Shown here: one piece after another, positions 1-64,000 of the stretch | How the letters are laid out: every line of letters begins with the position of its first letter | How positions within the stretch are numbered: position 1 is the stretch's first letter | Origin: Thiemannella venezuelensis | GTDB lineage: Bacteria; Actinomycetota; Actinomycetes; Streptosporangiales; Streptosporangiaceae | Direction of reading: 5' to 3' | DNA: 64,000 nucleotides | Assembly (NCBI RefSeq): GCF_014203605.1 | Contig: NZ_JACHJJ010000001.1 | Coordinates: 1 to 64,000, forward strand | Program-made: the position numbers and the translations under genes | The notes under the pieces: generated by a model | The model's input: only the letters and a program-made list of their open reading frames with translations | Told to the model about the DNA's origin: nothing | Databases searched by the model: none

Positions 1-670
1 CTAGAGAAACGCCACAGCAGTACACACAGGCGTATTTCCGCAGGTCATAGACCAGATGCGTGCTCTAGACATGACGAATTACGCGGAACGCGGGCTTGAG
101 GATCTCCTGCCCGTCCGGCTGGATCTCCAACGCCTCACGGACGATGCCGAGGAGCGGCAGCGAGCGGTTGCCCGCCGTGGTCTTCACCGGCCCGTGATGC
201 AGCTCCTTACCGACCCGAACAAGCTGCCGTCGGATGTTGACGTGTCCTTCCTCGAAGTCCACATCGACCCAACGGAGCCCGAGCGCTTCACCCCGCCGCA
301 AGCCGTACAGCAGCAGGAGCACGAAGGCCGGGTACAGAGGATCGAACCTCGCAGCTCGAAGGAAGGCCCGCGCCTCATCGGCCGTCCACGGCTGATTGCG
401 CTTGGAGTCGATTTCCGGAAGAGTCGCCAGCCGCGCGACGTTGCGAGAGATGATTTCTTCCCGCATGGCTCGCGTCAGGGCCGCACTCAGGACATTCCGC
501 ATGACGTGAACGGTTCCGATCGCGTGATCTTCCCCGTTGATCTTTCCGTTGAGGAAGGTCTGAACCTCTGCGACGGTCAGCCGGTCCAGCTTCTTCCGGC
601 CGAGCCCCGGCTTGAGGTAGAGACGAACGATCGTCTCGTACTTGGCGAACGTGGTCTTGCGGATCAAGAG
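1..670 (-). pseudogene. Decayed tyrosine recombinase (phage/ICE-type integrase)
   Basis: The minus-strand frame reads as an actinobacterial tyrosine integrase. It has an SAM-like core-binding segment (KTTFAKYETIVRLYLKPGLG), followed by the first catalytic Arg in LLLYGLRRGEALGLRW. The open frame stops at a TAG at 65-67. Beyond this stop, in the same frame, a degenerate box-II-like peptide (YDLRKYACVYCCGV) resembles the usual HDLRHTCATLLLAAGV, with the catalytic His replaced by Tyr. The stretch that normally separates the two boxes is mostly missing, and the N-terminal arm-binding region upstream of ~670 is not recognisable. The gene is therefore almost certainly inactive: an internal deletion, an in-frame stop and a lost His. 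The final Tyr box would lie beyond the window start. It marks an old integrated element. Confidence 0.75.
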
Positions 671-963
671 CGGCGGCGCGTCGCGCCGCCGCCACGGCTC
701 CCGCTCTGCGGGATCCGTCCGGGCATGCGGCCTGGAGGCCGGTCCCGGCCGGACCCGCCCGCGGGGCAGCCCGCCGTACGACCACCGCGCCGTACCCAAC
801 CAACTCACCGCACCGAGGTCCGCACCGCCGCCCGGGAGGCCGCTCCGACCACCGGCCCCGACCGCTATGCGGCGTCTCCGGCGTCCTTCGGATTGGCGCC
901 GGCCGCTCCGCTCTCGGCCAGAGATCTACTGCCCCGGAACCCCAGGTCCTACGATCAACCGCC

Positions 964-1254
964 ATGACGACGTCCCTGAAGGACCGCCTCAAATTCCTTC
1001 CCATGACAGCTTGGATCTTCCCGACCATCAGCAGCTTCCTGCTGATCTCCAACTTCCCCGACGAAGACGCTCCGGTTACCGCACAAACACTGTTCATGAC
1101 TGCGATGGCAGTCGTCGCCACGCTCGGGGGAGTCGTCGCGGTCCTCTCCGGGATCATGTCTGCACTTGTCGCGCGGCTTGACGAGGGGAAAGACGCCTCC
1201 GGCGGGGGCACTCGGCTCCGGGATGATCGCCAAGGCGAGACCGTAGATGGCTGA
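964..1254 (+). CDS. Small hypothetical membrane protein (96 aa)
   Basis: I do not recognise the family. The protein has two hydrophobic stretches (roughly residues 14-30 and 42-67) separated by an acidic turn. The tail is charged and Gly-rich, so it looks like a two-helix membrane protein. The ATG start has no convincing Shine-Dalgarno sequence. It lies between the decayed integrase and a ~95-bp repeat that begins within its last codons, in DNA that looks recently acquired. It could be a cargo gene of the lost element, or a chance open frame in a membrane-like composition. Confidence 0.45.
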   Translation: MTTSLKDRLKFLPMTAWIFPTISSFLLISNFPDEDAPVTAQTLFMTAMAVVATLGGVVAVLSGIMSALVARLDEGKDASGGGTRLRDDRQGETVDG

Positions 1255-1337
1255 GGGCCTGATCGCCCTGCCTGCGTCCCAGGCAGAGCCCAGCGGCCCG
1301 ACTCCTCCGGCTCAAGCCCGTCTGTGCCCGTTGGCAT
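1243..1337. repeat. Diverged ~95-bp direct repeat, copy 1
   Basis: This copy is about 85% identical by eye to 2345-2442, in the same orientation. The best-conserved core is GTCCCAGGCAGAGCCCAGC, followed by ACTCCTCCGG and AAGCCCGTCTGTG. A CTGCCT...AGGCAG inverted pair sits inside it. The rest of 1255-1643 holds no gene I can support. The two copies bracket the hypothetical gene at 1644-2189. Confidence 0.65.
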
Positions 1338-1643
1338 CCAATGACCGAGGAACGGCGACCGGTGAACGGACACGCCGAGACGGGCTTGATCTTCCGTCGT
1401 CGGCCCGTTGCCCTTCGGGTGGGACGAGGCAGACGGGAAGATCATGCAGGGGAGGAATGTGCGGGTTCCCGCCGGGTGGATCTGTGCCCGCTGCGTGCCC
1501 GTCAGGAGGGTCAGCAAGGGGGAATCACGGGGACTCACGGACAGAGCAAGACCGCCCCTGACCTGGGACGCAGCAGGCCGAAGGATCGCGCGCCGCAATC
1601 TTCCAAACTGGTGACCTAACGGCGAGGCCGGTACCGTGCCGGG

Positions 1644-2189
1644 GTGCTCACCATCCGGATGAACGAGGCGGCGGCGTCCGCACTTCAACCACTGACGATC
1701 GTCGATCCGCCACCTGCTGTTCTCGGCCTGAGCGAGGGTCTCCGTGACAAGTTCGCCCTGGGACTCACCTGCAACGAGGGCGCCTGGATATTCACCGACC
1801 ACGTCGGCCAGTGGGCGGCTGTGCCGGCTTCTGCTTCGGAGGCGATCGCCAAGACGGGCTGGCGGGACCTGACCGGCTACGAGTGCAACGTCAACGCGTT
1901 CCATCTGGAGGACTACGCGCCGGTATCTGTGACGATCACCGACGGTTGCCAGCCACAGATCGACTATGAAGATCAGATCGCGCTGCTACGGCTCGGCCTG
2001 GTGGTAGCAGACAACGTGTTCGGCCTCATGGGAGCTCTGCCAGAGCCGTTTCCCGCCCGATGCATCGTCAGTGCGAACGACACATGCGTCATCTTTCGCT
2101 TTCATGGAATCCGCGCAGGGGAGGAGTGGGCAGGTCCCGACTTGGATGGCTGGTCGGACATGATGGTCATCATTGATCGTCATCCCTGA
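1644..2189 (+). CDS. Hypothetical protein, no recognised domain (181 aa)
   Basis: This is a soluble, acidic protein of about 181 residues with good internal composition. It has a DITDGCQPQIDYEDQ-like central region and a Trp-rich C-terminus, with no signal peptide or membrane segment. I do not recognise a family. The listed start is GTG; an in-frame ATG five codons later (MNEAAASA) is an alternative, and neither has a clear Shine-Dalgarno sequence. Its base composition is visibly less GC-rich at third positions than the housekeeping genes further on. It lies between two copies of a diverged repeat and beside a dead integrase, so horizontal origin is likely. Confidence 0.6.
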   Translation: MLTIRMNEAAASALQPLTIVDPPPAVLGLSEGLRDKFALGLTCNEGAWIFTDHVGQWAAVPASASEAIAKTGWRDLTGYECNVNAFHLEDYAPVSVTITDGCQPQIDYEDQIALLRLGLVVADNVFGLMGALPEPFPARCIVSANDTCVIFRFHGIRAGEEWAGPDLDGWSDMMVIIDRHP

Positions 2190-2344
2190 TGAGATCTGCT
2201 CTTCGGACCGCGTGGCCATCAGGCGCTCGCAAGCCGGAACGGCGAGGAATGAACCGCGCCGAGTTTCGTGGAGGCCGGGTTACCTGGCTCCGGCGAAGAT
2301 AGCCGGGCCGTTGTCCGTTCGGTAGAGGGCCTCGAATTCCGCAG

Positions 2345-2442
2345 GTGGATGAGGTGAGCCTGATCGTCCTGCCCGCCACGTCCCAGGCAGAGCCCAGCAG
2401 ACCAACTCCTCCGGCCCAAGCCCGTCTGTGATCGTTGGCGTC
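2345..2442. repeat. Diverged ~95-bp direct repeat, copy 2
   Basis: Second copy of the repeat at 1243-1337, with scattered substitutions and small indels. It lies in the 2190-2531 gap, which otherwise holds no supported gene. The minus-strand translations of both copies share a WALPGT core, but no start or longer frame supports real coding. Confidence 0.65.
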
Positions 2443-2531
2443 GGGACTGAGCGGCGACCGCCCTGGACGGCGCCGGACGGCGGTGGATCATTGTGTCCGG
2501 GGCCGGGGGAGGGGAAGGGCGGCACGAGGCG

Positions 2532-3515
2532 CTACAACCGGCGCAGCACCTGCATGGCGTCCCTCTCGATGCGCGAAAGGTCGTTGAGGATGAGGCGGGC
2601 CTGTTCGAGAGGTCCCGCGTCGCCGCTCTCGCCGGCCTTCTCGATCAAGGCGGCCACGTGCGTCCACAGGGTGGCGGCCTCGGCGTACAGCGTGTGACCG
2701 GTGCGGAGGCCGCCGTGGTCGACCAGTTGGGCGCACTCGCCGAGGAAGTCGCGGTAGAGGGCGCGGAACAGGGCGCCGCCGGTGCCGGCTCTCTCCATCA
2801 TGAGAGCGGCTTGCGGCAGGTCCTGCCCCGGGTCGCCGGCGCGCGCCAGCCATCCGGGCACCTGCCGGGCGGCTTTCTCGATGCCGCGGTGGCCCAGGTT
2901 CGCGATGGGAGCGGCGAGGAAGGCGTCGGCGCAGTCCCTGACGGCGGGGATGATCCGGTCCTGCCAGCGGGGCGGGTGCTCCGGCGGGGTGATGGTGAAG
3001 GACCGGTTCCTGGCGGTCATCGGGCCGCGTGCGGCCCGCGCCATGGCCAGGCTGTCCCTGCCGGTCCGCACCGCTCCTCCCTGCGGGCCGGTGTCCACCA
3101 GGTAGACGTCGTGCTCGTCGTAGCCGTACGCGGCGACGACGTGGCCGCCGAAGTGCACCTTGGACCGGAAGTACTCCAGGTGGTAGCAGTCGAGCTGAAG
3201 GCCGACCGGACGACCGGCGGCGATGGGGGCGGCCAGGTTCTCCCACGCCTTGCGCGGTGAGGTGGTCTCCTCGACCAGCAACGTCATCCCCAGCCTGGCG
3301 GCCAGGTTCCTGGTGAGCTCGAAGGGCTTGACGCGGCCTCCGAGGAAGGGGAACGCCATGCCCTTGCCGTCCCAGTAGACGAAGGACAGGCCCGAGCCCA
3401 GCCCGAACAGCATGGGTTCGGACAGGTCGAGCCCCCCGTGCCGCAGCAGCACCCCCAGCGCCGTCGTCTCGCAGTGATGCATGCCGCGCGCCTCGACGCC
3501 CTCCACGATGGGCAT
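2532..3515 (-). CDS. BtrH N-terminal domain-containing protein (327 aa)
   Basis: The protein looks like the BtrH_N family (often followed by DUF4872). BtrH is a cysteine-peptidase-like acyltransferase of butirosin biosynthesis that moves an acyl chain from a carrier protein. Recognisable parts are an early HHCETTALGVLLRHGG motif carrying the candidate catalytic Cys, a GLGSGLSFVYW segment, and DCYHLEYF...HFGGHVVAAYGYDEHDVYLVDT, which could supply His and Asp. The second half is helical, as in DUF4872. The frame is open far upstream, but ATG at 3515 is preceded by GGGGAGGG at good spacing and starts right at the conserved domain. No carrier protein or biosynthetic cluster is adjacent, so the substrate is unknown. 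It diverges from the AEC transporter gene. Confidence 0.75.
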   Translation of the reverse strand: MPIVEGVEARGMHHCETTALGVLLRHGGLDLSEPMLFGLGSGLSFVYWDGKGMAFPFLGGRVKPFELTRNLAARLGMTLLVEETTSPRKAWENLAAPIAAGRPVGLQLDCYHLEYFRSKVHFGGHVVAAYGYDEHDVYLVDTGPQGGAVRTGRDSLAMARAARGPMTARNRSFTITPPEHPPRWQDRIIPAVRDCADAFLAAPIANLGHRGIEKAARQVPGWLARAGDPGQDLPQAALMMERAGTGGALFRALYRDFLGECAQLVDHGGLRTGHTLYAEAATLWTHVAALIEKAGESGDAGPLEQARLILNDLSRIERDAMQVLRRL

Positions 3516-3616
3516 ACGCCCTCCCCGCTGCTTCCTCGACCGGCTACCAGGATCGTCAGGAGCAGCATGGGGTCTCCCACGGAGGGAGAGTCCAGCTGTG
3601 TGGTCCCCGCCTCGCC

Positions 3617-3646
3617 GGGACCGGGACCGGGACCGGGACCGGGACC
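3617..3646. repeat. Hexanucleotide tandem repeat (GGGACC)5
   Basis: Five perfect GGGACC units lie in the 273-bp divergent region between the BtrH_N gene and the AEC transporter gene. It is probably a slippage-prone simple repeat. It could affect spacing of divergent promoters, but I see no clear promoter hexamers around it. Confidence 0.9.
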
Positions 3647-3788
3647 GGCGGGCAAGGGCCCCGCCCCCCCCGCAGGAGGCCTTCGCCTCACCCGGGCCCG
3701 CCGGGGGCCGCCGCGTGCCGGGCCGGGCGGCTGGTGCAGACTGGCGGGGGTCGCGGGCGGTCGTCGGGTTCGAGTGGAGTCCTTGGGG

Positions 3789-4709
3789 ATGTCGGAGGTC
3801 GTCGGGGCTCTCGCCATGCTGGTGGCGGTCGCGGTTCTCGGCTACCTGGCCGGTGTGGGCGGCGCGCTGCGCCCGCAGGACGAGCTGGTCCTCTCCCGGC
3901 TGGCCTTCCGCGTCGCCACACCCGCCCTGCTGTTCACCACGGTCGCCGCCGCCGACCTGGGGTCGATCTTCTCCCCGGTCCTCGTGACGAACCTGGCCGG
4001 GGTGCTCTCCGTGCAGGCGGTGTTCCTCGCCGCGGCGTTCCTGCTCCGGCGCGGGAAGCGCGCGGAGCTGGTCATCGGCACGCTCTGCGCGTCCTACGTC
4101 AACGCCGGCAACCTCGGCGTCCCGGTCAGCGTCCACGTGCTCGGCGACGGCGCCCTCATCGCGCCGGTCCTGCTGTCCCAGCTCCTGGTGATGACCCCCG
4201 TGGCGTTCCTGCTCCTGGACCGGGACGCCTCGGGCGGGGCGTCCGTCCGGGAGGCGCTCGGGCGTCCGCTGCGCAACCCGCTCACCGTCGCCACGCTGCT
4301 CGGGCTGGGCGTCGCACTCACCGGTGCCGGGGTGCCGGACATGCTCATGCGCCCGATCGAGCTGGTGGGGGCGGCCGCGGTGCCGGTGGCGCTGATCGCG
4401 TACGGCCTGAGCCTGAGCGGGGCCCGGCGGGCCGAGGGGGACGGCCACGCCCGTGACGTCGCGCTGGCCGTCGCCCTCAAGTGCTTCGTGCAACCGGGCG
4501 TGGCCTACCTCGTCGGGCGCTTCGCCCTCGGGCTCGACGGCGGGCTCCTGTTCGCGGCCACGCTTCTCGCGGCCCTGCCCACCGCGCAGAACATCTACGT
4601 CTACGCGGTGCACTACGGTACGGCCAAGCCGCTCGCCCGCCACGCCGTCCTCGTCAGCACCCTGGTCTCCATCCCGGTGATGATCGCGATCAGCGGCCTG
4701 CTCGGGTGA
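3789..4709 (+). CDS. AEC family transporter (auxin efflux carrier type)
   Basis: This 306-residue integral membrane protein has about ten hydrophobic helices in the two-bundle arrangement of the AEC/PIN-like family. Conserved-looking elements include SYVNAGNLGVPVSVHVLG (an Asn/Gly-Pro helix break typical of the first bundle) and a C-terminal LAALPTAQNIYVYAVHYG (the matching break in the second). Members move organic anions such as malonate or malate; the substrate here is unknown. The frame is open upstream, but ATG at 3789 starts just before the first helix and has a weak GGAG upstream. It is divergent from the BtrH_N gene and convergent with the tRNA array. Confidence 0.85.
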   Translation: MSEVVGALAMLVAVAVLGYLAGVGGALRPQDELVLSRLAFRVATPALLFTTVAAADLGSIFSPVLVTNLAGVLSVQAVFLAAAFLLRRGKRAELVIGTLCASYVNAGNLGVPVSVHVLGDGALIAPVLLSQLLVMTPVAFLLLDRDASGGASVREALGRPLRNPLTVATLLGLGVALTGAGVPDMLMRPIELVGAAAVPVALIAYGLSLSGARRAEGDGHARDVALAVALKCFVQPGVAYLVGRFALGLDGGLLFAATLLAALPTAQNIYVYAVHYGTAKPLARHAVLVSTLVSIPVMIAISGLLG

Positions 4710-4767
4710 GCGGACCGGTCCGGCCCGGGGCGCGCGCCGGCGCCCTCCGCCGGGTCCTGGCCCGTCG

Positions 4768-4840
4768 TGCCGCCCCCGGGATTCGAACCCGGAACCTCCG
4801 CGTCCTGAGCGCGGCGCCTCTGCCGTTGGGCCAGAGCGGC
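4768..4840 (-). tRNA. tRNA-like, anticodon CAG (Leu), class I body
   Basis: The cloverleaf is complete. The acceptor stem GCCGCTC/GGGCGGC has discriminator A, the anticodon stem CCGCG/CGCGG encloses loop CTCAGGA, and the T arm is CCGGG-TTCGAAT-CCCGG. The anticodon CAG predicts Leu, yet the variable region is only about five bases (AGGTT) instead of the long arm that bacterial tRNA-Leu needs. Last gene of the seven-member array; no CCA is encoded. Confidence 0.8.
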
Positions 4841-4841
4841 G

Positions 4842-4913
4842 AGTGGGTGACGGGACTCGAACCCGTCCTTCGACCTTGGCGCGGTCGTGTGCGGCCGCTG
4901 ACACCTCACCCAC
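4842..4913 (-). tRNA. tRNA-Gly-like, anticodon GCC, with C33
   Basis: The acceptor stem GTGGGTG/CACCCAC is perfect with discriminator T, as in bacterial tRNA-Gly. The anticodon stem CGACC/GGTCG encloses loop GCGCCAA, giving anticodon GCC. Position 33 is C instead of the near-universal U, and position 32 is G. The T arm ACGGG-TTCGAGT-CCCGT is normal. It is separated by one base from the neighbouring tRNA. Confidence 0.8.
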
Positions 4914-4924
4914 GGGATGCGTGG

Positions 4925-4995
4925 CTGCCGGAGAAGGGATCGAACCTCCGTCCCCGACCCTGAGGCGGGTGTCCTGCCGACTGGACGATCCGGCA
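4925..4995 (-). tRNA. tRNA-like, anticodon CAG on a Glu/Gln-type body
   Basis: The acceptor stem TGCCGGA/TCCGGCA has U1-A72 and discriminator G, and the D arm TCGTCCAG...GGAC resembles tRNA-Glu/Gln. The anticodon arm CCCGC-CTCAGGG-TCGGG has a C-U mismatch at the loop-closing pair and shows anticodon CAG (Leu). The variable loop is only about three bases. Identity is ambiguous: the anticodon says Leu and the body says Glx. Confidence 0.7.
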
Positions 4996-5108
4996 CCACG
5001 TCGAACATTCCAACCATGCGCCCGATCCGGATGGCGTGGGCCGTACGGACGCGAATGGGCCGTGGACCGGGCGGGGGACGCCACTCCCGTCGCCGAGTCT
5101 CCGACCCG

Positions 5109-5130
5109 GTGCCCTCTCCTTTCAGGGCAC
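5109..5130. other. Hairpin inside the tRNA array
   Basis: A 7-bp perfect inverted repeat GTGCCCT/AGGGCAC with an 8-base loop lies in the longest gap of the array (4996-5132). It could be a processing signal or partial terminator separating the three distal tRNAs from the four proximal ones. No T-run follows on either strand. Confidence 0.45.
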
Positions 5131-5132
5131 AG

Positions 5133-5204
5133 AGCCGCAGCGGGGACTCGAACCCCGTCCTGCTGGGTGGAAGCCAGCCGCCTTACCGGTTCGGCTTCTG
5201 CGGC
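5133..5204 (-). tRNA. tRNA-Gly (anticodon TCC)
   Basis: The acceptor stem GCCGCAG/CTGCGGC is perfect with discriminator T. The anticodon arm GCTGG-CTTCCAC-CCAGC gives anticodon TCC, and the T arm is CGGGG-TTCGAGT-CCCCG. Acceptor, discriminator and anticodon agree with Gly. It is one of the more normal members of the array; C38 in the anticodon loop is unusual. Confidence 0.85.
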
Positions 5205-5218
5205 GTGGGCGCCTCCGG

Positions 5219-5292
5219 TCCGAGTGGCAGGATTCGAACCTGCGACGTTCTGCTCCCAAGGCAGACGGGCTGCCAAACTGCCCCACACTCGG
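5219..5292 (-). tRNA. tRNA-Pro (anticodon TGG)
   Basis: The acceptor stem CCGAGTG/CACTCGG is perfect with C1-G72 and discriminator A, as in bacterial tRNA-Pro. The anticodon arm TCTGC-CTTGGGA-GCAGA gives anticodon TGG, and the T arm is GCAGG-TTCGAAT-CCTGC. This looks like a fully functional tRNA. Confidence 0.88.
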
Positions 5293-5333
5293 GAAGGTCG
5301 CGCGGCCCGGCGGCCGTGCGCGGAGGCGCCTCG

Positions 5334-5404
5334 TGGACAGACAGGGAATCGAACCCTGAACTCCTGCTTGCAAGGCAGGCGTGATCCCGTTTCACCATCA
5401 GCCC
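5334..5404 (-). tRNA. tRNA-Ala (anticodon TGC)
   Basis: The anticodon arm CCTGC-CTTGCAA-GCAGG gives anticodon TGC. The acceptor stem GGGCTGA/TCTGTCC keeps the G3-U70 wobble that specifies Ala but has a U-U mismatch at pair 5-68. Discriminator A. It duplicates the isoacceptor of the canonical tRNA-Ala at 15234. Confidence 0.82.
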
Positions 5405-5567
5405 GAGGACGTGCCCGTCGCGGCCCGCCCCGGAGGGAGCGGGCCCACGGACCCTGCCCGCCCCGTCCGCGCGACGGAGAGGCAGTGTTCCAAAGAATTT
5501 TCATCCCGCTTTTCAATTGTCGGAAATGCATTCCCGCCCTCTGCCCGCGGGCATGGACGGACATTCG

Positions 5568-5638
5568 CATGGGCGGCGGGATTCGAACCCGCATACACCG
5601 GCTTCGGAGGCCGCTCGCCGCCGCCGGCGCACACACAT
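5568..5638 (-). tRNA. tRNA-like, anticodon CCG (Arg), degenerate
   Basis: The T arm GCGGG-TTCGAAT-CCCGC is perfect and the anticodon loop CTCCGAA gives CCG (Arg). The anticodon stem has only four good pairs, and the acceptor stem ATGTGTG/CGCCCAT has one mismatch. The D arm is very GC-rich and ambiguous. It is first in the array relative to the promoter. It could be a decaying tRNA or one with relaxed structure. Confidence 0.6.
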
Positions 5639-5680
5639 ATCGATTCACCCGGTTTTCGGAACCACCCCCGGAACGACGAA

Positions 5681-5710
5681 GCCGCCCGTCGGGTGGTCTC
5701 CCGGGGCGGC
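5681..5710. other. Strong hairpin between leader ORF and tRNA array
   Basis: Arms GCCGCCC/GGGCGGC extend through CGGG/CCCG across a 2-base bulge to a 6-base loop. It lies just after the stop of the 32-codon ORF and before the first tRNA in transcription order (minus strand). It could be an attenuator or processing hairpin; there is no U-run. Confidence 0.5.
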
Positions 5711-5726
5711 TGCCGTGCAGGTGATG

Positions 5727-5825
5727 TCACACGGCTGCCTCGGGAGGAGCGAGCCCGCCGCCGGCGGGGAGCCAGCGCACACTCAGCTCGCGCCACGGCA
5801 GGGCGGCGGCCTCGTACGCGTTCAT
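5727..5825 (-). CDS. Possible 32-aa leader peptide ahead of the tRNA array
   Basis: ATG at 5825 has GGAAGGA about 7 bases upstream and lies ~40 bases downstream of a good -10 box. The product begins MNAYEAAALPWREL and is rich in Ala, Leu, Pro and Gly, with two Trp. I do not recognise it. Its position between a promoter and a hairpin/tRNA array on the same strand suggests a leader or regulatory ORF, but a chance frame is possible at this length. Confidence 0.45.
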   Translation of the reverse strand: MNAYEAAALPWRELSVRWLPAGGGLAPPEAAV

Positions 5826-5864
5826 GACTGGTCCTTCCGGTCGGTCGGCTGTTCTCTGATTTAA

Positions 5865-5893
5865 AGAGTAGATCGCCCTGCCCGGAATGCCAA
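5865..5893 (-). promoter_or_regulatory. Sigma-70-type promoter for the leader ORF/tRNA array
   Basis: On the minus strand, -35 TTGGCA (5893-5888) and -10 TACTCT (5870-5865) are separated by 17 bases. It is the best vegetative promoter visible in this region. Just upstream is AT-rich DNA with the 10-bp palindrome CGATTAATCG (5905-5914), a possible operator or UP-like element. Confidence 0.65.
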
Positions 5894-5969
5894 GTGATTT
5901 ATTCCGATTAATCGAATGCCCGGCTTCTCGGACCCGCCGGCGCATGATTCGCCCGCCCGCACCACGGAG

Positions 5970-6011
5970 ACGGCGCCGGCCGTACCGGTGAAACGGTACG
6001 GCCGGCGCCGT
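5970..6011. terminator. Intrinsic-type terminator hairpin
   Basis: An 18-bp perfect stem (5970-5987 with 5994-6011) with loop GTGAAA lies immediately after the stop of the GGDEF/EAL gene at 6013. It is very stable and typical of actinomycete terminators without a U-run. Confidence 0.85.
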
Positions 6012-6012
6012 G

Positions 6013-8745
6013 TCAGCCCGCGAGCGCGGGCGGTTCCGCGGAGCCGGTTCCGCGGCCCGCCGCGCGGGCGGCCAGGAGCACGCCCACCTCCTCGGGCGGG
6101 AGCGGCCGGGCGAAGAGGAACCCCTGGGCGAGGCGGTATCCCAGCTGGTACAGCCGCCGGGCCTGGGCCGGGGTCTCCACCCCCTCGGCGACCGCGCCCA
6201 GCCGCAGCGCCTGGGCGATCTGCGCGATCGAGGTGGCGATCGCCGCCTCCTCGGCGGTGCCGGCCACCCCGTCGACGAACAGCTTGTCGACCTTGAGGAT
6301 GTCGACCGGGCAGGTGCGGAGCAGGCCGAGCGAGGAGTGGCCGGTGCCGAAGTCGTCGAGGGCGATCGCGACGCCGAGCGCCTGGAGGGCCTGGACCGTC
6401 TCCAGCGCGGGCCCGCCGTCGAAGACCGCCGTCTCGGTGATCTCCACCAGCAGGTCGCCCGGGTGCAGGCCGGTCTCGGCCAGCACGTCCGCGACGGTCT
6501 GCGCGAACGACGGCTCCAGCAGCTGCCGGGCCGAGACGTTCACCGCCACGCGCATGGGGGCCGCGGTGCCGTACAGCCGCTGCCACTCGACCATCTGCAG
6601 GCATGCCTGCCGCAGTACCCACGCGCCGATCTGGACGATCATCCCGTTGCGCTCGGCGACCGGGATGAACTCCGCGGGCGAGATCATCCCCCGTTCCGGG
6701 TGGCGCCAGCGCACCAGCGTCTCCACGCCGTGGACGTCTCCGTCGGGCAGTGTGACCACCGGCTGGTACAGGGGGAACAGCTCGCCCCGGACGAGGGCGC
6801 GCTGCAGTTCGGCGCCCATCCGGGCGTGCTCGACCGCCTGGGCGTCCATGTTCTCGGCGTACCACCGGTAGCCGCTCTTGCCGCGCTCCTTGACCGCGTA
6901 CATGGCCAGGTCGGCCCGGCGCAGCAGTTCGCTGGCGTCGGTGTCGGCGGCGCAGGCGGCCAGGCCGACACTGGCCTGGACGAGCAGCTCGTGGCCGTCG
7001 GCGTGCACGGCGGTGCCGAGCGCGGCGAGGACGCGCCGGACGACGCGGTCGGCGCCGTCCTCCGGGACGCCGCGCAGGAGCAGGGCGAACTCGTCGCCGC
7101 CGAGCCGGGCGACCGTGTCGCCGTCCTCCACGCACTCCCGCAGCCGGTCGGCGACCACCACCAGGAGGGCGTCGCCGACCGCGTGCCCGAGCCGGTCGTT
7201 GATGGTCTTGAAGTCGTCGATGTCGATCAGCGCCACCGCGACGTCGTCGCCGTCGGCCAGCGCCTGCGAGGTCCGCTCGGCGAACAGGGCCCGGTTGGCG
7301 AGCAGGGTCAGCGCGTCGTGGCTGGCCTGGTAGGCGAGCTGGTCCTGGTAGCGGAGGGTGTCGGTGATGTCCCGGGCGTTGCTGACGATGCCGCCGACGC
7401 TGGGGTCGTCGAACCGGTTGGTGGCGAAGATGTCCAGCCAGCGCCAGGAGCCGTCGTCGTGCCGCATGCGGATCCGGCAGGTGGCGGTGGCCCCGGGGCG
7501 GGCCCGCAGCCGGGTGCTGAGGTCCAGCATCACCGGGACGTCGTCCGGGTGGACGCACTGGATGACCGGGTGGCCGATCCAGTGGCCGGGCGGCATGCCG
7601 AGGACCCGTTCGATGCTCGGGCTGACATAGGCCAGGTTGCCCTCGACGTCGATGATCGAGGTGATGTCGGAGGAGTTCTGCACCAGCGACCGGAAGTGCC
7701 CCTCGCGCCGGCTCAGCTCCAGCATGCTGGAGTCCAGCCGGGTCAGCAGGCGGGCGTTGTCGTAGAGGGCGGCGATCTGCCGCGCCATCACCAGGCCGGT
7801 CAGGACGATCACGCCCGCCACGACCAGCCGGCCCTCGCCGCCGACGTCGCGCGTGGCGAGCAGGAGCAGGGCGTACGTGGCCGCGACCGCGGCGTACGGA
7901 AGCAGGCTGAACGGGCGCCGGGGCACCCGGGCCGGTGCGGCGGGGGCGCGCCGCTGCCGCTCGGCGGCCAGCGCCAGGAACAGGCAGCCGAACGGTACGG
8001 CGAGCTGCACGGAGGAGACGTACGGCTGGCCTCCCAGGAACGGGGTGACGAGGCTGCCGATCGAGGTCGCCGAGAGGACCGCCAGCGCCAGCAGCCAGAG
8101 GGCGCCGCGGTCCAGCGGTCCCGCGCCGGTCAGCGCCAGCTTGACGGCGGCCAGGATCACGAAGCAGCTCAGCGTCGAGATGGTCAGCAGCGACCACCAC
8201 GAGCCGGTGATCGCGGTCAGTTCCTCCCCGCTCACGAGCAGGTAGTACAGGACGAACAGGATGCAGGCGAGGGTGAGGATGCCCGCGTCCAGGCCCAGCC
8301 GGAGCCACTGCCCGCGCGAGCGGCGGCCGAAGGGCGTGCGCAGCAGCCCCCAGAGGATCACCAGGACGCCGCAGAAGTAGATGAGCGTGATCAGCAGCCC
8401 GGTGTGCGGGTGCGCCGGGTCCCGGCCCGCGGAGAGGTCGATCGCGTCGCCGACCACGCCGACGGTGATCAGGCCCAGGGCTAGGGCGAAGTTCCGCCAG
8501 AGCAGCCGTACCGGGGCGTCGAGGGTGCCGAGCCGGGCGACGCCCAGGCAGGCGTGGGCGGCGAGCGCGAGGCAGACCGGCAGGGGGATCCAGCCGACGA
8601 CCGGGGCGATGGTGTGCGTGAGGCCGACGGCGAACCACAGTGTGCTGAACGCGGTGACCACACCGATCACGAACACCGGCCACGCCGAGGACCGGACGGA
8701 GGCGTCGCAGGGCGACCCGGCGGACGACGCCCGACCTCCTGCCAT
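6013..8745 (-). CDS. Membrane-bound PAS-GGDEF-EAL cyclic-di-GMP protein
   Basis: This 910-residue protein has an N-terminal membrane block of about eight to nine helices (residues ~20-320), a PAS domain (~350-465), a diguanylate cyclase domain with an intact GGDEF in ARLGGDEFALLL, and a C-terminal EAL phosphodiesterase domain. The EAL signature reads ETL (HGVETLVRW). The other phosphodiesterase motifs are present: NVSARQL, DDFGTGHSSL, a KVDKLFV lobe and EGVET. Both activities are therefore possible, so it may make or destroy cyclic-di-GMP in response to a membrane or PAS signal. ATG at 8745 has AAGGAG about 7 bases upstream. It is monocistronic, ends at a strong hairpin and is divergent from the MFS gene. 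Confidence 0.9.
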   Translation of the reverse strand: MAGGRASSAGSPCDASVRSSAWPVFVIGVVTAFSTLWFAVGLTHTIAPVVGWIPLPVCLALAAHACLGVARLGTLDAPVRLLWRNFALALGLITVGVVGDAIDLSAGRDPAHPHTGLLITLIYFCGVLVILWGLLRTPFGRRSRGQWLRLGLDAGILTLACILFVLYYLLVSGEELTAITGSWWSLLTISTLSCFVILAAVKLALTGAGPLDRGALWLLALAVLSATSIGSLVTPFLGGQPYVSSVQLAVPFGCLFLALAAERQRRAPAAPARVPRRPFSLLPYAAVAATYALLLLATRDVGGEGRLVVAGVIVLTGLVMARQIAALYDNARLLTRLDSSMLELSRREGHFRSLVQNSSDITSIIDVEGNLAYVSPSIERVLGMPPGHWIGHPVIQCVHPDDVPVMLDLSTRLRARPGATATCRIRMRHDDGSWRWLDIFATNRFDDPSVGGIVSNARDITDTLRYQDQLAYQASHDALTLLANRALFAERTSQALADGDDVAVALIDIDDFKTINDRLGHAVGDALLVVVADRLRECVEDGDTVARLGGDEFALLLRGVPEDGADRVVRRVLAALGTAVHADGHELLVQASVGLAACAADTDASELLRRADLAMYAVKERGKSGYRWYAENMDAQAVEHARMGAELQRALVRGELFPLYQPVVTLPDGDVHGVETLVRWRHPERGMISPAEFIPVAERNGMIVQIGAWVLRQACLQMVEWQRLYGTAAPMRVAVNVSARQLLEPSFAQTVADVLAETGLHPGDLLVEITETAVFDGGPALETVQALQALGVAIALDDFGTGHSSLGLLRTCPVDILKVDKLFVDGVAGTAEEAAIATSIAQIAQALRLGAVAEGVETPAQARRLYQLGYRLAQGFLFARPLPPEEVGVLLAARAAGRGTGSAEPPALAG

Positions 8746-8906
8746 GTCTCACTCCTTCATGCTCGGTGACCCGTCGTAGGTCCATCGACGGGCGGCGGGC
8801 GGTCATGAGGGTTTCACCCCGGTGCCGGGCGCGGTTAATCGAAGCGACAACACGCCCGGAGAGCGGGGAAAATGGAGCTCTTTGCGGATTTTCTGAAGGA
8901 GTTCCG

Positions 8907-10172
8907 GTGCAGAACCACCGCAGCGATCTCGTCCTGCTCCGGGACCGGAGCTTCGCCCTGCTGCTCGCCGCCAGGACCGTCTCGACGCTGGGCGCCTCCT
9001 TCGCCCCGGTGGCCCTCGCCTTCGGCGTGCTCGGGCTGCCGGGGGCGACGGCCACGACGCTCTCGGTGGTCCTGGCGGCGGAGGCGCTGCCGACGGTGGC
9101 GTTCATGCTCGTGGGCGGGGTCATCGCGGACCGGCTGCCCAGGAACCGGGTGATGATGGCCAGTGAGGTGCTCAACGCGGTGGCGTTCTTCTCCCTCGCC
9201 GCGATGCTGCTCACCGGGTGGACCCCGCTGCCCGCCCTGGTGACCGCCGCGGCGGCCAGCGGCGTGGCGATAGCCGTCCTCTATCCCACGATGACCGGCA
9301 TCATCCCCGACGTCGTCCCCGCCGACCGGCTCCAGACGGCCAACTCCCTGCTCCGGCTGGGCGAGAACTTCTCACGCGTCATGGGACTCGTCGCGGGCGG
9401 CGCCACCGTGGTCCTGATCGGCGGCGGCTGGGCCCTGGCGGCCAGCGGCGCCATGTTCACCGTGGCGGGGATCCTCGTGGCGGCGATGCGCCTGGCCTCC
9501 GCGGGGCGCCCGGTGCAGGCCGAGGGCGTGGAGGGCGGCCACTCGGTCCTGGCCGACCTGCGGGAGGGCTGGCGCGAGTTCAGCTCCCGGCAGTGGCTCT
9601 GGGTGATCGTCGCCCAGTTCTCCGTTCTGGTGATGGCGGTTCAGGCCTCGCACGGCGTGTTCGGGCCGCTGGTGGCCAAGGAGAACCTGGGCGGGGCGGG
9701 GGCCTGGACGGCGATCCTCGCGGGCGAGGCGGTCGGCATGATCGCCGGTGTCGTCGTCGCGCTGCGGCTGCGGCCCCGGCGGCCCATCCTCGTCGCCACG
9801 CTCGTGCTGATCCCCTCGGCCCTGCCGTACCTGCTGCTCGGGGTGGGCGCCCCGCTGTGGACGGTCGTCGCCGGGGCGTTCGTGCTCGGCGTCTGCTTCG
9901 ACATCTTCGGCATCCTGTGGAGCACCACGATGCAGCGGGAGGTCCCGGCCGAGGCCCTGTCCCGGGTCAGCTCCTACGACGCGCTGGGCTCGCTGATGTT
10001 CGGCCCGATCGGGCTGCTGCTGGCGGGGCCGATCGCCATCGCGGTCGGCCCGAAGCCCGCGCTGGTCGGGTGTGCCGCGATCGTCACGCTCTCCTGCCTG
10101 GCCGCGCTGCTCTCCCCCGGCGTGCGCCGGCTGCGGGCCCCGGAGCCCGCCGAGGAGGTCACGACCCGCTGA
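8907..10172 (+). CDS. MFS transporter
   Basis: This 421-residue major facilitator has about twelve hydrophobic helices. The loop after helix 2 carries the family-type GGVIADRLPRNRVM motif. The sequence resembles drug/macrolide-type efflux MFS proteins of actinomycetes, but the substrate cannot be read. The frame is open upstream to 8766, but GTG at 8907 has AAGGAG five bases before it and begins just ahead of the first helix, so it is preferred. It is divergent from the GGDEF/EAL gene. No regulator is adjacent. Confidence 0.88.
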   Translation: MQNHRSDLVLLRDRSFALLLAARTVSTLGASFAPVALAFGVLGLPGATATTLSVVLAAEALPTVAFMLVGGVIADRLPRNRVMMASEVLNAVAFFSLAAMLLTGWTPLPALVTAAAASGVAIAVLYPTMTGIIPDVVPADRLQTANSLLRLGENFSRVMGLVAGGATVVLIGGGWALAASGAMFTVAGILVAAMRLASAGRPVQAEGVEGGHSVLADLREGWREFSSRQWLWVIVAQFSVLVMAVQASHGVFGPLVAKENLGGAGAWTAILAGEAVGMIAGVVVALRLRPRRPILVATLVLIPSALPYLLLGVGAPLWTVVAGAFVLGVCFDIFGILWSTTMQREVPAEALSRVSSYDALGSLMFGPIGLLLAGPIAIAVGPKPALVGCAAIVTLSCLAALLSPGVRRLRAPEPAEEVTTR

Positions 10173-10273
10173 GGGGCGGTCGCGTCCCATGCCGTTCCGG
10201 GCCGGGACCGTACCCGGGAGTTTCCTGTGAGCATGTCGGTGCGGATACCCAGTGAACTGCCAGGAAAGCGGGG

Positions 10274-10287
10274 TAGCGTGCCTCGGC
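10274..10287 (+). promoter_or_regulatory. Leaderless promoter of the sulfotransferase gene
   Basis: -10 hexamer TAGCGT (10274-10279) lies eight bases before the ATG at 10288, so transcription should begin at or near the start codon. No Shine-Dalgarno sequence is present. The -35 is weak (GTGAAC-like around 10252). Confidence 0.55.
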
Positions 10288-11169
10288 ATGAACTGGCAGC
10301 GCACAGTGAACGAGGCCCTGGTCAAGTTCACCGGGTTCAGGATCAGCAGGGCGGACACGGTACGGGCGGGCGCGGTTCCCGCCGTCGCCCCGGAGACCGC
10401 CGGCCGTGATCTCGTCCGGCCGCCGGCCGACCCGGAGGCGGACCGGCTGCTGACCGCGCCGGTCTTCATCCTCTCGCCGGTCAGGTCGGGCTCCACCCTG
10501 CTCCGGGCGGTGCTGGGCGCGCACTCCATGCTGCACGCCCCGCACGAGCTGCACGTACGCCGGCTGACCGTGGGATTCGACACCTCCCTGTCGCGCCAGG
10601 CGATGGAGGCGCTCGGCCACAACCAGGCCGACCTGGAGCACCTGCTCTGGGACCGGGTGCTCCACCGGGAGCTGGTGCGCAGCGGCAAGTCCTTCATCGT
10701 GGACAAGACCCCGGCCAACGCCTTCGCCTTCCAGCGCATCGCCACCTGCTGGCCCGACGCGCGCTTCGTCTTCCTGCTGCGCCACCCGGCGTCCATCGCC
10801 GCCTCCTGGCACGAGGCCAGCCCGGAGAAACGCACACCGGAGGAGGCGGCGGCGGACGCCCTGCGGTACATGAAGGCGGTCCAGCGGGCCCGTACGGCGC
10901 TGCCCGGCCTGACCGTCCGCTACGAGGACCTGACCGCCGACCCCGAGGCGCAGACCCGCCGGATCTGCGAGTTCCTGGCCGTCCCCTGGGAGCCCGGCAT
11001 GCTCTCGTACGGCGAGCAGGCGGTGATCAGGAAAGGGCTGGGGGACTGGAAGGACAAGATCCGCTCGGGCACCGTCCAGCAGGGCCGCGACCTTCCCGGG
11101 GCGGACGAGGTCCCCGAGCCGCTGAGGGCGATCTGCCGGAGCTGGGGCTACCCGGCGGGTGGCTCATGA
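10288..11169 (+). CDS. Sulfotransferase family protein
   Basis: This 293-residue protein carries the two PAPS-binding elements of sulfotransferases: SPVRSGSTLLRAVLGAH near residue 68 (5'-phosphosulfate loop) and FVFLLRHPASIAASW near 160 (3'-phosphate loop). It would transfer sulfate from PAPS to a hydroxyl of a carbohydrate or other small acceptor. ATG at 10288 is chosen because it follows a -10 box at leaderless spacing; an in-frame ATG 12 codons upstream would precede that box. It overlaps the glycosyltransferase start by four bases (ATGA), so the two probably act on the same glycan or glycolipid. Confidence 0.85.
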   Translation: MNWQRTVNEALVKFTGFRISRADTVRAGAVPAVAPETAGRDLVRPPADPEADRLLTAPVFILSPVRSGSTLLRAVLGAHSMLHAPHELHVRRLTVGFDTSLSRQAMEALGHNQADLEHLLWDRVLHRELVRSGKSFIVDKTPANAFAFQRIATCWPDARFVFLLRHPASIAASWHEASPEKRTPEEAAADALRYMKAVQRARTALPGLTVRYEDLTADPEAQTRRICEFLAVPWEPGMLSYGEQAVIRKGLGDWKDKIRSGTVQQGRDLPGADEVPEPLRAICRSWGYPAGGS

Positions 11170-12317
11170 AGATCCGTTACATGATCCTGCACGCCTACGG
11201 CATGGGCGGGACGATCCGCACGGTGATCAACCAGGCCGGGGCGATGGCGGAGGCGGGGCACGACGTCGAGGTCGTCAGCGTGGTACGGCGCCGCAGGGAG
11301 CCGAGGTTCGCCGTCGACCCGCGTGTCACGCTCACCACCCTGGTGGACCAGCGCAGGGGGGTGGCGCCGGACTCGGTGGCGCGCAGGGCGTGGCGCAAGG
11401 TGCGCGGGCGTGTCGTCCCCCGCGGGGAGTTCGCCGCCGGATATTTCACCGAACGGGTGGAGAAGGCCGTCATCGACTACGTCTCCTCGCTGGACGACGG
11501 GATCCTGGTGACCACGCGTCCGGCGCTGAACCTCATCTCCGCCCGCCGTACCCCGCGGAGCGTGGTCCGCATCGCCCAGGAGCACATGAACCTGGCCGCC
11601 CACCGGGAGCCCGTCCGGAGGCAGATCATCCGCCACTACGGGAAGCTGGACGCGATCGTCGTGCTCACCGGCACCGACCGCGCCGACTACCAGCGGGTGC
11701 TGCCGGACGTCCCGGTGGTGCGGATCCCCAACGCGGTCGACATCCTCGGCAGGCGCCTGTCCCGCCACGAGAACCGGGTCGTGGCCGCGGCGGGCCGCCT
11801 GGTCGCGCAGAAGGGGTTCGACCTGCTCGTCCCGGCGTTCGGGCAGGTCGTGCGGGATCATCCGGACTGGCGGCTGCGCATCTACGGAACCGGCCAGAAG
11901 CAGGACGAACTGCACGCGCTCATCGAGGAGCACGGGTTGCGGGAGAGCGTCACGCTGATGGGCCAGAGCGACCGGCTGGGCGAGGAACTGGCGGAGGCCT
12001 CGCTGTACGCGCTCAGCTCGCGCTTCGAGGGGCTGCCCATGGTGATGATCGAGGCCATGTCCCACGCGCTGCCGGTCGTGGCCTTCGACTGCCCGACGGG
12101 CCCGGGCGAGGTGCTGACCCACGAGGTGGACGGGCTGCTCGTCCCGCCCGGCGACGTCGACGCGTTCGCCGGGGCCCTCGGCCGCCTCGTCGCCGACCGG
12201 GAGCTGCGCGGGCGGATGGGCGCCGCGGCCCTGGCGACCGTGCGGGAGTACGCCCCGGAGCGGGTGATGCCGCTGTGGGAGAACCTGTTCGCCGAGCTCC
12301 AGGCCGGGCGGGTTTGA
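11166..12317 (+). CDS. Glycosyltransferase family 4-like protein
   Basis: This 383-residue GT-B glycosyltransferase has an N-terminal Rossmann half with the glycine motif AYGMGGTIRTVINQ. The C-terminal half is group-1 type: AAGRLVAQKGFDLLVPAF for nucleotide-sugar binding, then LSSRFEGLPMVMIEAMSHALPVV with the conserved E-x7-E-like catalytic region. The product is unknown, possibly a teichoic-acid, capsule or surface-glycan sugar. Translation is coupled to the sulfotransferase gene through ATGA. No polymerase or flippase is nearby, so this is a two-gene modification cassette rather than a full polysaccharide locus. Confidence 0.9.
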   Translation: MKIRYMILHAYGMGGTIRTVINQAGAMAEAGHDVEVVSVVRRRREPRFAVDPRVTLTTLVDQRRGVAPDSVARRAWRKVRGRVVPRGEFAAGYFTERVEKAVIDYVSSLDDGILVTTRPALNLISARRTPRSVVRIAQEHMNLAAHREPVRRQIIRHYGKLDAIVVLTGTDRADYQRVLPDVPVVRIPNAVDILGRRLSRHENRVVAAAGRLVAQKGFDLLVPAFGQVVRDHPDWRLRIYGTGQKQDELHALIEEHGLRESVTLMGQSDRLGEELAEASLYALSSRFEGLPMVMIEAMSHALPVVAFDCPTGPGEVLTHEVDGLLVPPGDVDAFAGALGRLVADRELRGRMGAAALATVREYAPERVMPLWENLFAELQAGRV

Positions 12318-12426
12318 GCTGATCTGAGATGATTCGGGCCGATTTGCGTGTTGGACGTGCCGGTCCGGGAATGGACGGCGCCGAAGATCGGCTGATCCGG
12401 ACAGCCGGCGGCAGAAGGAGAACACG

Positions 12427-12711
12427 ATGACCGTCAGGGTCACGGCCGTGCCCGAGAAGAACCTCTTCGAGGCCGAGGTGGACGGCGAGCACGCGGGCCA
12501 GATCGAGTACACCCGCAGGGACGGTGCGATCGTCTACACCCACACCGAGGTGGACGGCCCGTTCGAGGGAAAGGGCGTGGGCGGCGCACTCGTCCGCGCG
12601 GCCCTGGACGCGGCACGGGCCGAAGGGGTGAAGGTGGTCCCCCGCTGCTCGTTCGTGAGGACCTGGATCGAGCGCCACCCCGACTACGCCGACCTGCTCG
12701 GCGGCGCATGA
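12427..12711 (+). CDS. Small GNAT-type N-acetyltransferase (YjdJ/CG-acetyltransferase family)
   Basis: This 94-residue protein matches the minimal GNAT fold known from the short YjdJ-like family. It has a beta hairpin (GEHAGQIEYTRRDGAIVYTHTEVDGPFEGKGVG), the acetyl-CoA pyrophosphate loop GKGVGGALVRAALDAARAEG, and a terminal VPRCSFVRTWIERHPDYADL strand/helix. The Cys in PRCSFV is conserved in this family. The ATG is preceded by AGAAGGAGAACACG, a good ribosome-binding site. The substrate is unknown; members are thought to acetylate small amines or proteins. It is monocistronic. Confidence 0.88.
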   Translation: MTVRVTAVPEKNLFEAEVDGEHAGQIEYTRRDGAIVYTHTEVDGPFEGKGVGGALVRAALDAARAEGVKVVPRCSFVRTWIERHPDYADLLGGA

Positions 12712-12731
12712 ACGGGCCGGCCGGGCACCGG

Positions 12732-12778
12732 TAGAATCCGGGAGGTCTCGGGGGAGATCCGGGAGGTCTCGGGGGAGA
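12732..12778 (+). repeat. 21-bp tandem repeat (2 copies) after a -10 box
   Basis: Two perfect 21-bp units (12737-12757, 12758-12778), each carrying GGAGGTCTCGGGGGAGA, lie directly downstream of TAGAAT (12732-12737), a likely -10 box. They form the 5' leader of the pentapeptide-repeat gene, whose ATG follows at 12792. The purine-rich units each contain a potential ribosome-binding GGGGGAGA. Confidence 0.85.
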
Positions 12779-12791
12779 TGGTGAGGAAAAG

Positions 12792-13841
12792 ATGTCCGCG
12801 CTCCCCCGGCTTCCGGCTCTGGTCGCCGCGGCGATCCTGGCGGGCCTGGCGGCGGCCTCCCCGGCCTCGGCCGGGTCCGGATGCGAACCCGGCAGCGGTC
12901 AGAACCTGGCGGGCCGCGACCTGGCCGCGATGGCGGACCTCCCCGCCGACCTGAGCTGCGCCGACCTCACCGGGGCCAGAGCGGACGGAGTCGACCTGAG
13001 CGCGGTACGGCTCGACCGCGCGATCCTGCGCAACGCCTCCCTCCGGGGAGCCGCGCTCCGGCGGTTCAGAGGGGCGGACCTGCGGGGAGCCAGGCTGGCC
13101 GGCGCACGGCTGGCCAACGCGGACACCGGCGGCGCGGACTTCGGCGGCGCCGACCTGTCCCGGGCGGAGCTCACCAACGCCGACCTCCAGGGCGCCAGGC
13201 TGGCCGGCGCCATCCTCGACGACGCCGAACTGAACAGCGTCAGGGCCGACCGGGCGGACTTCACCCGCGCCCGGCTGGACCGGGCGGACCTGTCCCACGG
13301 GACGTTCTACGACGCGGTCTTCCGTGAGGCGTCGCTGGTCGACGCCGAGGTCCACTTCGCCAGGCTGCACGGCGCAACCTTCGAGGACGCCGACGTCACC
13401 GGCGTCGACACGAAGTTCGCCGAGGGCGCCGACCTGTCGGGCTCCTCCGGCCGGATGCCCGTCGGATGGGCGGTCTTCCTCGGCCTGCTCGGCCTCGTCG
13501 CGGCGTGGATCCTCTGGAAGATCGCCTCGCGGAGACTGCGGCGGTGGCGGGAGGGCAGGCGGAGCGCCGCCGAGTCCGCCGTCCGGTTCGCCGAGTTCAG
13601 GACGACCCTGGAGGAGGACGTGACCCGTTTCGGCGAGGAGATCGACCGCCTCGACGAGAAGGGCGGCGGGAACGCCGACTGGGCCAGGGCGCTCGACTGC
13701 TACGACAGGGCGAAGGAACTCCTGGCGGCCGCGCGGGACCACGGCGACCTGAAGACCGTCGCGATCACCCTGGAACGCGGGCGGAACGCCCTGGCCCGCC
13801 CCGCACGGCCGGGCCGCCGCGCGCAGGACCGCTCCCCGTAG
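12792..13841 (+). CDS. Secreted/membrane pentapeptide-repeat protein
   Basis: This 349-residue protein starts with a Sec signal peptide (about residues 1-27, cut after SPASAG). About thirty A(D/N)Lxx pentapeptide repeats follow (residues ~40-215), which should form a right-handed quadrilateral helix. A transmembrane helix comes next (~222-240, VFLGLLGLVAAWILW), then a charged, helical cytoplasmic tail of about 105 residues. The repeat domain therefore sits outside the membrane, unlike gyrase-protecting Qnr proteins. Function is unknown; it may scaffold envelope proteins or respond through the tail. The start is supported by GAGGAAAAG upstream. It has its own promoter and a duplicated leader unit. 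Confidence 0.82.
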   Translation: MSALPRLPALVAAAILAGLAAASPASAGSGCEPGSGQNLAGRDLAAMADLPADLSCADLTGARADGVDLSAVRLDRAILRNASLRGAALRRFRGADLRGARLAGARLANADTGGADFGGADLSRAELTNADLQGARLAGAILDDAELNSVRADRADFTRARLDRADLSHGTFYDAVFREASLVDAEVHFARLHGATFEDADVTGVDTKFAEGADLSGSSGRMPVGWAVFLGLLGLVAAWILWKIASRRLRRWREGRRSAAESAVRFAEFRTTLEEDVTRFGEEIDRLDEKGGGNADWARALDCYDRAKELLAAARDHGDLKTVAITLERGRNALARPARPGRRAQDRSP

Positions 13842-14229
13842 TCCCGCCCGGCGGGAGGCGCGCGTGCCGCGGGGCCGTACCCCGGGGAGGGCGCCGTGGA
13901 ACCGGGCGGCCGCCATGAGCAGGCCGCGGCGGCTCCGGAGCGCGGCCGGCCCGAGGTCCGCCGACCGGCACCCGCACGCCGGAGGGGAGGCCCGCCACGC
14001 GACCCGCCGCGAGGACGGGCCCGAGGCCGAACCCGTGGCTGATCGTGATCATGTGGGCGCGGGCCGTATGGAGCAGTGAGGAAAATCACGGGGTAAACTC
14101 GGATTCGCCGCTCTCGGATTATGCGCATACCGGGCCATCGTCCGATCCCTTGCTAGGCTGCAAGGAACCGTTGGAACCGGGCGTTGTCTCACCCCGGCAG
14201 GTGAGACCGTCGAGAAGTGGGGTCACACC
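13842..14229. other. Intergenic region without a supported gene
   Basis: About 390 bp between the pentapeptide gene and DLW-39. The short open frames on both strands lack ribosome-binding sites and have only GC-driven composition. Near its end TAGGCT (14153-14158) could be the -10 of the DLW-39 gene. CCTTGCTAGG (14150-14159) is repeated inverted as CCTAGCAAGG at about 14387-14396, upstream of the HAD gene. Confidence 0.5.
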
Positions 14230-14349
14230 GTGAAGAAGCTGCTCGTTCTGGCGCTTGTCGCTCTTGGGGGGCTGCTGGTCTGGCGCAAGGTCCAGGCCGA
14301 CCGCGCCGAGCTCGATCTCTGGACCGAGGCGACCGGCAGCGAGAACTGA
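14230..14349 (+). CDS. DLW-39 family protein (39 aa)
   Basis: This is a 39-residue protein of the DLW-39 family, named for its length and a conserved Asp-Leu-Trp. It has an N-terminal hydrophobic helix (KKLLVLALVALGGLLVW), then a basic turn and AELDLWTEAT with the DLW triad. In actinobacteria this tiny membrane protein is commonly found near gyrA and tRNA-Ile/Ala close to the origin, as here with tRNA-Ala at 15234. Its function is unknown. GTG start; GAGAAGTGGGG upstream may act as a weak ribosome-binding site. Confidence 0.88.
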   Translation: MKKLLVLALVALGGLLVWRKVQADRAELDLWTEATGSEN

Positions 14350-14403
14350 CCGACGCGGGGCTGCCGTTGCAGATGCCCGCGTGGTCCCTAGCAAGGTTGG
14401 GGA

Positions 14404-15120
14404 ATGACACCCGTCAAGCTTGTCTGCCTGGATCTGGCAGGCACCACGATCGGTGACGTCGCCATGGTCGAACGCGCGTTCGCCGAGGCGATCGCCACGC
14501 AGGGCATCGTGCCCGGGACCGGTGCGTACGCGCGTGCCATGGTGCACGTGCACCGGTCCCGGGGCTGTCCCACGATCGACGTCTTCCGGGGCATCTTCCC
14601 CGACAACGAGGCCCAGGCCCAGGCGGCCAACCTGACCTTCGAGCGCTCCTACGAGGGAGTGATCGAGCGGTCCGGCCTGCTCCCGCTGCCCGGCACCGTG
14701 GAGGCGCTGGACAAGCTCCGCGGCGCCGACGTGAAGGTCTGCCTCGTCACCGGCTTCAGCCGGGCCACCCTCGGCCGGGTGCTGGCCGATCTGAGCTGGG
14801 CCGACAAGATCGACCTCGCGCTCTGCCCGGAGGACGCCGGCCGGGGCCGGCCCATGCCGGACATGATCCTCACCGCGGTCCTGCGCCTGGGAGTCGAGGA
14901 CGTCCGCCAGGTCGCGGTCGCCGGCGACTCGGAGAGCGACATGCTCTGCGGCCGCCGCGCCGGAGCCTCCGTGGTGGCCGGGATCCTGACCGGCGTACAC
15001 AGCCGCGACCGCCTGCTCAACGGCGGCGCCACCCACATCCTGGAGTCCATCGCGGACTTCCCCGCCCTCGTCCTCGGCAGCGACCAGGCGGGTTCCCCGA
15101 TCTCCGTCTCCGTCCGCTGA
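14404..15120 (+). CDS. Phosphonatase-like HAD-superfamily hydrolase
   Basis: This 238-residue HAD hydrolase has the nucleophile motif CLDLAGTT (Asp10). The second Asp is replaced by Ala (D-x-A-G-T), as in phosphonoacetaldehyde hydrolase and its relatives. A helical cap follows, then motif II LVTGFSR, and motif III/IV VAVAGDSESDMLCGRRAGA. The family is often annotated phosphonatase-like hydrolase; the natural substrate is unknown and no phosphonate genes are nearby. The start lies about 55 bases after DLW-39; TAGCAAGGTTGGGGA upstream gives either a weak ribosome-binding site or a short leader. It is likely cotranscribed with DLW-39. Confidence 0.85.
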   Translation: MTPVKLVCLDLAGTTIGDVAMVERAFAEAIATQGIVPGTGAYARAMVHVHRSRGCPTIDVFRGIFPDNEAQAQAANLTFERSYEGVIERSGLLPLPGTVEALDKLRGADVKVCLVTGFSRATLGRVLADLSWADKIDLALCPEDAGRGRPMPDMILTAVLRLGVEDVRQVAVAGDSESDMLCGRRAGASVVAGILTGVHSRDRLLNGGATHILESIADFPALVLGSDQAGSPISVSVR

Positions 15121-15233
15121 CCCGCCGGGACGGCGACGCCGAGCCGAGTGGCGGGAACGCCCGGGCTGTTGCTACGGTGTACGACTGAAGCACGCCGTAC
15201 CGGAGATCTTCCTCGACCGCCGGCGTGGATCTC

Positions 15234-15309
15234 GGGGCCTTAGCTCAGTTGGCAGAGCGCCTGCTTTGCAAGCAGGATGTCAGGAGTTCGAATCTCCTAG
15301 GCTCCACCA
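15234..15309 (+). tRNA. tRNA-Ala (TGC), canonical, CCA encoded
   Basis: The acceptor stem GGGGCCT/AGGCTCC has the G3-U70 pair, the D arm is TAGCTCAGTTGGCAGAGC, the anticodon arm is CCTGC-TTTGCAA-GCAGG, and the T loop is TTCGAAT. CCA is encoded at 15307-15309. This is the housekeeping alanine tRNA beside DLW-39, and its 3' side borders the mobile-element debris. Confidence 0.97.
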
Positions 15310-15553
15310 GGGGCTGTTCTTGAGATGGCCTGATCATGTGTCACGAGTGCTCGTCTGATCGTGTGGATCGGGCGGGCTCTCTTCGTTTCCGGGCTCGTAA
15401 CCGTGATCGCCGGGCGGCTGGTGGCCGGTGCGGTGGTTGTGGCGGAGGGCTCGGGTGGTGTCCGGTCGCGTCGAGGGCAGGACGAACCGGCTGGCGGGCA
15501 TGCTCGCGCCAGCTGGTGGTGTGCTGCGGGGGCCGGCCGGAGTAGCGATCTGT

Positions 15554-17257
15554 TCAGGGCAGGCCGGGTGGGGGTCTTCCGCTGTTGCCGGTGGTGTCAT
15601 CGATGTCCGGCTCGGCCGGGAGGTCGTTCCCGGTGGTGGACGACGGCCGGGCTTCGTGGTCGTGGACCTGCCGCCAGGACAGCAGGATCTTCTGGTTGGC
15701 GACGCAGACCATGAGAGCGACCAGCAGGGTCTGGGCGACGCGGCCGTGGGCGAGCCGGTTGGTCGGGTCGGCCAGATTGATGACCTGGCCCTTCAATCTG
15801 CCGTTGATCCCTTCGGTATTGGCCCGGATGATCTTGAATGCACCTTTCCACGCCGGGCTCAGGTAGGGCAGGTCCTGGCGGAGCTTGTCCTTGTGGCCCA
15901 GATCGCCCGGGTGCAGGGTGATGGTCTGCTGGGTGCAGATCGTCGGCAGGCACCCGTCGTTGGTGCTGGTCTGGGGCAGCAGGACGGTGGGCTTGGCGGC
16001 GGTGTGCGCGGCCCGCTGCCGTGCGTCGGTGAGGTCGATGCGGGTCCGCGGACCGCGGGCCGTCGCTCTGGTCTGGTTGAAACGCGGGCAGTTCACCGAC
16101 GGGGCGGTCCCGGCGGCCGGGCACTGCAGGCGCAGCCTCCCCTCGGCGTCGGGGGTCTGTTTGACCTTCAGCAAGTACGGCCGGCGCGCGTGGATCAACG
16201 CGGTGAGCTCGTCGTCGGGAGCGCGGACGGCGGCGTCGTCGAGGCCGGTCGTGGCGTGAACGAGCGGGGCGGGCATCAGGGGGCAGGCCAGGGTGCCGTC
16301 GACCAGCAGCGCGCCGTGCACCGAGCCTTGCAGGCCGCGCTGCTCGACTTTGTAGTCCAGGGCAAGCCGGTAGCCGTGGGCGCGGGCGGGGCGCGCGAAG
16401 TGGTCGGCGGCCTGGTCGGTGTAGGCGCGGTCGACGGCGAGCGTGCCGGTGGGCAGGCCGAGCGAGGCGACGGCGTCCAGAGCGGTGATCGCGGCCGGGC
16501 CGACGCGCCGGTGCGGGGTGTCGATGACCAGGCCGAGCGCGAGTTGCGGGTGGGTGCCGATTGTGTCGCGGGTGCGGGCGGCGGTGGATTCGGATCCGGC
16601 CGGGGCCAGGCCGACGAAGACGGGCTTGCCGCCGGTGGTGATGCCCCAGGCGGCCAGCACCGGCTCGGCGCGCTGCCCGTCGTGCATCTTGAAGTGGCTG
16701 GCGTCCAAGAACAGGTAGTCCAGCTCGATGCCGGACAGGTCGCGCCGGCACCAGGCGTCGTACTCGGTGACGATGGCCTGGCAGATCGCTGAGACCGTGG
16801 ACTTCGACAGCGCCGCTTCGGGGCCGAGCGCATCGGCCAGCGCGCCCTCGACGTCGCGCACCGACAGGCCGCGCACGAAGGAGGCGATGACCAGGCTCTC
16901 CAGCGCGTGGGTGCGGGTCACCCCGGTGCCGAACAGGCGGGAGGCGAAGGCTTCGGTGGTGCCGCGCAGCTTAGGGCGGGCGATGGTGATCGGCCCGCTG
17001 GTGGTCTTGATGGTGGTGGGGCAGTGCCCGTTGCGGTGGCCGGGCCGTACGGCCTGCTCACCGCTGGCGGCGGCGGTGCGCTGGTAGCGGGCGCGGCCGA
17101 GGAAGGCATCCACCTCGGCCTCCACGGCGGTCTGGATGATCAAGCGGGCACCGAGGCGGGCGACGTCTTCGAGGACCTCGATCAGATCGCGGTCGGCGGT
17201 GAACAGGGCGTCGATCTCGGTGCGGATGGCCTGGACGGGCGGTAGTGTGCGTGCCAC
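15554..17257 (-). CDS. Transposase, apparently chimeric (IS256-like N-half, other DDE C-half)
   Basis: This is one uninterrupted 567-residue frame. Residues ~1-225 look like an IS256/Mutator transposase: an AEVDAFLGR-type helical region, GHRNGHCPTTIKTTSGPITIARPKLRG, the SVRDVEGAL segment, and LDYLFLDASHFKMHDGQ with the first catalytic Asp. After GSESTAARTRD the sequence changes to a different transposase-like type with LAVDRAYTDQAADHFARP and FKIIRANTEGINGRLKGQVINL. These could supply the second Asp and the Glu. Usual IS256 C-terminal signatures are absent. It is either an old fusion of two transposases or an unfamiliar hybrid family. GTG start; it is transcribed away from a 12-bp inverted repeat at 17256-17317. 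Confidence 0.75.
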   Translation of the reverse strand: MARTLPPVQAIRTEIDALFTADRDLIEVLEDVARLGARLIIQTAVEAEVDAFLGRARYQRTAAASGEQAVRPGHRNGHCPTTIKTTSGPITIARPKLRGTTEAFASRLFGTGVTRTHALESLVIASFVRGLSVRDVEGALADALGPEAALSKSTVSAICQAIVTEYDAWCRRDLSGIELDYLFLDASHFKMHDGQRAEPVLAAWGITTGGKPVFVGLAPAGSESTAARTRDTIGTHPQLALGLVIDTPHRRVGPAAITALDAVASLGLPTGTLAVDRAYTDQAADHFARPARAHGYRLALDYKVEQRGLQGSVHGALLVDGTLACPLMPAPLVHATTGLDDAAVRAPDDELTALIHARRPYLLKVKQTPDAEGRLRLQCPAAGTAPSVNCPRFNQTRATARGPRTRIDLTDARQRAAHTAAKPTVLLPQTSTNDGCLPTICTQQTITLHPGDLGHKDKLRQDLPYLSPAWKGAFKIIRANTEGINGRLKGQVINLADPTNRLAHGRVAQTLLVALMVCVANQKILLSWRQVHDHEARPSSTTGNDLPAEPDIDDTTGNSGRPPPGLP

Positions 17258-17317
17258 GAGCGTAGGTCCTTGCGTAGTGCGAACTTTGGTCGGTTCAGCA
17301 CGGCAACCTACGCTCGT
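17256..17317. repeat. 12-bp perfect inverted repeat upstream of the transposase
   Basis: ACGAGCGTAGGT (17256-17267) is repeated inverted as ACCTACGCTCGT (17306-17317), spaced by 38 bases. It covers the transposase start codon and promoter region. It could be an operator, a hairpin limiting read-in expression, or part of the element end. Confidence 0.8.
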
Positions 17318-17526
17318 TCTCTTTTACACCGCATCTCGGACGCGACCTGCTGAATTATCCCGAGTTTGGTGGAGTCGCTGATCTGTCCTGAGTTGGATGG
17401 AGTCGCCGGGATGCACCGTGGTCAGCGTAGCCACCACCCATACGCCCGCCGATCCGAGCCGGGTGGGAGCCTGCTCCGCCTCCTTGGCGGAGGCGGCACC
17501 GTACCTCCTCGGGAGAGAGCCGAACC

Positions 17527-17934
17527 ATGCGATCGTGCGGCGGACGTGACAGCATCGTGGAAGCCGTCAAGAAGATCGCTTCCTGGCTCGACGGTGTCTC
17601 GCCTGAGTCGTGGGCTGCTGATTCGATGCGCCGTGACGCGGTCATCTGGCAGCTCTCCATCATCGGTGACGCCGTGGGAGGAATATCCGAAGAGACGCGC
17701 GCCGCTGTTCCGGAGATCCCATGGAAGCTGATCAGAGGACTGCGCAACAATGTCGTCCAGCGATACTTCAGCGTGGACTGGAAGATCGTTCACAATGTCG
17801 CGGCAATGAACGTTCCCGAACTGGAGCGGCAGGTTCGAGAGCTGCTGCAGCGTTCCTACCCGGACATCTTCAAACGTCTGCGGGAAGAGGAGTCGGGGGC
17901 TCCTGGTGATTCTCCAGGCGGATCCCATGTGTAG
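17527..17934 (+). CDS. Orphan HepT-like (DUF86) protein with altered active site
   Basis: This 135-residue protein matches the HepT/DUF86 family (toxin of MntA-HepT toxin-antitoxin systems, HEPN fold). The core reads SMRRDAVIWQLSIIGDAV, EIPWKLIRGLRN and PELERQVRELL. The HEPN active-site motif R-x4-H-x-Y is R73...Q78-x-Y80 here (RNNVVQRYF), so the essential His is Gln. No MntA-type nucleotidyltransferase gene is visible on either side, and the first few residues do not match usual HepT N-termini. It is probably an inactive remnant, or a repurposed binding protein. The ATG start has a distant GGGAGAG. It sits in the decayed island. Confidence 0.7.
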   Translation: MRSCGGRDSIVEAVKKIASWLDGVSPESWAADSMRRDAVIWQLSIIGDAVGGISEETRAAVPEIPWKLIRGLRNNVVQRYFSVDWKIVHNVAAMNVPELERQVRELLQRSYPDIFKRLREEESGAPGDSPGGSHV

Positions 17935-18320
17935 TTCGGACTCGAACCGGTGAGCGGCTACGGGGAGTGGTGAGAGAGCGGTCATTCGGAGCACGTGACC
18001 CGAACCGTAGTGGCGGTAGGCGTTCGAAGCCGAGATCCAGCATTCGCGTCGAGAGCCGCAAGGGGGATGTGCACGACGGCCGTGGTGCTGTGGATGCGAG
18101 TGTCGGCGGCGATGGTGATCGCCACCTGGTTCGGCACCGGGAGCCCGGTGGCGGCGGCCGGACGGCTGCTGCACGGACTGGGCCTACCGGCCGCAGCGTC
18201 TGGCCTACCGGCCGCCGCGGCGTGATCCGGTCGCCATCGCCCGATGGATGAGCACGCTCTTCCCACGGGCCCGCCCCAAGCCCGGGGGTCTGGGCTTTCT
18301 TGCGTCGGGAGGAACGCGGG
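17935..18320. other. Intergenic region without a supported gene
   Basis: About 385 bp between the HepT-like gene and the GntR remnant. A plus-strand frame (17995-18225) has a membrane-like stretch but no ribosome-binding site or recognisable family, so I do not call it. It is probably decayed element DNA. Confidence 0.4.
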
Positions 18321-18322
18321 GG

Positions 18323-18552
18323 CCGTACAGCGATGGAATACGGCAACGGATACGGCTGGTCACCGAGCACATCAAGGACGGCACCTGCCCGCCCCTGGCG
18401 TTGATCTCCGAGGTGAAGCTCCAGGGGAGATCGGCATCGCCCGCGTCGCCGCCCGCAAGACCGTGAAGGCCCCGCGGGAGCAAGGACCGATCATGGCCAA
18501 GTCCGGCAAAGGCTCCGTCGTCGCCCCGCCCGATGAGGCTGCTGCGACGTGA
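18323..18552 (+). pseudogene. GntR-family regulator remnant, frameshifted
   Basis: Two overlapping plus-strand frames each carry half of a GntR winged-helix DNA-binding domain. The first gives GPYSDGIRQRIRLVTEHIKDGT...LISEVKLQ. The second, shifted by one frame at about 18425, gives GEIGIARVAARKTVKAPREQG followed by SGKGSVVAPP. The join corresponds to the normal course of the domain (helix 2, recognition helix, wing ending in GKGSxV). The small size fits the short GntR regulators of actinomycete integrative elements such as the KorSA type. It is broken and presumably nonfunctional. Confidence 0.65.
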
Positions 18553-18668
18553 AGTGCTTCTCAACCGCTTCCGAGTCCTCCCGACTCACCGACCCCGAGG
18601 CCCGAGCCGCAGGTAGGTTTCAGCCCTGCGCATGGGACTCATCAAGGTGACGGATCGAGGTCGAGGGC

Positions 18669-19096
18669 GTGAGAACAAGGCTGCGGAAACTGCATGTCAA
18701 CGGGCACGAGTTCGTGTGGAAGGCCGAGATCCGGTGTGCCCCCGGCTCAGGTGATTGCCACCGGTGCATCCGGGTGCGCGTGTGGGGTGCAGGCAAGAAC
18801 ACCGCGCCCTGCAAGTCGATCTGCTCTCGAAGGGCTGGCCGGCCCCATGGGGGGCGTGCGCGAGCGACGACGCCTACCCCACTCCCGCCGATATCCGAGC
18901 GATCATCGACCATGGTCTGGCACTCGGCTGGGACTCCGGAACCCGAGGCGGGACCTTCCTGCTGACCGAGCAAGAGCACGCGACGAACTGGGAGCTGCCA
19001 GGGTTCCTCGTTACCGATCGCCTCCGGAACCCGGAAGCCCCGGATCCAACCGCCCGCGTGATCCACGCCAGGGCTGCCTCCTCGTGTGATCGTTAA
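18669..19096 (+). pseudogene. Frameshifted hypothetical gene of actinomycete type
   Basis: The first frame (from GTG 18669) gives RTRLRKLHVNGHEFVW...DCHRCIRVRVWGAGKN. The sense then continues in another frame as RALQVDLLSKGWPAPWGACASDDAYPTPADIRAIIDHGLALGW, then RGGTFLLTEQEH and LPGFLVTDRL, ending at 19096. The switch is at about 18800-18810 and is most simply a one-base deletion. The whole looks like one hypothetical protein of ~140 residues widespread in actinomycetes; its function is unknown. A sequencing error cannot be excluded without reads. Confidence 0.65.
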
Positions 19097-19136
19097 TGAT
19101 CGCAGGAAATCAGGGACATCAACGTGCGTAGCGCAT

Positions 19137-19679
19137 TCACAGCTCGTCCATTGCGAGGTCCCAGAAGGACTTGTAACGGTTGGCGCCCGGTTTCCATGGC
19201 GCGAGATACCAGGCTTCCCACTCACCTTCAGAGGTCCTGACGTGGGGATTGAGGAGGGCCACTCCGTCATCCCAGTAGCCGATCAGAAGGGTGTCGGGCA
19301 CGTACTCCCCTCTGTAACGGATGGAGTCCTGCTCCTGTCCGTAGACGAAGTAGAGCTCGTCGGGCACGCTCCAGGAGTTCTCGGGCTTGGGTTCTGACCA
19401 GCTCTCGGCGACCGAGGGATCGACATCACGGAGCCAGCCGGCTTCTTCGACACGCAGCAGGCGGCAGTCATCGTCGCTGCCCCACCCGTTGGCGAACAGG
19501 AGGAACTGCCGGTAACTCGGCGGTAGCTCCACACCCAGCCGCTCTTCAAGCGCGCGGAGCCCTGCTCCGGTAGCCGGGGGATACAGATCGCCGAGTGGAC
19601 CGACCACCGGGTGATCAGAATTCTCGGTCACCGAATGCCGTGCAGGGAAGCGTTCAGACCATGCGTACCGGGCATTCAT
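19137..19679 (-). CDS. SMI1/KNR4 (SUKH) family protein
   Basis: This 180-residue protein has the SUKH fold signature: PATGAGLRALEERLGVELPPSYRQFLLFANGWG near residues 32-65, then LLRVEEAGWLRDVDP and a C-terminal LLIGYWDDGVALLNP with GEWEAWYLAPWKPGANRYKSFWDLAMDEL. SUKH proteins are often immunity proteins against contact-dependent or polymorphic toxins, but they also occur alone. No toxin gene is adjacent, so it may be an orphan immunity gene left in the island edge. The frame is open far upstream; ATG 19679 is chosen because it precedes the conserved Trp-containing start. No strong ribosome-binding site. Confidence 0.78.
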   Translation of the reverse strand: MNARYAWSERFPARHSVTENSDHPVVGPLGDLYPPATGAGLRALEERLGVELPPSYRQFLLFANGWGSDDDCRLLRVEEAGWLRDVDPSVAESWSEPKPENSWSVPDELYFVYGQEQDSIRYRGEYVPDTLLIGYWDDGVALLNPHVRTSEGEWEAWYLAPWKPGANRYKSFWDLAMDEL

Positions 19680-20000
19680 GGCGAGGACGATATCCCGATT
19701 CGAGCGGCTTCTGTACGTGCAGCACAACGCATGGCCCGCGCCTCCGCCATAACGTGGTGCTCTTCGGGCTGCCACGCGGCTTCCGTTCCCGATGACGGTC
19801 GCGGACACGTTTCCCGGCCCGGTTGGCCGGGCCGGCCGGATGCCTGTTTCCGGGCCAGGATCTTTGAGGTCTTCCGTCCGAGAACGGCGCCGTTGCCCGC
19901 TCGGCCGGACGGTGACGTGCCGCGCCTGATAGACCGTTGCCTGAGCCCGCCCGTGCAGGTCGGACCCCGGACCGTACCCGCCGCCCGTTAGCCGGTCCTC

Positions 20001-20047
20001 GCCGGGCGGGAGTACGGCGGCCGCCGCTTGCCGTACTCCCGCCCGGC
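20001..20047. terminator. Large perfect hairpin upstream of padR
   Basis: An 18-bp perfect stem (20001-20018 with 20030-20047) encloses an 11-base loop. It insulates the padR promoter from upstream transcription. The rest of 19680-20077 holds no supported gene. Confidence 0.8.
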
Positions 20048-20077
20048 GGCCGTCACGTGATCCAGCGGGACAAGCGG

Positions 20078-20108
20078 TTGACATTTTTTATAGATAACCG
20101 CTATCTAT
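20078..20108 (+). promoter_or_regulatory. padR promoter with overlapping palindromic operator
   Basis: -35 TTGACA (20078-20083) and -10 TATCTA (20102-20107), spacer 18. ATAGATA-ACCGC-TATCTAT (20090-20108) is a perfect 7-bp inverted repeat covering the spacer and the -10. AT-rich dyads of this kind are usual PadR operators, so the regulator probably represses its own operon here. Confidence 0.78.
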
Positions 20109-20131
20109 TGGCCAACCGTTAGGGGGATGGA

Positions 20132-20665
20132 GTGCAGGACGCGGTGCTGGCGATGCTCGCCAAGGAGCCGTCGCACGGGTACGACTTGCACGCTCGGCTG
20201 CGGCGCAGCCTCGGCCCGCTGGGCGAGTCGATGAACCGCGGTCAGATCTATGTGACGTTGGCCCGGTTGGAGCGAGCGGGGCTCGTCGTCTGCGAGCGGG
20301 CGGACGGCCTGCCCGAACGGCCGGAGCGCAAGGTCTACGCCCTGACGCCGGCCGGGCAGCGACGGGTGGCCGCCTGGCTGTCCGAGGTGGGCTGGCCGAA
20401 ACCGGACCTGGCGGAGTTCCATCTCAAGCTCGCCGCGGCCGCCGCGGCCCGGCTGGCCGACCCGGTGGAGCTGGTGGCGGCGCAGCGCCGTGAGCTGCTG
20501 CGCCGCTTGCGCGAGGCGCAGCAGACGGCGCTGGCCGAGTCGGCGGGATCGGGCGCCGGCCTGCTGCTGGAAGGGGTCGCGCTGCGGTTGCAGGCGGATC
20601 TGCGCTGGCTGGACGCCTGTGAGCGGGCCTGGTCCGCGGTCGATGACGAAGTCGGGGGCGGATGA
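20132..20665 (+). CDS. PadR family transcriptional regulator
   Basis: This 177-residue protein has an N-terminal winged helix typical of PadR: VLAMLAKEPSHGYDLHARL, then NRGQIYVTLARLERAGLV and the wing KVYALTPAGQRRVAAWL. A C-terminal helical dimerisation region (~95-170) rich in Ala/Leu/Arg follows. The GTG start at 20132 has AGGGGGA upstream. The stop overlaps the next ATG by four bases, so the regulator and the ABC exporter form one operon. With the palindrome over its promoter, this is a self-regulated, probably drug- or peptide-inducible export system. The inducer is unknown. Confidence 0.92.
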   Translation: MQDAVLAMLAKEPSHGYDLHARLRRSLGPLGESMNRGQIYVTLARLERAGLVVCERADGLPERPERKVYALTPAGQRRVAAWLSEVGWPKPDLAEFHLKLAAAAAARLADPVELVAAQRRELLRRLREAQQTALAESAGSGAGLLLEGVALRLQADLRWLDACERAWSAVDDEVGGG

Positions 20666-21402
20666 ACATGTCGAGCGTCGCGGTCCGGGCCTGCGGACTG
20701 GTGAAGACGCATGGCCAGGGGCAGAGCCGGGTCCGCGCGGTGGACGAGGTCGACCTGGTGGTGCCCCGGGGGCAGACGCTGGCGGTGATGGGACCCAGCG
20801 GCTGCGGGAAATCCACTCTGCTTCACCTGCTGGGCGGTCTGGAGCGGCCCACCGACGGAGAGGTGTGGCTGGCCGGGCGGCGCATCGACACCCTCGGCGA
20901 GCGGGCGCTGGCGCGCATGCGGCGCCGGTCGGTGGGGTTCGTCTTCCAGGCCTTCCACCTGGTGGAGGAGTTGTCGGCGGCCGAGAACGTGGAACTGCCC
21001 GCGCTGCTGGCCGGGCACTCGCTCCGCCAGGCCAGGCGGCGCGCGAGCCTGCTGCTGGAACGGTTCGGGCTCGCCGATCGCGCCCGGCACCTGCCCTCGC
21101 AACTGTCGGGCGGGCAGCGTCAGCGGGTCGCCGTCGCTCGCGCGCTGGCCAACGACCCGACGGTCGTCCTGGCCGACGAGCCGACCGGCAACCTCGACAC
21201 CGCGGCGACCCTCGACATGCTGAGGATCTTCGAAGGGCTGCGTTCCGCGGGGCAGACCCTGGTGATCGTCACGCATGACGAGCGGGTGGCGGCCACCGCG
21301 GACCGGCTGGTCTCGATGCGTGACGGGATGTTCGTCGACGACACCCGGCTGGCCGGCTCCCACCCGCGCGGGCTCGGCGGGCTGATCGGGCTGGAGGACT
21401 GA
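20662..21402 (+). CDS. ABC transporter ATP-binding protein (MacB/LolD-like)
   Basis: This 246-residue nucleotide-binding domain has Walker A GPSGCGKSTLLHLLGG, a Q-loop in FVFQAFHLVEELSAAENV, the signature LSGGQRQRVAVARAL, Walker B VVLADEPTGNLDTA and the switch His in IVTHDERVA. The ENVELPALLAG spacing is typical of the MacB/LolD class, which pairs with FtsX-like permeases. It is translationally coupled to padR and followed after five bases by the permease gene. It energises mechanotransmission or export of an unknown substrate. Confidence 0.95.
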   Translation: MNMSSVAVRACGLVKTHGQGQSRVRAVDEVDLVVPRGQTLAVMGPSGCGKSTLLHLLGGLERPTDGEVWLAGRRIDTLGERALARMRRRSVGFVFQAFHLVEELSAAENVELPALLAGHSLRQARRRASLLLERFGLADRARHLPSQLSGGQRQRVAVARALANDPTVVLADEPTGNLDTAATLDMLRIFEGLRSAGQTLVIVTHDERVAATADRLVSMRDGMFVDDTRLAGSHPRGLGGLIGLED

Positions 21403-21407
21403 CCGCC

Positions 21408-23195
21408 GTGGGTTCCAACGTGCTCGTCGCGCGCCTGGTCATGGCCGACATCCGCCGGCACAGGGTCCAGGCCGTGGTGCTCCTGCTCGCGGTGGCCGCG
21501 GCCACCGCCACGATGGCGCTGGGTCTGTCCCTGCGCGGCGCGAGCGGGGCGCTGTACGAGCAGACCCGCGCGGCCACCGCCGGGCCGGACGTGGTGGCGC
21601 TCTCCGGCGACGCGGGTCCCGCCGTGACCTCGGCCCTGGCCTCGCTGGCGGACGCTCCCGAGGTGGTCGCCCACCACGGCCCCTATCGCATCGTCTACGC
21701 CGACCTCACCACGCGCGACGCCGCGTCGTCGGTGGTGGTACACGGCTTCGCCGAGACGCCCGGCACGGTCAACCGGCCGCTGGTGACCTCGGGCCGGTGG
21801 GTACGGCCTGGCGGGACGGTCCTCGAACGGGGCTTCGCCGCCGCGCTGGGCGTCGGCGTCGGCGACCGCGTCACCATCGCCGGCCGGTCGTACCCCGTCG
21901 TCGGGACCGCCGTCACCGCCGCCACCTCCGTCTACCCCGGGGCGGCGCAGATCGGTCCGTACGGCGGCCCCGTCGACTACTCCGGCCTGGCCTGGATGAC
22001 CCGATCGGACGCCCGGGCGCTGGCGTCGTCCCAAGACCTCCCGGTGACCACGGCCCTGGACCTCAAACTGCGCGACCCCGCCGCCACCGACGCCTTCCGT
22101 GACGCCCACCCCGACCTCGCCATCAGGATCACCTTCCACTCCTGGCAGTTCAGAGCCGAGCAGGACACGGTCATCCTCAGGAACAGCCGGCCGATCCTGG
22201 TCGTCGGCAGCTGGCTGCTCTGCTTCCTGGCCATCACCGGAGTGGCGGCGCTGGCCGCGGGACGCGCCGTCGAGCAGACGCGCCGGGCCGGGCTGCTCAA
22301 GGCCGTCGGCGCCACCCCGGGTCTGATCGCCGCCGCGCTGTTCGCCGAGTACCTGGCGCTGGCACTGGCCGGCGACGCACTCGGGCTGGTGATCGCCCGG
22401 CTGGCCGTGCCCGCCGTCGCCGCCCCCACCGCCAGCCGGATCAGCGACGCGGCCGGGCTGACCGGCGCGGCCGTCGCCACGGCGACCGCCCTCGCCGTGG
22501 CGGTGGCGGTGCTGTCCACGCTGCGTCCCACGCTGCGGGCCATGCGTACGGCGACCGTCACGGCGCTGACCGCCACCGCGCACCGGCCCCGTCACCGGCC
22601 CTGGCTCACCCCGCTGTCCGCGCTGCTGCCCACGCCGCTGCTGCTCGGGCTGCGGCTGACCGCCCGCCGGCCGGGCCGCGCCGTGCTGCAGGCGTGCTCC
22701 ACCGCCACCACGGTGATCGCGATCGTCGCCCTGCTGACCGCCCACGTCCAGCGGGAGCGGGGTTACGGCCTGGACGGCTCCTCCGTCCTGCCCAACCTGC
22801 GCGGCGAACACGACCGCCGGCTGATACTCGCCGTCACCATCCTGCTGATCGCACTCGCCGTCGTGAACACCATCACGTTCACCTGGACCACCGCCATGGA
22901 GGCCAGGACGAACACGGCCGTCGCACGTGCGCTCGGCGCCACCCCCGGGCAGGTCTCCGCGGGGCTGTCCACCGCCCAGCTCCTGCCCAGCCTGCCGGGC
23001 GCCATCGCCGGCGTTCCTCTGGGCGTCGGCCTGCTCTCGTTCTTCGCCGCCAGGAACGCGGCGGCACCTCCTCCTTCCTTGCTGCTCGGCGCCGCACTCG
23101 CGACCCTCCTGGCGACGGCGGCACTCACCGCCCTGCCCGCCTACCTGGCGTCCCGCCGGTCCGTGGCACGGACCCTCAGCGCGGAGACGGCCTGA
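21408..23195 (+). CDS. FtsX-like ABC permease
   Basis: This 595-residue permease has an N-terminal helix (VVLLLAVAAATATMALGLSL), then an extracellular MacB-type periplasmic-core-like domain (~45-260). The first FtsX block of helices follows (~268-400), then a second set (~415-595) after a repeated hydrophobic start. It resembles FtsX-domain exporters of actinomycetes with two FtsX units. It pairs with the upstream ATPase. The GTG start follows the ATPase stop closely. The substrate is unknown. The gene ends the padR operon; downstream 23196-23370 contains no supported gene. Confidence 0.9.
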   Translation: MGSNVLVARLVMADIRRHRVQAVVLLLAVAAATATMALGLSLRGASGALYEQTRAATAGPDVVALSGDAGPAVTSALASLADAPEVVAHHGPYRIVYADLTTRDAASSVVVHGFAETPGTVNRPLVTSGRWVRPGGTVLERGFAAALGVGVGDRVTIAGRSYPVVGTAVTAATSVYPGAAQIGPYGGPVDYSGLAWMTRSDARALASSQDLPVTTALDLKLRDPAATDAFRDAHPDLAIRITFHSWQFRAEQDTVILRNSRPILVVGSWLLCFLAITGVAALAAGRAVEQTRRAGLLKAVGATPGLIAAALFAEYLALALAGDALGLVIARLAVPAVAAPTASRISDAAGLTGAAVATATALAVAVAVLSTLRPTLRAMRTATVTALTATAHRPRHRPWLTPLSALLPTPLLLGLRLTARRPGRAVLQACSTATTVIAIVALLTAHVQRERGYGLDGSSVLPNLRGEHDRRLILAVTILLIALAVVNTITFTWTTAMEARTNTAVARALGATPGQVSAGLSTAQLLPSLPGAIAGVPLGVGLLSFFAARNAAAPPPSLLLGAALATLLATAALTALPAYLASRRSVARTLSAETA

Positions 23196-23370
23196 CCGGC
23201 CCCGCGGCGTCCGCCGCCGCGGATCCCGTCGGCGACTACGCCGTCGGCGCCGGCGCCGACCGGGAGAACCGGGTCCGCGTCCCGCTCACCCACCGGCCGG
23301 CCGTCCTCTCCCAGGTCATCGGCATCCTCGCCGGAGCGGGCGCATAGCGCCGCCGGGGGTCCCTCAGGGT

Positions 23371-23389
23371 GTCCGGCGCCGTGCCGGAC
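23371..23389. terminator. Short terminator-like hairpin
   Basis: GTCCGGC-GCCGT-GCCGGAC, a 7-bp perfect stem between convergent genes. It lies just past the stop of the minus-strand small ORF and could end transcription from either side. Confidence 0.6.
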
Positions 23390-23392
23390 CGC

Positions 23393-23551
23393 TCAGTACC
23401 CGCTGCGGCGGGGGGCGGCGGTCGGACGGCGGAGGAGATCGGTCCGGCCCGTGGGCTTGAGGTCGCGCGCCGGGTGGTCGTGCCGGCGGGGTGATCGGGC
23501 CTGTTGGTCTGGCCTGGCCGGGCCGATCGAGGCGGGGAGTTTGATTCGCAT
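23393..23551 (-). CDS. Possible small basic protein (52 aa) behind the DHFR-like gene
   Basis: ATG at 23551 is preceded by AAGGAGG at ideal spacing, only 17 bases after the stop of the dihydrofolate-reductase-like gene, so it would be its operon partner. The product begins MRIKLPASIG and is rich in Arg and Pro, with no membrane segment or signal. I do not recognise it. The ribosome-binding site is the main support; the composition could also arise by chance in GC-rich DNA. Confidence 0.45.
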   Translation of the reverse strand: MRIKLPASIGPARPDQQARSPRRHDHPARDLKPTGRTDLLRRPTAAPRRSGY

Positions 23552-23568
23552 GCTTCCTCCTTGTGTTT

Positions 23569-24141
23569 CTACGCCCTGGTGAACCAGGTGACCTGGGCGC
23601 CGTTGTCGAAGGACTCGCGCCGGGCGGGGGTGAACAGGGTGGGGCGGAACTGCCCGGAGAACACGGGGATGCCCGCTCCCGCCACCACGGGGTAGCTCTT
23701 GACGATGAGTTCGTCGATCTCCGGCAGAAGGGAGGCGGCGAGCCTGCCGCCGCCGCAGAGGTAGATGTCCATGCCGGTGTCCTCGGCCTTCAGCCGCCGG
23801 ACGAGCCCGATCGGGTCGCCGGCCTCCACCTGCACCGCGGGGTCGTCGATCGTCAGCGTGCGGGAGACGACGTACTGGCGCAGGTGGGAGTACGGGCTGG
23901 TGGTGGGGACGTCCAGGGCCGGCTCGTAGGTGCCGCGGCCCATCACCAGGGTGTCGAAGACCTTGTTGGGCACGCCGTCGAGACCGGCAAGCCTGCGGAC
24001 GTGGGTGGGGAGCGTCTCGGGATAGCGGTCGTTGATCCAGGCGGCCATCTGGTCCGACACGGGGTAGAAGTCGAACTCGGCGTCGGGGCCCGCGATGTAG
24101 CCGTCGAGTGAGACGGCGACGTAGTAGACGAGCTTTCGCAT
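23569..24141 (-). CDS. Dihydrofolate reductase family protein (RibD C-terminal-like)
   Basis: This 190-residue protein starts MRKLVYYVAVSLDGYIAGPD, the typical opening of the RibD_C/DHFR-like family. TLVMGRGTYEPAL and the NADPH-binding DIYLCGGGRLAASLLPEIDELIV segment follow. These stand-alone actinobacterial proteins reduce unknown substrates and are not the housekeeping folA. The longer frame begins at TTG 24150; ATG 24141 is preferred because GGGAG lies nine bases upstream. It is divergent from a TetR gene, with shared operator-like repeats between them, so repression by that regulator is likely. Confidence 0.9.
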   Translation of the reverse strand: MRKLVYYVAVSLDGYIAGPDAEFDFYPVSDQMAAWINDRYPETLPTHVRRLAGLDGVPNKVFDTLVMGRGTYEPALDVPTTSPYSHLRQYVVSRTLTIDDPAVQVEAGDPIGLVRRLKAEDTGMDIYLCGGGRLAASLLPEIDELIVKSYPVVAGAGIPVFSGQFRPTLFTPARRESFDNGAQVTWFTRA

Positions 24142-24157
24142 ATCGATCAACTCCCGA

Positions 24158-24208
24158 TGTAGTACTCTGTTTGGAGTGGTAAAAACGTAGTACTACAAAT
24201 GGAGTGGT
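24158..24208. promoter_or_regulatory. Tandem operator between the DHFR-like and TetR genes
   Basis: Two 22-bp direct repeats (24159-24180 and 24187-24208) share GTAGTACT and GGAGTGGT with a centre-to-centre distance of 28 bp. The first GTAGTACT and the second AGTACTAC also form a 9-bp inverted repeat (24158-24166 with 24189-24197). This fits binding of two TetR-family dimers controlling both divergent genes. Confidence 0.75.
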
Positions 24209-24213
24209 GTCAA

Positions 24214-24786
24214 GTGCGGAGAAATCCCGAGCGGCGGCAGGCGCTGATCGACGCGGCCATCGAGGTGCTGGCCAGGGAGGGCGCGCGGGGGCTGACCTTC
24301 CGGGCCGTCGATGCGGAGGCGGCCGTGCCCCCGGGTACGGCCTCCAACTACTTCGCCAACCGCGACGACCTGTTCACCCAGGTCGGCGGACGCATCTACG
24401 AGCGGTTGCTGCCCGACGAGGCCGCGATGGCCCGGAGCCGGGAGGGCGTGCAGGACGAAACCCGCTACGCCGAGCTCATGCACGAACTGGTGGACCGGGT
24501 CTCCGCCTTCAACTCCGGCTACCTGGCCCTGCTCGAACTCCGGCTGGAGTCCACCCGGCGCCCTGAGCTGCGCGCGGTGCTGACCAAGCGCATCCGCGAG
24601 GACATCGACGCCAACATCGGCCACCACGCCGCTTCGGGCCTTCCCGGCGACTCGACCTCGGTGGTGCTCCTCTACCTCGCTCTGAACTGGCTCATCGTGG
24701 AGCGGCTGACCCTGCCCGACATCTTCACCGATCAGGAGATCCACGAGCTGGTGGACGCCGCCGTCCGGAGATCGCTGAACACCTGA
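24214..24786 (+). CDS. TetR family transcriptional regulator
   Basis: This 190-residue protein has an N-terminal helix-turn-helix: RRQALIDAAIEVLAREGARGLTFRAVDAEAAVPPGTASNYFANRDDLF. The ligand-binding half (~55-190) is helical and opens to unknown small molecules. An upstream ATG at 24199 would lie within the operator repeat. GTG 24214 has GGAG nine bases before it and gives the usual TetR N-terminus, so it is chosen. It probably represses itself and the divergent reductase through the tandem repeats. Confidence 0.92.
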   Translation: MRRNPERRQALIDAAIEVLAREGARGLTFRAVDAEAAVPPGTASNYFANRDDLFTQVGGRIYERLLPDEAAMARSREGVQDETRYAELMHELVDRVSAFNSGYLALLELRLESTRRPELRAVLTKRIREDIDANIGHHAASGLPGDSTSVVLLYLALNWLIVERLTLPDIFTDQEIHELVDAAVRRSLNT

Positions 24787-24895
24787 CGGGTGAGGTCGCC
24801 CTGCGGCTCCGGGAGACCCGGCTCTCCTCGGCCGCGGACTCCCCGGGCGACGACCGCTCCGGGGGGAAGGAGGAGGGCGAGCCCGTGAACCGCGG

Positions 24896-25909
24896 TCAGA
24901 ACGTGGCGATCGGGTTGACCGGGCTGCCGGACGTACCGGCGAAGCGGACCGGCGCGACCGCGAGGTGGAAGTCCCACTGGCCGAGCTCGGCAGCCGTCGC
25001 CGCGCACGCCTCCAGGTCGCAGTTGTCGAGCATCCACAGACCCATCGCGACGAGGCTCACGGCGTGGACCGGCATCAACACGTCCTCGTACCCCGACGGC
25101 TGAACGTCCTGGGGGGTGTCGGCGCCGATCAGCGCGACCTGCCGTTCATGCAGCCACGGCAGGCAGGACGCGTGCCACCCGGCCTGCGTGAAACCGCCGG
25201 TCGCACCGGCCTCGTGCCGGGCGCGACCGTAGCCGGTCCGCAGGAGGACCGCGTCGCCGGATCGCACCCGCACCCCCTGGCGACGCTCGGCCTCCTCCAG
25301 ATCGCCGGGAAACACACCCTGGCCCGGCTCCAGCCACGGCACCTCCCGCACGCTCGCGATGTCCAGCAGGACACCGCGCGTGATGATCCCGTTCGCCGCC
25401 GCCGTGACGGCCGCCCACGCCGATCCCGTCGCGGCGTCGACCAGCGCGTGCGACCGCCCGTTGTACATCGTGCCGTCCCAGAAGATGTGGCACGGCGAGT
25501 CGATGTGGGTGAGGGTGTTGCCGTGGAACGCGACGCCGAGCCGCTCGGACGAAAAACCCCAGCGCCGGTCGTTGCGGAACCCGGGCACCGGCATGTTCTC
25601 GGCCCCCGGCATGTCGGCGGCGCACGGGCACGTCGTCGTCGACCGCTCCATCTCTTCCGGTACGGCGACCTCCCACGCGCACGACACGCTCCTGCCGTGG
25701 CGCACGGCCCGCGCCGCCGCCAGCCGGACGTCGTCGGTGATGTGGTTCAGAGTGCCGAGCTCGTCGTCGTCGCCCCACCGTCCCCAGTTCGACAGCGTGT
25801 CGAAGTACCCGAGCACGTCGTCCTGTGTGGGCATCGGTCGCCCTGCCGTCATCCCAGCATCGACTCCTCCGGTCACGCGGTCCGAGGCACCGCGGGCAAG
25901 ATATCCCAT
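24896..25909 (-). CDS. Cyclase family protein (kynurenine-formamidase-like)
   Basis: This 337-residue protein is of the cyclase/isatin-hydrolase/KynB-like metal hydrolase family. The metal motif reads FHGNTLTHIDSPCHIFW, equivalent to H-x-G-T-H-x-D-x-P-x-H with Asn-Thr-Leu at the variable part. Later TRGVLLDIA and GDAVLLRTGYGRAR are also typical. ALIGADTPQDVQPSGYED and MPVHAVSLVAMGLWMLDNCDLE complete the fold. Substrates are cyclic or linear amides; the natural one is unknown and no kynurenine genes are near. ATG at 25909 follows AAGGAGAGG closely. It is convergent with the TetR gene. Confidence 0.88.
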   Translation of the reverse strand: MGYLARGASDRVTGGVDAGMTAGRPMPTQDDVLGYFDTLSNWGRWGDDDELGTLNHITDDVRLAAARAVRHGRSVSCAWEVAVPEEMERSTTTCPCAADMPGAENMPVPGFRNDRRWGFSSERLGVAFHGNTLTHIDSPCHIFWDGTMYNGRSHALVDAATGSAWAAVTAAANGIITRGVLLDIASVREVPWLEPGQGVFPGDLEEAERRQGVRVRSGDAVLLRTGYGRARHEAGATGGFTQAGWHASCLPWLHERQVALIGADTPQDVQPSGYEDVLMPVHAVSLVAMGLWMLDNCDLEACAATAAELGQWDFHLAVAPVRFAGTSGSPVNPIATF

Positions 25910-25962
25910 CCTCTCCTTGATATGCCCTCGCCGGGGGCCGGAGCGACGGTGCGGGCCTCGTC

Positions 25963-26006
25963 CTGCTTCGGCTCTCGTTCTGCTTCGGCTCTCGTTCTGC
26001 TTCGGC
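25963..26006. repeat. 17-bp tandem repeat upstream of the cyclase gene
   Basis: Two full copies of CTGCTTCGGCTCTCGTT (25963-25979, 25980-25996) and a 10-bp partial third (25997-26006) lie about 55 bases upstream of the cyclase start. The rest of 25910-26207 holds no supported gene. It may lie within the cyclase promoter region or simply be a minisatellite. Confidence 0.85.
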
Positions 26007-26207
26007 CGGAGTACGGACGGACCGTGTAAGACGATCGCGTACCGCCATGAGCGGTTACAGGGAAAGGCACGGTGAAAGCATCCGGAGGATTCGGCTCGCG
26101 GCGGCGTTCGGGCTCATTCCGGATGCCGTTTCCGGAGCCTGGACCGAAATGGGACGGAGCCGTACGGCCGCCTTCTCGCCGGTGCTTCCCGGTCCGCCCG
26201 GAGACGC

Positions 26208-26828
26208 TCAGCAGCGTTTGCCGAAACCGCCTGTGCCCCACGCTCGGACAAGGGCGCGGGGAACCGGCGGTCCGCACTTTCCGCCGTCGAACACGCCCTC
26301 GTACCTCCAGGGCCCGTCACCCTGCGACGTCCAGAAGTACAGGCTGTCGAGGGAGGCGACCACGTAGTACCTGTCATCGTCCGGCGTCGCGCCGTACACC
26401 TTTCCGTACCAGATGGTGCCGCTGCCGGTGATTCGCCCGGCCCTGCCGGGGCCGCCCGAGCCGTCGGCGGCGGTGCTCGCGGCGGCGGCCAGCTCGTCGC
26501 GCTCTCTGCGGGTGATCCCGAGCGGAACCGCGGCGCCCTCCGGAAGGCGCTCCTCCTCCTCGTCGTAGATCTCTTCCTCTTCGGCTTCCTCCGCCGGGGC
26601 GGCGGAGGAAGCCTCACCCGAGGCGGCCGGCGCCGGGGACGACAGGGCGTCCCGCAGTCCTTCACGGCCGGGGCCGGGGCCGGGGCCGGTCCGGTCCGGT
26701 CCGGGCGTCACCAGCACGAGGGTCGCGGCAACGGCGCCGGCGAAGACGGCGACCAAACCGACGGCGAGCAGGAGCACCATCAACCTGTTGCCGGAGTTTC
26801 CGGGTCCAGGAGGGGATGGGGAATGCAT
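26208..26828 (-). CDS. Hypothetical membrane-anchored protein with acidic stalk
   Basis: This 206-residue protein has a short cytoplasmic N-terminus and one transmembrane helix (about residues 17-42, LMVLLLAVGLVAVFAGAVAATLVLV). A Pro/Gly/Ala linker and a strongly acidic run (EEAEEEEIYDEEEE, ~80-93) follow. The extracellular domain has ITGSGTIWYGKVYG and DRYYVVASLDSLYFWTSQGDGPWRYEG, ending in two Cys, which could form a disulfide. I do not recognise a named family; the C-terminal part looks like a small beta-sandwich common in actinomycete hypothetical proteins. ATG at 26828 has GGAGAC-like bases before it only weakly. No operon partner. Confidence 0.72.
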   Translation of the reverse strand: MHSPSPPGPGNSGNRLMVLLLAVGLVAVFAGAVAATLVLVTPGPDRTGPGPGPGREGLRDALSSPAPAASGEASSAAPAEEAEEEEIYDEEEERLPEGAAVPLGITRRERDELAAAASTAADGSGGPGRAGRITGSGTIWYGKVYGATPDDDRYYVVASLDSLYFWTSQGDGPWRYEGVFDGGKCGPPVPRALVRAWGTGGFGKRC

Positions 26829-27282
26829 AGGAGACGTCTATCACGATTCATCTGTTTCCACCCATCGAGAATCGCCCGCACTTCCGAAGGGCGCGCCGAC
26901 GGCACCCGGACCGTATGCATCATCCGGACGAGGTGTTCTTCCCGGAGCGCCGGACCGGGGGACGCGGAGGCCGGCAGGTGTTCTCCTCGGTCGGCAGGGG
27001 TTTTCCTCGGTTTTCCTCTTTCGGTCCGCGTACCGTTCTTCACCATGGGCGGAAATACGCTCTGAGCATTTTCGGGCCGGTCCGGATCCTCTTCCGCGGG
27101 CTGCGGTGTGCCGGGAGCCGGCGGCAGTACGGATACGGCATCTGGAACCCGGTGGAACGGGATGGAACGCCGTACGTATGAACCGGTCGCGCTCCGGTCT
27201 CCCCGGGAGTGCGACCGGTCGCGTCCCACGACCCTCGATCGCCCGGCCGCGAGCCCGGCGACCACAACCGGAGAGACATCTC
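26829..27282. other. Intergenic region without a supported gene
   Basis: About 450 bp between divergent genes. It holds a 20-bp imperfect tandem repeat (CGGCAGGTGTTCTCCTCGGT, 26972-26991, repeated with mismatches to 27011). A 12-bp palindrome GCGACCGGTCGC lies near 27219, upstream of the secreted-protein gene. Open frames on both strands lack ribosome-binding sites. Confidence 0.5.
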
Positions 27283-27765
27283 ATGAACAGAATCCTCACC
27301 AGGCTGGCCGCCGCGCTGGTAGCCGCCGTCGGCGTCGTCGGACTGGTCACGACGCCCGCCCAGGCGGCGACCGAGATCACCGCCAATCTCGAGATCGGCT
27401 TCAACACCGGCGTTCCCGCCGCCCGCACCATCACGCTGAGCGTCCACGTGCCGATGAACGAGTACGACGCGAACGGCTACCTGATCCACGGCGGCAGGAT
27501 CCAGGTGCGCTTCTACGGCAGCGACCCGGGCACCGACCAGTTCCTCCACGGTCCGATCACCTGGTACAGGGGGGACCACGGCCTGACGGCGGGACCGGAC
27601 GGCATCCGGCTGGAGTACAGCTGGGAGGTGCCCCAGGGGTCGTTCCTCAACGAGGACGACGGCTTCGCCAACAAGGGCGACGAGGTCTACATCACCGCGA
27701 AGTTCATCGACGGCGACGGCGGGACCATCAGCGACGACTCCAACATCGAGGAGGGCCTCTTCTAG
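27283..27765 (+). CDS. Secreted hypothetical protein (160 aa)
   Basis: The protein has a clear Sec signal peptide (MNRILTRLAAALVAAVGVVGLVTTPAQA, residues 1-28, AQA-A cleavage). The mature beta-rich part has ITLSVHVPMNEYDANGYL and IQVRFYGSDPGTDQFLHGP, then EYSWEVPQGSFLNEDDG and DEVYITAKFIDGDGGTISDDSN. No Cys and no catalytic motif are visible. I do not recognise the family, though similar small secreted proteins are common in Streptomyces and Streptosporangium. ATG 27283 has GGAGAG nine bases upstream, while longer in-frame starts lack a site. It is monocistronic. Confidence 0.8.
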   Translation: MNRILTRLAAALVAAVGVVGLVTTPAQAATEITANLEIGFNTGVPAARTITLSVHVPMNEYDANGYLIHGGRIQVRFYGSDPGTDQFLHGPITWYRGDHGLTAGPDGIRLEYSWEVPQGSFLNEDDGFANKGDEVYITAKFIDGDGGTISDDSNIEEGLF

Positions 27766-27826
27766 GCCGCCGGCCGCGTCAGGCCCGGTGGTCCGCGGCG
27801 GGCGGAGGAGCTGTGTCCGCCCGGCC

Positions 27827-28531
27827 TCAGGCGAGCCGCCAGGCCAGGAGTCCCTCGGGCGCGTCGGCCCGGACGAAACCCGCCCCGGTCAGCTCCGGTT
27901 CGAGCTTTTCCCACACGGGGCGGTAGGCGTGGCCGACGATCTCCTCCTCGTCGATCACCTTGCCGTTCTCGGTGATCCGGTAGAGGTAGCGGGCCTCGAA
28001 CGCCTCCCCGTCCGATCCGAGGACCTCCGACAGGACCGTGTAGGTGTGCCGGCCCACCCGGCGCGACTCCAGCTCCTGGAGCGGACGCGGCGCGGGGGGA
28101 CCGCCGGCGCGCCAGGTGAAGACCAGCAGGCCGCCGGGCTCCAGCCGGTCCGCCAGCACCGGCCAGAGCCGCCTGCGGTAGTCCGGCTCCAGGGCGTACA
28201 TCACATTGATCATCACCATGGCCTCGACCGGCTCGTCCAGGTCCACGCTCAGCGCGTCGCAGGAGAGCACGGTGACGCGATCGAGCAGCTCCGGGCGCGC
28301 GCTCAGCCGGGACAGCAGTACGGCGCGCATACCGGCCGAGGGCTCCAGTGCGAAGATCTCGGCGGGTGTCCAGTCGGCCAGCGACGTGGTGATCAGACCG
28401 GTTCCCGCACCGATCTCCAGGATGCTGCGCCGTACCCCGGTGAGGAGCGGGGGCAGCTTCTCGCGGATCTGCGGCACGTGCCCGTTCTCCTGGAACAGGT
28501 CGTAGAAGGGGAAGGAGATGAAGTCGGTCAC
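27827..28531 (-). CDS. Class I SAM-dependent methyltransferase
   Basis: This 234-residue protein has SAM-binding motif I ILEIGAGTGLITTSLADWT (~38), motif II FALEPSAGMRAVLLSRL with the acidic residue for the ribose, and a later VLSCDALSVDLDEPVEAMVMINVMYALEP. A C-terminal substrate region includes RVGRHTYTVLSEVLGSDGE and YRITENGKVIDEEEIVG. The substrate is unknown. GTG at 28531 follows the -10 box TAGCGT by eight bases on the minus strand without a Shine-Dalgarno sequence, so the message is probably leaderless. It lies downstream of the beta-helix gene on the same strand with a ~95-bp gap. Confidence 0.88.
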   Translation of the reverse strand: MTDFISFPFYDLFQENGHVPQIREKLPPLLTGVRRSILEIGAGTGLITTSLADWTPAEIFALEPSAGMRAVLLSRLSARPELLDRVTVLSCDALSVDLDEPVEAMVMINVMYALEPDYRRRLWPVLADRLEPGGLLVFTWRAGGPPAPRPLQELESRRVGRHTYTVLSEVLGSDGEAFEARYLYRITENGKVIDEEEIVGHAYRPVWEKLEPELTGAGFVRADAPEGLLAWRLA

Positions 28532-28625
28532 GGCGGGCAACGCTACTCCAGGCACAGGGGGCCGATGGGGCAGAACCGGCAGAACCGTCGCCCGCCGCCC
28601 GCCGCCTTCCGCACCGGCCCGTGAC

Positions 28626-29774
28626 TCACCTGATCGTGGAGGAGGCCACCACCGGCTTACCGCCGGCGCCGAGGTAGAAGACACCGGGGAAGCCCGGGGT
28701 CTCGAACCCGGCGCTGCGGTTGCGGCGCAGCGCCGAACGCTCGATGCGCAGGGTGCCGGTGCGGTCGTTGCTGACGAAGAAGACGGCCCCGCCGCCCTCG
28801 CGGGCGTGGTTGTCCTGGACGACCGAGCCGGCGATCCGTACGGTGAACCGGTTCCCGTCGGCGTAGACGGCCCCGCCGCTGCCGCCACCCGGGGTGCCGG
28901 CCTTCGCCGGGTTGGCGCCCCGCCCGACGGCCCTGTTGTGGGTGAAGACGCTGTTGAGCACCTCCCACGACACCCCGATGCTGCTCAGCGCGCCGCCGTT
29001 CGAGCAGACCCCGCCCAGGCCGGGAGCCCCGCCGAACGTGCTGCCGACGACGTAGACCGGCAGATCACGCCACTGGTCGAGGACCCGGATGGCGGCCCCT
29101 CCCACGTCGGGGCCGGTGGGGTCGCAGCGGTTGCGGACGAACCGGGAGTCGACCACCTTGAGCCGGCCGCCGCGCACGAAGATGGCGCCGCCCCCGCCTC
29201 CTTCGAGCCGCTCCCCGGTGGCGTCGCCGTCCGCGAACGTCAGGTTCTGGACGGTGAGCTGCGGGGTCTTCTGGTCGTCGCAGTGGGACGTGGTCCACAC
29301 CTGGGCCTTGTCGCAGGTGTTCATGTAGAGGATCCGCCGCCTGCCCGCACCGCTGAGCGTCACCTTCCCGCCGCCGTCGATGACGACCCTCGAACTCGTG
29401 TTGCGGACCTTCGCGGTGGCGGTCAGCTTGATGGTCACGGGCTTGGGGCCGCAGGAGAAGGTGATGACGCCGCCCGCGGCCACCGCCTTCACCACGGCCT
29501 GCGACGTGCAGCTCGCGGGGGTGCCGTCGCCGATGACCCGCGTCGGGCGCGAGGTGTCGGCCGCCCGGGCCGCCGCCGGGACGGGCACACGCCCGCCGGG
29601 GCTCCCCGGGCCGGACGGTCCCTGCGGCGTCCCGGCCCGCGCGGAGCCTGCGTACGGTGCGGGGCCCGTGTACGGCGGAGCCGTGGCGGCCGTCGACTGG
29701 CCGGTCCACGCGGATGCCGAGACGGTGATTCCCGATACCACCGAGACGAGGAGCGTGCTGCGCCGCAATCGCAT
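28626..29774 (-). CDS. Secreted right-handed parallel beta-helix protein
   Basis: This 382-residue protein has a signal peptide (~1-29, SASAWTGQSTA) and a Pro/Gly-rich linker (~30-72). A right-handed beta-helix follows, with repeated strands such as KVRNTSSRVVIDGGGKVTLSG, LTVQNLTFADGD, GGGGGAIFVRGGRLKVVDSRFVRNR and GGAVFFVSNDRTGTLRIERSALRRN. The Asn/Gly ladders and SRF-type turns resemble pectate-lyase-like or CSLREA-type surface proteins. Six Cys occur, probably paired. No clear catalytic triad, so binding or adhesion is as likely as polysaccharide cleavage. The start at 29774 lies close to a possible TTAGCC -10. Confidence 0.82.
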   Translation of the reverse strand: MRLRRSTLLVSVVSGITVSASAWTGQSTAATAPPYTGPAPYAGSARAGTPQGPSGPGSPGGRVPVPAAARAADTSRPTRVIGDGTPASCTSQAVVKAVAAGGVITFSCGPKPVTIKLTATAKVRNTSSRVVIDGGGKVTLSGAGRRRILYMNTCDKAQVWTTSHCDDQKTPQLTVQNLTFADGDATGERLEGGGGGAIFVRGGRLKVVDSRFVRNRCDPTGPDVGGAAIRVLDQWRDLPVYVVGSTFGGAPGLGGVCSNGGALSSIGVSWEVLNSVFTHNRAVGRGANPAKAGTPGGGSGGAVYADGNRFTVRIAGSVVQDNHAREGGGAVFFVSNDRTGTLRIERSALRRNRSAGFETPGFPGVFYLGAGGKPVVASSTIR

Positions 29775-29903
29775 GAGCCGAGGCTAACGAGGGATCAATG
29801 ACCGTATTGCCGTTTTGATGTGATCCGTCGATGACAGGAAAGCTCACGCGGCCGACGTGGAGTCGAGTCGCAACCCCGAAAAGGGCCGAGTCCCGGGCGG
29901 ACC

Positions 29904-30329
29904 TCAGGGCTGTCGTCGTACGGCGGGCGCCCCGTGCCTCTCCCCGAGCGCCGTGGTGATCCGGTCCAGCAGGGAAGCGAACGAGGGGTCCCCTGCGGAC
30001 GGGGGGTCGCCCACGTAGTGCTCGGAGAACCACCCGGCGGCGGAGAGGCCGGCGACCGCCGCGGCCTTGGCCCGGGGGCGGTCCGTCCCGTCCGGCAGCC
30101 GGAAGGCGAGGACGTCGAGGTCGTCGGCGGCGATCCCGGGGTGGCGGGCCCGCAGGCGGCCGACGGCGGGGTCGGGGTCGTGCAGATGGAGCCAGGTCCT
30201 GACCTCGGGAGGCAGGCCCGTCGTGCCGACGTAGATCACTCGGGGGCCGAGCAGCCAGAGGTAGACCCAGGAGCCGGAACCGGCCAGTTCTCCGGCCCGG
30301 ACGTGCAACTCGACGAGATCGCGCGTCAT
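29904..30329 (-). CDS. GIY-YIG-like domain protein
   Basis: This protein of about 141 residues has a core, WVYLWLLGPRVIYVGTTGLPPEVRTWLHLHD, that resembles the GIY-YIG nuclease fold: VYL for GIY, YVG for YIG, and an Arg in the following helix. The usual catalytic Glu is not obvious, so activity is uncertain. The rest is helical with AKAAAVAGLSAAGWFSEHYVGDPPS. Three in-frame ATGs exist (30347, 30344, 30329); none has a good ribosome-binding site, and I choose the last because it starts next to the conserved part. It is divergent from the muramidase gene with ~85 bp between. Confidence 0.6.
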   Translation of the reverse strand: MTRDLVELHVRAGELAGSGSWVYLWLLGPRVIYVGTTGLPPEVRTWLHLHDPDPAVGRLRARHPGIAADDLDVLAFRLPDGTDRPRAKAAAVAGLSAAGWFSEHYVGDPPSAGDPSFASLLDRITTALGERHGAPAVRRQP

Positions 30330-30414
30330 GGGGGAATCATGCATCACTCTTGCGGCCTCTGCGACGGATCCGCCAGGATCTTCCCCGTTGTTACGCGGAG
30401 AGCGGGGGATTCAC

Positions 30415-31494
30415 GTGAAACATCGTCCTATGGCCGTCGCCGTCGCCGCGGCGGCACTGCTCTCAGGGACCGGAACCGCTCATGCGGACACCTCCGCGGC
30501 GGCCGGGCACGCGGTTCCGGGAGCCGTCCGGACGCTGAGCGGACCGGCCGTTCCCGGCGTGGACGTCAGCAACTGGACCGGCGAGATCGACTGGGTCGGC
30601 GTCGCCGAGGGCGGGGTCGCCTTCGCGTTCGTGTACGCCTCCGAGGGTCTGGACTACACCAACGAGCACTTCGAGGCCCAGTACGGCGGCGCCGCCGAGG
30701 CGGGGCTGCTCCGGGGGGCCTACCACTTCGCCCAGCCGCACGAGTCCGGCGGCGCCGAGCAGGCCGACTTCTTCATCGACAACGGCGGCGGCTGGACCCC
30801 CGACGGCAGGACCCTGCCGGGCGTGCTGGACGTGGAGGACAACCCGTACAACAACCGCAACGGCCTCAACAACTGCTACGGCCTGAGCAAGCAGAAGATG
30901 ACCGCCTGGATCGGCGACTTCACCCGGCGCTACCGGCAGCGGACCGGACGCGACGCGATCATCTACACCACCACCAGCTGGTGGCGGACCTGCACCGGCG
31001 ACTCCCCCGGCTTCGGCCGCAACCCGCTCTGGCTGGCCCGGTGGGGCGCCGAGCCGGGAGAGCTCCCGGCGAGCTGGACCCGGCACACCTTCTGGCAGTC
31101 GGCCGACAAGGGGCGGGGCCTGCCCGGCGGGCAGAACTCCTTCAACGGCACGCTCTCCCAGCTCAAGCTCCTCGCCAAGCCGCGCTCGGCGGTCAAGGCG
31201 GCGGGCCGGGTCTCCGGGAACACCTACACCGTGACGGTCGCCAACACCACCGGCACAACGGTCACGGCGGTCAAGGTCTCCGGCCGCACGTTCGGCGGGC
31301 AGAACATCGCCAGGGCCGGCAAGGGCTGCACGTTCAGCGGTACGGCGGTGCGGTGCACGATCGCCAGGCTGGCGCCCGGGGCGAAGACGAAGCTGACCAT
31401 CGTCACCAGGCCCGCCAGGACGGCGGCGAAGACGAGGGGCCTGAAGGTCACGGTCGGTACGGTGAACCTGACCCTGACCGCGAAGGCGCGGTGA
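30415..31494 (+). CDS. Secreted GH25 muramidase (lysozyme)
   Basis: This 359-residue protein has a signal peptide (~1-24, cut after AHA). The GH25 domain (~45-245) contains GVDVSNW with Asp50, the catalytic LDVED at 138-142, DAIIYTTTSWW and NPLWLARWG, and ends with HTFWQSADKG. It should cleave the MurNAc-GlcNAc bond of peptidoglycan outside the cell. A C-terminal beta-sandwich (~260-359, VSGNTYTVTVANTTGTTVTAVKVSG) resembles DUF11/CARDB-type repeats and may bind the wall. GTG 30415 has GGGGGA seven bases upstream and sits at the signal peptide, while the longer in-frame extension does not. Likely role: autolysis or growth remodelling. Confidence 0.92.
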   Translation: MKHRPMAVAVAAAALLSGTGTAHADTSAAAGHAVPGAVRTLSGPAVPGVDVSNWTGEIDWVGVAEGGVAFAFVYASEGLDYTNEHFEAQYGGAAEAGLLRGAYHFAQPHESGGAEQADFFIDNGGGWTPDGRTLPGVLDVEDNPYNNRNGLNNCYGLSKQKMTAWIGDFTRRYRQRTGRDAIIYTTTSWWRTCTGDSPGFGRNPLWLARWGAEPGELPASWTRHTFWQSADKGRGLPGGQNSFNGTLSQLKLLAKPRSAVKAAGRVSGNTYTVTVANTTGTTVTAVKVSGRTFGGQNIARAGKGCTFSGTAVRCTIARLAPGAKTKLTIVTRPARTAAKTRGLKVTVGTVNLTLTAKAR

Positions 31495-31526
31495 ACCCGC
31501 CCCCGCGATCTGGCACGCTCTGACGC

Positions 31527-32294
31527 ATGACTGAACGGTGGCGGGAAGTCGGTGACCGGGTCTACGTCCGGCGGCACGAGTCGTTCGACCTGAACGCCGG
31601 GCTGGTCGTCGGCAACGAGGGCTGCCTGGTCGTCGACACCCGCATGTCCCACCGCCAGGGCCGGGAGCTGGCCGAGGCGGTCCGCACGGTCACCGCCCTG
31701 CCCTGGACCGTGGTCAACACGCACGCCCACTTCGACCACTTCTTCGGCAACGCGGTCTTCCTGCCCGCCGACATCTGGGGCCACGTCAGGTGCGCCGAGG
31801 CGGCCGCGGCCACCGGCGAGGCGCAGCGCCGCAAGTGGCTGCACGAGGGCCCGCAGGAGCTGGCCGAGGTGGAGATCACGCCGCCGGGCCGTACGTTCAC
31901 CGACACCGTCACCCTCGGCCTCGGCGGCCGCGAGGTCCGGCTCCGGTACCTCGGCCGCGGGCACACCGACAACGACATCGTGGCCGAGGTCCCCGACGCG
32001 GGGGTGGTCTTCGCGGGGGACCTGGTCGAGGAGGGCGCGCCGCCGCAGTTCGGGGACGCCTTCCCGCTGGAGTGGCCGGGCACCCTCGCCCGCCTGCTCG
32101 GCCTGCCCGGCGAGACGGTCGTGCCCGGCCACGGCGCCGTCGTGGACCGCGACTTCGTACGGCGCCAGCACGCCGACCACGTCACCGCCGCCGAGATTCT
32201 CACCACCGGCGGCGATCCCGCCCGGATCCCGTTCCCGGAGGAGACGGTGGCGGAGATCGTCGCACGCCTCGGAAGTCTCCGTACGGAGGCATAG
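31527..32294 (+). CDS. MBL-fold metallo-hydrolase
   Basis: This 255-residue metallo-beta-lactamase-fold enzyme has the zinc motif THAHFDH (His66, His68, Asp70, His71), LGRGHTDND, FAGDLVEEG and VVPGHGAVVD, giving a complete two-metal site. The sequence is of the stand-alone hydrolase type rather than a true beta-lactamase; the substrate is unknown. ATG 31527 has no Shine-Dalgarno sequence and lies about 30 bases after the muramidase stop. It may be cotranscribed with it or use a weak leaderless promoter. No partner gene specifies its role. Confidence 0.9.
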   Translation: MTERWREVGDRVYVRRHESFDLNAGLVVGNEGCLVVDTRMSHRQGRELAEAVRTVTALPWTVVNTHAHFDHFFGNAVFLPADIWGHVRCAEAAAATGEAQRRKWLHEGPQELAEVEITPPGRTFTDTVTLGLGGREVRLRYLGRGHTDNDIVAEVPDAGVVFAGDLVEEGAPPQFGDAFPLEWPGTLARLLGLPGETVVPGHGAVVDRDFVRRQHADHVTAAEILTTGGDPARIPFPEETVAEIVARLGSLRTEA

Positions 32295-32346
32295 CGGGTC
32301 CCGCCCCGGAGCGTCTTAGGGGCGTACCCGCACAGTGGAGGTGATC

Positions 32347-32859
32347 GTGGACGCCGCAGAGGAGCGACGGTTCCGCGACTTCGTGTCGGCGCGCTCGCCG
32401 GCCTTGATGCGCCTGGCGTACCTGCTGACCGGGGGAGACCAGCACGCGGCCGAGGACCTGCTCCAGGCAGCGCTGGCCGGGACCGCCGCCCGGTGGCGGA
32501 CGGTCGAGGAGCCGGAGGCCTACGTCCGGCGGGCGATCTACCGCCAGCAGGTCTCCTGGTGGCGGCGGCGCAGGGAGCCGACGTTCGCCGAGCCGCCGGA
32601 GCGGGCCGGGGACGACGGCACCTCCGGCGTCGAGCTGCGGATCGTGATGCGCCGGGCGCTGGCCCGGCTGACGGCCCGGCAGCGGGCCGTCCTCGTCCTG
32701 CGCTACTACGAGGACCTGCCGGAGGCGGAGGTGGCGGCCATCCTCGGCTGCTCGGTCGGGACGGTCCGCAGCACGGCCCACCGCTCCCTGGCGAAGCTCC
32801 GCGCGCACGCGCCCGAGCTGCGGGAGCCGTACACGATCTTCGGGGAGGCGAGGGCATGA
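32347..32859 (+). CDS. SigE-family RNA polymerase sigma factor (ECF)
   Basis: This 170-residue ECF sigma factor of the actinobacterial SigE/ECF41-like small group has region 2 (ALMRLAYLLTGGDQHAAEDLLQAALAGTAARWRTVEEPEAYVRRAIYRQQVSWWRRR) and region 4 (ALARLTARQRAVLVLRYYEDLPEAEVAAILGCSVGTVRSTAHRSLAKLR). GTG 32347 is chosen because GGAGGTGATC lies directly before it. The gene overlaps the next by ATGA, and that next gene encodes a one-helix membrane protein, a likely anti-sigma or sensor partner. The target promoters are unknown. Confidence 0.92.
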   Translation: MDAAEERRFRDFVSARSPALMRLAYLLTGGDQHAAEDLLQAALAGTAARWRTVEEPEAYVRRAIYRQQVSWWRRRREPTFAEPPERAGDDGTSGVELRIVMRRALARLTARQRAVLVLRYYEDLPEAEVAAILGCSVGTVRSTAHRSLAKLRAHAPELREPYTIFGEARA

Positions 32860-34076
32860 CCATCGACGAGCTCGTCAGGCAGACCCTCCGCGACTGGTCG
32901 GGGGAGGCCCGGGTCCCCGGAGGGCTCGCGGACCGGGCGCTGGGCAGGCGCAGGCGGGCCGGGTTCAGGGCGTTCGCGGTGGCCGCGGGGGCGATCGTGA
33001 GCGCGGCGGCTGTGGCGGTGGCCCTCATCGCGTACAAGCAGAACCCGCAGATCGTGCAGGTGGACGGCGATCGGTCCGCCACCGTCCTGACCGGCCCGGG
33101 CCCGGCCCGGGACGTGCGGGCCGACCCGGAGTCCAGCCCGCCGGAGCACCTGGTCGCCGCCTACGATCTGGCCGTCTACGCCTACTCCACCTGGCGGCAC
33201 GAGATGCTCTCCGACGATGTGCGGGTCCTGCGGCGGACCTGGTTCCTCTACGACGAGAGGTCGGGCGGGTACGAGAGGACCCGGTGGGCGGCGCTGGACG
33301 TCGCGCCGGGCGGGAGGACCGCCGCGGTCCTGGAGAAGCTGCCCGCCCGCCGGGTCGGGGTGCTCGGCGTCGGCGGCGGGGACGTCCGGTGGATCGACCT
33401 GGACCAGCCGGCCGGCGGGGTGTCCTGGTCGCCCGACGGCAGGCGGCTGCTGCTCACCAACTACGACGGCGACCCGACGGTGGTGGGGATCATCGACTCC
33501 GGCGGCAGCGAGCGGACGCCGCCGAACAGCCGGACCGGGTTCACCGTGGTGGACGTGGACAGCGGCCGGGCCGCGTTCCGCGAGGTGGCGTGGGCGGGCA
33601 TGCCCAGGGAGCGAGGTATGGACTTCCGGTGGAGCACGGACGGGACGCTGGTCTGGGAACGCGGTCACAGCGCGGCGGAGCCGAAGAAGTTCTACGACCT
33701 GGTAGGGAAGGCGCAGCCGGTGCCCGAGCGGGAGAGACACGGCAGCAGCCAGGAGGCGGGCCTGTCGCCGAGCGGGCGGTGGCTGGCCGACGACTACGCG
33801 AGCCTGGCCATCACGGACACGCAGGGCAGCCGGTCGACCCCCCTGCAGAGAGGCGTGGCCGGGCACCTGGTCGAGCGGCTCGTCGCCTGGGCGGACGACG
33901 ACCACCTGATCGCCTGGGCCTGCGAGCTGAACGGGGCGGCCGGCTGCGCGGGCAGCGAGTTCCGCAGCCGGCTGGTCGTGATCGGCCGGGACGGGACGTC
34001 GCTCGTCCCGCTCACCGGGTTCCAGGAGCACAGCCAGAGACCCGGCGCCTGGGAACCTCTCCTGAGCCGCCGTTGA
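32856..34076 (+). CDS. Membrane-anchored beta-propeller-like protein, sigma-factor partner
   Basis: This 406-residue protein has a cytoplasmic N-terminus of ~40 residues (TIDELVRQTLRDWSGEARVPGGLADRALGRRRRAG) and one transmembrane helix (~41-62, FAVAAGAIVSAAAVAVALIAY). The large extracellular part has WD40/TolB-like repeats (VSWSPDGRRLLLTNYDG, FRWSTDGTLVWERG, LSPSGRWLADD). The layout (short intracellular segment, helix, outer sensor) and coupling to the SigE gene fit a sensor or anti-sigma partner. No zinc-binding anti-sigma (ZAS) motif is visible, so inhibition is inferred from context only. ATG overlaps the sigma-factor stop by four bases. Confidence 0.8.
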   Translation: MTIDELVRQTLRDWSGEARVPGGLADRALGRRRRAGFRAFAVAAGAIVSAAAVAVALIAYKQNPQIVQVDGDRSATVLTGPGPARDVRADPESSPPEHLVAAYDLAVYAYSTWRHEMLSDDVRVLRRTWFLYDERSGGYERTRWAALDVAPGGRTAAVLEKLPARRVGVLGVGGGDVRWIDLDQPAGGVSWSPDGRRLLLTNYDGDPTVVGIIDSGGSERTPPNSRTGFTVVDVDSGRAAFREVAWAGMPRERGMDFRWSTDGTLVWERGHSAAEPKKFYDLVGKAQPVPERERHGSSQEAGLSPSGRWLADDYASLAITDTQGSRSTPLQRGVAGHLVERLVAWADDDHLIAWACELNGAAGCAGSEFRSRLVVIGRDGTSLVPLTGFQEHSQRPGAWEPLLSRR

Positions 34077-34139
34077 CGGGCCCGTGCGGTGGGAAAACCG
34101 GTCGCGTTCCGGAAGGGACGGTCCATATGCTCCGGAACC

Positions 34140-35102
34140 ATGACGGTTGAATGGGCTCCGCTGTCCATGGACGACACGGCCGAGCTGGCCGGGCTGATGG
34201 CCGCGATCGAGGCCGAGGACAGGACCGGTGAGAACCACGACGCGGACGATCTCGCCGACGAGCTCGCCAATCCGATGGTCGACCTGGCGGAGGGCACGCT
34301 GATCGGCCGGGAGGACGGCAGGCCGGTCGCCTTCGTCGTGCTCCTGTCCCGCCCCGCGGCCGAGCCGGTCCATCAGATGATCATGTGGGGCGGGGTGCAC
34401 CCGGCCCGCCGCCGCCGGGGCCTGGGCCGGCACCTGCTCGACTGGGCCGCCGGGACCGCCCCGGTGCTCCACGAGCGCCGGTTCCCCGGGCAGCCGCTCG
34501 AGCTGCACCTGTACACCGACGACCGCAACGAGGGCGCCAGGACGCTGGCCACCGGGGCGGGCATGGCCCCGGCCCGGTGGTTCTACGACATGGACCGCGA
34601 CCTGGCCCGCGAGCTTCCTGAGGCGCCGCTCCCCGACGGGCTGAAGATCGTCCCCTACCGGGAGGACCTGGAGGACGCCGTCCGCGAGGTGCGCAACGCC
34701 GCTTTCGCCGACCACTGGGGCAGCGTGCCGCAGACCCCGGAGTCCTGGCGGGCCTCCCTCGTCGGCACGCGGACCTTCCGCCCGGAGAGCTCCTTCGTCG
34801 CGGTGGACGACTCCGGCGGCTGCGCGGGCGTGCTGCTCACCCAGTACTACGAGGCCGACACCCAGGCCACGGGGGTCCGCGAGGCGTGGATCCAGATCAT
34901 CGGCACCCTGCGCGAGTGGCGGGGCCGGGGCGTGGCGAGCGCGCTGATCGCGCACGCTCTCGCCGAGTTCCGCGCCCAGGGGTACGGCAGCGCCGGGCTG
35001 GGGGTGGACGCCGACAACCCGACCGGCGCGCTCGGCATCTACACCCGCGCCGGGTTCGAGATCGAGCACCGTCACACCACCTACTCCCTCCCGCTCGGCT
35101 GA
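34140..35102 (+). CDS. Tandem GNAT acetyltransferase (MshD-like)
   Basis: This 320-residue protein has two GNAT folds in tandem. The first half ends with the acetyl-CoA loop VHPARRRRGLGRHLLDWA (~95). The second contains IIGTLREWRGRGVASALIAHALAEFRAQGYGSAGLGVDADNPTGALGIYTRAGFE (~255-315), an intact acetyl-CoA site. Double-GNAT architecture is that of mycothiol synthase MshD, but similar stand-alone paralogs are common, so I do not name it. ATG 34140 follows TATGCT by eight bases with no Shine-Dalgarno sequence, suggesting a leaderless message. It is convergent with the two-component system. Confidence 0.85.
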   Translation: MTVEWAPLSMDDTAELAGLMAAIEAEDRTGENHDADDLADELANPMVDLAEGTLIGREDGRPVAFVVLLSRPAAEPVHQMIMWGGVHPARRRRGLGRHLLDWAAGTAPVLHERRFPGQPLELHLYTDDRNEGARTLATGAGMAPARWFYDMDRDLARELPEAPLPDGLKIVPYREDLEDAVREVRNAAFADHWGSVPQTPESWRASLVGTRTFRPESSFVAVDDSGGCAGVLLTQYYEADTQATGVREAWIQIIGTLREWRGRGVASALIAHALAEFRAQGYGSAGLGVDADNPTGALGIYTRAGFEIEHRHTTYSLPLG

Positions 35103-35168
35103 CCCGGCGGACGAGGGCTTCCTCCTACCGGGACCGCGGCGGGAGCCCGTCCGGCGAACCGCTCCCGC

Positions 35169-36572
35169 TCATTGCACGGGGAACCGGGCCCGAAGGCAGG
35201 CGCCCGGCGGCGGCCCCGGGACGACCGCCAGGGTGCCGCCGTGCCGCAGCGCGATGTCCCTGGCGATCGCCAGCCCCAGCCCGGAGCCGCCGGCGTCCCG
35301 GTCCCTGGCCTCGTCCAGCCGGGTGAACCGGTCGAAGACCGCCTCGTGGTGCTCGGCGGGGATGCCCGGCCCGTCGTCGCACACCTCCAGTACGGCCTCG
35401 CCCCCCTCCGCGGCCAGGCGGACGGTGACGGCGGAGCCCGCATGCCGTACGGCGTTGTCCACCAGGTTGGCCACCAGGCGGCGGAGCTGCCCGGCCGAGC
35501 CGCGGACGACCACGTCGGCGGCGACCTCCAGGCCGACCCGGACCTCGGGCCGGGGCCGGGCGCGGGTGGCCTCCTCGGCGGCGACCTGGCCCAGGTCCAC
35601 CTCCTCGTGCCGGTCCGGCTCGCCGGCGTCCAGGCGGGCCAGGAGCAGCAGGTCGGAGGTGAGCGACTGGATCCGCTCCACGTCCGTCAGCGCCTCGGCG
35701 GCCGACGGCCCGGGCGGGGCCAGCTCCAGCCGGGTGCGGAGGACCGCCAGCGGGCTGCGCAGCTCGTGGGCGGCGTCGGCGACGAAGCGCTTGTGCCGGC
35801 TGACGGCCGACTCCAGGCGGTCGAGCGTGCGGTTCATGGTCTCGGCCAGGCGGGCGATCTCGTCGCGGGACCCGGGCACCGGGACCCGGCGGTGCAGGTC
35901 GCTGGCGGTGATGTCGGCCATCTCGGCGCGGATCGCGGAGACCGGGGCGAGCGCCCGGCCGACCGCGAGCCAGGTGAGGGCGGCGACCAGCAGGAGGAAG
36001 GCGGGGATGCCGGGGACGAGCACGCTCTTCAGCGTCTCCAGCGCGGCCCGCGCCGGTTCCAGGGAGGCCCTGGCCTGGACGAGCAGCGGGCCCTCGGCGG
36101 TGGCGACCGGCGCCGTCGCGGTGACGTAGGCCCCCTCGGGGGCCCACGTCCCGGCCGGTACGGCGGTGACGGAAGGGCCCTCCCCGCCGGGCGCGGCGGC
36201 GGCCCGCCCCGCGGGGGAGGCGGTCTCCGCGCCGGGGCGGGTGGTCTCCGCGCCGGGCGCGGCGGTGAGGCCGGGATCCGGCGTGCCGGACCACAGCATG
36301 ACCGTCGTCCGCCCGTCCGCGAGCGTCTCCTCGCTCCCCCTGAGGATCTGGACGTCGGGGTCCACGACCCCGACGGCCCGCTCGGCGGAGACCGTCAGCG
36401 AGGAGAGCATGCCGGCCGTGACGTCGGCGCGCCGCCCGGCCTCGGTGACGGCGCTCCTGGCCAGGTTCCCGCCGAGCACCCCGGCCAGCACGGCCGCGGC
36501 GGCCCCCAGCGCGACCGCGACGATCGCGGTCGCCGCGAGGGTCGCCCTGACCTGAACCGACATCCGTGACAT
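35169..36572 (-). CDS. Sensor histidine kinase (two-component system)
   Basis: This 467-residue kinase has a first helix (~12-35) and an extracellular sensor of ~150 residues including an Ala/Pro/Gly-rich low-complexity stretch. A second helix follows (~185-205, VPGIPAFLLLVAALTWLAVG), then a HAMP domain (~206-258), the dimerisation helix with phospho-accepting His269 (FVADAAHELRSPLAVLR), and an HATPase domain with VDNAVRHAG, VCDDGPGIP and GGSGLGLAI. ATG 36572 lies one base past the response-regulator stop, so both are translated together. The divergent secreted-protein gene at 37384 is a likely target. Signal unknown; resembles CutS/CusS-type kinases. Confidence 0.93.
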   Translation of the reverse strand: MSRMSVQVRATLAATAIVAVALGAAAAVLAGVLGGNLARSAVTEAGRRADVTAGMLSSLTVSAERAVGVVDPDVQILRGSEETLADGRTTVMLWSGTPDPGLTAAPGAETTRPGAETASPAGRAAAAPGGEGPSVTAVPAGTWAPEGAYVTATAPVATAEGPLLVQARASLEPARAALETLKSVLVPGIPAFLLLVAALTWLAVGRALAPVSAIRAEMADITASDLHRRVPVPGSRDEIARLAETMNRTLDRLESAVSRHKRFVADAAHELRSPLAVLRTRLELAPPGPSAAEALTDVERIQSLTSDLLLLARLDAGEPDRHEEVDLGQVAAEEATRARPRPEVRVGLEVAADVVVRGSAGQLRRLVANLVDNAVRHAGSAVTVRLAAEGGEAVLEVCDDGPGIPAEHHEAVFDRFTRLDEARDRDAGGSGLGLAIARDIALRHGGTLAVVPGPPPGACLRARFPVQ

Positions 36573-36573
36573 C

Positions 36574-37242
36574 TCAGGCCTCCAGTCGGTATCCGGCACC
36601 GCGCACGGTCACCAGCGAGGACCGGCCGAAGGGGGCGTCGATCTTCCTGCGGAGCGCGCTGACGTAGACCTCGACGATGTTCGGGTCGCCGTCGTAGGAG
36701 AAGTCCCAGGCCTGGGCGAGCAGCTCGCTCTTGGAGACCACCTCGCCCTGCCTGCGGGCCAGGCCGTGCAGGACCGCGAACTCCTTCGGGGTGAGGGAGA
36801 TCTCCGTGGCGCCCCGGCGGCAGCGCAGCCCCGCCGGGTCGACGACGAGGTCGCCGACCGTGAGGGAGACCGGCCGGGCCGTGCCGCCCCGGCGGACCAG
36901 CGCGCGCAACCGGGCCAGCAGCACCACGTAGGAGAACGGCTTGGACAGGAAGTCGTCGGCCCCGGTGTCCAGGGCCTCGGCCTCGTCGTGCACCCCGTCC
37001 TTGGCGGTGAGCATCAGGATGGGGGTCCAGTCCTCCGCGTCGCGGAGCCTGGCGCAGACGGTGCAGCCGTTCATCCGGGGCAGCATGACGTCGAGAATGA
37101 TCACGTCGTAGGTGTTCTCGGTCGCCATCCAGAGCCCGTCGCGCCCGTCGTGGGCGACGTCCACCGCGAACCCCTCGCCGGTCAGCCCGCTCTTCAGCAG
37201 GTCGGCCAGGCGCTTCTCGTCTTCGACCAGCAGCACGCGCAT
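36574..37242 (-). CDS. OmpR/PhoB-family response regulator
   Basis: This 222-residue regulator has a receiver domain with the acidic pocket VEDEKR, phospho-accepting Asp51 (VIILDVMLPRMNG), Thr in LMLTAKD and Lys in LSKPFSY. A winged-helix output domain (~128-220) follows with ISLTPKEFAVLHGLARRQGEVVSKSELL and VEVYVSALRRKID...VRGAGYRLE. It is the first gene of the RR-HK pair. Its promoter region, shared with the divergent secreted protein, carries CTTCAGG direct repeats at 11-bp spacing, the usual pattern for this family, so autoregulation is likely. The open frame extends further upstream, but ATG 37242 begins the receiver domain exactly. Confidence 0.95.
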   Translation of the reverse strand: MRVLLVEDEKRLADLLKSGLTGEGFAVDVAHDGRDGLWMATENTYDVIILDVMLPRMNGCTVCARLRDAEDWTPILMLTAKDGVHDEAEALDTGADDFLSKPFSYVVLLARLRALVRRGGTARPVSLTVGDLVVDPAGLRCRRGATEISLTPKEFAVLHGLARRQGEVVSKSELLAQAWDFSYDGDPNIVEVYVSALRRKIDAPFGRSSLVTVRGAGYRLEA

Positions 37243-37275
37243 GCCCTCAGCCTGGCGCACGGGACCTAAAGCCGA

Positions 37276-37314
37276 CCTGAAGACGGTTTCGGGAGCCTTC
37301 AGGCCCGCTTCAGG
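37276..37314. promoter_or_regulatory. Direct-repeat operator for the response regulator
   Basis: CTTCAGG occurs at 37297-37303 and 37308-37314 (11-bp period, one helical turn), with an inverted copy CCTGAAG at 37276-37282. OmpR/PhoB regulators bind such tandem repeats. The site lies between the RR start and the divergent secreted-protein gene. Confidence 0.65.
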
Positions 37315-37383
37315 TGCCGGGCGGGAGTGTGTGACCGGCGGTCCCGGCCGCCGACGAACCCGATCGAACAAGGAGGACCGAGC

Positions 37384-37851
37384 ATGCGGATCCGCATCCT
37401 CGCCGCCGCCGTGGTGACGGCGGGAGCCCTGATGGCGACCCTGAGCGGCGCGGCCAGCGCCGACACCCCCACTCCTCCGCCTCCCGCGGAGAAGGGCCTC
37501 ACGGTCGTCTGCGAGAAGGGCGTGGACGGGCCCCGCTTCACGTCGCCCGCGCTCACCGAGGAGGAGATGAAGGAACTGGAGGCCGGGGGCGGACCGGCGG
37601 AGACGGTGCGCGTCGAAGCGGTGCCCGCCGTCCCCGCCCGGCCGGGCGACGCGTCGGGGACGTCCGAGCCCGGCCATCTGGTGGTCACCGGGCCGGACGG
37701 CACGGTGACGCGGCTGGAGGGCAGCCCGGAGGGAGTGAAGGTGACCCTGAAGGCTTCGGACGGTCCCGGGGAGGCCGGGAAGCCGGAGCTCGTGGTGGAG
37801 GCCGTCCCGGCCCCCGAGGGCGCGATCGCCGCCTGCGGCGGGAAGGACTGA
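37384..37851 (+). CDS. Small secreted hypothetical protein
   Basis: This 155-residue protein has a clear signal peptide (~1-26, ILAAAVVTAGALMATLSGAASA) and a short Pro-rich start to the mature form. An acidic and Gly-rich body follows with LTVVCEKG, ALTEEEMKELEAGG and GHLVVTGPDGTVTRLEGSPEGVKVTLKASDG. It has two Cys, one near each end, that could pair. I do not recognise a family. ATG 37384 has AAGGAGG at good spacing. It faces the two-component system across a repeat-bearing promoter region, so it is probably an output of that system. Its stop codon is shared with a 15-bp minisatellite. Confidence 0.82.
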   Translation: MRIRILAAAVVTAGALMATLSGAASADTPTPPPPAEKGLTVVCEKGVDGPRFTSPALTEEEMKELEAGGGPAETVRVEAVPAVPARPGDASGTSEPGHLVVTGPDGTVTRLEGSPEGVKVTLKASDGPGEAGKPELVVEAVPAPEGAIAACGGKD

Positions 37852-37925
37852 CGCACCCCCGCCCGACGCACCCCCGCCCGACGCACCCCCGCCCGACGTT
37901 CCTGCGCCCGACGTTCCTGCGCCCG
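37851..37925. repeat. 15-bp minisatellite (5 units)
   Basis: Three copies of ACGCACCCCCGCCCG, then two copies of ACGTTCCTGCGCCCG, in perfect 15-bp register, start at the last base of the secreted-protein stop codon. The unit length is a multiple of three, so stop-codon loss would extend the protein in repeats. It may fluctuate in copy number. Confidence 0.9.
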
Positions 37926-38066
37926 GACGCGTTCCCGCCCTGAGGCGGAGCACCGCGGGCGGTCCGGGCGGCGCCCGGCGCAGCCGTACCTGACGGGGAC
38001 CGGTACGGCTCCCGCCGCCGGTCCCGGCGTGCGGCCGGGTCCGGGGAGGAGACCGGCCGGTCCGGG

Positions 38067-38099
38067 CCGCGGGCCCGCGCGTGCGGCGCGGGCCCGCGG
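38067..38099. terminator. Strong terminator hairpin
   Basis: A 14-bp perfect GC stem (38067-38080 with 38086-38099) with loop GTGCG lies just past the stop of the minus-strand gene at 38107. It ends that gene and perhaps the convergent one. The 37926-38066 gap has nothing else. Confidence 0.85.
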
Positions 38100-38106
38100 G
38101 GCGGGC

Positions 38107-39222
38107 TCAGCCCTCCGGGAAGGACGGGTGCGGGCCCAGCGCCCAGTACTCGTACAGGCCGTGGCCGACCTGCGGGCCCCGCGCGGCCCCCGACGGGTCG
38201 TCGTACTCGAAGCGGCCGACCGCGTCGACCATGCCCCACATGCGGGCGGCGTCCCCGGGCAGGGCGTACGTGACCCCCTGCACCACCGGGCCGGGCCCCT
38301 GGTACATACCGTGCTTCCAGTCCGGTTCCAGGCCATACCCGGTGCCCACCATCAGGTGCACCGGGAGGACCGGAGTGCAGTGCACGTCGAAGGGTTTCCC
38401 GCCCGGCGGGGAGAAGGAGATCACCGCCTCCCGCACGTCCCGGGTGCCCGCCGCGTAGACCGGGCGGTACTCGGGGCGTCCGAGATACTCCTGCTCGCCC
38501 TCCCTGCCGGAGCCGAAGCCCCACACCCGGACCGCCTCCTCCAGCACCCGGCGGCCCTTCTCGTCCTCCTGGACGATGCAGAGGATGGCGTGGTCGTCGA
38601 ACTGCATGGGCGCGTAGAGCCAGTAGAAGGTCCCGGCGTTCTTCGCCTGGATGCCCGGCGGTTCCGGCTCGCCCACCGGGCGGACGCCCCAGGAGCGGTC
38701 GCGGGTGCCCTGCCAGCGGTCGGGGGTGACCTCGATCCGCTCGTCGCCGACCATGATGTGCCCGGTCCAGCGCCCCGTCTGGGCCATCCGCGAGGAGTCG
38801 AACACGACGCGCTCCTGCCAGCGCACGAAGTGGCGCGGTTCCAGGGTCGCCGGGATCGTGCCCTCCCAGGTCAGGTCGTAGGAGAGGCCGTGCTCGGTGG
38901 GATCGAGCACGACCCGGAGCCGGCGCAGGCCCTCCAGCACCTCGACCCGGAACGGGCCGACCTCGGTGTTCATCCGGTCGTCGCCCAGCTCCCGGGAGGC
39001 CCGGACCACCCGGTGCAGGTCCCGGTGGCGCACGCAGGCGAAGGCGTCGGTGACGCCGAGGTTCGGGTACTGGCCGACCCCGATGATCAGCATCAGCTCG
39101 TCGGACCCGGTGTGGCAGTTGAAGTAGTACCGGTCGTAGAAGTTGCGGTCCGAGGTCGTGACGTGCCGCATCACCTCGGGTGACTGGTGGACGGGGTAGT
39201 CGTCGAGCGGGGACAGCGTCAT
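38107..39222 (-). CDS. Hypothetical protein of steroid/lipid-locus type (371 aa)
   Basis: This 371-residue soluble protein is rich in Trp, Tyr and beta strands: SDRNFYDRYYFNCHTGSDELMLIIGVGQYPNLGVTDAFACVRH, GPFRVEVLEGLRRLRVVLDP, WTGHIMVGDERIEVTPDRWQGTRDRSWGVRPVGEP, FYWLYAPMQFDDHAILCIVQED. This looks like the hydroxyneurosporene-synthase/tocopherol-cyclase-like lipocalin-fold proteins found in mycobacterial and rhodococcal lipid or steroid loci. I recognise the type but no reaction. ATG 39222 has GGAGGAG at good spacing. A palindrome matching the KstR2 operator consensus lies 33-46 bases upstream, supporting control by a TetR regulator. Confidence 0.7.
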   Translation of the reverse strand: MTLSPLDDYPVHQSPEVMRHVTTSDRNFYDRYYFNCHTGSDELMLIIGVGQYPNLGVTDAFACVRHRDLHRVVRASRELGDDRMNTEVGPFRVEVLEGLRRLRVVLDPTEHGLSYDLTWEGTIPATLEPRHFVRWQERVVFDSSRMAQTGRWTGHIMVGDERIEVTPDRWQGTRDRSWGVRPVGEPEPPGIQAKNAGTFYWLYAPMQFDDHAILCIVQEDEKGRRVLEEAVRVWGFGSGREGEQEYLGRPEYRPVYAAGTRDVREAVISFSPPGGKPFDVHCTPVLPVHLMVGTGYGLEPDWKHGMYQGPGPVVQGVTYALPGDAARMWGMVDAVGRFEYDDPSGAARGPQVGHGLYEYWALGPHPSFPEG

Positions 39223-39254
39223 ACGTGCTCCTCCGTGCCTGGGGAACACGATCT

Positions 39255-39268
39255 AACAAGCGCTTGGT
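39255..39268. promoter_or_regulatory. KstR2-like operator
   Basis: AACAAGCGCTTGGT fits the published KstR2 consensus AnCAAGnnCTTGnT at every fixed position. It is 33-46 bases upstream of the 39222 start. KstR2 is a TetR repressor of late cholesterol-ring catabolism; other TetR proteins bind similar sites, and no kstR2 gene is in the window. Confidence 0.6.
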
Positions 39269-39386
39269 GGAGCCGTCAACACCGCGTCCCGGCGGGAAGG
39301 CCCCGGAGGCCGGGCGGGGTACGGGAGAGGCCCCGGGCGCGCGGAGGGGGCGCCGCTCCGGGGGGAGGCGCCGGTTCGCGGAAAGA

Positions 39387-39418
39387 GTACGGCCCGCACC
39401 TCGCGGTGCGGGCCGTAC
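39387..39418. terminator. Terminator hairpin after the DUF5324-like gene
   Basis: A 13-bp perfect stem (39387-39399 with 39406-39418) with loop CTCGCG lies about 20 bases past the stop at 39437. Typical actinomycete intrinsic terminator without a U-run. Confidence 0.85.
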
Positions 39419-39436
39419 CGGTGGAACTCTGCCGGG

Positions 39437-40021
39437 TCAGGGCAGCTTGGTGGCGGAGGCCGAGGACGATTCGGTGCTGATCTTGTTACCGAACTCGTCC
39501 GACGAGGGGTCCGCCTTGTGGCCGAACTCCTCGGCCCGGTTCCGCACCCCTCCGGCCGCGCTGGAGACCTTGTCCGCCGCGGTCCGGGCCTTGTCGCTCA
39601 CCCAGTGGGACGCGTCGGCCGCGCTGCCCTTCATCGAGTCGGCCCACTGCTCGGTGTTCCTGCGGTACATCGCGAAGCCGGCGGCGCCGACGGCGACACC
39701 GGTGATCAGCAGGAGCATCGGCCAGCGGGTCCTGGTCCGCGGCGCGGGGTCGATCTTCGTCGCGGCCTGGGACAACATCGCGGTGATGCGCGGCGCGAGT
39801 TGGTCCTCGAAAGAGTGGGCGGCGGCGTCTAGTCTTGGTGCAGCCCACCCGCGGGCATCGATGATCTTCTCGGCGGCCGCGTGGCGGGCCGTCTCGCGGG
39901 CGTGGGCGGCCATCGGGCCGACCCGCTCGGCGGCTCGCATGAGCTGGTTCTTCGCCAGGCGCATACGTGCTTCCGGCATCACCATGGTGGTGCGGCGACT
40001 TCCAAATAGTGCAAGAGGCAC
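39437..40021 (-). CDS. DUF5324-like membrane protein
   Basis: This 194-residue protein has an amphipathic, Ala/Arg-rich N-terminal half (AKNQLMRAAERVGPMAAHARETARHAAAEK...). One transmembrane helix follows (~110-128, PMLLLITGVAVGAAGFAMY), then a polar, Ala/Ser/Lys-rich tail resembling LEA or YtxH-like coiled coils (KGSAADASHWVSDKARTAADKVSSAAGGVRNRAEEF). Streptomyces has a protein of this type in the same place beside ppiA, and mycobacteria have the cell-wall protein CwsA near there. The frame starts upstream, but GTG 40021 has GGGAGGAG five bases away. Role probably in envelope or division; not proven. Confidence 0.75.
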   Translation of the reverse strand: MPLALFGSRRTTMVMPEARMRLAKNQLMRAAERVGPMAAHARETARHAAAEKIIDARGWAAPRLDAAAHSFEDQLAPRITAMLSQAATKIDPAPRTRTRWPMLLLITGVAVGAAGFAMYRRNTEQWADSMKGSAADASHWVSDKARTAADKVSSAAGGVRNRAEEFGHKADPSSDEFGNKISTESSSASATKLP

Positions 40022-40200
40022 AGCAACTCCTCCCCTGTCGTTGGGGCCCCGCAGGCACCCCTTCCCGCTCGAAAGCGGCTCAATCATGACCAGCCGTGGG
40101 AGGATGCTGGTTGGGCCGGTGACGGCCGTAGTTATCAAAACACCACAAATGCAGCGCCTTTACAGGCTTTGCCAGACGATCCGAAGGGGGCAGTCCGATC

Positions 40201-40737
40201 GTGGCTGAGAAGCTGATCGCGACCCTGAACACCAACCGCGGCACCGTGAAGGTCCAGCTCTTCCCGGACCACGCGCCCAAGACCGTGCGCAACTTCGTCG
40301 AGCTGGCCGAGGGCACCCGGGAGTGGACGCACCCCGAGACCGGCGAGAAGACCAACGCCAAGCTCTACGACGGCACCATCTTCCACCGGGTCATCGACGG
40401 TTTCATGATCCAGGGCGGCGACCCGCTGGGCCAGGGCGTCGGCGGCCCGGGCTACAAGTTCGACGACGAGATCCACCCGGACCTCTACTTCAACCGCCCC
40501 TACCTGCTCGCCATGGCCAACGCCGGCATCCAGATGGGCCGGGGCACCAACGGCTCGCAGTTCTTCATCACCGTGGTGCCCACGCCGCACCTGAACGGCA
40601 AGCACACCATCTTCGGCGAGGTCGTGGAGGGCCAGGACGTCGTCGACGCCATCGCCAAGACCCCCACGGCCCGCGGCGACCGTCCGGTCGACGACGTCGT
40701 GCTGGAGTCGGTCACCGTCGACCGCGTCCAGGGCTGA
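40201..40737 (+). CDS. ppiA: Peptidylprolyl isomerase (cyclophilin)
   Basis: This 178-residue cyclophilin has the cis-trans isomerase core FHRVIDGFMIQGGDPLGQGVGGPGYKFDDE with the active-site Arg/Phe, MANAGIQMGRGTNGSQFFIT, and HTIFGEVVEGQDVVDAI. No signal peptide, so cytoplasmic. It catalyses proline isomerisation during folding. GTG 40201 has AAGGGGG upstream at slightly long spacing. Location beside rhomboid, crgA and the pkn cluster is the conserved position of ppiA (Rv0009) in mycobacteria. Confidence 0.95.
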   Translation: MAEKLIATLNTNRGTVKVQLFPDHAPKTVRNFVELAEGTREWTHPETGEKTNAKLYDGTIFHRVIDGFMIQGGDPLGQGVGGPGYKFDDEIHPDLYFNRPYLLAMANAGIQMGRGTNGSQFFITVVPTPHLNGKHTIFGEVVEGQDVVDAIAKTPTARGDRPVDDVVLESVTVDRVQG

Positions 40738-40850
40738 CCCATCCGTGCGGCGGCCGCCGGCGACCACCATCGGCGGCGGCCGCACGGACCCCGGACTCTG
40801 CGTAGGGTGGGCGGGGAAGAACGCACGGTCGAAAGGGCCACCCAGACGCC

Positions 40851-41729
40851 ATGACCACCCAGCCTCCCGGCGAGTCCGGCACGCAGGCCGTACCCACCTG
40901 CTACCGCCATCCGGACCGCGAGACCTATGTGCGCTGCCAGCGCTGCGAGCGGCCCATCTGCCCCGACTGCATGCGCGACGCCTCGGTCGGCTTCCAGTGC
41001 CCCGAGTGCGTGGCGCAGGGCGGCCGGACGGTGCGGCAGACGAAGGCGGTCTTCGGCGGCCGGGCGGTGACCGTCCCCCGGGTCACCTGGGCGCTGCTGG
41101 CCGTCAACGTCCTGGCCTACCTCGCCGAGACGGTCGCCACCGACCGGGTGCTGAACGACTTCGCGATGAGCGCGGGAGACGTCGCCTACAGGGGCGAGTG
41201 GTGGCGCCTGGTCACCGGGGCGTTCCTGCACATGCCGCTGGGCTCCGGAGGCTTCGCGCTCACCCACATCCTGTTCAACATGTGGGCGCTCTACGCTCTC
41301 GGCCCCGAGCTGGAACGGCGGCTCGGCTCCGTCCGGTTCCTGGCGCTCTACCTGCTCTCCGCGATCGGCGGCTCGGTCGCGATCTACCTGTTCGGCCTCG
41401 TCGCGGTGGGCGCCTCGGGCGCGATCTACGGCATGTTCGGCGCGCTGTTCGTGGTCTCCCGGCGGCTCGGCTACGACGCCCGGGGCGTGATCTGGCTGAT
41501 CGGCATCAACGTCGTGATCACTTTCGCGGTGCCCGGGATCAGCTGGCAGGGCCATCTCGGCGGCCTCGTCACCGGCGCCCTGGTCAGCGCGATCCTCGCC
41601 TACGCCCCGGCCAGGAGCCGGAACGCGGTGCAGTGGGGCGGGTGCGCCGCGGTCCTGCTGGCGCTGGTCGCCGTGGTCCTGCTGCTGCCGCCGTTCGCCT
41701 TCGACGCGTGGATGACGTCCGGAGGCTGA
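40851..41729 (+). CDS. Rhomboid family intramembrane serine protease with B-box-like zinc finger
   Basis: This 292-residue protein has an N-terminal zinc-binding segment (CYRHPDRETYVRCQRCERPICPDCMRDASVGFQCPEC, residues ~17-53) as in actinobacterial rhomboids. Six or seven transmembrane helices follow. The catalytic Ser lies in GASGAIYGMFGALF and the His in SWQGHLGGLVTGALV; HILFNMWALYALG supplies the oxyanion-hole region. It cleaves membrane-embedded substrates that are unknown here. ATG 40851 has GAAAGGG upstream. TAGGGT at 40803-40808 could be its -10. Conserved neighbour of ppiA and crgA. Confidence 0.93.
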   Translation: MTTQPPGESGTQAVPTCYRHPDRETYVRCQRCERPICPDCMRDASVGFQCPECVAQGGRTVRQTKAVFGGRAVTVPRVTWALLAVNVLAYLAETVATDRVLNDFAMSAGDVAYRGEWWRLVTGAFLHMPLGSGGFALTHILFNMWALYALGPELERRLGSVRFLALYLLSAIGGSVAIYLFGLVAVGASGAIYGMFGALFVVSRRLGYDARGVIWLIGINVVITFAVPGISWQGHLGGLVTGALVSAILAYAPARSRNAVQWGGCAAVLLALVAVVLLLPPFAFDAWMTSGG

Positions 41730-41761
41730 TCCACACCCTGATGCGTCCCCAGGGTGTGGAT
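41729..41761. terminator. Bidirectional terminator between rhomboid and crgA
   Basis: A 12-bp perfect inverted repeat (ATCCACACCCTG, 41729-41740, with CAGGGTGTGGAT, 41750-41761) starts at the last base of the rhomboid stop codon and lies between convergent genes. Confidence 0.85.
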
Positions 41762-41777
41762 ATGTCTGTGGAAACTT

Positions 41778-42023
41778 CTAACGCCAGCGGGTGGAGAGCA
41801 CCACACCGAAGATGATGAAAGCAAACCCGATCAGCAGGTTCCAGTCCCGGAGGTCGCCCAGGAAGGGAGCGGTGGGCGCCACGTAGTAGACGGCGATCCA
41901 CAGGATGCCGATGATCCACGAGGCCACCATGACCGGGGCCAGCCAGCGCGGGCTCACCTTGACCTGCTGGGACGTCTGCGGCGGGGTGTAGACCGCCTTC
42001 TTGCGAGCCTTGGACTTGGGCAC
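41778..42023 (-). CDS. crgA: Cell division protein CrgA
   Basis: This 81-residue CrgA has a basic cytoplasmic start (PKSKARKKAVYTPP), two transmembrane helices (~31-50 and ~62-77), and the signature WLAPVMVASWIIGILWIAVYYV...DLRDWNLLIGFAFIIFGVVLSTRWR. It interacts with FtsZ, FtsI/PBPs and CwsA to place septal peptidoglycan synthesis in actinobacteria. GTG 42023 has GCAGGAGA upstream. It is transcribed toward the rhomboid gene and diverges from trpG. Position matches Rv0011c. Confidence 0.96.
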   Translation of the reverse strand: MPKSKARKKAVYTPPQTSQQVKVSPRWLAPVMVASWIIGILWIAVYYVAPTAPFLGDLRDWNLLIGFAFIIFGVVLSTRWR

Positions 42024-42288
42024 TGGGGTTCTCCTGCGTCAACCCTGCGCGATCCGGATTGTGCGCAGGTTCTGTCAGCTAGCGTAATCGCTGGTGGGCG
42101 ACGACCGGAGTAAGGATAGTCGGCGCATGCGGGACATGGCGATCCCGCGGGCGGCCCGTTCTCCGGCGGGCGGCATCCCGGTCCACCGGGTGTCGCGTCC
42201 CCGGTGTCCCGGCGGCGGCCGTACGCTGGTGTGTCGTGCTCTCCTGGTACGAACAGTGCGTTCTCCCCGGCCGCGCGGTCGCAGGCCG

Positions 42289-42861
42289 GTGACCCGCGTC
42301 CTCGTCGTGGACAACCACGACAGCTTCGTCCACACCATCGTCCAGTACCTCCGCGAGCTCGGCGCCGACTGCGACGTGCGGCCCCGCGACCACGTCGCGG
42401 TCGGGGACGCGGCCGGCTTCGACGGGGTCCTGATCAGCCCCGGGCCCGGCACCCCCGAGGAGGCGGGGGTGAGCGTCCCGCTCGTCGGCTACTGCGAGGA
42501 GCGCGGCCTGCCGCTGCTCGGCGTCTGCCTCGGTCACCAGGCGATCGCGGTGGCGCACGGCGCGACCGTGGCGCGGGCGCCCGAGCTGATGCACGGCCGG
42601 ACGAGCGAGATCTCCCACGACGGGAGCGGCGTCTTCGCCGGGCTGCCGTCCCCGGTCGTCATGACGCGCTACCACTCGCTGGCCGTACGGCCCGAGACGG
42701 TCCCGGAGATCCTGGAGGTCACCGCGGCCACCGCCGACGGGGTGATCATGGGTCTGCGGCACCGCACGGCCCCGGTGGAGGGCGTGCAGTTCCACCCCGA
42801 GTCGGTGATCTCCGAGCACGGGCACCGGCTGCTCGGAAACTGGCTCGACGGAATCGTGTAA
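42289..42861 (+). CDS. trpG: Aminodeoxychorismate/anthranilate synthase component II (glutamine amidotransferase)
   Basis: This 190-residue class I amidotransferase has VDNHDSFVHTIVQYL, LISPGPGTPEEAG, the nucleophile motif LLGVCLGHQAIAVAHG with catalytic Cys, and VEGVQFHPESVISEHG with His and Glu. It delivers ammonia to chorismate for folate (PabA) or tryptophan (TrpG); here the position beside the pkn operon matches mycobacterial trpG (Rv0013), though the sequence alone does not separate the two roles. The frame is open upstream, but GTG 42289 begins the domain. TACGCT near 42224 may be the promoter -10. Confidence 0.9.
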   Translation: MTRVLVVDNHDSFVHTIVQYLRELGADCDVRPRDHVAVGDAAGFDGVLISPGPGTPEEAGVSVPLVGYCEERGLPLLGVCLGHQAIAVAHGATVARAPELMHGRTSEISHDGSGVFAGLPSPVVMTRYHSLAVRPETVPEILEVTAATADGVIMGLRHRTAPVEGVQFHPESVISEHGHRLLGNWLDGIV

Positions 42862-42891
42862 CGCCGGGAGCGCCCCGAGCGACTAACCAGT

Positions 42892-42930
42892 GAGCCCTTC
42901 CGCCATTGCCCCCGAGTGGCGGAGGGGCTC
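42892..42930. terminator. Terminator after trpG
   Basis: A 14-bp stem (42892-42905 with 42917-42930, one G-U pair) with an 11-base loop lies about 30 bases past the trpG stop. It separates it from the convergent pknB operon. Confidence 0.85.
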
Positions 42931-42988
42931 TCCACATGCGCCGTGGCATCCGTACGGCGCGGCCGTACGGATCAGGGGCCGCTGCACG

Positions 42989-43024
42989 GGGCAGGGCCCC
43001 CGCCGTGCGGCGGGGGCCCTGCCC
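42989..43024. terminator. Terminator of the fhaA-pknB operon
   Basis: A 16-bp perfect GC stem (42989-43004 with 43009-43024) with a GTGC tetraloop lies 18 bases past the pknB stop (minus strand). It is one of the most stable hairpins in the window. Confidence 0.9.
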
Positions 43025-43041
43025 GGTCCGTGCTGCGTGGA

Positions 43042-44904
43042 TCAGCCGTTGTCGGCCGGAGGCTCGTCGACGAACGGGTCCTCCGTCGGCTCCGTCGGGT
43101 CCTCGGTCGGGAACGGGTCCTCGGTCGGGGTCGTCGGGTCCTCGGTCGGGAACGGGTTCTCCGTCGGGGTCGGCGGCTCTCCGGTGGAGACGGTCAGCGT
43201 GATCGTGGTGTTCGGCTGGAGCTTGGATCCGGCCTCGGGCGTCTGGTTCAGCACGGTCCCCTCGGCCTGGTCGCTCGCCTGCTCGACGACCTTGACCCGG
43301 AAGCCCAGCTCCTCGAGCATCGTCTTCGCCTCGTCGACGTTGTAGCCGAGGACGGCGGGGAGCTCCTGCGCCTCCGCGGGGACGACGATCCGGACCGAGC
43401 TGCCCTTGTTGACCTTCTTGCCCGCCGGGGGGTTGCTCTCGAAGACGATGCCCTGCTTGCGGGCGGACGGCTTGGTCTGCAGGGTGGCCTTGAGGCCCAG
43501 ATCCTCCAGCAACTGCGTCGCCTCGTCCACGGACTTGCCGACCAGGTCCGGCACCTCGACCTTCTCCACGCCCTTGGAGACGACGAGGGTGACCTCGCTG
43601 CCCTTCGGGACGTCGGTGCCGGACGCGGGATCGGTCTCGATGACCGCGCCCTTCGGCTGGTCGTCGTGGAACTCCTCGGTCTTCTTGACCTTCAGCCCCA
43701 GGCCCTCCAGGGTCTTGGTCGCCGCGGCCTCCGTCTGGGAGGCCAGCGACGGGATCGTCACCTTCCCCCCCTCGGCGGAGTCGCCGGGAGAGCTCAGGAA
43801 CATGTAGCCGGCGCCGATGAACGCTCCGATGATCAGGAGCGGGATCAGGATCCAGGCGGCGGTCTTGACCGCGGTGTTGCCCTGGCTCTGCTGGCGGCGG
43901 CGGCCGCGCTCGCCGCGCCCGCCCTCCTCGGGGCCGTACTCGTACGGCGGGACGGCGGTGGTGCGCTGCGTGGCCGGGCCGCCGGCCGGCGGCTGCTGCT
44001 GCATGGTCCGGGTGGCCCCACTGTAGCCGCCGGCGGTCATCGCCATCGTCTGGGCGTCCGTCGGCATGCCCGACATGGCCCGCTGGATGTCGGCCCGCAT
44101 CTCCCCGGCGTTCTGGTAGCGGTGCGCCGGGTCCTTCGCCATCGACTTGAGCACGATGGCGTCGGCCCACTTGGGGATCTCCGGGTCGATCTGCGACGGC
44201 GGGATCGGGTCCTCGCGCACGTGCTGGTAGGCGATGGCCACGGGGGAGTCGCCGGTGAACGGCGGCTGCCCGGTCAGCAGCTCGTACAGCACGCAGCCGG
44301 TGGAGTAGATGTCGCTGCGGGCGTCGACCCGCTCGCCCCTGGCCTGCTCCGGCGAGAGGTACTGGGCGGTGCCGATGACCTGGGCGGTCTGGGTCATGGT
44401 CGCGGCCGAGTCGGCCATCGCGCGGGCGATGCCGAAGTCCATGACCTTGACGTCGCCGTTGCGGGTGATCATGATGTTCGCCGGCTTGATGTCCCGGTGC
44501 ACGATGCCGCCGCGGTGGCTGTAGTCCAGCGCCCGGAGGATCCCGTCGACCAGCTCGGCCGCGCGCTCGGGCAGCAGCCGCCGGTCGGCCCTGAGCAGGT
44601 CGCGCAGGGTGCTGCCGTCGACGTACTCCATCACGATGTAGGGGACGGGCGCCCCCTCCGAGACGTCCTCGCCCGTGTCGTAGACCGCGACGATGGACGG
44701 GTGGTTCAGTGACGCGGCGGACTGCGCCTCCCGGCGGAAACGGGCCTGGAAGGTGTGGTCCCTGGCCAGATCCGCGCGGAGGGTCTTGATCGCGACGACC
44801 CGGTCCAGCCGGATGTCCCGGGCGCGATAGACCTCGGCCATGCCGCCACGGCCGACGACGCCGTCAAGCTCGTAGCGATCGCCGAGGCGTCGGGGCTGAG
44901 TCAT
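43042..44904 (-). CDS. pknB: Ser/Thr protein kinase PknB with PASTA domains
   Basis: This kinase of ~620 residues has a Gly loop GRGGMAEVYRARD, catalytic Lys in VAIKTLRAD, HRDIKPANIM, DFGIARA and GTAQYLSPEQ activation-segment motifs. A linker and one transmembrane helix follow (WILIPLLIIGAFIGAGYMFL). Three extracellular PASTA repeats (KVTIPSLASQ..., VEVPDLVGKS..., QELPAVLGYN...) sense muropeptides or lipid II, then an acidic TEDPFPTEDP-type tail. Mycobacterial PknB has four PASTA units, so this is one short. ATG 44904 starts the kinase domain; a GTG three codons upstream is possible. It phosphorylates FHA proteins, PBPs and division factors; last gene of the operon. Confidence 0.95.
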   Translation of the reverse strand: MTQPRRLGDRYELDGVVGRGGMAEVYRARDIRLDRVVAIKTLRADLARDHTFQARFRREAQSAASLNHPSIVAVYDTGEDVSEGAPVPYIVMEYVDGSTLRDLLRADRRLLPERAAELVDGILRALDYSHRGGIVHRDIKPANIMITRNGDVKVMDFGIARAMADSAATMTQTAQVIGTAQYLSPEQARGERVDARSDIYSTGCVLYELLTGQPPFTGDSPVAIAYQHVREDPIPPSQIDPEIPKWADAIVLKSMAKDPAHRYQNAGEMRADIQRAMSGMPTDAQTMAMTAGGYSGATRTMQQQPPAGGPATQRTTAVPPYEYGPEEGGRGERGRRRQQSQGNTAVKTAAWILIPLLIIGAFIGAGYMFLSSPGDSAEGGKVTIPSLASQTEAAATKTLEGLGLKVKKTEEFHDDQPKGAVIETDPASGTDVPKGSEVTLVVSKGVEKVEVPDLVGKSVDEATQLLEDLGLKATLQTKPSARKQGIVFESNPPAGKKVNKGSSVRIVVPAEAQELPAVLGYNVDEAKTMLEELGFRVKVVEQASDQAEGTVLNQTPEAGSKLQPNTTITLTVSTGEPPTPTENPFPTEDPTTPTEDPFPTEDPTEPTEDPFVDEPPADNG

Positions 44905-44986
44905 TTCCTGCACTGTCCCTTACCGTTCATCTTGGGTGCCGGTGGGCTCTCGGGCCACCGGTGTCCATCATCGACCCCGTGACGCA

Positions 44987-46447
44987 TCACGTCTCCCCGT
45001 TCGGCGGGGTTGTGTCCCCGGGTCCGGGAGTGTCGCTCGGTGTCAGGCTCGGTGTCACCGTCGGGGTGGTGGGTGGCGGGGTCGGAGTGGTCGGGGTGGG
45101 GCTCGGGGTCGGAGACTTCTTCGTCGGCCGGGGAGTGGACGTGACCGACGTACTTACCGTAGCCGACGGCGACGGCGACGGCCGGGGCGACTTGGCAGGA
45201 GAGACCGCGGGACGGGTCGTCGCCGGCTTGCTCCTGCCGGGCTTCGCCGTGGGCGACCCGGTCACCGGGGTCGGAGGCGTGAACGGCTCCGCCGACCCCC
45301 CGTCGTCCTGCCGGCCGGCCAGGTCCTGGACCACCAGCGTGCCCAGCCCCACGGCGGCGGCGCATCCGGCCGTCACCGCGACGATCGCGCTCGCCCGCCG
45401 CAGCCCGCTCCGTCCCGGGGCCGCCCGGGGGGCGCCCGCCGTACGGGAACCGGGCGCGACGGCGGTCCGCACGTCGTCGGGACCGCCGGGCACGGGCCCG
45501 CGGTGGTCCGCGGCCGTGCCGGCCGCGACGGCCCCCTCCGGCCACCCCGCGCCCGGCGTCTCCGGCCGCACGGGGCCCGGCTCCGCCCGCCATCCGGCGG
45601 GGTCGGTGAGCATGCCCAGCTCCACCGCGCCCGCCGTGGCGAGCGCCTCGCGCAGCACGTAGGCCCGGTCGGCCAGCTCCTTGGCGCCGGCCGGCCTGCG
45701 GGCCGGGTCCTTGGCGAGGCAGGCCGCCACCAGGTCGCGTACGGCGGCGGGAACGCTCGCCGGCAGCGGGGGCGGCGGATCGTTGAGGTGCATCAGCGCG
45801 ATCGCCACCTGGTTGTCGGCGGTGAACGGCGGGCGGCCGGCCAGGCACTCGTAGGCCACGACGCCCAGCGAGTAGAGGTCGGTGGCGGGCGTCAGCACGG
45901 TCCCGGAGGCCTGCTCCGGGCTGACGTACTGGGCGGTGCCGAGCACGGTCCCGGTCTGGGTCACCGGCGCGGCCTCCAGCGCCCTGGCGATCCCGAAGTC
46001 GGTGATCTTCACCGTGCCGCCCTCGGTGACCAGCAGGTTCCCGGGCTTGATGTCCCGGTGGATGATGCCCGAGCGGTGCGCGGCGTGCAGGGCCCTGGCG
46101 GTCTGGGAGACCACGTCGAGCGTGACCTCCGCGCCCAGCGTGCCGTTGCGGGCCAGGATGTTCGCCAGCGACTCCCCGGGGACCAGCTCCATCACGAGAT
46201 AGGCGACGCCCCCGTCCTCGCCGTAGTCGTAGACCTGGGCGATGCCGGGGTCGGCCAGCCCGGCCGCGATCCTCGCCTCGGTGCGGAAGCGCTCGCGGAA
46301 GTGCGGGTCGGCCGCCACGTGCGTGCGGAGCAGCTTCACGGCCACCTCGCGGGCGAGCAGGTCGTCCCTGGCCCGCCAGACCTCGCCCATGCCGCCGGCG
46401 GCGATCCGCCCCAGCGGGCGGTATCGGCCACCGAGCAACGACGTCAT
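44987..46447 (-). CDS. pknA: Ser/Thr protein kinase PknA
   Basis: This 486-residue kinase has GRIAAGGMGEVWRARD, Lys in VAVKLLRTH, IIHRDIKPGNLLV, ITDFGIARAL and GTAQYVSPEQ. A long Pro/Ala linker precedes one transmembrane helix (ASAIVAVTAGCAAAVGLGTLVVQ). The extracellular tail is a Pro/Thr/Ser-rich low-complexity region without PASTA domains. It acts with PknB on division and cell-shape proteins such as Wag31 and FhaA/B partners. Its ATG overlaps the pbpA stop by four bases, so synthesis is coupled; the gap to pknB is ~80 bases. Confidence 0.94.
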   Translation of the reverse strand: MTSLLGGRYRPLGRIAAGGMGEVWRARDDLLAREVAVKLLRTHVAADPHFRERFRTEARIAAGLADPGIAQVYDYGEDGGVAYLVMELVPGESLANILARNGTLGAEVTLDVVSQTARALHAAHRSGIIHRDIKPGNLLVTEGGTVKITDFGIARALEAAPVTQTGTVLGTAQYVSPEQASGTVLTPATDLYSLGVVAYECLAGRPPFTADNQVAIALMHLNDPPPPLPASVPAAVRDLVAACLAKDPARRPAGAKELADRAYVLREALATAGAVELGMLTDPAGWRAEPGPVRPETPGAGWPEGAVAAGTAADHRGPVPGGPDDVRTAVAPGSRTAGAPRAAPGRSGLRRASAIVAVTAGCAAAVGLGTLVVQDLAGRQDDGGSAEPFTPPTPVTGSPTAKPGRSKPATTRPAVSPAKSPRPSPSPSATVSTSVTSTPRPTKKSPTPSPTPTTPTPPPTTPTVTPSLTPSDTPGPGDTTPPNGET

Positions 46448-47901
46448 CTACCCAGCACCGCTTCCATCACGCTCTTGGCGATGGGCGCCGCGGTCTGGCC
46501 GCCGGAGGCGTCGCTCCCGGCGCTGCCGGACTCGACGATGAGCGCGACCGCGATCTCCGGGTTCTCGGCCGGGGCGAAGGAGATGAACCAGGCGTGCGGG
46601 TCGCGGCCCTCGGCGGTCTCCGCGGTGCCGGTCTTGCCGCCGACCGTCACGCCCGGGATCTGCGCCGCGCTGGCCGTGCCGAGGTTGACGACGTTGACCA
46701 TCATCTCCCTGAGCTTGGCCGCGTTCTCCGGGCTCATCGCGGTGGAGAGCTCGTCCTGGTCGGCGGTCTCGATCTCGGTGCCCTCGGCGTCGGCGACCTT
46801 CTTCACCAGGTACGGCTTCATGACCACGCCGTCGTTGGCGATCCCGGCGGCGACCATGGCCATCTGCAGCGGCGTCATCTGGTTGTTGCGCTGCCCGATC
46901 GAGGCCTGGGCGAGCGCGGCCTGGTCCTCCTCCGGGCCGATGCTGCTGGCGGCGACCGGTATGGGGATCTCCAGCGGGTCTCCCCCGATGCCGAAATCGG
47001 TCGCCTGCTCCTTCATCGCCTCGTAGCCGAGGTCCATGCCGATCTTGCCGAACGGCGTGTTGCAGGACTTCTCCAGGGCGAACGAGAGCGTCACCCGTCC
47101 GGCGCCGCACGCCGCGCCGCCGTAGTTGGGCAGGTCCGCGGTGGTGTTGGGCAGGTCGAGCCGCTGCGGCGCGTCCACCTGGGACTGCGGGCCGAGGGAG
47201 TCGTCGCTCTTCAGGTAGGCGGCCATGGTGACGACCTTGAAGGTCGAGCCCGGCGGGTAGGTGCGCTCGATCGCCCGGTTGACCAGCGGCTTGTCCTCGT
47301 CCTTGTCCAGCTTGTTGTAGGCCTCGTTGACCTTCGCCTTGTCGGCGGGGGCAAGCAGGTTGGGGTCGTAGCTGGGCACGGAGACCATCGCCAGGATGGC
47401 CCCGGTCTTCGGCTCGATCGCGACCAGCGCGCCCTTCTTGCCGCTCGCGCTGAGCGCCTTGTAGGCCGCCTCCTGCGCCTTGGGGTTGATCGTCAGCTCG
47501 ACGTTGGCGCCCTTGGTCGTCTTGCCGGTGAACAGGTCGATGCCGCGCCGGATGACCAGGTCGGCGCTGGAGCCGTCGAGCAGGTCGTTCTTGGCCCGCT
47601 CGATGTCGCGGGTGCTCTCCGGCGCGAAGAACCCGGTGACCGGCGCGTAGACCTCGCCCCCGGGGTAGCGGCGCTTGAACGGGGTGTCCGTGTCGCCGCT
47701 CGGGACCGACTCGGCGAGCACCGTCTTGCCCGCGGTGATCAGGCCGCGCTCGACCTCGTAGCGGGCGTAGAAGTTGCGCCGGTCGCGGGCGTCCTGCTTC
47801 AGGTCCTCGGCCCGTACGGCCTGCAGGTAGTTGATGTTGAGCATGAGCAGGCCGAACATGATCATGCAGGCCAGGGCGGCGCGCTTGAGGGTGCCGTTCA
47901 T
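46444..47901 (-). CDS. pbpA: Penicillin-binding protein 2 (class B transpeptidase)
   Basis: This 485-residue class B PBP has an N-terminal anchor helix (~8-28), a pedestal/dimerisation region and a transpeptidase domain. The catalytic SxxK is YPPGSTFKVV (Ser219, Lys222), the SxN is EKSCNTPFG, and KTGTAE is VGGKTGTAE. It crosslinks peptidoglycan at the cell pole or septum with the adjacent RodA glycosyltransferase. Both ends overlap neighbouring genes by four bases. Actinobacterial PbpA of this locus is a known PknB substrate. Confidence 0.95.
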   Translation of the reverse strand: MNGTLKRAALACMIMFGLLMLNINYLQAVRAEDLKQDARDRRNFYARYEVERGLITAGKTVLAESVPSGDTDTPFKRRYPGGEVYAPVTGFFAPESTRDIERAKNDLLDGSSADLVIRRGIDLFTGKTTKGANVELTINPKAQEAAYKALSASGKKGALVAIEPKTGAILAMVSVPSYDPNLLAPADKAKVNEAYNKLDKDEDKPLVNRAIERTYPPGSTFKVVTMAAYLKSDDSLGPQSQVDAPQRLDLPNTTADLPNYGGAACGAGRVTLSFALEKSCNTPFGKIGMDLGYEAMKEQATDFGIGGDPLEIPIPVAASSIGPEEDQAALAQASIGQRNNQMTPLQMAMVAAGIANDGVVMKPYLVKKVADAEGTEIETADQDELSTAMSPENAAKLREMMVNVVNLGTASAAQIPGVTVGGKTGTAETAEGRDPHAWFISFAPAENPEIAVALIVESGSAGSDASGGQTAAPIAKSVMEAVLGR

Positions 47902-49283
47902 CGCTGGAACACCTGCGTCATTCCTTCGTCCTGGATGGCCTGGGGCGGCGGCTTCCTGGCCGCATCCGACATCCGTACCAGCAGCGCGATAAGGATCCAG
48001 TTGGCCAGCAGCGCCGAGCCGCCCTGCGACATGAACGGTGTGACCAGACCGGTGAGCGGGATCAGGTTGGTGACGCCGCCGACGATGATGAAGACCTGCC
48101 AGGCGAGGATGAACGACAGGCCGCCCGCCAGCAGCTTGGAGAACGGGTCGCGGGCCGCGAGCGCGGTGCGCAGGCCCCGCTCGACCAGCAGCCCGTAGAT
48201 CATCAGCAGCGCCATCAGACCGGTCAGGCCCAGCTCCTCGCCGATGGCGGCGAAGATGAAGTCGGAGAAGGCCAGCGGGATCAGCCCGGGGTGGCCCTGG
48301 CCGAGCCCGGTGCCGAGGATGCCGCCCTGGCTCATGCCGAACAGGCCCTCCATGAGCTGCGCGCTGCCGCCCAGCTCGCGGTAGAACAGCTCGTTGGACT
48401 CGGGGTTGAGGAAGACCTCGAAACGGGCCGCGACGTGGTCGAAGGCCAGGCCGGCCAGGACCGCGCCGCCGACGAAGAGCAGGATGCCGATCAGCACCCA
48501 GGAGGTGCGCTGGGTGGCGATGTAGAGCATCGCGATGAACGTGCCGAAGATCAGCAGCGAGGAGCCGAGGTCCTTCTGCAGGATCAGCACGCCGAGGCTG
48601 AAGCCCCAGGTGATGAGGATCGGGCCGAGGTCGCGGGCGCGGGGCAGGTCGATGAAGAGCAGCCGCCGGCCGGCCAGCGCCAGCACGTCGCGCTTGGCGA
48701 CCAGGTAGCCGGCGAAGAAGACGATCAGGGCGAGCTTGGCGAGCTCGGCCGGCTGGAGGGTGAACCCGCCGATCTTGATCCAGATCCGGGCGCCGTTGAT
48801 GTCCTCACCGATGATCGGCAGCAGCGGCGAGACCAGCAGCAGGAGTCCGGCGGCCCCGGCGGTGTAGGTCAGGCGCTGCAGTGCGCGGTGGTCGCGCAGC
48901 ACGATCAGCGTCACCGCGAAGACGACCACTCCGACGGCGGTCCAGAGCAGCTGGGTGGTGGCGGAGGCGCCGCCCCTGCCGCCCGCACCCACCTCCAGGC
49001 GGTAGATCATCACCAGACCGAGGCCGTTGATCAGCGTCACCAGGGGCAGGATCAGCGGGTCCGCCCAGGGCGCGAACCGGGCCAGCACCAGGTAGGCGGC
49101 GAGCATGAAACCGCCCAGGCCGAGGCCGTAGGTGAGCATGCCCGAGGGGATCTTCTGATCGATGCCCATGCCCACGGCGGCGTAGGCGGCCATCACGATC
49201 AGGACCGCGAAGGCGAGCATCGCCAGCTGCGCCACCCGCCGCTTGGCCGGCAGGGGGACGGGTTCGACGCTGGGGGCACTCAT
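47898..49283 (-). CDS. rodA: SEDS peptidoglycan polymerase RodA/FtsW
   Basis: This 461-residue polytopic membrane protein has about twelve helices and SEDS motifs: GARIWIKIGGFTLQPAELAKLALIVFFAGYL, QKDLGSSLLIFGTFIAMLY, and the extracellular loop with GGILGTGLGQGHPGLIPLAFSDFIFAAIGEELG. It polymerises lipid II glycan strands in partnership with PbpA. The frame extends upstream in the phosphatase gene, but ATG 49283 overlaps the pstP stop (ATGA) and precedes the first helix. Position corresponds to Rv0017c. Confidence 0.95.
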   Translation of the reverse strand: MSAPSVEPVPLPAKRRVAQLAMLAFAVLIVMAAYAAVGMGIDQKIPSGMLTYGLGLGGFMLAAYLVLARFAPWADPLILPLVTLINGLGLVMIYRLEVGAGGRGGASATTQLLWTAVGVVVFAVTLIVLRDHRALQRLTYTAGAAGLLLLVSPLLPIIGEDINGARIWIKIGGFTLQPAELAKLALIVFFAGYLVAKRDVLALAGRRLLFIDLPRARDLGPILITWGFSLGVLILQKDLGSSLLIFGTFIAMLYIATQRTSWVLIGILLFVGGAVLAGLAFDHVAARFEVFLNPESNELFYRELGGSAQLMEGLFGMSQGGILGTGLGQGHPGLIPLAFSDFIFAAIGEELGLTGLMALLMIYGLLVERGLRTALAARDPFSKLLAGGLSFILAWQVFIIVGGVTNLIPLTGLVTPFMSQGGSALLANWILIALLVRMSDAARKPPPQAIQDEGMTQVFQR

Positions 49284-50605
49284 GTGTTCGTCGGCCTCGG
49301 GGTCGCGGTGCCGCCGGACCTCGGGGTCGCGGCGGGGGTCGGCGAGGGGGTCGCGGCGGGCTTGCCGCCGTCCGCGCCCTCCTCGGACGAGGCCTTGAGC
49401 TCCTCGACCTTCTTGACGCCGGCGGCCTGGTCGGCGACGGGGATGCCGTTGCGGACCTGCTTCTGCTCGGCGGGGCCCAGCGCGGCGACGGACACGGTGG
49501 AGTGGTGGACCGGATCGAAGAGCTCGAAGGGGCCCAGCGTGGTGTTCACCCCCTGGTAGACCACGATCTCCTCCCCCCGCAGTCCCACGAAGTACTGGTC
49601 GTCGAGCCACTGGTTCCCGAAATACCAGCCTAGGCCGCCCCCGACGAGGGCGACGCCGCCCACGGCGGCCAGCAGCGGCCAGAGCCGGCGCCGCCTGGCC
49701 GGCCGGGCGGCGGCTCTGGCGCGCGGCTCCTGGGCGTCCAGGTCGTCGTCGGTGACGACGGGCTGGGGCATGGTCGCCGGGTTCGCGTGGCCGCCCGGGG
49801 CCTCCGGTGCCTGCGCGGCGCGGCCGAGCGTGGAGCCCGCGGCCCCCACCACGGCCACCTCGGTGGCGGGCGGGAAGCCCTCGTCCAGTTCCAGGACGTC
49901 GGCGAGCACGCAGGTGATGTTGTCCGGGCCGCCGCCGCGGTTGGCCAGGTCGACGAGCGTGCGGACGACCGTCTCGGGGTCGTCGATCGTGGAGAGCGTG
50001 TGGTGCAGCGTCTCCGCGCTCACGACGCCGGACAGGCCGTCGGAGCAGAGCAGGTAGCGGTCGCCGAGCTGGGCCTCGCGCAGCGACAGGTCGGGATCGA
50101 CCTCGCCGCTTCCGTCCAGCGCGCGCAGCAGGATCGACCGCTGGGGGTGGGTGGCGGCCTCCTCCTGGGTGATCCGGCCGTCGTCCACCAGCGACTGCAC
50201 GAGGGTGTGGTCGTGCGTGATCTGGTAGAGCTCCCCGGACCGCAGCAGGTAGGCGCGGGAGTCGCCGACGTGGACCAGGGCGACCCTCGTGCCGGACCAC
50301 AACATGGCGGTCAGCGTGGTGCCCATGCCCTTGAGGCTGGGATCCCGCCCCACCATCTCGTGGAGCCTGCGGTTGGCGTCGCGGACCGCGGCCTCGATGG
50401 CGCTGAGCAGGTCACCCCCGAACGCGTCCTCGTCGAGGGACGACATGGCGGCGATGGCGACCGAGCTGGCCACCTCGCCGTGTGCGTGCCCGCCCATGCC
50501 GTCGGCGACGGCGAGCAGGCGGCCGCTGGCGTACGCCGAGTCCTCGTTACCTTCGCGGAGGAGGCCGACGTCGGAGCGGGCGGCGTAACGGAGTGCGATG
50601 GTCAT
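49280..50605 (-). CDS. pstP: PP2C-family Ser/Thr phosphatase PstP
   Basis: This 441-residue phosphatase has the PP2C domain (~1-235) with metal-binding VGLLREGNEDSAY, VADGMGGHAHGEVAS, HVGDSRAYLLR, LLCSDGLSGVV and GGGPDNITCVLAD. A linker, a transmembrane helix (~300-322, LWPLLAAVGGVALVGGGLGWYFG) and an extracellular tail ending in Ala/Thr/Pro repeats follow. It reverses PknA/PknB phosphorylation. Both gene ends overlap neighbours by four bases. Confidence 0.95.
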   Translation of the reverse strand: MTIALRYAARSDVGLLREGNEDSAYASGRLLAVADGMGGHAHGEVASSVAIAAMSSLDEDAFGGDLLSAIEAAVRDANRRLHEMVGRDPSLKGMGTTLTAMLWSGTRVALVHVGDSRAYLLRSGELYQITHDHTLVQSLVDDGRITQEEAATHPQRSILLRALDGSGEVDPDLSLREAQLGDRYLLCSDGLSGVVSAETLHHTLSTIDDPETVVRTLVDLANRGGGPDNITCVLADVLELDEGFPPATEVAVVGAAGSTLGRAAQAPEAPGGHANPATMPQPVVTDDDLDAQEPRARAAARPARRRRLWPLLAAVGGVALVGGGLGWYFGNQWLDDQYFVGLRGEEIVVYQGVNTTLGPFELFDPVHHSTVSVAALGPAEQKQVRNGIPVADQAAGVKKVEELKASSEEGADGGKPAATPSPTPAATPRSGGTATPRPTNT

Positions 50606-51075
50606 TTGCGCAATTCGATGACGGTCTTACCGATGCGGATCGGAACACCGAGCGGCACCGGGGTCGGACGGGTGACTTTGGAGCGGTCGAGGTACGTGCC
50701 GTTGGTCGAACCGAGATCTTCCACGATCCACTGACCGTCCTGGGGGAAGAGCCGGGCGTGCCGGCTGGAGGCGTAGTCGTCGCTGACCACCAGCGTGGCG
50801 TCGTTCGCCCGGCCGATGGTGATGGGCGTTTCCGAGAGGGTAATGGTGGTGCCCTGCAGGGGGCCACCGGTGACCACCATCTGCCGGGGCTCCCCCTTCC
50901 CCTTCTTGGGTTTGGCCGGGGCCTTGACGGGCTTGGGCGCCTTGCGGGCGGGGGCGGCGGCGGCCGTACGGGATCCGAACAAGTCTGTCCGGATCACACC
51001 GACCGCGGCAATCACGAAGAACCACAGCACCGCGAGGAACGCGAGCCGGATCAGCAGCAGCGTGAGCTCGGACAT
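50602..51075 (-). CDS. fhaB: FHA-domain protein FhaB (FipA)
   Basis: This 157-residue protein has a transmembrane helix (~8-28) and a basic Lys/Pro-rich linker. A C-terminal FHA domain (~80-155) carries the phosphothreonine-binding residues in ITIGRANDATLVVSDDYASSRHARLF and LGSTNGTYLDRSKV. It links phosphorylated partners (FtsZ-FtsQ complex in mycobacteria) to the membrane. Its end overlaps pstP by four bases; 17 bases separate it from fhaA. Confidence 0.94.
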   Translation of the reverse strand: MSELTLLLIRLAFLAVLWFFVIAAVGVIRTDLFGSRTAAAAPARKAPKPVKAPAKPKKGKGEPRQMVVTGGPLQGTTITLSETPITIGRANDATLVVSDDYASSRHARLFPQDGQWIVEDLGSTNGTYLDRSKVTRPTPVPLGVPIRIGKTVIELRK

Positions 51076-51092
51076 GGACCGTCTGTTTACCT

Positions 51093-51833
51093 TTAATCGC
51101 GCCGGAAAACCAGAGTCGTCCGCCCCAGCGTCACACGAGTGCCGTTCTGGAGCTCGACCCGGCGCACCGGCTGGCCGTTGACGAAGGTGCCGTTCGTGGA
51201 GCCGAGGTCGACCAGCACGACCTGGGGGCCCTCCACGCGCAGCTCGGCGTGGTGGCGGGACACGCCCGGGTCCACCAGCCGGAGATCGCAGTCGGTGCCC
51301 CTGCCGAGCAGGGTCACCGGGGTGGTCAGATCGTAGGACCGCTGGCCCTGCGGGTCGTCCTGGGTGGAGACCAGCAGCCGTGGCCGGCCCCCGAAGGCCT
51401 GCGGGCGGCCCTGGGGCACGTCGGTGACGGGCTGGCGGATCTCGTCCTGCTCGACCGTCGCGCCGCGGATCACTCCGGAGCGGATGCGGAACAGGCCGAC
51501 CGCCAGGTCGTCGGCGGTCTCGAAGCGCACCCGGACCGGTCCCACGAAGGAGTAGCCCTGCTCCTTGGCGTACTCTCTGGCGAGGTTGGCCAGCTCGTGG
51601 CTGATGCTGTCGGCGTAGACCTCCAGACGCTCGCTGTCGGTGGTGGACAGCTCGACCACGAAGTCGTTCGGGACGAGCGTCCGCCCCTGGGCGACGATCG
51701 CGGCGCGCTCGTCCATCTCCCGCTGGACCGCGCTGGCGACCTCGACCGGCTGAAGGTCGGACTTGAACGCCCGCGCAAAGGCCCCCTCAACCAAGCCTTC
51801 GAGCCTCCGCTCGAAGCGCTGAAGGACTCCCAC
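51093..51833 (-). CDS. fhaA: FHA-domain protein FhaA
   Basis: This 246-residue protein has an N-terminal DUF3662/FhaA_N domain (~1-120, MGVLQRFERRLEGLVEGAFARAFKSDLQPVEVASAVQREMDE...) and a C-terminal FHA domain (~165-246: VTLLGRGTDCDLRLVDPGVSRHHAELRV, LGSTNGTFVNGQPV). The disordered linker of the mycobacterial homologue is almost absent here (246 versus ~527 residues). It binds phosphorylated MviN pseudokinase and regulates lipid II flipping. First gene of the seven-gene operon; a promoter probably lies within 51834-51998, shared with the divergent tRNA-Leu. Confidence 0.94.
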   Translation of the reverse strand: MGVLQRFERRLEGLVEGAFARAFKSDLQPVEVASAVQREMDERAAIVAQGRTLVPNDFVVELSTTDSERLEVYADSISHELANLAREYAKEQGYSFVGPVRVRFETADDLAVGLFRIRSGVIRGATVEQDEIRQPVTDVPQGRPQAFGGRPRLLVSTQDDPQGQRSYDLTTPVTLLGRGTDCDLRLVDPGVSRHHAELRVEGPQVVLVDLGSTNGTFVNGQPVRRVELQNGTRVTLGRTTLVFRRD

Positions 51834-51998
51834 CGGCTACCTCCCTTCCTCCCGTACATATGGTCGCGGCTGCTCGGGTGTTCGTTGGCCCGTTTCCGGC
51901 GCTTTCGCTCCCGGCCCTCCGCTCCGCATCTAGATGGATCGTATCCGGGTTCGTAGGTACCGGCTGATCCGTGCTAATGTTTCGACCGCACCCAACAA

Positions 51999-52081
51999 GG
52001 GCGGGTGGCGGAACGGCAGACGCGCACGGTTCAGGTCCGTGTGTCCGAAAGGACGTGAGGGTTCAAATCCCTCCTCGCCCA
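51999..52081 (+). tRNA. tRNA-Leu (CAG), canonical class II
   Basis: The acceptor stem GGGCGGG/CTCGCCC (one G-U pair) has discriminator A, the anticodon arm CACGG-TTCAGGT-CCGTG gives CAG, and the long variable arm TGTCCGAAAGGACGT is present. It is the normal counterpart of the short-armed CAG tRNAs at 4768 and 4925. TAATGT at 51975-51980 is its likely -10. Conserved neighbour of fhaA. Confidence 0.97.
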
Positions 52082-52146
52082 CTCGAATCGGCCTCGGCTG
52101 GTCGCGGACGTAGTCCGCTTCCACCGGGGCTTCTTCGTTGTGCCGT

Positions 52147-52167
52147 CCAGGGGGGGCGACCCCCTGG
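52147..52167. terminator. Terminator after tRNA-Leu
   Basis: CCAGGGGG/CCCCCTGG, an 8-bp stem with a 5-base loop, about 65 bases past the tRNA. Confidence 0.8.
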
Positions 52168-52314
52168 AACCCCCGATGCGGGGGCCCTGCTCCCCACGCC
52201 CCCCGGCTGCGCCCACGGTTGCGCGGGTCCACAGGTCATGGTTCATGAGGGCCGTCCGGTGGGGTCGGGGTGGGCGGTCGTGATCAAAGTAGTCGGTGGT
52301 TCTCTCATGGAGAA

Positions 52315-52335
52315 GGCCCGGAGATGGTCCGGGCC
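52315..52335. terminator. Second hairpin in the tRNA-Leu/CNNM gap
   Basis: GGCCCGGA/TCCGGGCC, an 8-bp stem with loop GATGG. The whole 52082-52536 gap (455 bp) otherwise holds no supported gene; the sequence around 52380-52450 is locally AT-richer. Confidence 0.7.
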
Positions 52336-52536
52336 TCCGTGTTTCGGGTCGTACGGCAGGTGCCTGCACCCTTTGTAATCCTGCCCACTTGCTTGTCACT
52401 TTCGGAGGACTTGCATTGGATGTCCACATGTGGTCGCGATTACGCTGACAGCGAAATCGGCGAGTGAGCAGGCAGGCGGCGGACCGGGAAGGCCGGGGAG
52501 AGGACTCCCCGGCCCTCCGGGCAGGCTGCCGTCCGG

Positions 52537-53568
52537 TCAGCGGGCGGTCATGATCTTGACGTCCAGGAGCTCGCCCAGCAGGTCGGTGAGGCTGACCATG
52601 CCGACCACCTCGTCGGCGTCGGTGACCAGTCCCACATGGGCGCGGGCGTCCTGGAGGGCGGCGACCGCCTCCGGGACGGTCGTGGACCTCGGCAGGCGGG
52701 GCACCGGGCGGGCGAGCTCGGCGGGGCTCGCCGCCGGCCGTACCAGGACGTCCCTGACGTGCAGCACGCCCAGGACGTCGCCGGGCCTGCCGGCGTTGAC
52801 CAGCAGGCGCAGGTGGCCGCTCTCCGCCGCGGTCCGCCGCACGTCGTCGCCGGTCGCGCCGGAGCCCACGCAGGCCGCCTCCGCGATGGGCAGCATCAGG
52901 CGCTCGACCGGCTGCTGGTGGATCCGCAGGGCCCGGGTCAGCAGGTCGTGCTCGTCCCGGTCGAGCATGCCCATCCGGCCCGACTCGCCGACCAGCATGG
53001 CGAGCTGGACCGGGGTCCTGCTGGTGGCCAGCTCGTCCCGCGCGTGCACGCCGAACAGCCGCAGCAGCGCGTTGGTGAGGCCGTTGAGCGAGGCCAGCAC
53101 CGGCCGGACCGTCCAGGTGAAGCCGCGGAACGGCAGGGCCAGGGCCATCGCCGCGGTCTCCGGGTGGGTCAGCGCCCACGACTTGGGCGCCATCTCGCCG
53201 ACCACCATGTGCAGGAAGGTGACCAGGGCCAGCGCGATCACCAGCGAGATCGGGACCCGGAGCGACTGGGGCACTCCGGCGGCGCCGAAGACCGGCTCCA
53301 GGAGGTGCTCGATGGCGGGCTCGGTCACCATGCCCAGGCCGAGCGAGCACAGCGTGATGCCGAGCTGGGCCCCGGCCAGCATCAGGGAGAGCTCCCTGCC
53401 GCCGCGCACGGCGGCGCGGGCGGTGATCCGGGTGAGGCGGCCGCCCCTGCCCGCGAGTTCCTCCAGCCGGTGCCTGCGGGCCGAGATGACCGCGAACTCC
53501 GCGGCGACGAAGAAGGCGTTGCCCGCCAGCAGGACCACGCCGAGCAGCAGGGCGGAGACGGTGTTCAC
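52537..53568 (-). CDS. CNNM/CorC-type membrane protein with CBS pair (second copy)
   Basis: This 343-residue protein has an N-terminal CNNM/DUF21 domain with three to four helices (NTVSALLLGVVLLAGNAFFVAAEFAVISARRHRLEEL, LMLAGAQLGITLCSLGLGMVTEP, VIALALVTFLHMVVGEMAPKSWALTHPE). A CBS-domain pair follows (~205-340, DVLGVLHVRDVLVRPA, HVGLVTDADEVVGMVSLTDLLGELL). There is no C-terminal CorC_HlyC domain. It is a paralogue of the next gene and probably works with it, perhaps as a heterodimeric Mg2+/cation exporter or regulator. GTG 53568 overlaps the previous stop by four bases (GTGA), showing coupling. Confidence 0.9.
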   Translation of the reverse strand: MNTVSALLLGVVLLAGNAFFVAAEFAVISARRHRLEELAGRGGRLTRITARAAVRGGRELSLMLAGAQLGITLCSLGLGMVTEPAIEHLLEPVFGAAGVPQSLRVPISLVIALALVTFLHMVVGEMAPKSWALTHPETAAMALALPFRGFTWTVRPVLASLNGLTNALLRLFGVHARDELATSRTPVQLAMLVGESGRMGMLDRDEHDLLTRALRIHQQPVERLMLPIAEAACVGSGATGDDVRRTAAESGHLRLLVNAGRPGDVLGVLHVRDVLVRPAASPAELARPVPRLPRSTTVPEAVAALQDARAHVGLVTDADEVVGMVSLTDLLGELLDVKIMTAR

Positions 53569-55001
53569 CGGCCGCTCACCCGGCCCCGCCCGAGTGCCGG
53601 GCTCCGGTGGTCGTGCTCGGCCGCGTCGGGTGCGGCCGCCCCGTCCCGGCGGACGGGCGCCGCGTCGTCGCCCTCCGGCGCCAGCCGTACCCACTCGGGG
53701 ACCCTGCGGTGCACCGAGAGCACGGTCAGGACCGCGTCGGTCTCCTCAGGCTCGTCCTCCAGCGGGTCGCTCTCCGGGGTCAGCGTGACGGTGGCCACGT
53801 CGCCGGGCTCGGCCATCCGGCCGATGGCGGCGAGGACCAGGCCGGCGACGGTGTCGTAGTCGTCGCTCTCCGGGAGCGCGAGCCCGGTCGCCCGCTCGAC
53901 CTCGTCGACGCGGAGCGTGCCCGGTACGTTCCAGGTGCCGTCGCCGTTGGCGACGACGCCCGCCGGTTCAGGGTCGTTCTCGTCCATCAGCTCGCCGACG
54001 AGCTCCTCGGCGAGGTCCTCGACGGTGACCACCCCGGCGAGCCCGCCGAACTCGTCGATGACGCAGGCCAGGTCGTCGCGGGCGGCGCGCATGCGTTCCA
54101 GCACGGCCGGCAGCGGCAGCGAGTCCGGGACCAGCAGGGCCGGACGGGTGATCTTCTTCAGCGGGCCGTCCGCCAGGCCGGAGCGGAGCAGCTCGCGCAC
54201 GCCGGTGACGCCCACCACGTCCTCGCCGCCGCCGGTGCAGAGCACCGGGTAGCGGGAGTGGCCGTGCTCGCCGATGGCGTCGACCAGATCGGAGATCGGC
54301 CGGTCGTCGCGGAGCAGCACCACGCGGGGGCGCGGCACCATGACGTCCTCCGCGGTGCGGTCGCCGAACTCCAGCGCGCGCTCCAGCAGCTCCGACAGGC
54401 GCGGCGGGAGGTCGCCGGCCGCGCCCGACTCGGCGATGATCCTGGACAGCTCCTCGGGGCTCGCGCCGTGCTCGATCTCCTCGACCGGCTCCACGCCGAC
54501 CCTGCGCAGCAGGCCGGTGGCGGCGGAGTCGAACAGCCGGATGACCGGCCCGGCGACCTTGAGGTAGACCAGGGTCGATCGGGAGAGGAACTTGGCCACC
54601 GGCTCCGGCCGGGCGATGCCGAGGTTCTTGGGCGCCAGCTCGCCGAGGACCATCTGGACGACCGTCGCGACCGCCACGGCCAGGGCGACCGCGATGCCTC
54701 CGACGGCGCCGGAGGGCACCCCCGCCGCCTCCAGCCAGGGCCGGATCACGGTGGCGATGGCGGGCTCGGCGATGAAGCCGACCAGCAGGGCCGTGACGGT
54801 GATGCCGAGCTGGGCGCCCGAGAGCATGAAGGACAGCCGCCCCGTCACCTCCAGGGCCCGTTTCGCGGCGGCGTCGCCGGCGTCGGCCTGTTCGCGCAGC
54901 ACGCCGCGGTCGGCGGCCACGAAGGCGAACTCCTGCGCGACGAAGTAGCCGGTGGCGAGAGTGAGGAGCAGTACGGCCAGCAGGCCGAGAGCCGTGTTCA
55001 C
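53565..55001 (-). CDS. CNNM/CorC-type membrane protein with CBS pair and CorC_HlyC domain
   Basis: This 478-residue protein has an N-terminal CNNM domain (TALGLLAVLLLTLATGYFVAQEFAFVAADRG, FMLSGAQLGITVTALLVGFIAEP, MVLGELAPKNLGIARPE) and a CBS pair (~205-330, VMVPRPRVVLLRDDRPISDLVDAIGEHGHSRYPV, ACVIDEFGGLAGVVTVEDLAEELVGEL). The CorC_HlyC domain (~355-430, WNVPGTLRVDEVERATGLALPESDDYDTVAGLV) and an acidic tail complete it. Often annotated hemolysin family protein; the family is linked to Mg2+/Co2+ homeostasis. First gene of the coupled pair; divergent from the LCP gene. Confidence 0.92.
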   Translation of the reverse strand: MNTALGLLAVLLLTLATGYFVAQEFAFVAADRGVLREQADAGDAAAKRALEVTGRLSFMLSGAQLGITVTALLVGFIAEPAIATVIRPWLEAAGVPSGAVGGIAVALAVAVATVVQMVLGELAPKNLGIARPEPVAKFLSRSTLVYLKVAGPVIRLFDSAATGLLRRVGVEPVEEIEHGASPEELSRIIAESGAAGDLPPRLSELLERALEFGDRTAEDVMVPRPRVVLLRDDRPISDLVDAIGEHGHSRYPVLCTGGGEDVVGVTGVRELLRSGLADGPLKKITRPALLVPDSLPLPAVLERMRAARDDLACVIDEFGGLAGVVTVEDLAEELVGELMDENDPEPAGVVANGDGTWNVPGTLRVDEVERATGLALPESDDYDTVAGLVLAAIGRMAEPGDVATVTLTPESDPLEDEPEETDAVLTVLSVHRRVPEWVRLAPEGDDAAPVRRDGAAAPDAAEHDHRSPALGRGRVSGR

Positions 55002-55246
55002 CGGGCGGCTCTCCCGGTCGGTTCAGCAGTGGGCCCCGTGCGCTCGCACGGGTAGGTACTCCACGGGTCCGGAGTGGACACGGTCTTCCTTTCGAGCGGT
55101 TGTCGTCCTCCAAAGCTAACGACCGCAGTGGCGCCCGATGTTTCCGGATCGGGTGATGACCGTGTTGTTGGTGACCTGCCACCCTTCCCGGTACTTTTAC
55201 CCAGGAAAACCTTGAGGACGTGTCTGCGCGGGTGTGAGCCACGAAG

Positions 55247-55275
55247 TAGCGTCAATGGTGACGACTTCACCATTG
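55247..55275 (+). promoter_or_regulatory. LCP promoter -10 and palindrome at the transcription start
   Basis: TAGCGT (55247-55252) is a likely -10. Immediately after it CAATGGTGA-CGACT-TCACCATTG (55253-55275) forms a perfect 9-bp inverted repeat covering +1 to about +16. It could be a repressor operator or an mRNA 5' hairpin. The remaining 55002-55246 holds no gene. Confidence 0.65.
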
Positions 55276-55312
55276 GTTGGTGGGCGGTTTCCAGAAGTGG
55301 CGGAGATGCGAC

Positions 55313-56662
55313 GTGGGTGACTGGCAGCAAGACGACGATCGCACGCGTGCGCTCCGGTCGCCCGAGCCCGCGCAGCCCCGGTCCGCGGGCCAGCCCGCCC
55401 ATCCCGTGCCGGGACGGGGCACCCCGCCCGGCGGCGCGGGCGGCCCGGTGCCGCCGCCGGGTGACGGGCGGCTGCCCTCCGCGGCCTCCCCGGAGTCCGC
55501 CTCCTCCGGCAGGGCCGTACGGGACGACACCGTGCCCCGCGCGGTCTCGCCGGTGTACGGCAAGGCGCGGTCGGGCAGGAGCCCGGTCCGGCCGTTGAAG
55601 GGCTCCGGCGACGGCCCCTCCGGCGGGCCCTCGGGAGGGAGAGGCGGTCCCGGCATGCCGAACCCGGCCTGGGGCGCGAAGCGCCCGGGAGGACCCAGGA
55701 AGCCCAGGCGGCCGGGCAGGACGGCCGCGCGGATCCTCGCCGGCCTGATCGTCCTGCTCCTGGTGCTCGCCGTCGGGGGATACTTCACCATCGACGGGCG
55801 TCTGAAGCGGATCGACGCGCTCCGCGACTACGAGGGGCGACCCGCCGACACACCCGGCACGAACTGGCTGCTGGTCGGCTCCGACAGCCGGGCGGGGCTG
55901 AGCAAGGCCGAGCGGAAGAAACTCGCCACCGGCAGCTCCGTCGGCCGCCGCACCGACACGATGATGCTCCTGCACATCCCGGACAACGACGGCCGTCCCA
56001 CCCTGGTCAGCCTGCCGCGCGACTCCTACGTGCCCATCGACGGCCACGGCAGCGACAAGCTCAACGCCGCCTACGCCTTCCAGGACGGCGGTCCCCACCT
56101 GCTCGCCAGGACGGTGGAGCAGGTCACCGGGCTCCGCATCGACAACTACATGGAGATCGGCTTCGGCGGCTTCGTCGGCATCGTGGACGCCATCGGCGGC
56201 GTCGAGATCGACGTCAAGCAGAACATCAAGGACCCCAAGGCCGGGATCGACCTGAAGAAGGGCGTGCAGACGCTGGACGGCGCCACCGCCCTCGGCTACG
56301 TCCGCACCCGCGCCACGGGGACCATCCCCGACTTCGACCGGACGCAGCGCCAGCGCCAGTTCTTCTCCGCGGTGGTGAAGAAGGCCGCCAGCCCGGGCGT
56401 CCTGCTCAACCCGTTCACGTCGGTCCCGCTCGCGTTCAGCGCCGCCGACTCGGTGTCCGTTGGTGAGGAGAGCGGCGCCTTCTCCCTGCTCTCCCTCGGC
56501 CTGGCCATGGGCGGCAACCCGGTCACCACGGTGGTCCCGATCGGCTCCCTGCCCACGATCAACGGCCAGTCCGTGGTGAAGTGGGACCGGGAGAAGGCCC
56601 TGCGCATGTTCGAGGCCCTGGCCCAGGACAAGCAGGTCCCCAAGGACCTCCTGGAGAAGTGA
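55313..56662 (+). CDS. LytR-CpsA-Psr (LCP) family cell-wall glycopolymer ligase
   Basis: This 449-residue protein has a long Pro/Gly/Arg-rich cytoplasmic N-terminus (~1-135) and a transmembrane helix (~138-160, ILAGLIVLLLVLAVGGYFTI). The LCP domain (~180-430) carries TNWLLVGSDSRAGL, RTDTMMLLHIPDNDGRPTLVSLPRDSYVPIDGHGSDKLNAAYAFQDGG, IDNYMEIGFGGFVGIVDAIGGVEID and ALGYVRTRATGTIPDFDRTQRQRQF. It transfers teichoic-acid or arabinogalactan-like glycopolymers to peptidoglycan outside the membrane. GTG 55313 has GGAG seven bases upstream; earlier starts lack support. Expression likely depends on a palindrome near the transcription start. Confidence 0.93.
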   Translation: MGDWQQDDDRTRALRSPEPAQPRSAGQPAHPVPGRGTPPGGAGGPVPPPGDGRLPSAASPESASSGRAVRDDTVPRAVSPVYGKARSGRSPVRPLKGSGDGPSGGPSGGRGGPGMPNPAWGAKRPGGPRKPRRPGRTAARILAGLIVLLLVLAVGGYFTIDGRLKRIDALRDYEGRPADTPGTNWLLVGSDSRAGLSKAERKKLATGSSVGRRTDTMMLLHIPDNDGRPTLVSLPRDSYVPIDGHGSDKLNAAYAFQDGGPHLLARTVEQVTGLRIDNYMEIGFGGFVGIVDAIGGVEIDVKQNIKDPKAGIDLKKGVQTLDGATALGYVRTRATGTIPDFDRTQRQRQFFSAVVKKAASPGVLLNPFTSVPLAFSAADSVSVGEESGAFSLLSLGLAMGGNPVTTVVPIGSLPTINGQSVVKWDREKALRMFEALAQDKQVPKDLLEK

Positions 56663-56795
56663 CCTGAGGCCGTAAGCATCACGTAAGCGCCGGGACGGGC
56701 CGCCGGGGATACCTTCGGGCTGAGAGCCGGTCGCGGGACCCGCCCGCCGTGCGGCGGCGGAGGTTGCGCCCCGGGCTCCGAGCCTGGAGGGGACC

Positions 56796-57350
56796 ATGAG
56801 AATCAGGAAGCTGCTCCGCCACCCCGTCACGTGGGTGGTCCTGGGGATCGGGGCCGTCGCGTTCGGCGTGGCCCTCTACCTGTTCCAGCCGTGGCGGCTG
56901 TTCACCACGGTCGAGGTGAACGAGGCCCCGCCCGCGGCGGTCGCGGCCTCGCAGGCGCCCGGCGCGAGCCCGGCCGCCACGGGCGGGCGGCCCGCGGGCG
57001 GGCCCAGGGAGCTGGCCACCGGCGCCTTCGTCTCCCACGAGCACGACACGGCCGGTACGGCCAGGCTCCTGGAGCTGGCCGACGGCAGCCGGGTGCTCAG
57101 GATCGAGGACCTGGACACCTCCGACGGGCCCGACCTGCGGGTCTGGTTGAGCGACCAGCCCGTCAAGGAGGGCCGCGCGGGGTGGTTCAACCTCGACGAC
57201 GGCGAGCACCTGGAGCTGGGCGAGCTCAAGGGGAACAAGGGCGACGCCAACTACGCCGTCCCGGCCGGGGCCGACCTGGACTCCCTGAAGACCGTCACCA
57301 TCTGGTGCAAGCGCTTCAGCGTCTCCTTCGGCGCCGCGGCGCTGGCCTGA
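56796..57350 (+). CDS. DM13-domain membrane-anchored protein
   Basis: This 184-residue protein has an N-terminal helix (~11-32, VTWVVLGIGAVAFGVALYLF) and an Ala/Pro linker. A DM13 domain follows (~70-184): GAFVSHEHDTAGTARLLELADGSRVLRIEDLDTSDGPDLRVWLSD, HLELGELKGNKGDANYAVP, TIWCKRFSVSFGAAALA with one conserved Cys. DM13 domains are proposed redox or electron-transfer modules; substrate unknown. It lies outside the membrane. ATG 56796 follows GGAGGGGACC. GATACC around 56708 may be the promoter -10. Confidence 0.9.
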   Translation: MRIRKLLRHPVTWVVLGIGAVAFGVALYLFQPWRLFTTVEVNEAPPAAVAASQAPGASPAATGGRPAGGPRELATGAFVSHEHDTAGTARLLELADGSRVLRIEDLDTSDGPDLRVWLSDQPVKEGRAGWFNLDDGEHLELGELKGNKGDANYAVPAGADLDSLKTVTIWCKRFSVSFGAAALA

Positions 57351-57485
57351 GCCCCGGAGGTCCTCGGCCGGGCGCCCGCCCGGGTCTCCGGGTCTCCGGG
57401 TCTCCGCCGGGTCTCCGGGCGGGAGCCGCTCCCGTCCGGACGGCCCTTCTCCGCGGGTGGCCCGCGCCCGCCCCGCCCGGTGGGG

Positions 57486-58115
57486 TCAGGAGGCGGCGGC
57501 GGCCACGCTCCCGGCGGCGGCCGCGTTCATCGAGGCGATGTGCTTGGCCACGGCCTTGCCGACCCACACGTCTTCGGTGATCTCCTTGACCCGCTGCCTG
57601 TCGAGGCCGGGGAAGGCCTTGCGGTCGATCTTGGCGGCGCGCAGGACGGCGATCAGCGCGGCCGTCCGCTCGTCGGGGACGGCCCCGGCCAGCGCGCTCC
57701 GGACGCGCTCGCGGATCTCCTGCTCGACGCTCGCGTCACGCTCCGGGTAGCGGGAGCTGGGGAAGATCCCCAGGATCCTGCGGTGGTCCTCGCTCAGCAC
57801 GCCCCGTTCGGCCAGCCCGGCGAGCAGGCGCTTGCGCAGCTTGCCGGACTGGAGCCTGTAGACCCACGACTCGGGCTTGCGCTCCTTGGAGTCTCCGGCG
57901 ATCCGGGCGAGGGCCGCGTCGAGCTCCTCGTTCCCGAGCGGGGCGGCGTCCTCGACCACGACCTTCTTGCCGTCCAGGGCGATCCGGCCGCTGACGGCGA
58001 GCTCGGCCAGGATCGCGCCGCCGAGCGCGGAGTCCAGGTAGGCGGAGCTGACCAGTTGCTTGCCCTCGGTCTCCTCGTGGGCGAGGAGGAGGACCTCTTC
58101 GGCGATGATCGTCAC
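57486..58115 (-). CDS. GOLPH3/VPS74 (GPP34) family phosphoprotein
   Basis: This 209-residue protein is typical of the actinobacterial GPP34 family: VTIIAEEVLLLAHEETEGKQLVSSAYLDSALGGAILAELAVSGRIALDGKKVVVED, then LQSGKLRKRLLAGLAERGVLSEDHRRILGIFPSSRYPERD and RTAALIAVLRAAKIDRKAFPGLDRQRVKEI. Eukaryotic homologues bind PI4P and sort Golgi glycosyltransferases; the bacterial role is unknown. GTG 58115 follows TAGGAT by seven bases on the minus strand with no Shine-Dalgarno sequence, so leaderless translation is likely. It is divergent from tenA. Confidence 0.93.
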   Translation of the reverse strand: MTIIAEEVLLLAHEETEGKQLVSSAYLDSALGGAILAELAVSGRIALDGKKVVVEDAAPLGNEELDAALARIAGDSKERKPESWVYRLQSGKLRKRLLAGLAERGVLSEDHRRILGIFPSSRYPERDASVEQEIRERVRSALAGAVPDERTAALIAVLRAAKIDRKAFPGLDRQRVKEITEDVWVGKAVAKHIASMNAAAAGSVAAAAS

Positions 58116-58211
58116 ATTCCGGATCCTATGCCGCGGAACCGGGGCGGTGACGTCGCGCGGCCGGGGCCGGAAGTGCTCCGCCGTACGGGGGCCTGCGACA
58201 ATCTCCGGCTT

Positions 58212-58817
58212 GTGAGCATCTCTGAGGAACTCCACGTCATCGGCCGCCCCCTGCTCGACGCCCAGCTCGCCCACCCCACGGTGGCGGGGATCGCCAGGGG
58301 CGACCTGGCCGAGCCGGTGTTCCGGTCGTGGCTGGAGCAGGACTACCTGTACCTCCTGGACTACGTCCGCGTCTTCTCCCGCCTGGCCTGGCAGGCCCCC
58401 GACGGGCACCTCGGCGACCTGGTGGACCTGGCGCACTCCACCTTCCACGAGGAGCTGAAGCTGCACCGGTCCATGTCGGCGGAGTTCGGCGCCGACCTCG
58501 ACGGCGCGGTGAAGGGCCCGGCGTGCGCCGCCTACACCTCGTTCCTGCTCCGGGCGGCGGCGGACTACGCCGAGGGGCTGGCGGCGCTGTACCCCTGCAT
58601 GTGGGGCTACTCCATGCTCGGCCGCATCCTGGCCGAGGACCCCCCGGCGGAGCCGCGCTACCGCGCCTGGGTGGACACCTACGCCCACCCCGGCTTCACC
58701 GCGCTGACCGAGCGCGTCGCGGCGATGCTCGACGAGGTGGAGATCGCCCCTGAGCGGGCGAAGGAGCTGTTCACCGAGGGCATGGCCCACGAGCTGGCCT
58801 TCTGGGACGTGCCCTGA
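58212..58817 (+). CDS. tenA: TenA family protein (aminopyrimidine aminohydrolase/thiaminase II)
   Basis: This 201-residue helical protein has Asp44 in WLEQDYLYLLDYVRVF, FHEELKLHRSM, the catalytic Cys129 in ALYPCMWGYSMLGRI, and a C-terminal Glu in FTEGMAHELAFWDV, the usual TenA active-site set. It hydrolyses 4-amino-5-aminomethyl-2-methylpyrimidine to salvage HMP for thiamine. GTG 58212 lies 10-12 bases after GACAAT, so it is probably leaderless. It belongs functionally with the TPP-riboswitch-controlled permease at 60373, though it lies 1.5 kb away in a separate unit. Confidence 0.88.
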   Translation: MSISEELHVIGRPLLDAQLAHPTVAGIARGDLAEPVFRSWLEQDYLYLLDYVRVFSRLAWQAPDGHLGDLVDLAHSTFHEELKLHRSMSAEFGADLDGAVKGPACAAYTSFLLRAAADYAEGLAALYPCMWGYSMLGRILAEDPPAEPRYRAWVDTYAHPGFTALTERVAAMLDEVEIAPERAKELFTEGMAHELAFWDVP

Positions 58818-58836
58818 CCCTCCGGAGCGTGCTCCG

Positions 58837-58868
58837 GCCTCCGGCGGGAGGCTCCCCGCCGGAGGCCG
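58837..58868. terminator. Bidirectional terminator between tenA and cupin gene
   Basis: A 13-bp perfect stem (58837-58849 with 58856-58868) with loop AGGCTC, between convergent genes. Confidence 0.88.
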
Positions 58869-58922
58869 GCCGACCCGGGGCGAGCCCCGCCCGGAGGGCC
58901 TCCCCGCCTGCTCCTCAGGCCG

Positions 58923-59297
58923 TCACTGGGCCCACGGCGGCAGGATGGTCTGGTCGCCGAGGGTGGCCTTGATCCCGGCCGAGGTGCAGACGGTGGCGGC
59001 GGCCGGCTCGGTGGCCGAGGCGTTGCGGATCGAGAACGGGGTGTGCGGCGGCAGGATCATGGCGTCGCCGGCCTCGATCACGTGCTCCACGCCGCCGATG
59101 ACGCCCACGATCCGTCCCGAGCGGGCGACGAACACCTCCTCGCGGTCGACGGTGTGCTCCTTGCCGGAGGAGCCTGGCGCCATCTCGATCGACCAGACGG
59201 CCAGCTCCGAGGAGCCGCGCGACGGGACGGCGAGTGAGTGGAAGGTGACGCCGTCGAGCTCGAACACGGGGGCGTCGGCCAGGTTCGCGGTGGTCAT
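58923..59297 (-). CDS. Cupin-domain protein
   Basis: This 124-residue single cupin has SSGKEHTVDREEVFVARSGRIVGVIGG, corresponding to motif 1 with His/Glu metal ligands, and AGDAMILPPHTPFSIRNAS, motif 2 with His. The fold suggests an enzyme or ligand-binding protein of unknown substrate. It is divergent from a MarR gene, with clear dyad repeats between them that overlap its own promoter, so control by that MarR is likely. ATG 59297 has AGGAGGACAG upstream at good spacing. Confidence 0.88.
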   Translation of the reverse strand: MTTANLADAPVFELDGVTFHSLAVPSRGSSELAVWSIEMAPGSSGKEHTVDREEVFVARSGRIVGVIGGVEHVIEAGDAMILPPHTPFSIRNASATEPAAATVCTSAGIKATLGDQTILPPWAQ

Positions 59298-59314
59298 GCT
59301 GTCCTCCTAAAATG

Positions 59315-59368
59315 GTCAACGCGGTTGACTGCATTGAAAAGGTAAACCAGGTTGACTACATCGTCAAC
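59315..59368. promoter_or_regulatory. MarR operators between cupin and marR genes
   Basis: GTCAAC-GCG-GTTGAC (59315-59329, perfect) and GTAAAC-CAG-GTTGAC (59342-59356, one mismatch) are two dyads spaced 27 bp apart, followed by a half-site GTCAAC (59363-59368). This is a typical MarR-dimer arrangement controlling both divergent genes. Confidence 0.8.
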
Positions 59369-59387
59369 GGGCGGAGGGAGCGGCGGC

Positions 59388-59849
59388 ATGACGCGCAGGC
59401 GAGGGGAGATCCCGTTTCTGCTGGCCATGACGTACCGGGCGATGACGGAGGCGCTCCACGAACGGATCGCGGCGGAGGGGCGCGAGCCGCTGCGCCCCGC
59501 GCACGGCTACACCTTCCGGCTGCTGCTGGACCGCGGGGGCGCCACCTCGGTCGAGCTCGCCGAGCACCTGGGCGTCACCAAGCAGGCCGCCTCCAAGATC
59601 GTGGCCGAGCTGGAGGACTGGGGCTACGTCGAACGCCGCCCGCACGCCACCGACGGCCGCGCCCGCGTGCTGGCCCTCACGGACAAGGGCCGCGCCTACG
59701 TACGGCACGCCGACGACATGTGGGCCGACATCGAGGACCGGTGGGGCGAGGTGATCGGGGCCGAGCGGCTGGACCGCATCCACGAGGACCTGCGGGCCTA
59801 CGTGGACGAGGTCGCGGGGGGGCGCGCGGTTCTGCGCCCCATCTGGTGA
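59388..59849 (+). CDS. MarR family transcriptional regulator
   Basis: This 153-residue winged-helix regulator has TFRLLLDRGGATSVELAEHLGVTKQAASKIVAELEDWGYVERRPHATDGRARVLALTDKGRAY, the MarR DNA-binding region with wing, and helices at both ends for dimerisation. ATG 59388 with GGAGGGAG upstream is preferred; a start at 59352 would lie inside the operator repeats. Probably represses itself and the divergent cupin gene. Confidence 0.93.
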   Translation: MTRRRGEIPFLLAMTYRAMTEALHERIAAEGREPLRPAHGYTFRLLLDRGGATSVELAEHLGVTKQAASKIVAELEDWGYVERRPHATDGRARVLALTDKGRAYVRHADDMWADIEDRWGEVIGAERLDRIHEDLRAYVDEVAGGRAVLRPIW

Positions 59850-59871
59850 CGGGCTTGGGACAATGGGAAGC

Positions 59872-60195
59872 ATGAACGTTCCTGAGGTGGAAGTGCACGC
59901 CGTACCCGGTGACGGGTTCCTGCTGGACGTGAGAGAAGACGACGAGTGGCACGCCGGGCACGCGCCGGCGGCCGTCCACATACCGCTCGGTGAACTGCAG
60001 ACCCGGGTGGAGGAGATCCCCAAGGACGCGACCGTCTACGTGGTCTGCCGGGTCGGCGGCCGGTCCGCGCACGCCGCGGCCTGGCTCAACCACGTCGGCT
60101 ACGACGCGGTCAACGTCGGCGGAGGCATGCAGTCCTGGGCCTTCGCCGGCCGTGCCATGGTGAGCGAGACCGGCCAGGAGCCGTTCGTCGCCTGA
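59872..60195 (+). CDS. Rhodanese-like domain protein
   Basis: This 107-residue single rhodanese has LLDVREDDEWHAGHAPAAVHIPLGELQTRV and the active-site loop VYVVCRVGGRSAHAA with catalytic Cys59, followed by the NVGGGMQSW motif. It carries sulfur as a persulfide between donors and acceptors in the cytosol. ATG 59872 lies about nine bases after GACAAT and no ribosome-binding site is present, so leaderless translation is likely. An ATG three codons upstream overlaps that -10 box. Confidence 0.9.
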   Translation: MNVPEVEVHAVPGDGFLLDVREDDEWHAGHAPAAVHIPLGELQTRVEEIPKDATVYVVCRVGGRSAHAAAWLNHVGYDAVNVGGGMQSWAFAGRAMVSETGQEPFVA

Positions 60196-60203
60196 CCTGA
60201 TGC

Positions 60204-60232
60204 TTGTCAGAAAGAGGGCGGATGGCATACTT
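60204..60232 (+). promoter_or_regulatory. Promoter for the TPP riboswitch/permease unit
   Basis: -35 TTGTCA (60204-60209) and -10 CATACT (60226-60231) with a 16-base spacer. It sits just past the rhodanese stop and upstream of the riboswitch. Confidence 0.65.
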
Positions 60233-60251
60233 CTGGACGAAAACATTTACC

Positions 60252-60366
60252 GCGGGAGCTCGGGCGCAACCGGGCTGAGAGGGCGGAACCACGCAGAGGG
60301 CCGAGAACGGCCCTCCGGCGCGCCGCCGACCGCATGAACCTGTCCGGGTAATGCCGGCGTAGGGAG
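60252..60366 (+). ncRNA. TPP riboswitch (THI element)
   Basis: Conserved elements are in order: GGGAGCTCGG with CTGAGAGGG (pyrimidine-sensor side, 60274-60283 region), a variable P3 stem rich in GC, then GACCGCATGAACCTG and the closing CCGGGTAATGCCGGCGTAGGGA. It ends six bases before the permease start. The final GGGAG probably serves as the ribosome-binding site, so TPP binding should block translation. Confidence 0.95.
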
Positions 60367-60372
60367 AGTGTG

Positions 60373-61731
60373 ATGGCGTCCGACGTCGCCGAGCCCGACC
60401 ATGCCCCGGTCAAGCATGCCGAGGCCCCCCTCACCCTCGACGAGGCGCCGCCCAAGGCCCTCGGCGTGCTCGACCAGGGCGCCCTCTGGGCCAACCTCGG
60501 AGTCAGCCTGCTCGGGTTCTCCGGAGCGATCGCGCTGATCGACCCGCTGGGCGACCGGCCCCTGAGCTTCCTGGCCGCGGTCACCGCCGCGGTCGTCGGC
60601 AGCCTCGTCGGCACCGCGATGGTGGCCCTGGCCGCGATCCCCGGCCAGCAGACCGGCGCCCCGGCGATGGTGCTGCTGCGCGGGCTGTTCGGGGCCCGGC
60701 TCTCGTACGTCCCGACCGTCCTCAACATCGTCCAGATGCTCGGCTGGGGGGCGTTCGAGCTCTGGGTCATCGCCCAGGGCGCGCAGGCCATCGCCGGGTC
60801 CTTCGGGGTCGAGGTGCCCTACGCCGTCTGGGTGGTCCTCGGCGGGGTGATCACCACCGCGCTGACCGTCCGCCCGCTGGGCGCGGTCCGCCTGCTCCGC
60901 CGCTACGTCACCGCCGGTGTGATCATCTCGATGATCTGGTTCACCGTCGAGCTGTTCGGCCGCGGTCCGTCGATCGGCACGGGCACCTGGGAGGCGTTCG
61001 CCCCCTCCGTCGACTACGTGATCGCCCTGTCGGTCTCGTGGGTGCCGGTCGCGGCGGACTTCGCCCGGTTCTCCCGCTCCGGCCGGGCCGCGTTCACCGG
61101 CGTGGTCGGCGGCTACACGATCGCCCAGGTGGCCTGCCTGACACTGGGCATCGCCGCGCTCGCGCTGGTCGGCAACGACCCGGGCAGGGTGTGGGACCCG
61201 TTCGTGGCGGCCTCGCTCGGCTGGCTGTTCTTCGGCATCCTCGTGCTGCGCGAGACCGACCAGCCGTTCGTGAACGTCTACTCCACCGCGATGTCCCTGC
61301 AGAACCTGCTGCCCCGGCTGGACCGCAGGGTCATCTCCGCCGGCACCGGCGTACTGGTCACCCTGCTGGCGATCTTCGTCGGCGCCGACACCTACACCGC
61401 CTTCCTCGGCCTGATCGGCGCGGTCTTCGTCCCGATGTTCGCCGTCCTGGCGGTGGACTACTTCCTGCTCGGCGGCGGGAGCCGCTGGGACACCTCGGAG
61501 GACGCGCCCTCGCGCTGGCTGATGGTCGTCCCGTGGGTGCTCGGCTTCGCGGCCTGGTGGATGCTGGCCGCGCTGCCGACCGCGCAGGAGCTGGGCTGGT
61601 GGACGCGCTTCTGGACCGGCGCCCGCGACCTGGTCGGGTTCGCCCCGCAGCCGTGGATGAGCGCGGCCCTCGGCGCGTTCCTCGTCTCCGGCCTGGTCAC
61701 CCTCGGCCTGGGCGCGCTGCGCCGCCGGTAG
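60373..61731 (+). CDS. cytX: NCS1-family permease, likely HMP/thiamine-precursor transporter (CytX)
   Basis: This 452-residue membrane protein has about twelve helices and NCS1 (cytosine/purine permease) features: WANLGVSLLGFSGAIALIDPLG, IPGQQTGAPAMVLLRGLFG, NIVQMLGWGAFELWVIAQGA and VSWVPVAADFARFSRSG. Placement directly under a TPP riboswitch identifies it as the CytX type, proposed to import hydroxymethylpyrimidine. ATG 60373 follows the riboswitch GGGAGAGTGTG. It works with TenA (58212) in thiamine salvage. Confidence 0.93.
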   Translation: MASDVAEPDHAPVKHAEAPLTLDEAPPKALGVLDQGALWANLGVSLLGFSGAIALIDPLGDRPLSFLAAVTAAVVGSLVGTAMVALAAIPGQQTGAPAMVLLRGLFGARLSYVPTVLNIVQMLGWGAFELWVIAQGAQAIAGSFGVEVPYAVWVVLGGVITTALTVRPLGAVRLLRRYVTAGVIISMIWFTVELFGRGPSIGTGTWEAFAPSVDYVIALSVSWVPVAADFARFSRSGRAAFTGVVGGYTIAQVACLTLGIAALALVGNDPGRVWDPFVAASLGWLFFGILVLRETDQPFVNVYSTAMSLQNLLPRLDRRVISAGTGVLVTLLAIFVGADTYTAFLGLIGAVFVPMFAVLAVDYFLLGGGSRWDTSEDAPSRWLMVVPWVLGFAAWWMLAALPTAQELGWWTRFWTGARDLVGFAPQPWMSAALGAFLVSGLVTLGLGALRRR

Positions 61732-61837
61732 CGGCGCCCGGAAGGCGCGGCTCCGCGGGCGGGCCGTACGGGACCACCGCCCGCCCGCGGGGCCCGGACC
61801 GCCCGCGAGCCCGTGCGAGGGCCGCGGGACACGTGGG

Positions 61838-62407
61838 TCAGCGGAGCCCCTCGATCCGCAGGAGCCGCTCCTTGACGGCCGTTCCCCCCGCGTAGCCGCC
61901 GAGGACGGACTCGCTCTCCACCACCCGGTGGCAGGGCACGACCACGCACACCGGGTTGCCGCCGAGCGCGTTGCCGACCGCCCGCAGCGCCCGCGGCCTG
62001 CCGATCCGCTCGGCGATCTGGCGGTAGGTGGTCACCGTCCCGTACGGCACCGCGAGCATCATCTGCAGCACGGTCCTGGCGAACGGGGTGGCCAGCCGGA
62101 GGTCGACCGGGGCGGTGAACGTGCGCAGGCGGCCGGAGAAGTAGGCGTCCAGCTCCCGGCGGACCGGGTCGATCCGCCGGGGGTCGGCCCCGATGAACGT
62201 GCTGACGCCCCTGGCGATGCGCTCGAAGACGACGCTCTCGTCCTCGTAGCCGCAGGCGACCACCCCCCGCCCGGTCACCGCGAGCACCATGCGGCCCACC
62301 GGCCCGTCGTGGGTGCCGAACGCGACGTCGGGATGCCTGTCCCCGACGTAGGTGGGCGAGGTCGCTCGCAGCAGTGCGTCGAGGTCGCCGGACGACCCGG
62401 ATGACAT
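61838..62407 (-). CDS. ogt: Methylated-DNA-[protein]-cysteine S-methyltransferase
   Basis: This 189-residue protein has a helical DNA-binding region (TPFARTVLQMMLAVPYGTVTTYRQIAERIGRPRALRAVGNALGGNP) with the Arg finger, and the acceptor motif VVPCHRVV with Cys159. It removes alkyl groups from O6-alkylguanine in a suicide reaction. No Ada transcription-activator domain is present, so it is the Ogt type. The ATG start has AAAGGGTGGGG upstream. It is divergent from the histidine kinase gene. Confidence 0.93.
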   Translation of the reverse strand: MSSGSSGDLDALLRATSPTYVGDRHPDVAFGTHDGPVGRMVLAVTGRGVVACGYEDESVVFERIARGVSTFIGADPRRIDPVRRELDAYFSGRLRTFTAPVDLRLATPFARTVLQMMLAVPYGTVTTYRQIAERIGRPRALRAVGNALGGNPVCVVVPCHRVVESESVLGGYAGGTAVKERLLRIEGLR

Positions 62408-62534
62408 GGCCCCACCCTTTCCCGTTCAGGTGTGTGGTGACCGCAGCGTATCGGACGGATCGCATCGGAGAGCGCCGGCACATGCAGGACGAAAGTGCCA
62501 AGATCCATCCGCTCCGGGCGGCAAGATGGGGCAT

Positions 62535-64000
62535 GTGCGTGATGACATGAGCGCGATCAGTGACGAAGCCGTCGGCGGGATGATCGTCGGAAGCTCCCCC
62601 AACGCGATCGTCGCGCTCGACCGGGACCAGATGATCATCAACTGGAACCCCGCGGCCGAGCGCCTGTTCGGCTGGCCGGCGGGGGAGGCCGTCGGACGCC
62701 GGCTCCCGATGGTCCCCGAGGAGCTCACCGCCGAGCACAACGCGGTTCTGGAACGGGTCCGCACCGGCGGCCGGGTCTCGCTGCGCACCCGGCGGTTCCG
62801 CCGGGACGGCAGGCTGCTCGACGTCCGGGTGGACACCGGAGCGCTCTGCTCGGAGGCCGGGACCCTGCTCGGCTACGTCAGCGTCTACCACCCGGCCCAG
62901 GACGACGAGACCGCCAGCGAGAAGATCCTCCGCCGCGCGCAGCTCGTCCGGAGGCTGACCGACGTGGTCGCCGACATCAACGCCGAGCTGGAGCTGCCCA
63001 CGGTGCTCGACCGGATCGCCGCCAGCCTCACCGAGCTGACCGGCGCCGACGCGGGCGGGATCGTGCTCATCGAGGGCGACCGGCTCCGCCTGGTGGCCTG
63101 CCACCGGCTCCCCGACGTGCTCCGCGGCACCACCGCCGACCTGCGCGCCAGCCTGGTGGGCAGGCTCCTGCGGGCCGGCCGGACCGTGATGATGGAGACC
63201 GCCGACCAGGCCCGCTCCGACGAGCCGGCCTGGTCGTGGCTGCCCGGCCTGCACACCATCGCGCTCGGCGTGGCGGCGGTGGGCGGCCGGCCGTACGGCG
63301 CGCTCTACGCCCTGTTCGCCAACGGCCGGGCCGGCCATGTCGAGCTGGAGCTGCTGGAGCTCCTCGCCGGGCATGCCGGGATCGCCGTGGACAACGCCAT
63401 GGCCTACCAGGAGGCCGTACGGCAGCGCGCCCACGAGCGCGCGGTGTTCGACGCCAGCGCCGACGGCATCGCGGTCCTCGACGGCATGGGCCGCGTCATC
63501 CAGTGGAACCCGGCCGCCGCCGAGCTGACCGGCTTCCACGCCGCCGAGATGATCGGCGAGCCGCCGCCGTTCCCGCTGCCCGACCCGGGGGACAAGCTCA
63601 CCTACCAGCTGCCCTCGGGCATCTGGCTGGACGTGCTCCGCGCGGAGATCGTGGAGACCGGGGAGACCGTGGTCGACTTCCGCGACATCACCCGGGCCAA
63701 GGAGCTGGAGGAGGCCAAGGACCTGTTCCTGGCCACCACCAGCCACGAGCTGCGCACCCCGATCACCGTGGTCCGCGGCTTCGCCGCCATGCTCGACACG
63801 CGCTGGGACGGCCTGAGCGACGCCGAGCGCCGCTCGGCGGTCCACACCATCGCCGAGCGGGCGCGCTCCCTCGGGCAGCTCATGGACCACCTGATGCTGG
63901 GCTCGCGCGCCGGGGCGGGCGAGCTCACCCTCAAGATCGAGGGCTTCGACCTCGGTGCGCTGATCCGGGCCGCCACGCTGGGCCTGCCGGTCCTGTCCGA
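62535..64000 (+). CDS. PAS-GAF-PAS sensor histidine kinase, truncated by window end
   Basis: The frame runs off the right edge with no stop. In order it has: PAS (~16-125, IVGSSPNAIVALDRDQMIINWNPAAERLFGWPAGEAVG), a short coiled linker, GAF (~155-305, LTELTGADAGGIVLIEGDRLRLVACHRLPD), a second PAS (~315-385, DASADGIAVLDGMGRVIQWNPAAAELTGF), and a HisKA helix with the phospho-accepting His in TTSHELRTPITVVRGFAAML. The ATPase domain should follow beyond 64000. No transmembrane segment, so a soluble sensor. GTG 62535 (after AAGATG, possibly leaderless) or ATG 62547 may be the start. Confidence 0.9.
   Translation, partial: MRDDMSAISDEAVGGMIVGSSPNAIVALDRDQMIINWNPAAERLFGWPAGEAVGRRLPMVPEELTAEHNAVLERVRTGGRVSLRTRRFRRDGRLLDVRVDTGALCSEAGTLLGYVSVYHPAQDDETASEKILRRAQLVRRLTDVVADINAELELPTVLDRIAASLTELTGADAGGIVLIEGDRLRLVACHRLPDVLRGTTADLRASLVGRLLRAGRTVMMETADQARSDEPAWSWLPGLHTIALGVAAVGGRPYGALYALFANGRAGHVELELLELLAGHAGIAVDNAMAYQEAVRQRAHERAVFDASADGIAVLDGMGRVIQWNPAAAELTGFHAAEMIGEPPPFPLPDPGDKLTYQLPSGIWLDVLRAEIVETGETVVDFRDITRAKELEEAKDLFLATTSHELRTPITVVRGFAAMLDTRWDGLSDAERRSAVHTIAERARSLGQLMDHLMLGSRAGAGELTLKIEGFDLGALIRAATLGLPVLS

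Follow-up and report, generated by a model that had tools for sequence, protein, structure and literature searches.

The window, a 64,000-nt stretch of the Thiemannella venezuelensis genome (contig NZ_JACHJJ010000001.1, positions 1 to 64,000), carries a run of seven minus-strand tRNA genes between 4767 and 5638. ARAGORN called exactly seven genes there, with the anticodons listed in an earlier note made from the letters alone, and the Rfam tRNA model (RF00005) matched six of the seven at 38-64 bits (cut-off, 29 bits). By position they are tRNA-Leu(CAG) with a short variable arm (4767-4840; 56.1 bits), tRNA-Gly(GCC) (4841-4913; called by ARAGORN, unlisted by Rfam at that cut-off), a tRNA-Gln body (4922-4995), tRNA-Gly(TCC) (5132-5204; 62.8 bits), tRNA-Pro(TGG) (5217-5292; called by both programs, 64.2 bits), tRNA-Ala(TGC) with G3-U70 retained (5333-5404; 62.0 bits) and a decayed tRNA-Trp (5567-5638). 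Seven genes in 0.87 kb exceed the minimum density of a tRNA array unit (2 tRNA genes per kb), and their number lies below its minimum size (20 tRNA genes). On the same strand, a predicted leader ORF (5727-5825) and terminator hairpin (5681-5710) lie upstream of the tRNAs, and the largest spacer, 4996-5131, holds a conserved RNA element (5014-5131). The earlier note described the tRNAs and left these other features out. On the plus strand, 4843-5724 shows long spurious ORFs antisense to the tRNAs, with GIEPPSPT-like and GFEPATFCSQ-like peptides; such ORFs are a familiar sort of annotation artefact.

The genome (8.18 Mb in 85 contigs) gave 66 tRNA matches. Forty-three further stretches contained 58 typed tRNAs, and these, together with the housekeeping genes for Ala(TGC) at 15234 and Leu(CAG) at 51999 of the window, cover every isotype of the array, which is therefore fully redundant. 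The seven genes, their anticodons and the two housekeeping copies were thus as first described, but several of the oddities read into the array were not. The absence of an encoded CCA, said to hold throughout, fails at 4922-4995, where the gene terminates in GCAGCCA; elsewhere in the array it is nothing unusual, since only 20 of the 58 housekeeping genes encode CCA. By comparison with relatives and full-size arrays, this same gene, called Leu(CAG), is a Gln(CTG) body whose anticodon has changed from CTG to CAG (Gln identity, 0.70 and 0.78 in arrays of 35 and 18 tRNAs, L120 and L074). The gene called Arg(CCG) at 5567-5638 is a decayed Trp gene with CCA changed to CCG (best-match identity, 0.68 in L120 and 0.73 in L074), and it diverges between relatives about as much as the spacers do. 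C33 is present in Gly(GCC) but is private to this genome, the relatives carrying T33. The short-armed Leu(CAG) at 4767 is real, but it is the standard form of reduced chromosomal arrays and thus nothing peculiar to this locus; the form also occurs in actinophages, Microbacterium phage Magritte giving an 84% match.

The seven genes run Trp-Ala-Pro-Gly(TCC)-Gln-Gly(GCC)-Leu(CAG). They form an ordered subset of L120, a 35-tRNA array on the linear plasmid NZ_CP107854.1 of Nonomuraea sp. NBC_00507, and their order is close to those of L074 (18 tRNAs) and L075 (a contig with 28 tRNAs). In pairwise comparison, the best match of each member in L120 or L074 was to its own isotype, with order kept. Arrays of full size (18-35 genes) are carried by the Nonomuraea linear plasmid, actinomycete chromosomes and one phage contig; L120 (35), L075 (28) and L312 (30) exceed 20 genes. 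Judged by order and identity, the seven genes are a reduced, colinear remnant of a larger mobile tRNA array. A fragment of the tyrosine-recombinase integrase type (65-808, minus strand; a Phage_integrase match under the curated cut-off) lies about 4 kb from the array and is a possible trace of integration.

The array occupies one chromosomal site with flanking genes common to three genera, including Planomonospora and Planobispora. When the window was compared with relatives from two genera, identity reached 98.6-100% for Ala and Gly(TCC), about 87-100% for the remaining living members and 48-75% for the Trp remnant; among close relatives it was 65-72% for the spacers and 68-79% at third codon positions in two flanking genes. 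These comparisons indicate that selection acts on most members of the array, not all. A horizontally acquired array in decay had been suggested earlier. The order, which equals that of mobile full-size arrays, and the decay of Trp and Gln bear this out in part, but the remaining members are under selection, given the shared chromosomal position of the array in three genera and the near-invariance of Ala and Gly(TCC). The proposed mark of debris, low covariance scores without conservation in relatives, was the opposite of what we found, six of the seven genes scoring 38-64 bits and the array being conserved. The flanking genes encode a membrane transport protein and a GGDEF-EAL protein; as a functional key to the array, they offered no evident link.

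The leader ORF (5727-5825) has 32 codons, MNAYEAAALPWRELSVRWLPAGGGLAPPEAAV followed by the stop codon, and a Shine-Dalgarno-like GGAAGGA 5' of its ATG. ORFs of 31-32 codons with conserved ends are found in the window and five relatives. The residues W, A, P, G and L of the window leader match the array; taken by itself, this leader is mildly enriched (19 of 28 residues in the set vs 14.6 expected), and GC-rich genomes favour Ala, Gly, Pro and Leu. Across all six clade genomes, the presence of a Gln codon in the leader coincides exactly with an intact Gln(CTG) gene: both are found in G001, P. takensis, P. siamensis and G234, and neither in the window or P. rosea. A Trp codon is found in the leaders of the window, P. 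rosea and G234 and is absent from the other three; where the Trp remnant could be aligned, P. rosea and G234 preserve it better than do G001 and P. takensis.

Comparable leaders lie upstream of arrays across Streptosporangiaceae: MKFETIMRRRMRRILLMPRQASG before Leu-Met-Arg, MRFAAERASCRRAAALARKASG before Ala-Glu-Arg-Cys, MAAIIAKPAKPAKQAQRFAARPQHVFVVPRDASD before Ala-Pro-Phe-Lys-Gln-Ile-Val, MSYEARQEQAGGLLLVLVLRQRRSPAE before Leu-Leu, MNTMPKRGTQPGQGPMSRQASG before Pro-Met-Gly and MLIPALPRPSAVTLPELRRRLSG before Pro-RNA-Leu. Employing a filter on Shine-Dalgarno sequence, length, position and C-terminal motif, we found 58 non-redundant leader ORFs, a count that, unlike the permutation test below, does not control for the choice of the filter after the first examples had been seen. 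The same filter returned none at the 43 housekeeping tRNA stretches, none before the array of plasmid pCBMA213_1 or that of phage Magritte, and no leader was detected at arrays L262, L264-L266, L272 and L273. Leaders covered the isotypes of their own arrays at 0.994, vs 0.732 when leaders and arrays were permuted (n = 55; 0 of 20000 permutations). Because related genomes are not independent, the test was also made with one leader per broad array family, and coverage was 1.00 vs 0.60 (n = 13; 0 of 20000). Agreement at the level of codons was weak (Glu GAA, p = 0.007; Ala, p = 0.06; both uncorrected for relatedness). Leaders of full arrays use 15-18 different residues, and two of four exceed windows of real proteins in this respect (p about 0.01). 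Through the family-wide match to the arrays, these predicted ORFs are rich in regulatory codons, as the leader of an attenuator should be. On the evidence of these comparisons, leader and array co-evolve, and the residues of the leader follow the surviving tRNAs.

In the window, the putative terminator (5681-5710) is formed by GCCGCCCCGGG...CCCGACGGGCGGC and followed by TTCGTCGTTC, a weak U-tract; with its flanks it folds at -28.5 kcal/mol (z -4.1). Its U-tract is not clean, and a strict terminator scan missed it. Within the clade, the hairpin lies 16-17 nt past the stop codon of the leader. All 59 leaders tested have a hairpin beyond their stop codon (median, -22.7 kcal/mol), mostly with 16-22 nt between stop codon and 5' arm, and a T-run after it is usual (median, 7 T in 11 nt). 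A terminator of this form was not seen in the relatives L060 and L065. Rfam gave no match besides tRNA in the window, and hence none to a T-box leader.

The predicted antiterminator (5700-5744) pairs the end of the leader ORF (5730-5744) with 5700-5717, which comprises the terminator 5' arm and the bases preceding it, a pairing that would exclude the terminator. In the leaders tested, the ORF end likewise pairs with the 5' arm of the terminator. The ORF end is often GGCTTCCGG, just before the stop codon, which accounts for the recurring C-terminal ASG or LSG of the leaders. With a for the ORF end and b and c for the terminator arms, native a:b pairing had -22.9 kcal/mol vs -19.8 when segments were swapped between loci (0 of 5000), and b:c pairing -23.9 vs -18.9 kcal/mol (0 of 5000); an upstream segment of the ORF gave a pairing energy of -14.5. 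In the window clade, 94.9% of cells in the antiterminator alignment were paired vs 32-56% in slid versions, and covariation was modest (2 compensatory pairs; 47 of 500 shuffles as good). By these measures, both pairings are locus-specific. An intrinsic terminator between the leader and the first gene, with an antiterminator made from the ORF end and the terminator 5' arm, is, as far as sequence and folding can establish it, the anatomy of ribosome-mediated attenuation.

The same arrangement is found on a mobile element. The viral contig IMGVR_UViG_3300044653_000098 (141,724 bp, with a terminase match) has a leader, MMQRRYSEQRNQDGHFAIPCPAMLGTSEVASG, an attenuator and 30 tRNAs in an order similar to other arrays. 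It was the only true case when viral contigs were searched with the attenuator DNA pattern; a class-wide search with this pattern gave 5 matches without tRNAs.

The RNA element at 5014-5131 (minus strand) is about 115 nt long and folds into three hairpins, a consensus drawn from 14 copies. Over 59 distinct sequences, 14 pairs showed change on both sides, and covarying cells numbered 115, whereas shuffles gave 23 and slid versions 6-17. Hairpin 2 has the loop UGGCG and hairpin 3 the loop CGCCA; the two are complementary and nearly invariant. A kissing pair between them is plausible, because the divergent copies L189 and L190 keep an extended match. Another divergent copy (L072, 10112-10222, minus strand, in G026; 31.8 bits), which directly precedes Leu(GAG)-Leu(CAG), has loops UGGCGUC and GACGCCG, complementary over 7 positions. 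No family of Rfam 15 matched the RNA. The GOLLD model (RF02032) gave nothing in the window at its gathering score, nor on 4990-5140 at a relaxed E-value.

The RNA was found in 38 of 40 Nonomuraea genomes, in a single copy in all but one, and in several other Streptosporangiaceae genera. With stricter filters, none was found beyond this family in 296 genomes of the phylum and 297 of the class; there was none in 40 genomes of genus g82, nor in the viral contigs and plasmids. Three further possibilities were set aside: non-actinomycete matches to a DNA pattern, which fell short of the model; the RNA as a dispersed repeat, nearly every genome having one copy; and the gap after Gly(TCC) in L120, which has the right length and a different fold. 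The RNA is held by 19 of 20 loci found through tRNA bodies alone, and many Nonomuraea loci have kept it and lost their tRNAs, some of them being syntenic with Pro-RNA-Leu loci; a clear copy is absent from some reduced arrays and from full arrays. In Nonomuraea, the Pro-RNA-Leu locus (L067, 5361-9649) lies downstream of genes for the large and small subunits of ribonucleotide reductase and a mechanosensitive channel. This arrangement is conserved in about 20 species, and these flanks, considered as a functional key, had no evident link to the array. In one Nonomuraea genome (G222), two equal-scoring RNA-Leu(CAG) copies (L187 and L188) represent a duplication or an assembly artefact.

Together, these features suggest a tRNA array operon that has been reduced, is fixed in the chromosome and is regulated by ribosome-mediated transcription attenuation, a reading to which we give a probability of roughly 0.7. 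By default, a ribosome would read the leader to its stop codon and cover the 5' arm of the antiterminator, the terminator would form, and the operon would be off. If the tRNA that a leader codon calls for were absent or lacked its amino acid, the ribosome would stall upstream, the antiterminator would form, and RNA polymerase would enter the tRNA genes and the embedded structured RNA. The leader would thus serve as a checklist of its own array's tRNAs, and the operon would therefore make replacements when their cellular counterparts are depleted; the spare tRNAs are probably switched on only after the cell's own copies run out. A likely purpose, we infer, is to restore translation after attack by tRNA-cleaving toxins or defence nucleases, to which the variant bodies may be less sensitive. 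The full-size version is found on mobile elements; the one in this genome is trimmed.

The alternative with the best standing, though a tentative one, is that the leader senses ordinary amino-acid starvation and the array tRNAs act as decoys or triggers of the stringent response rather than as replacements. Attenuators of trp, trpS, leuS and ilvB type, predicted in Actinobacteria, respond to uncharged tRNA (PMC1262725), and an uncharged and a missing tRNA look alike in attenuator anatomy, so that starvation and tRNA destruction are indistinguishable by sequence. Three points favour destruction: new tRNA is of use only in that case, a lack of amino acid not being cured by more tRNA; the system is found on a phage and a plasmid; and phage tRNAs have been proposed to replace nuclease-depleted tRNAs (PMC10264068). 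The mixed leaders of full-size arrays, too, suit a general alarm better than the sensing of a single amino acid.

It is somewhat less probable, and doubtful in our view, that the structured RNA is the conserved product and the flanking tRNAs are passengers or processing signals. Its near-universal, single-copy presence in Nonomuraea, its occurrence in nearly all loci found through tRNAs and the loci that retain it without any tRNA are in keeping with such a role, but the arrays that have no clear copy and the strong constraint on tRNA bodies in the window clade are not. We regard as unlikely that the locus is decaying debris of a mobile array integrated long ago and now being lost, with nothing functional in it. 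Decay of the Trp and Gln members, C33 in Gly(GCC) and independent loss of members in relatives fit that view, but the near-invariance of Ala and Gly(TCC) beside spacers of 65-72% identity means that the array is not plain debris, and leader residues that track surviving tRNAs, like an RNA that covaries, also speak against it. Slightly more improbable still is constitutive expression, with an irrelevant leader and retained tRNAs that raise the supply of common isoacceptors. The housekeeping genes do duplicate all array isotypes, but neither the leader-array match nor the locus-specific terminator and antiterminator pairing would then be expected, and the architecture of the operon predicts low basal expression. 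The non-ribosomal or mistranslating role raised earlier, including non-ribosomal aminoacyl transfer, for which the short-armed Leu(CAG) and the changed anticodons could be cited, is very improbable, as the off-type features are traits of the array-tRNA lineage or decay of single genes, odd anticodons occur only in decayed members, Ala retains G3-U70, and no tRNA-dependent enzyme was found among the flanking proteins tested.

Beyond attenuation as such, we lean towards a self-indexing tRNA-replacement operon, which we hold to be a little better than an even chance. In this proposal, arrays on actinomycete mobile elements and chromosomes have leaders that list the tRNAs downstream; if any of these were lost, the operon would make variant replacements, possibly insensitive to nucleases, along with a three-hairpin RNA not described before, and the leader would change as the array loses members. 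It has long been asked when, and for what reason, large redundant tRNA arrays are switched on by phages, plasmids and some bacteria, and leader codons that act as a checklist of the array would supply the switch and the signal together. If true, this would link classical attenuation to tRNA-targeting immunity, provide a sequence signature for finding such arrays and add an RNA family widespread in the sampled Nonomuraea genomes. The open-access literature yielded no case of tRNA genes regulated through a leader peptide.

tRNA array units are known from plasmids, phages and chromosomes of Mycobacterium (Morgado and Vicente 2018, PMC5966550; Yano 2026, PMC12803027). They share with the present array dense redundant tRNA genes, diverged bodies and mobile carriers, and the order Gly(TCC)-Leu(CAA)-Gln..Thr..Gly(GCC)-Leu(CAG) of pCBMA213_1 is partly shared. 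However, they are defined by 20 or more genes, whereas the window array has seven, preceded by a leader and an attenuator. The array of the Mycolicibacterium plasmid pCBMA213_1 contains GOLLD (L118, 5827-6251; 196.7 bits), and the structured RNA of about 430 nt in PMC5966550 is probably GOLLD and not the window RNA. Both are structured RNAs within tRNA arrays, but GOLLD is about 416 nt long and has a different model.

The predicted attenuators of Actinobacteria, which control trp, trpS, leuS and ilvB (PMC1262725), likewise combine a leader peptide with a terminator and an antiterminator that overlaps the ORF end and excludes the terminator. They control enzymes, whereas the array attenuator would control tRNA genes and an RNA, with a mixed leader that tracks the downstream tRNAs. 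The trn operon of Anabaena, a silent operon of 26 tRNA genes induced by translational stress, shows that a silent tRNA array can be inducible in this way, but its control is by the DNA-binding repressor TrcR, and an attenuator or leader is not mentioned (PMC10272220). Phage tRNAs evade tRNA-targeting defences and, like the altered-body tRNAs of the array, have been proposed as replacements for nuclease-depleted host tRNAs; the available part of that account describes no sensing of depletion by the phage array (PMC10264068), whereas the array in the window is proposed to have its sensor built in.
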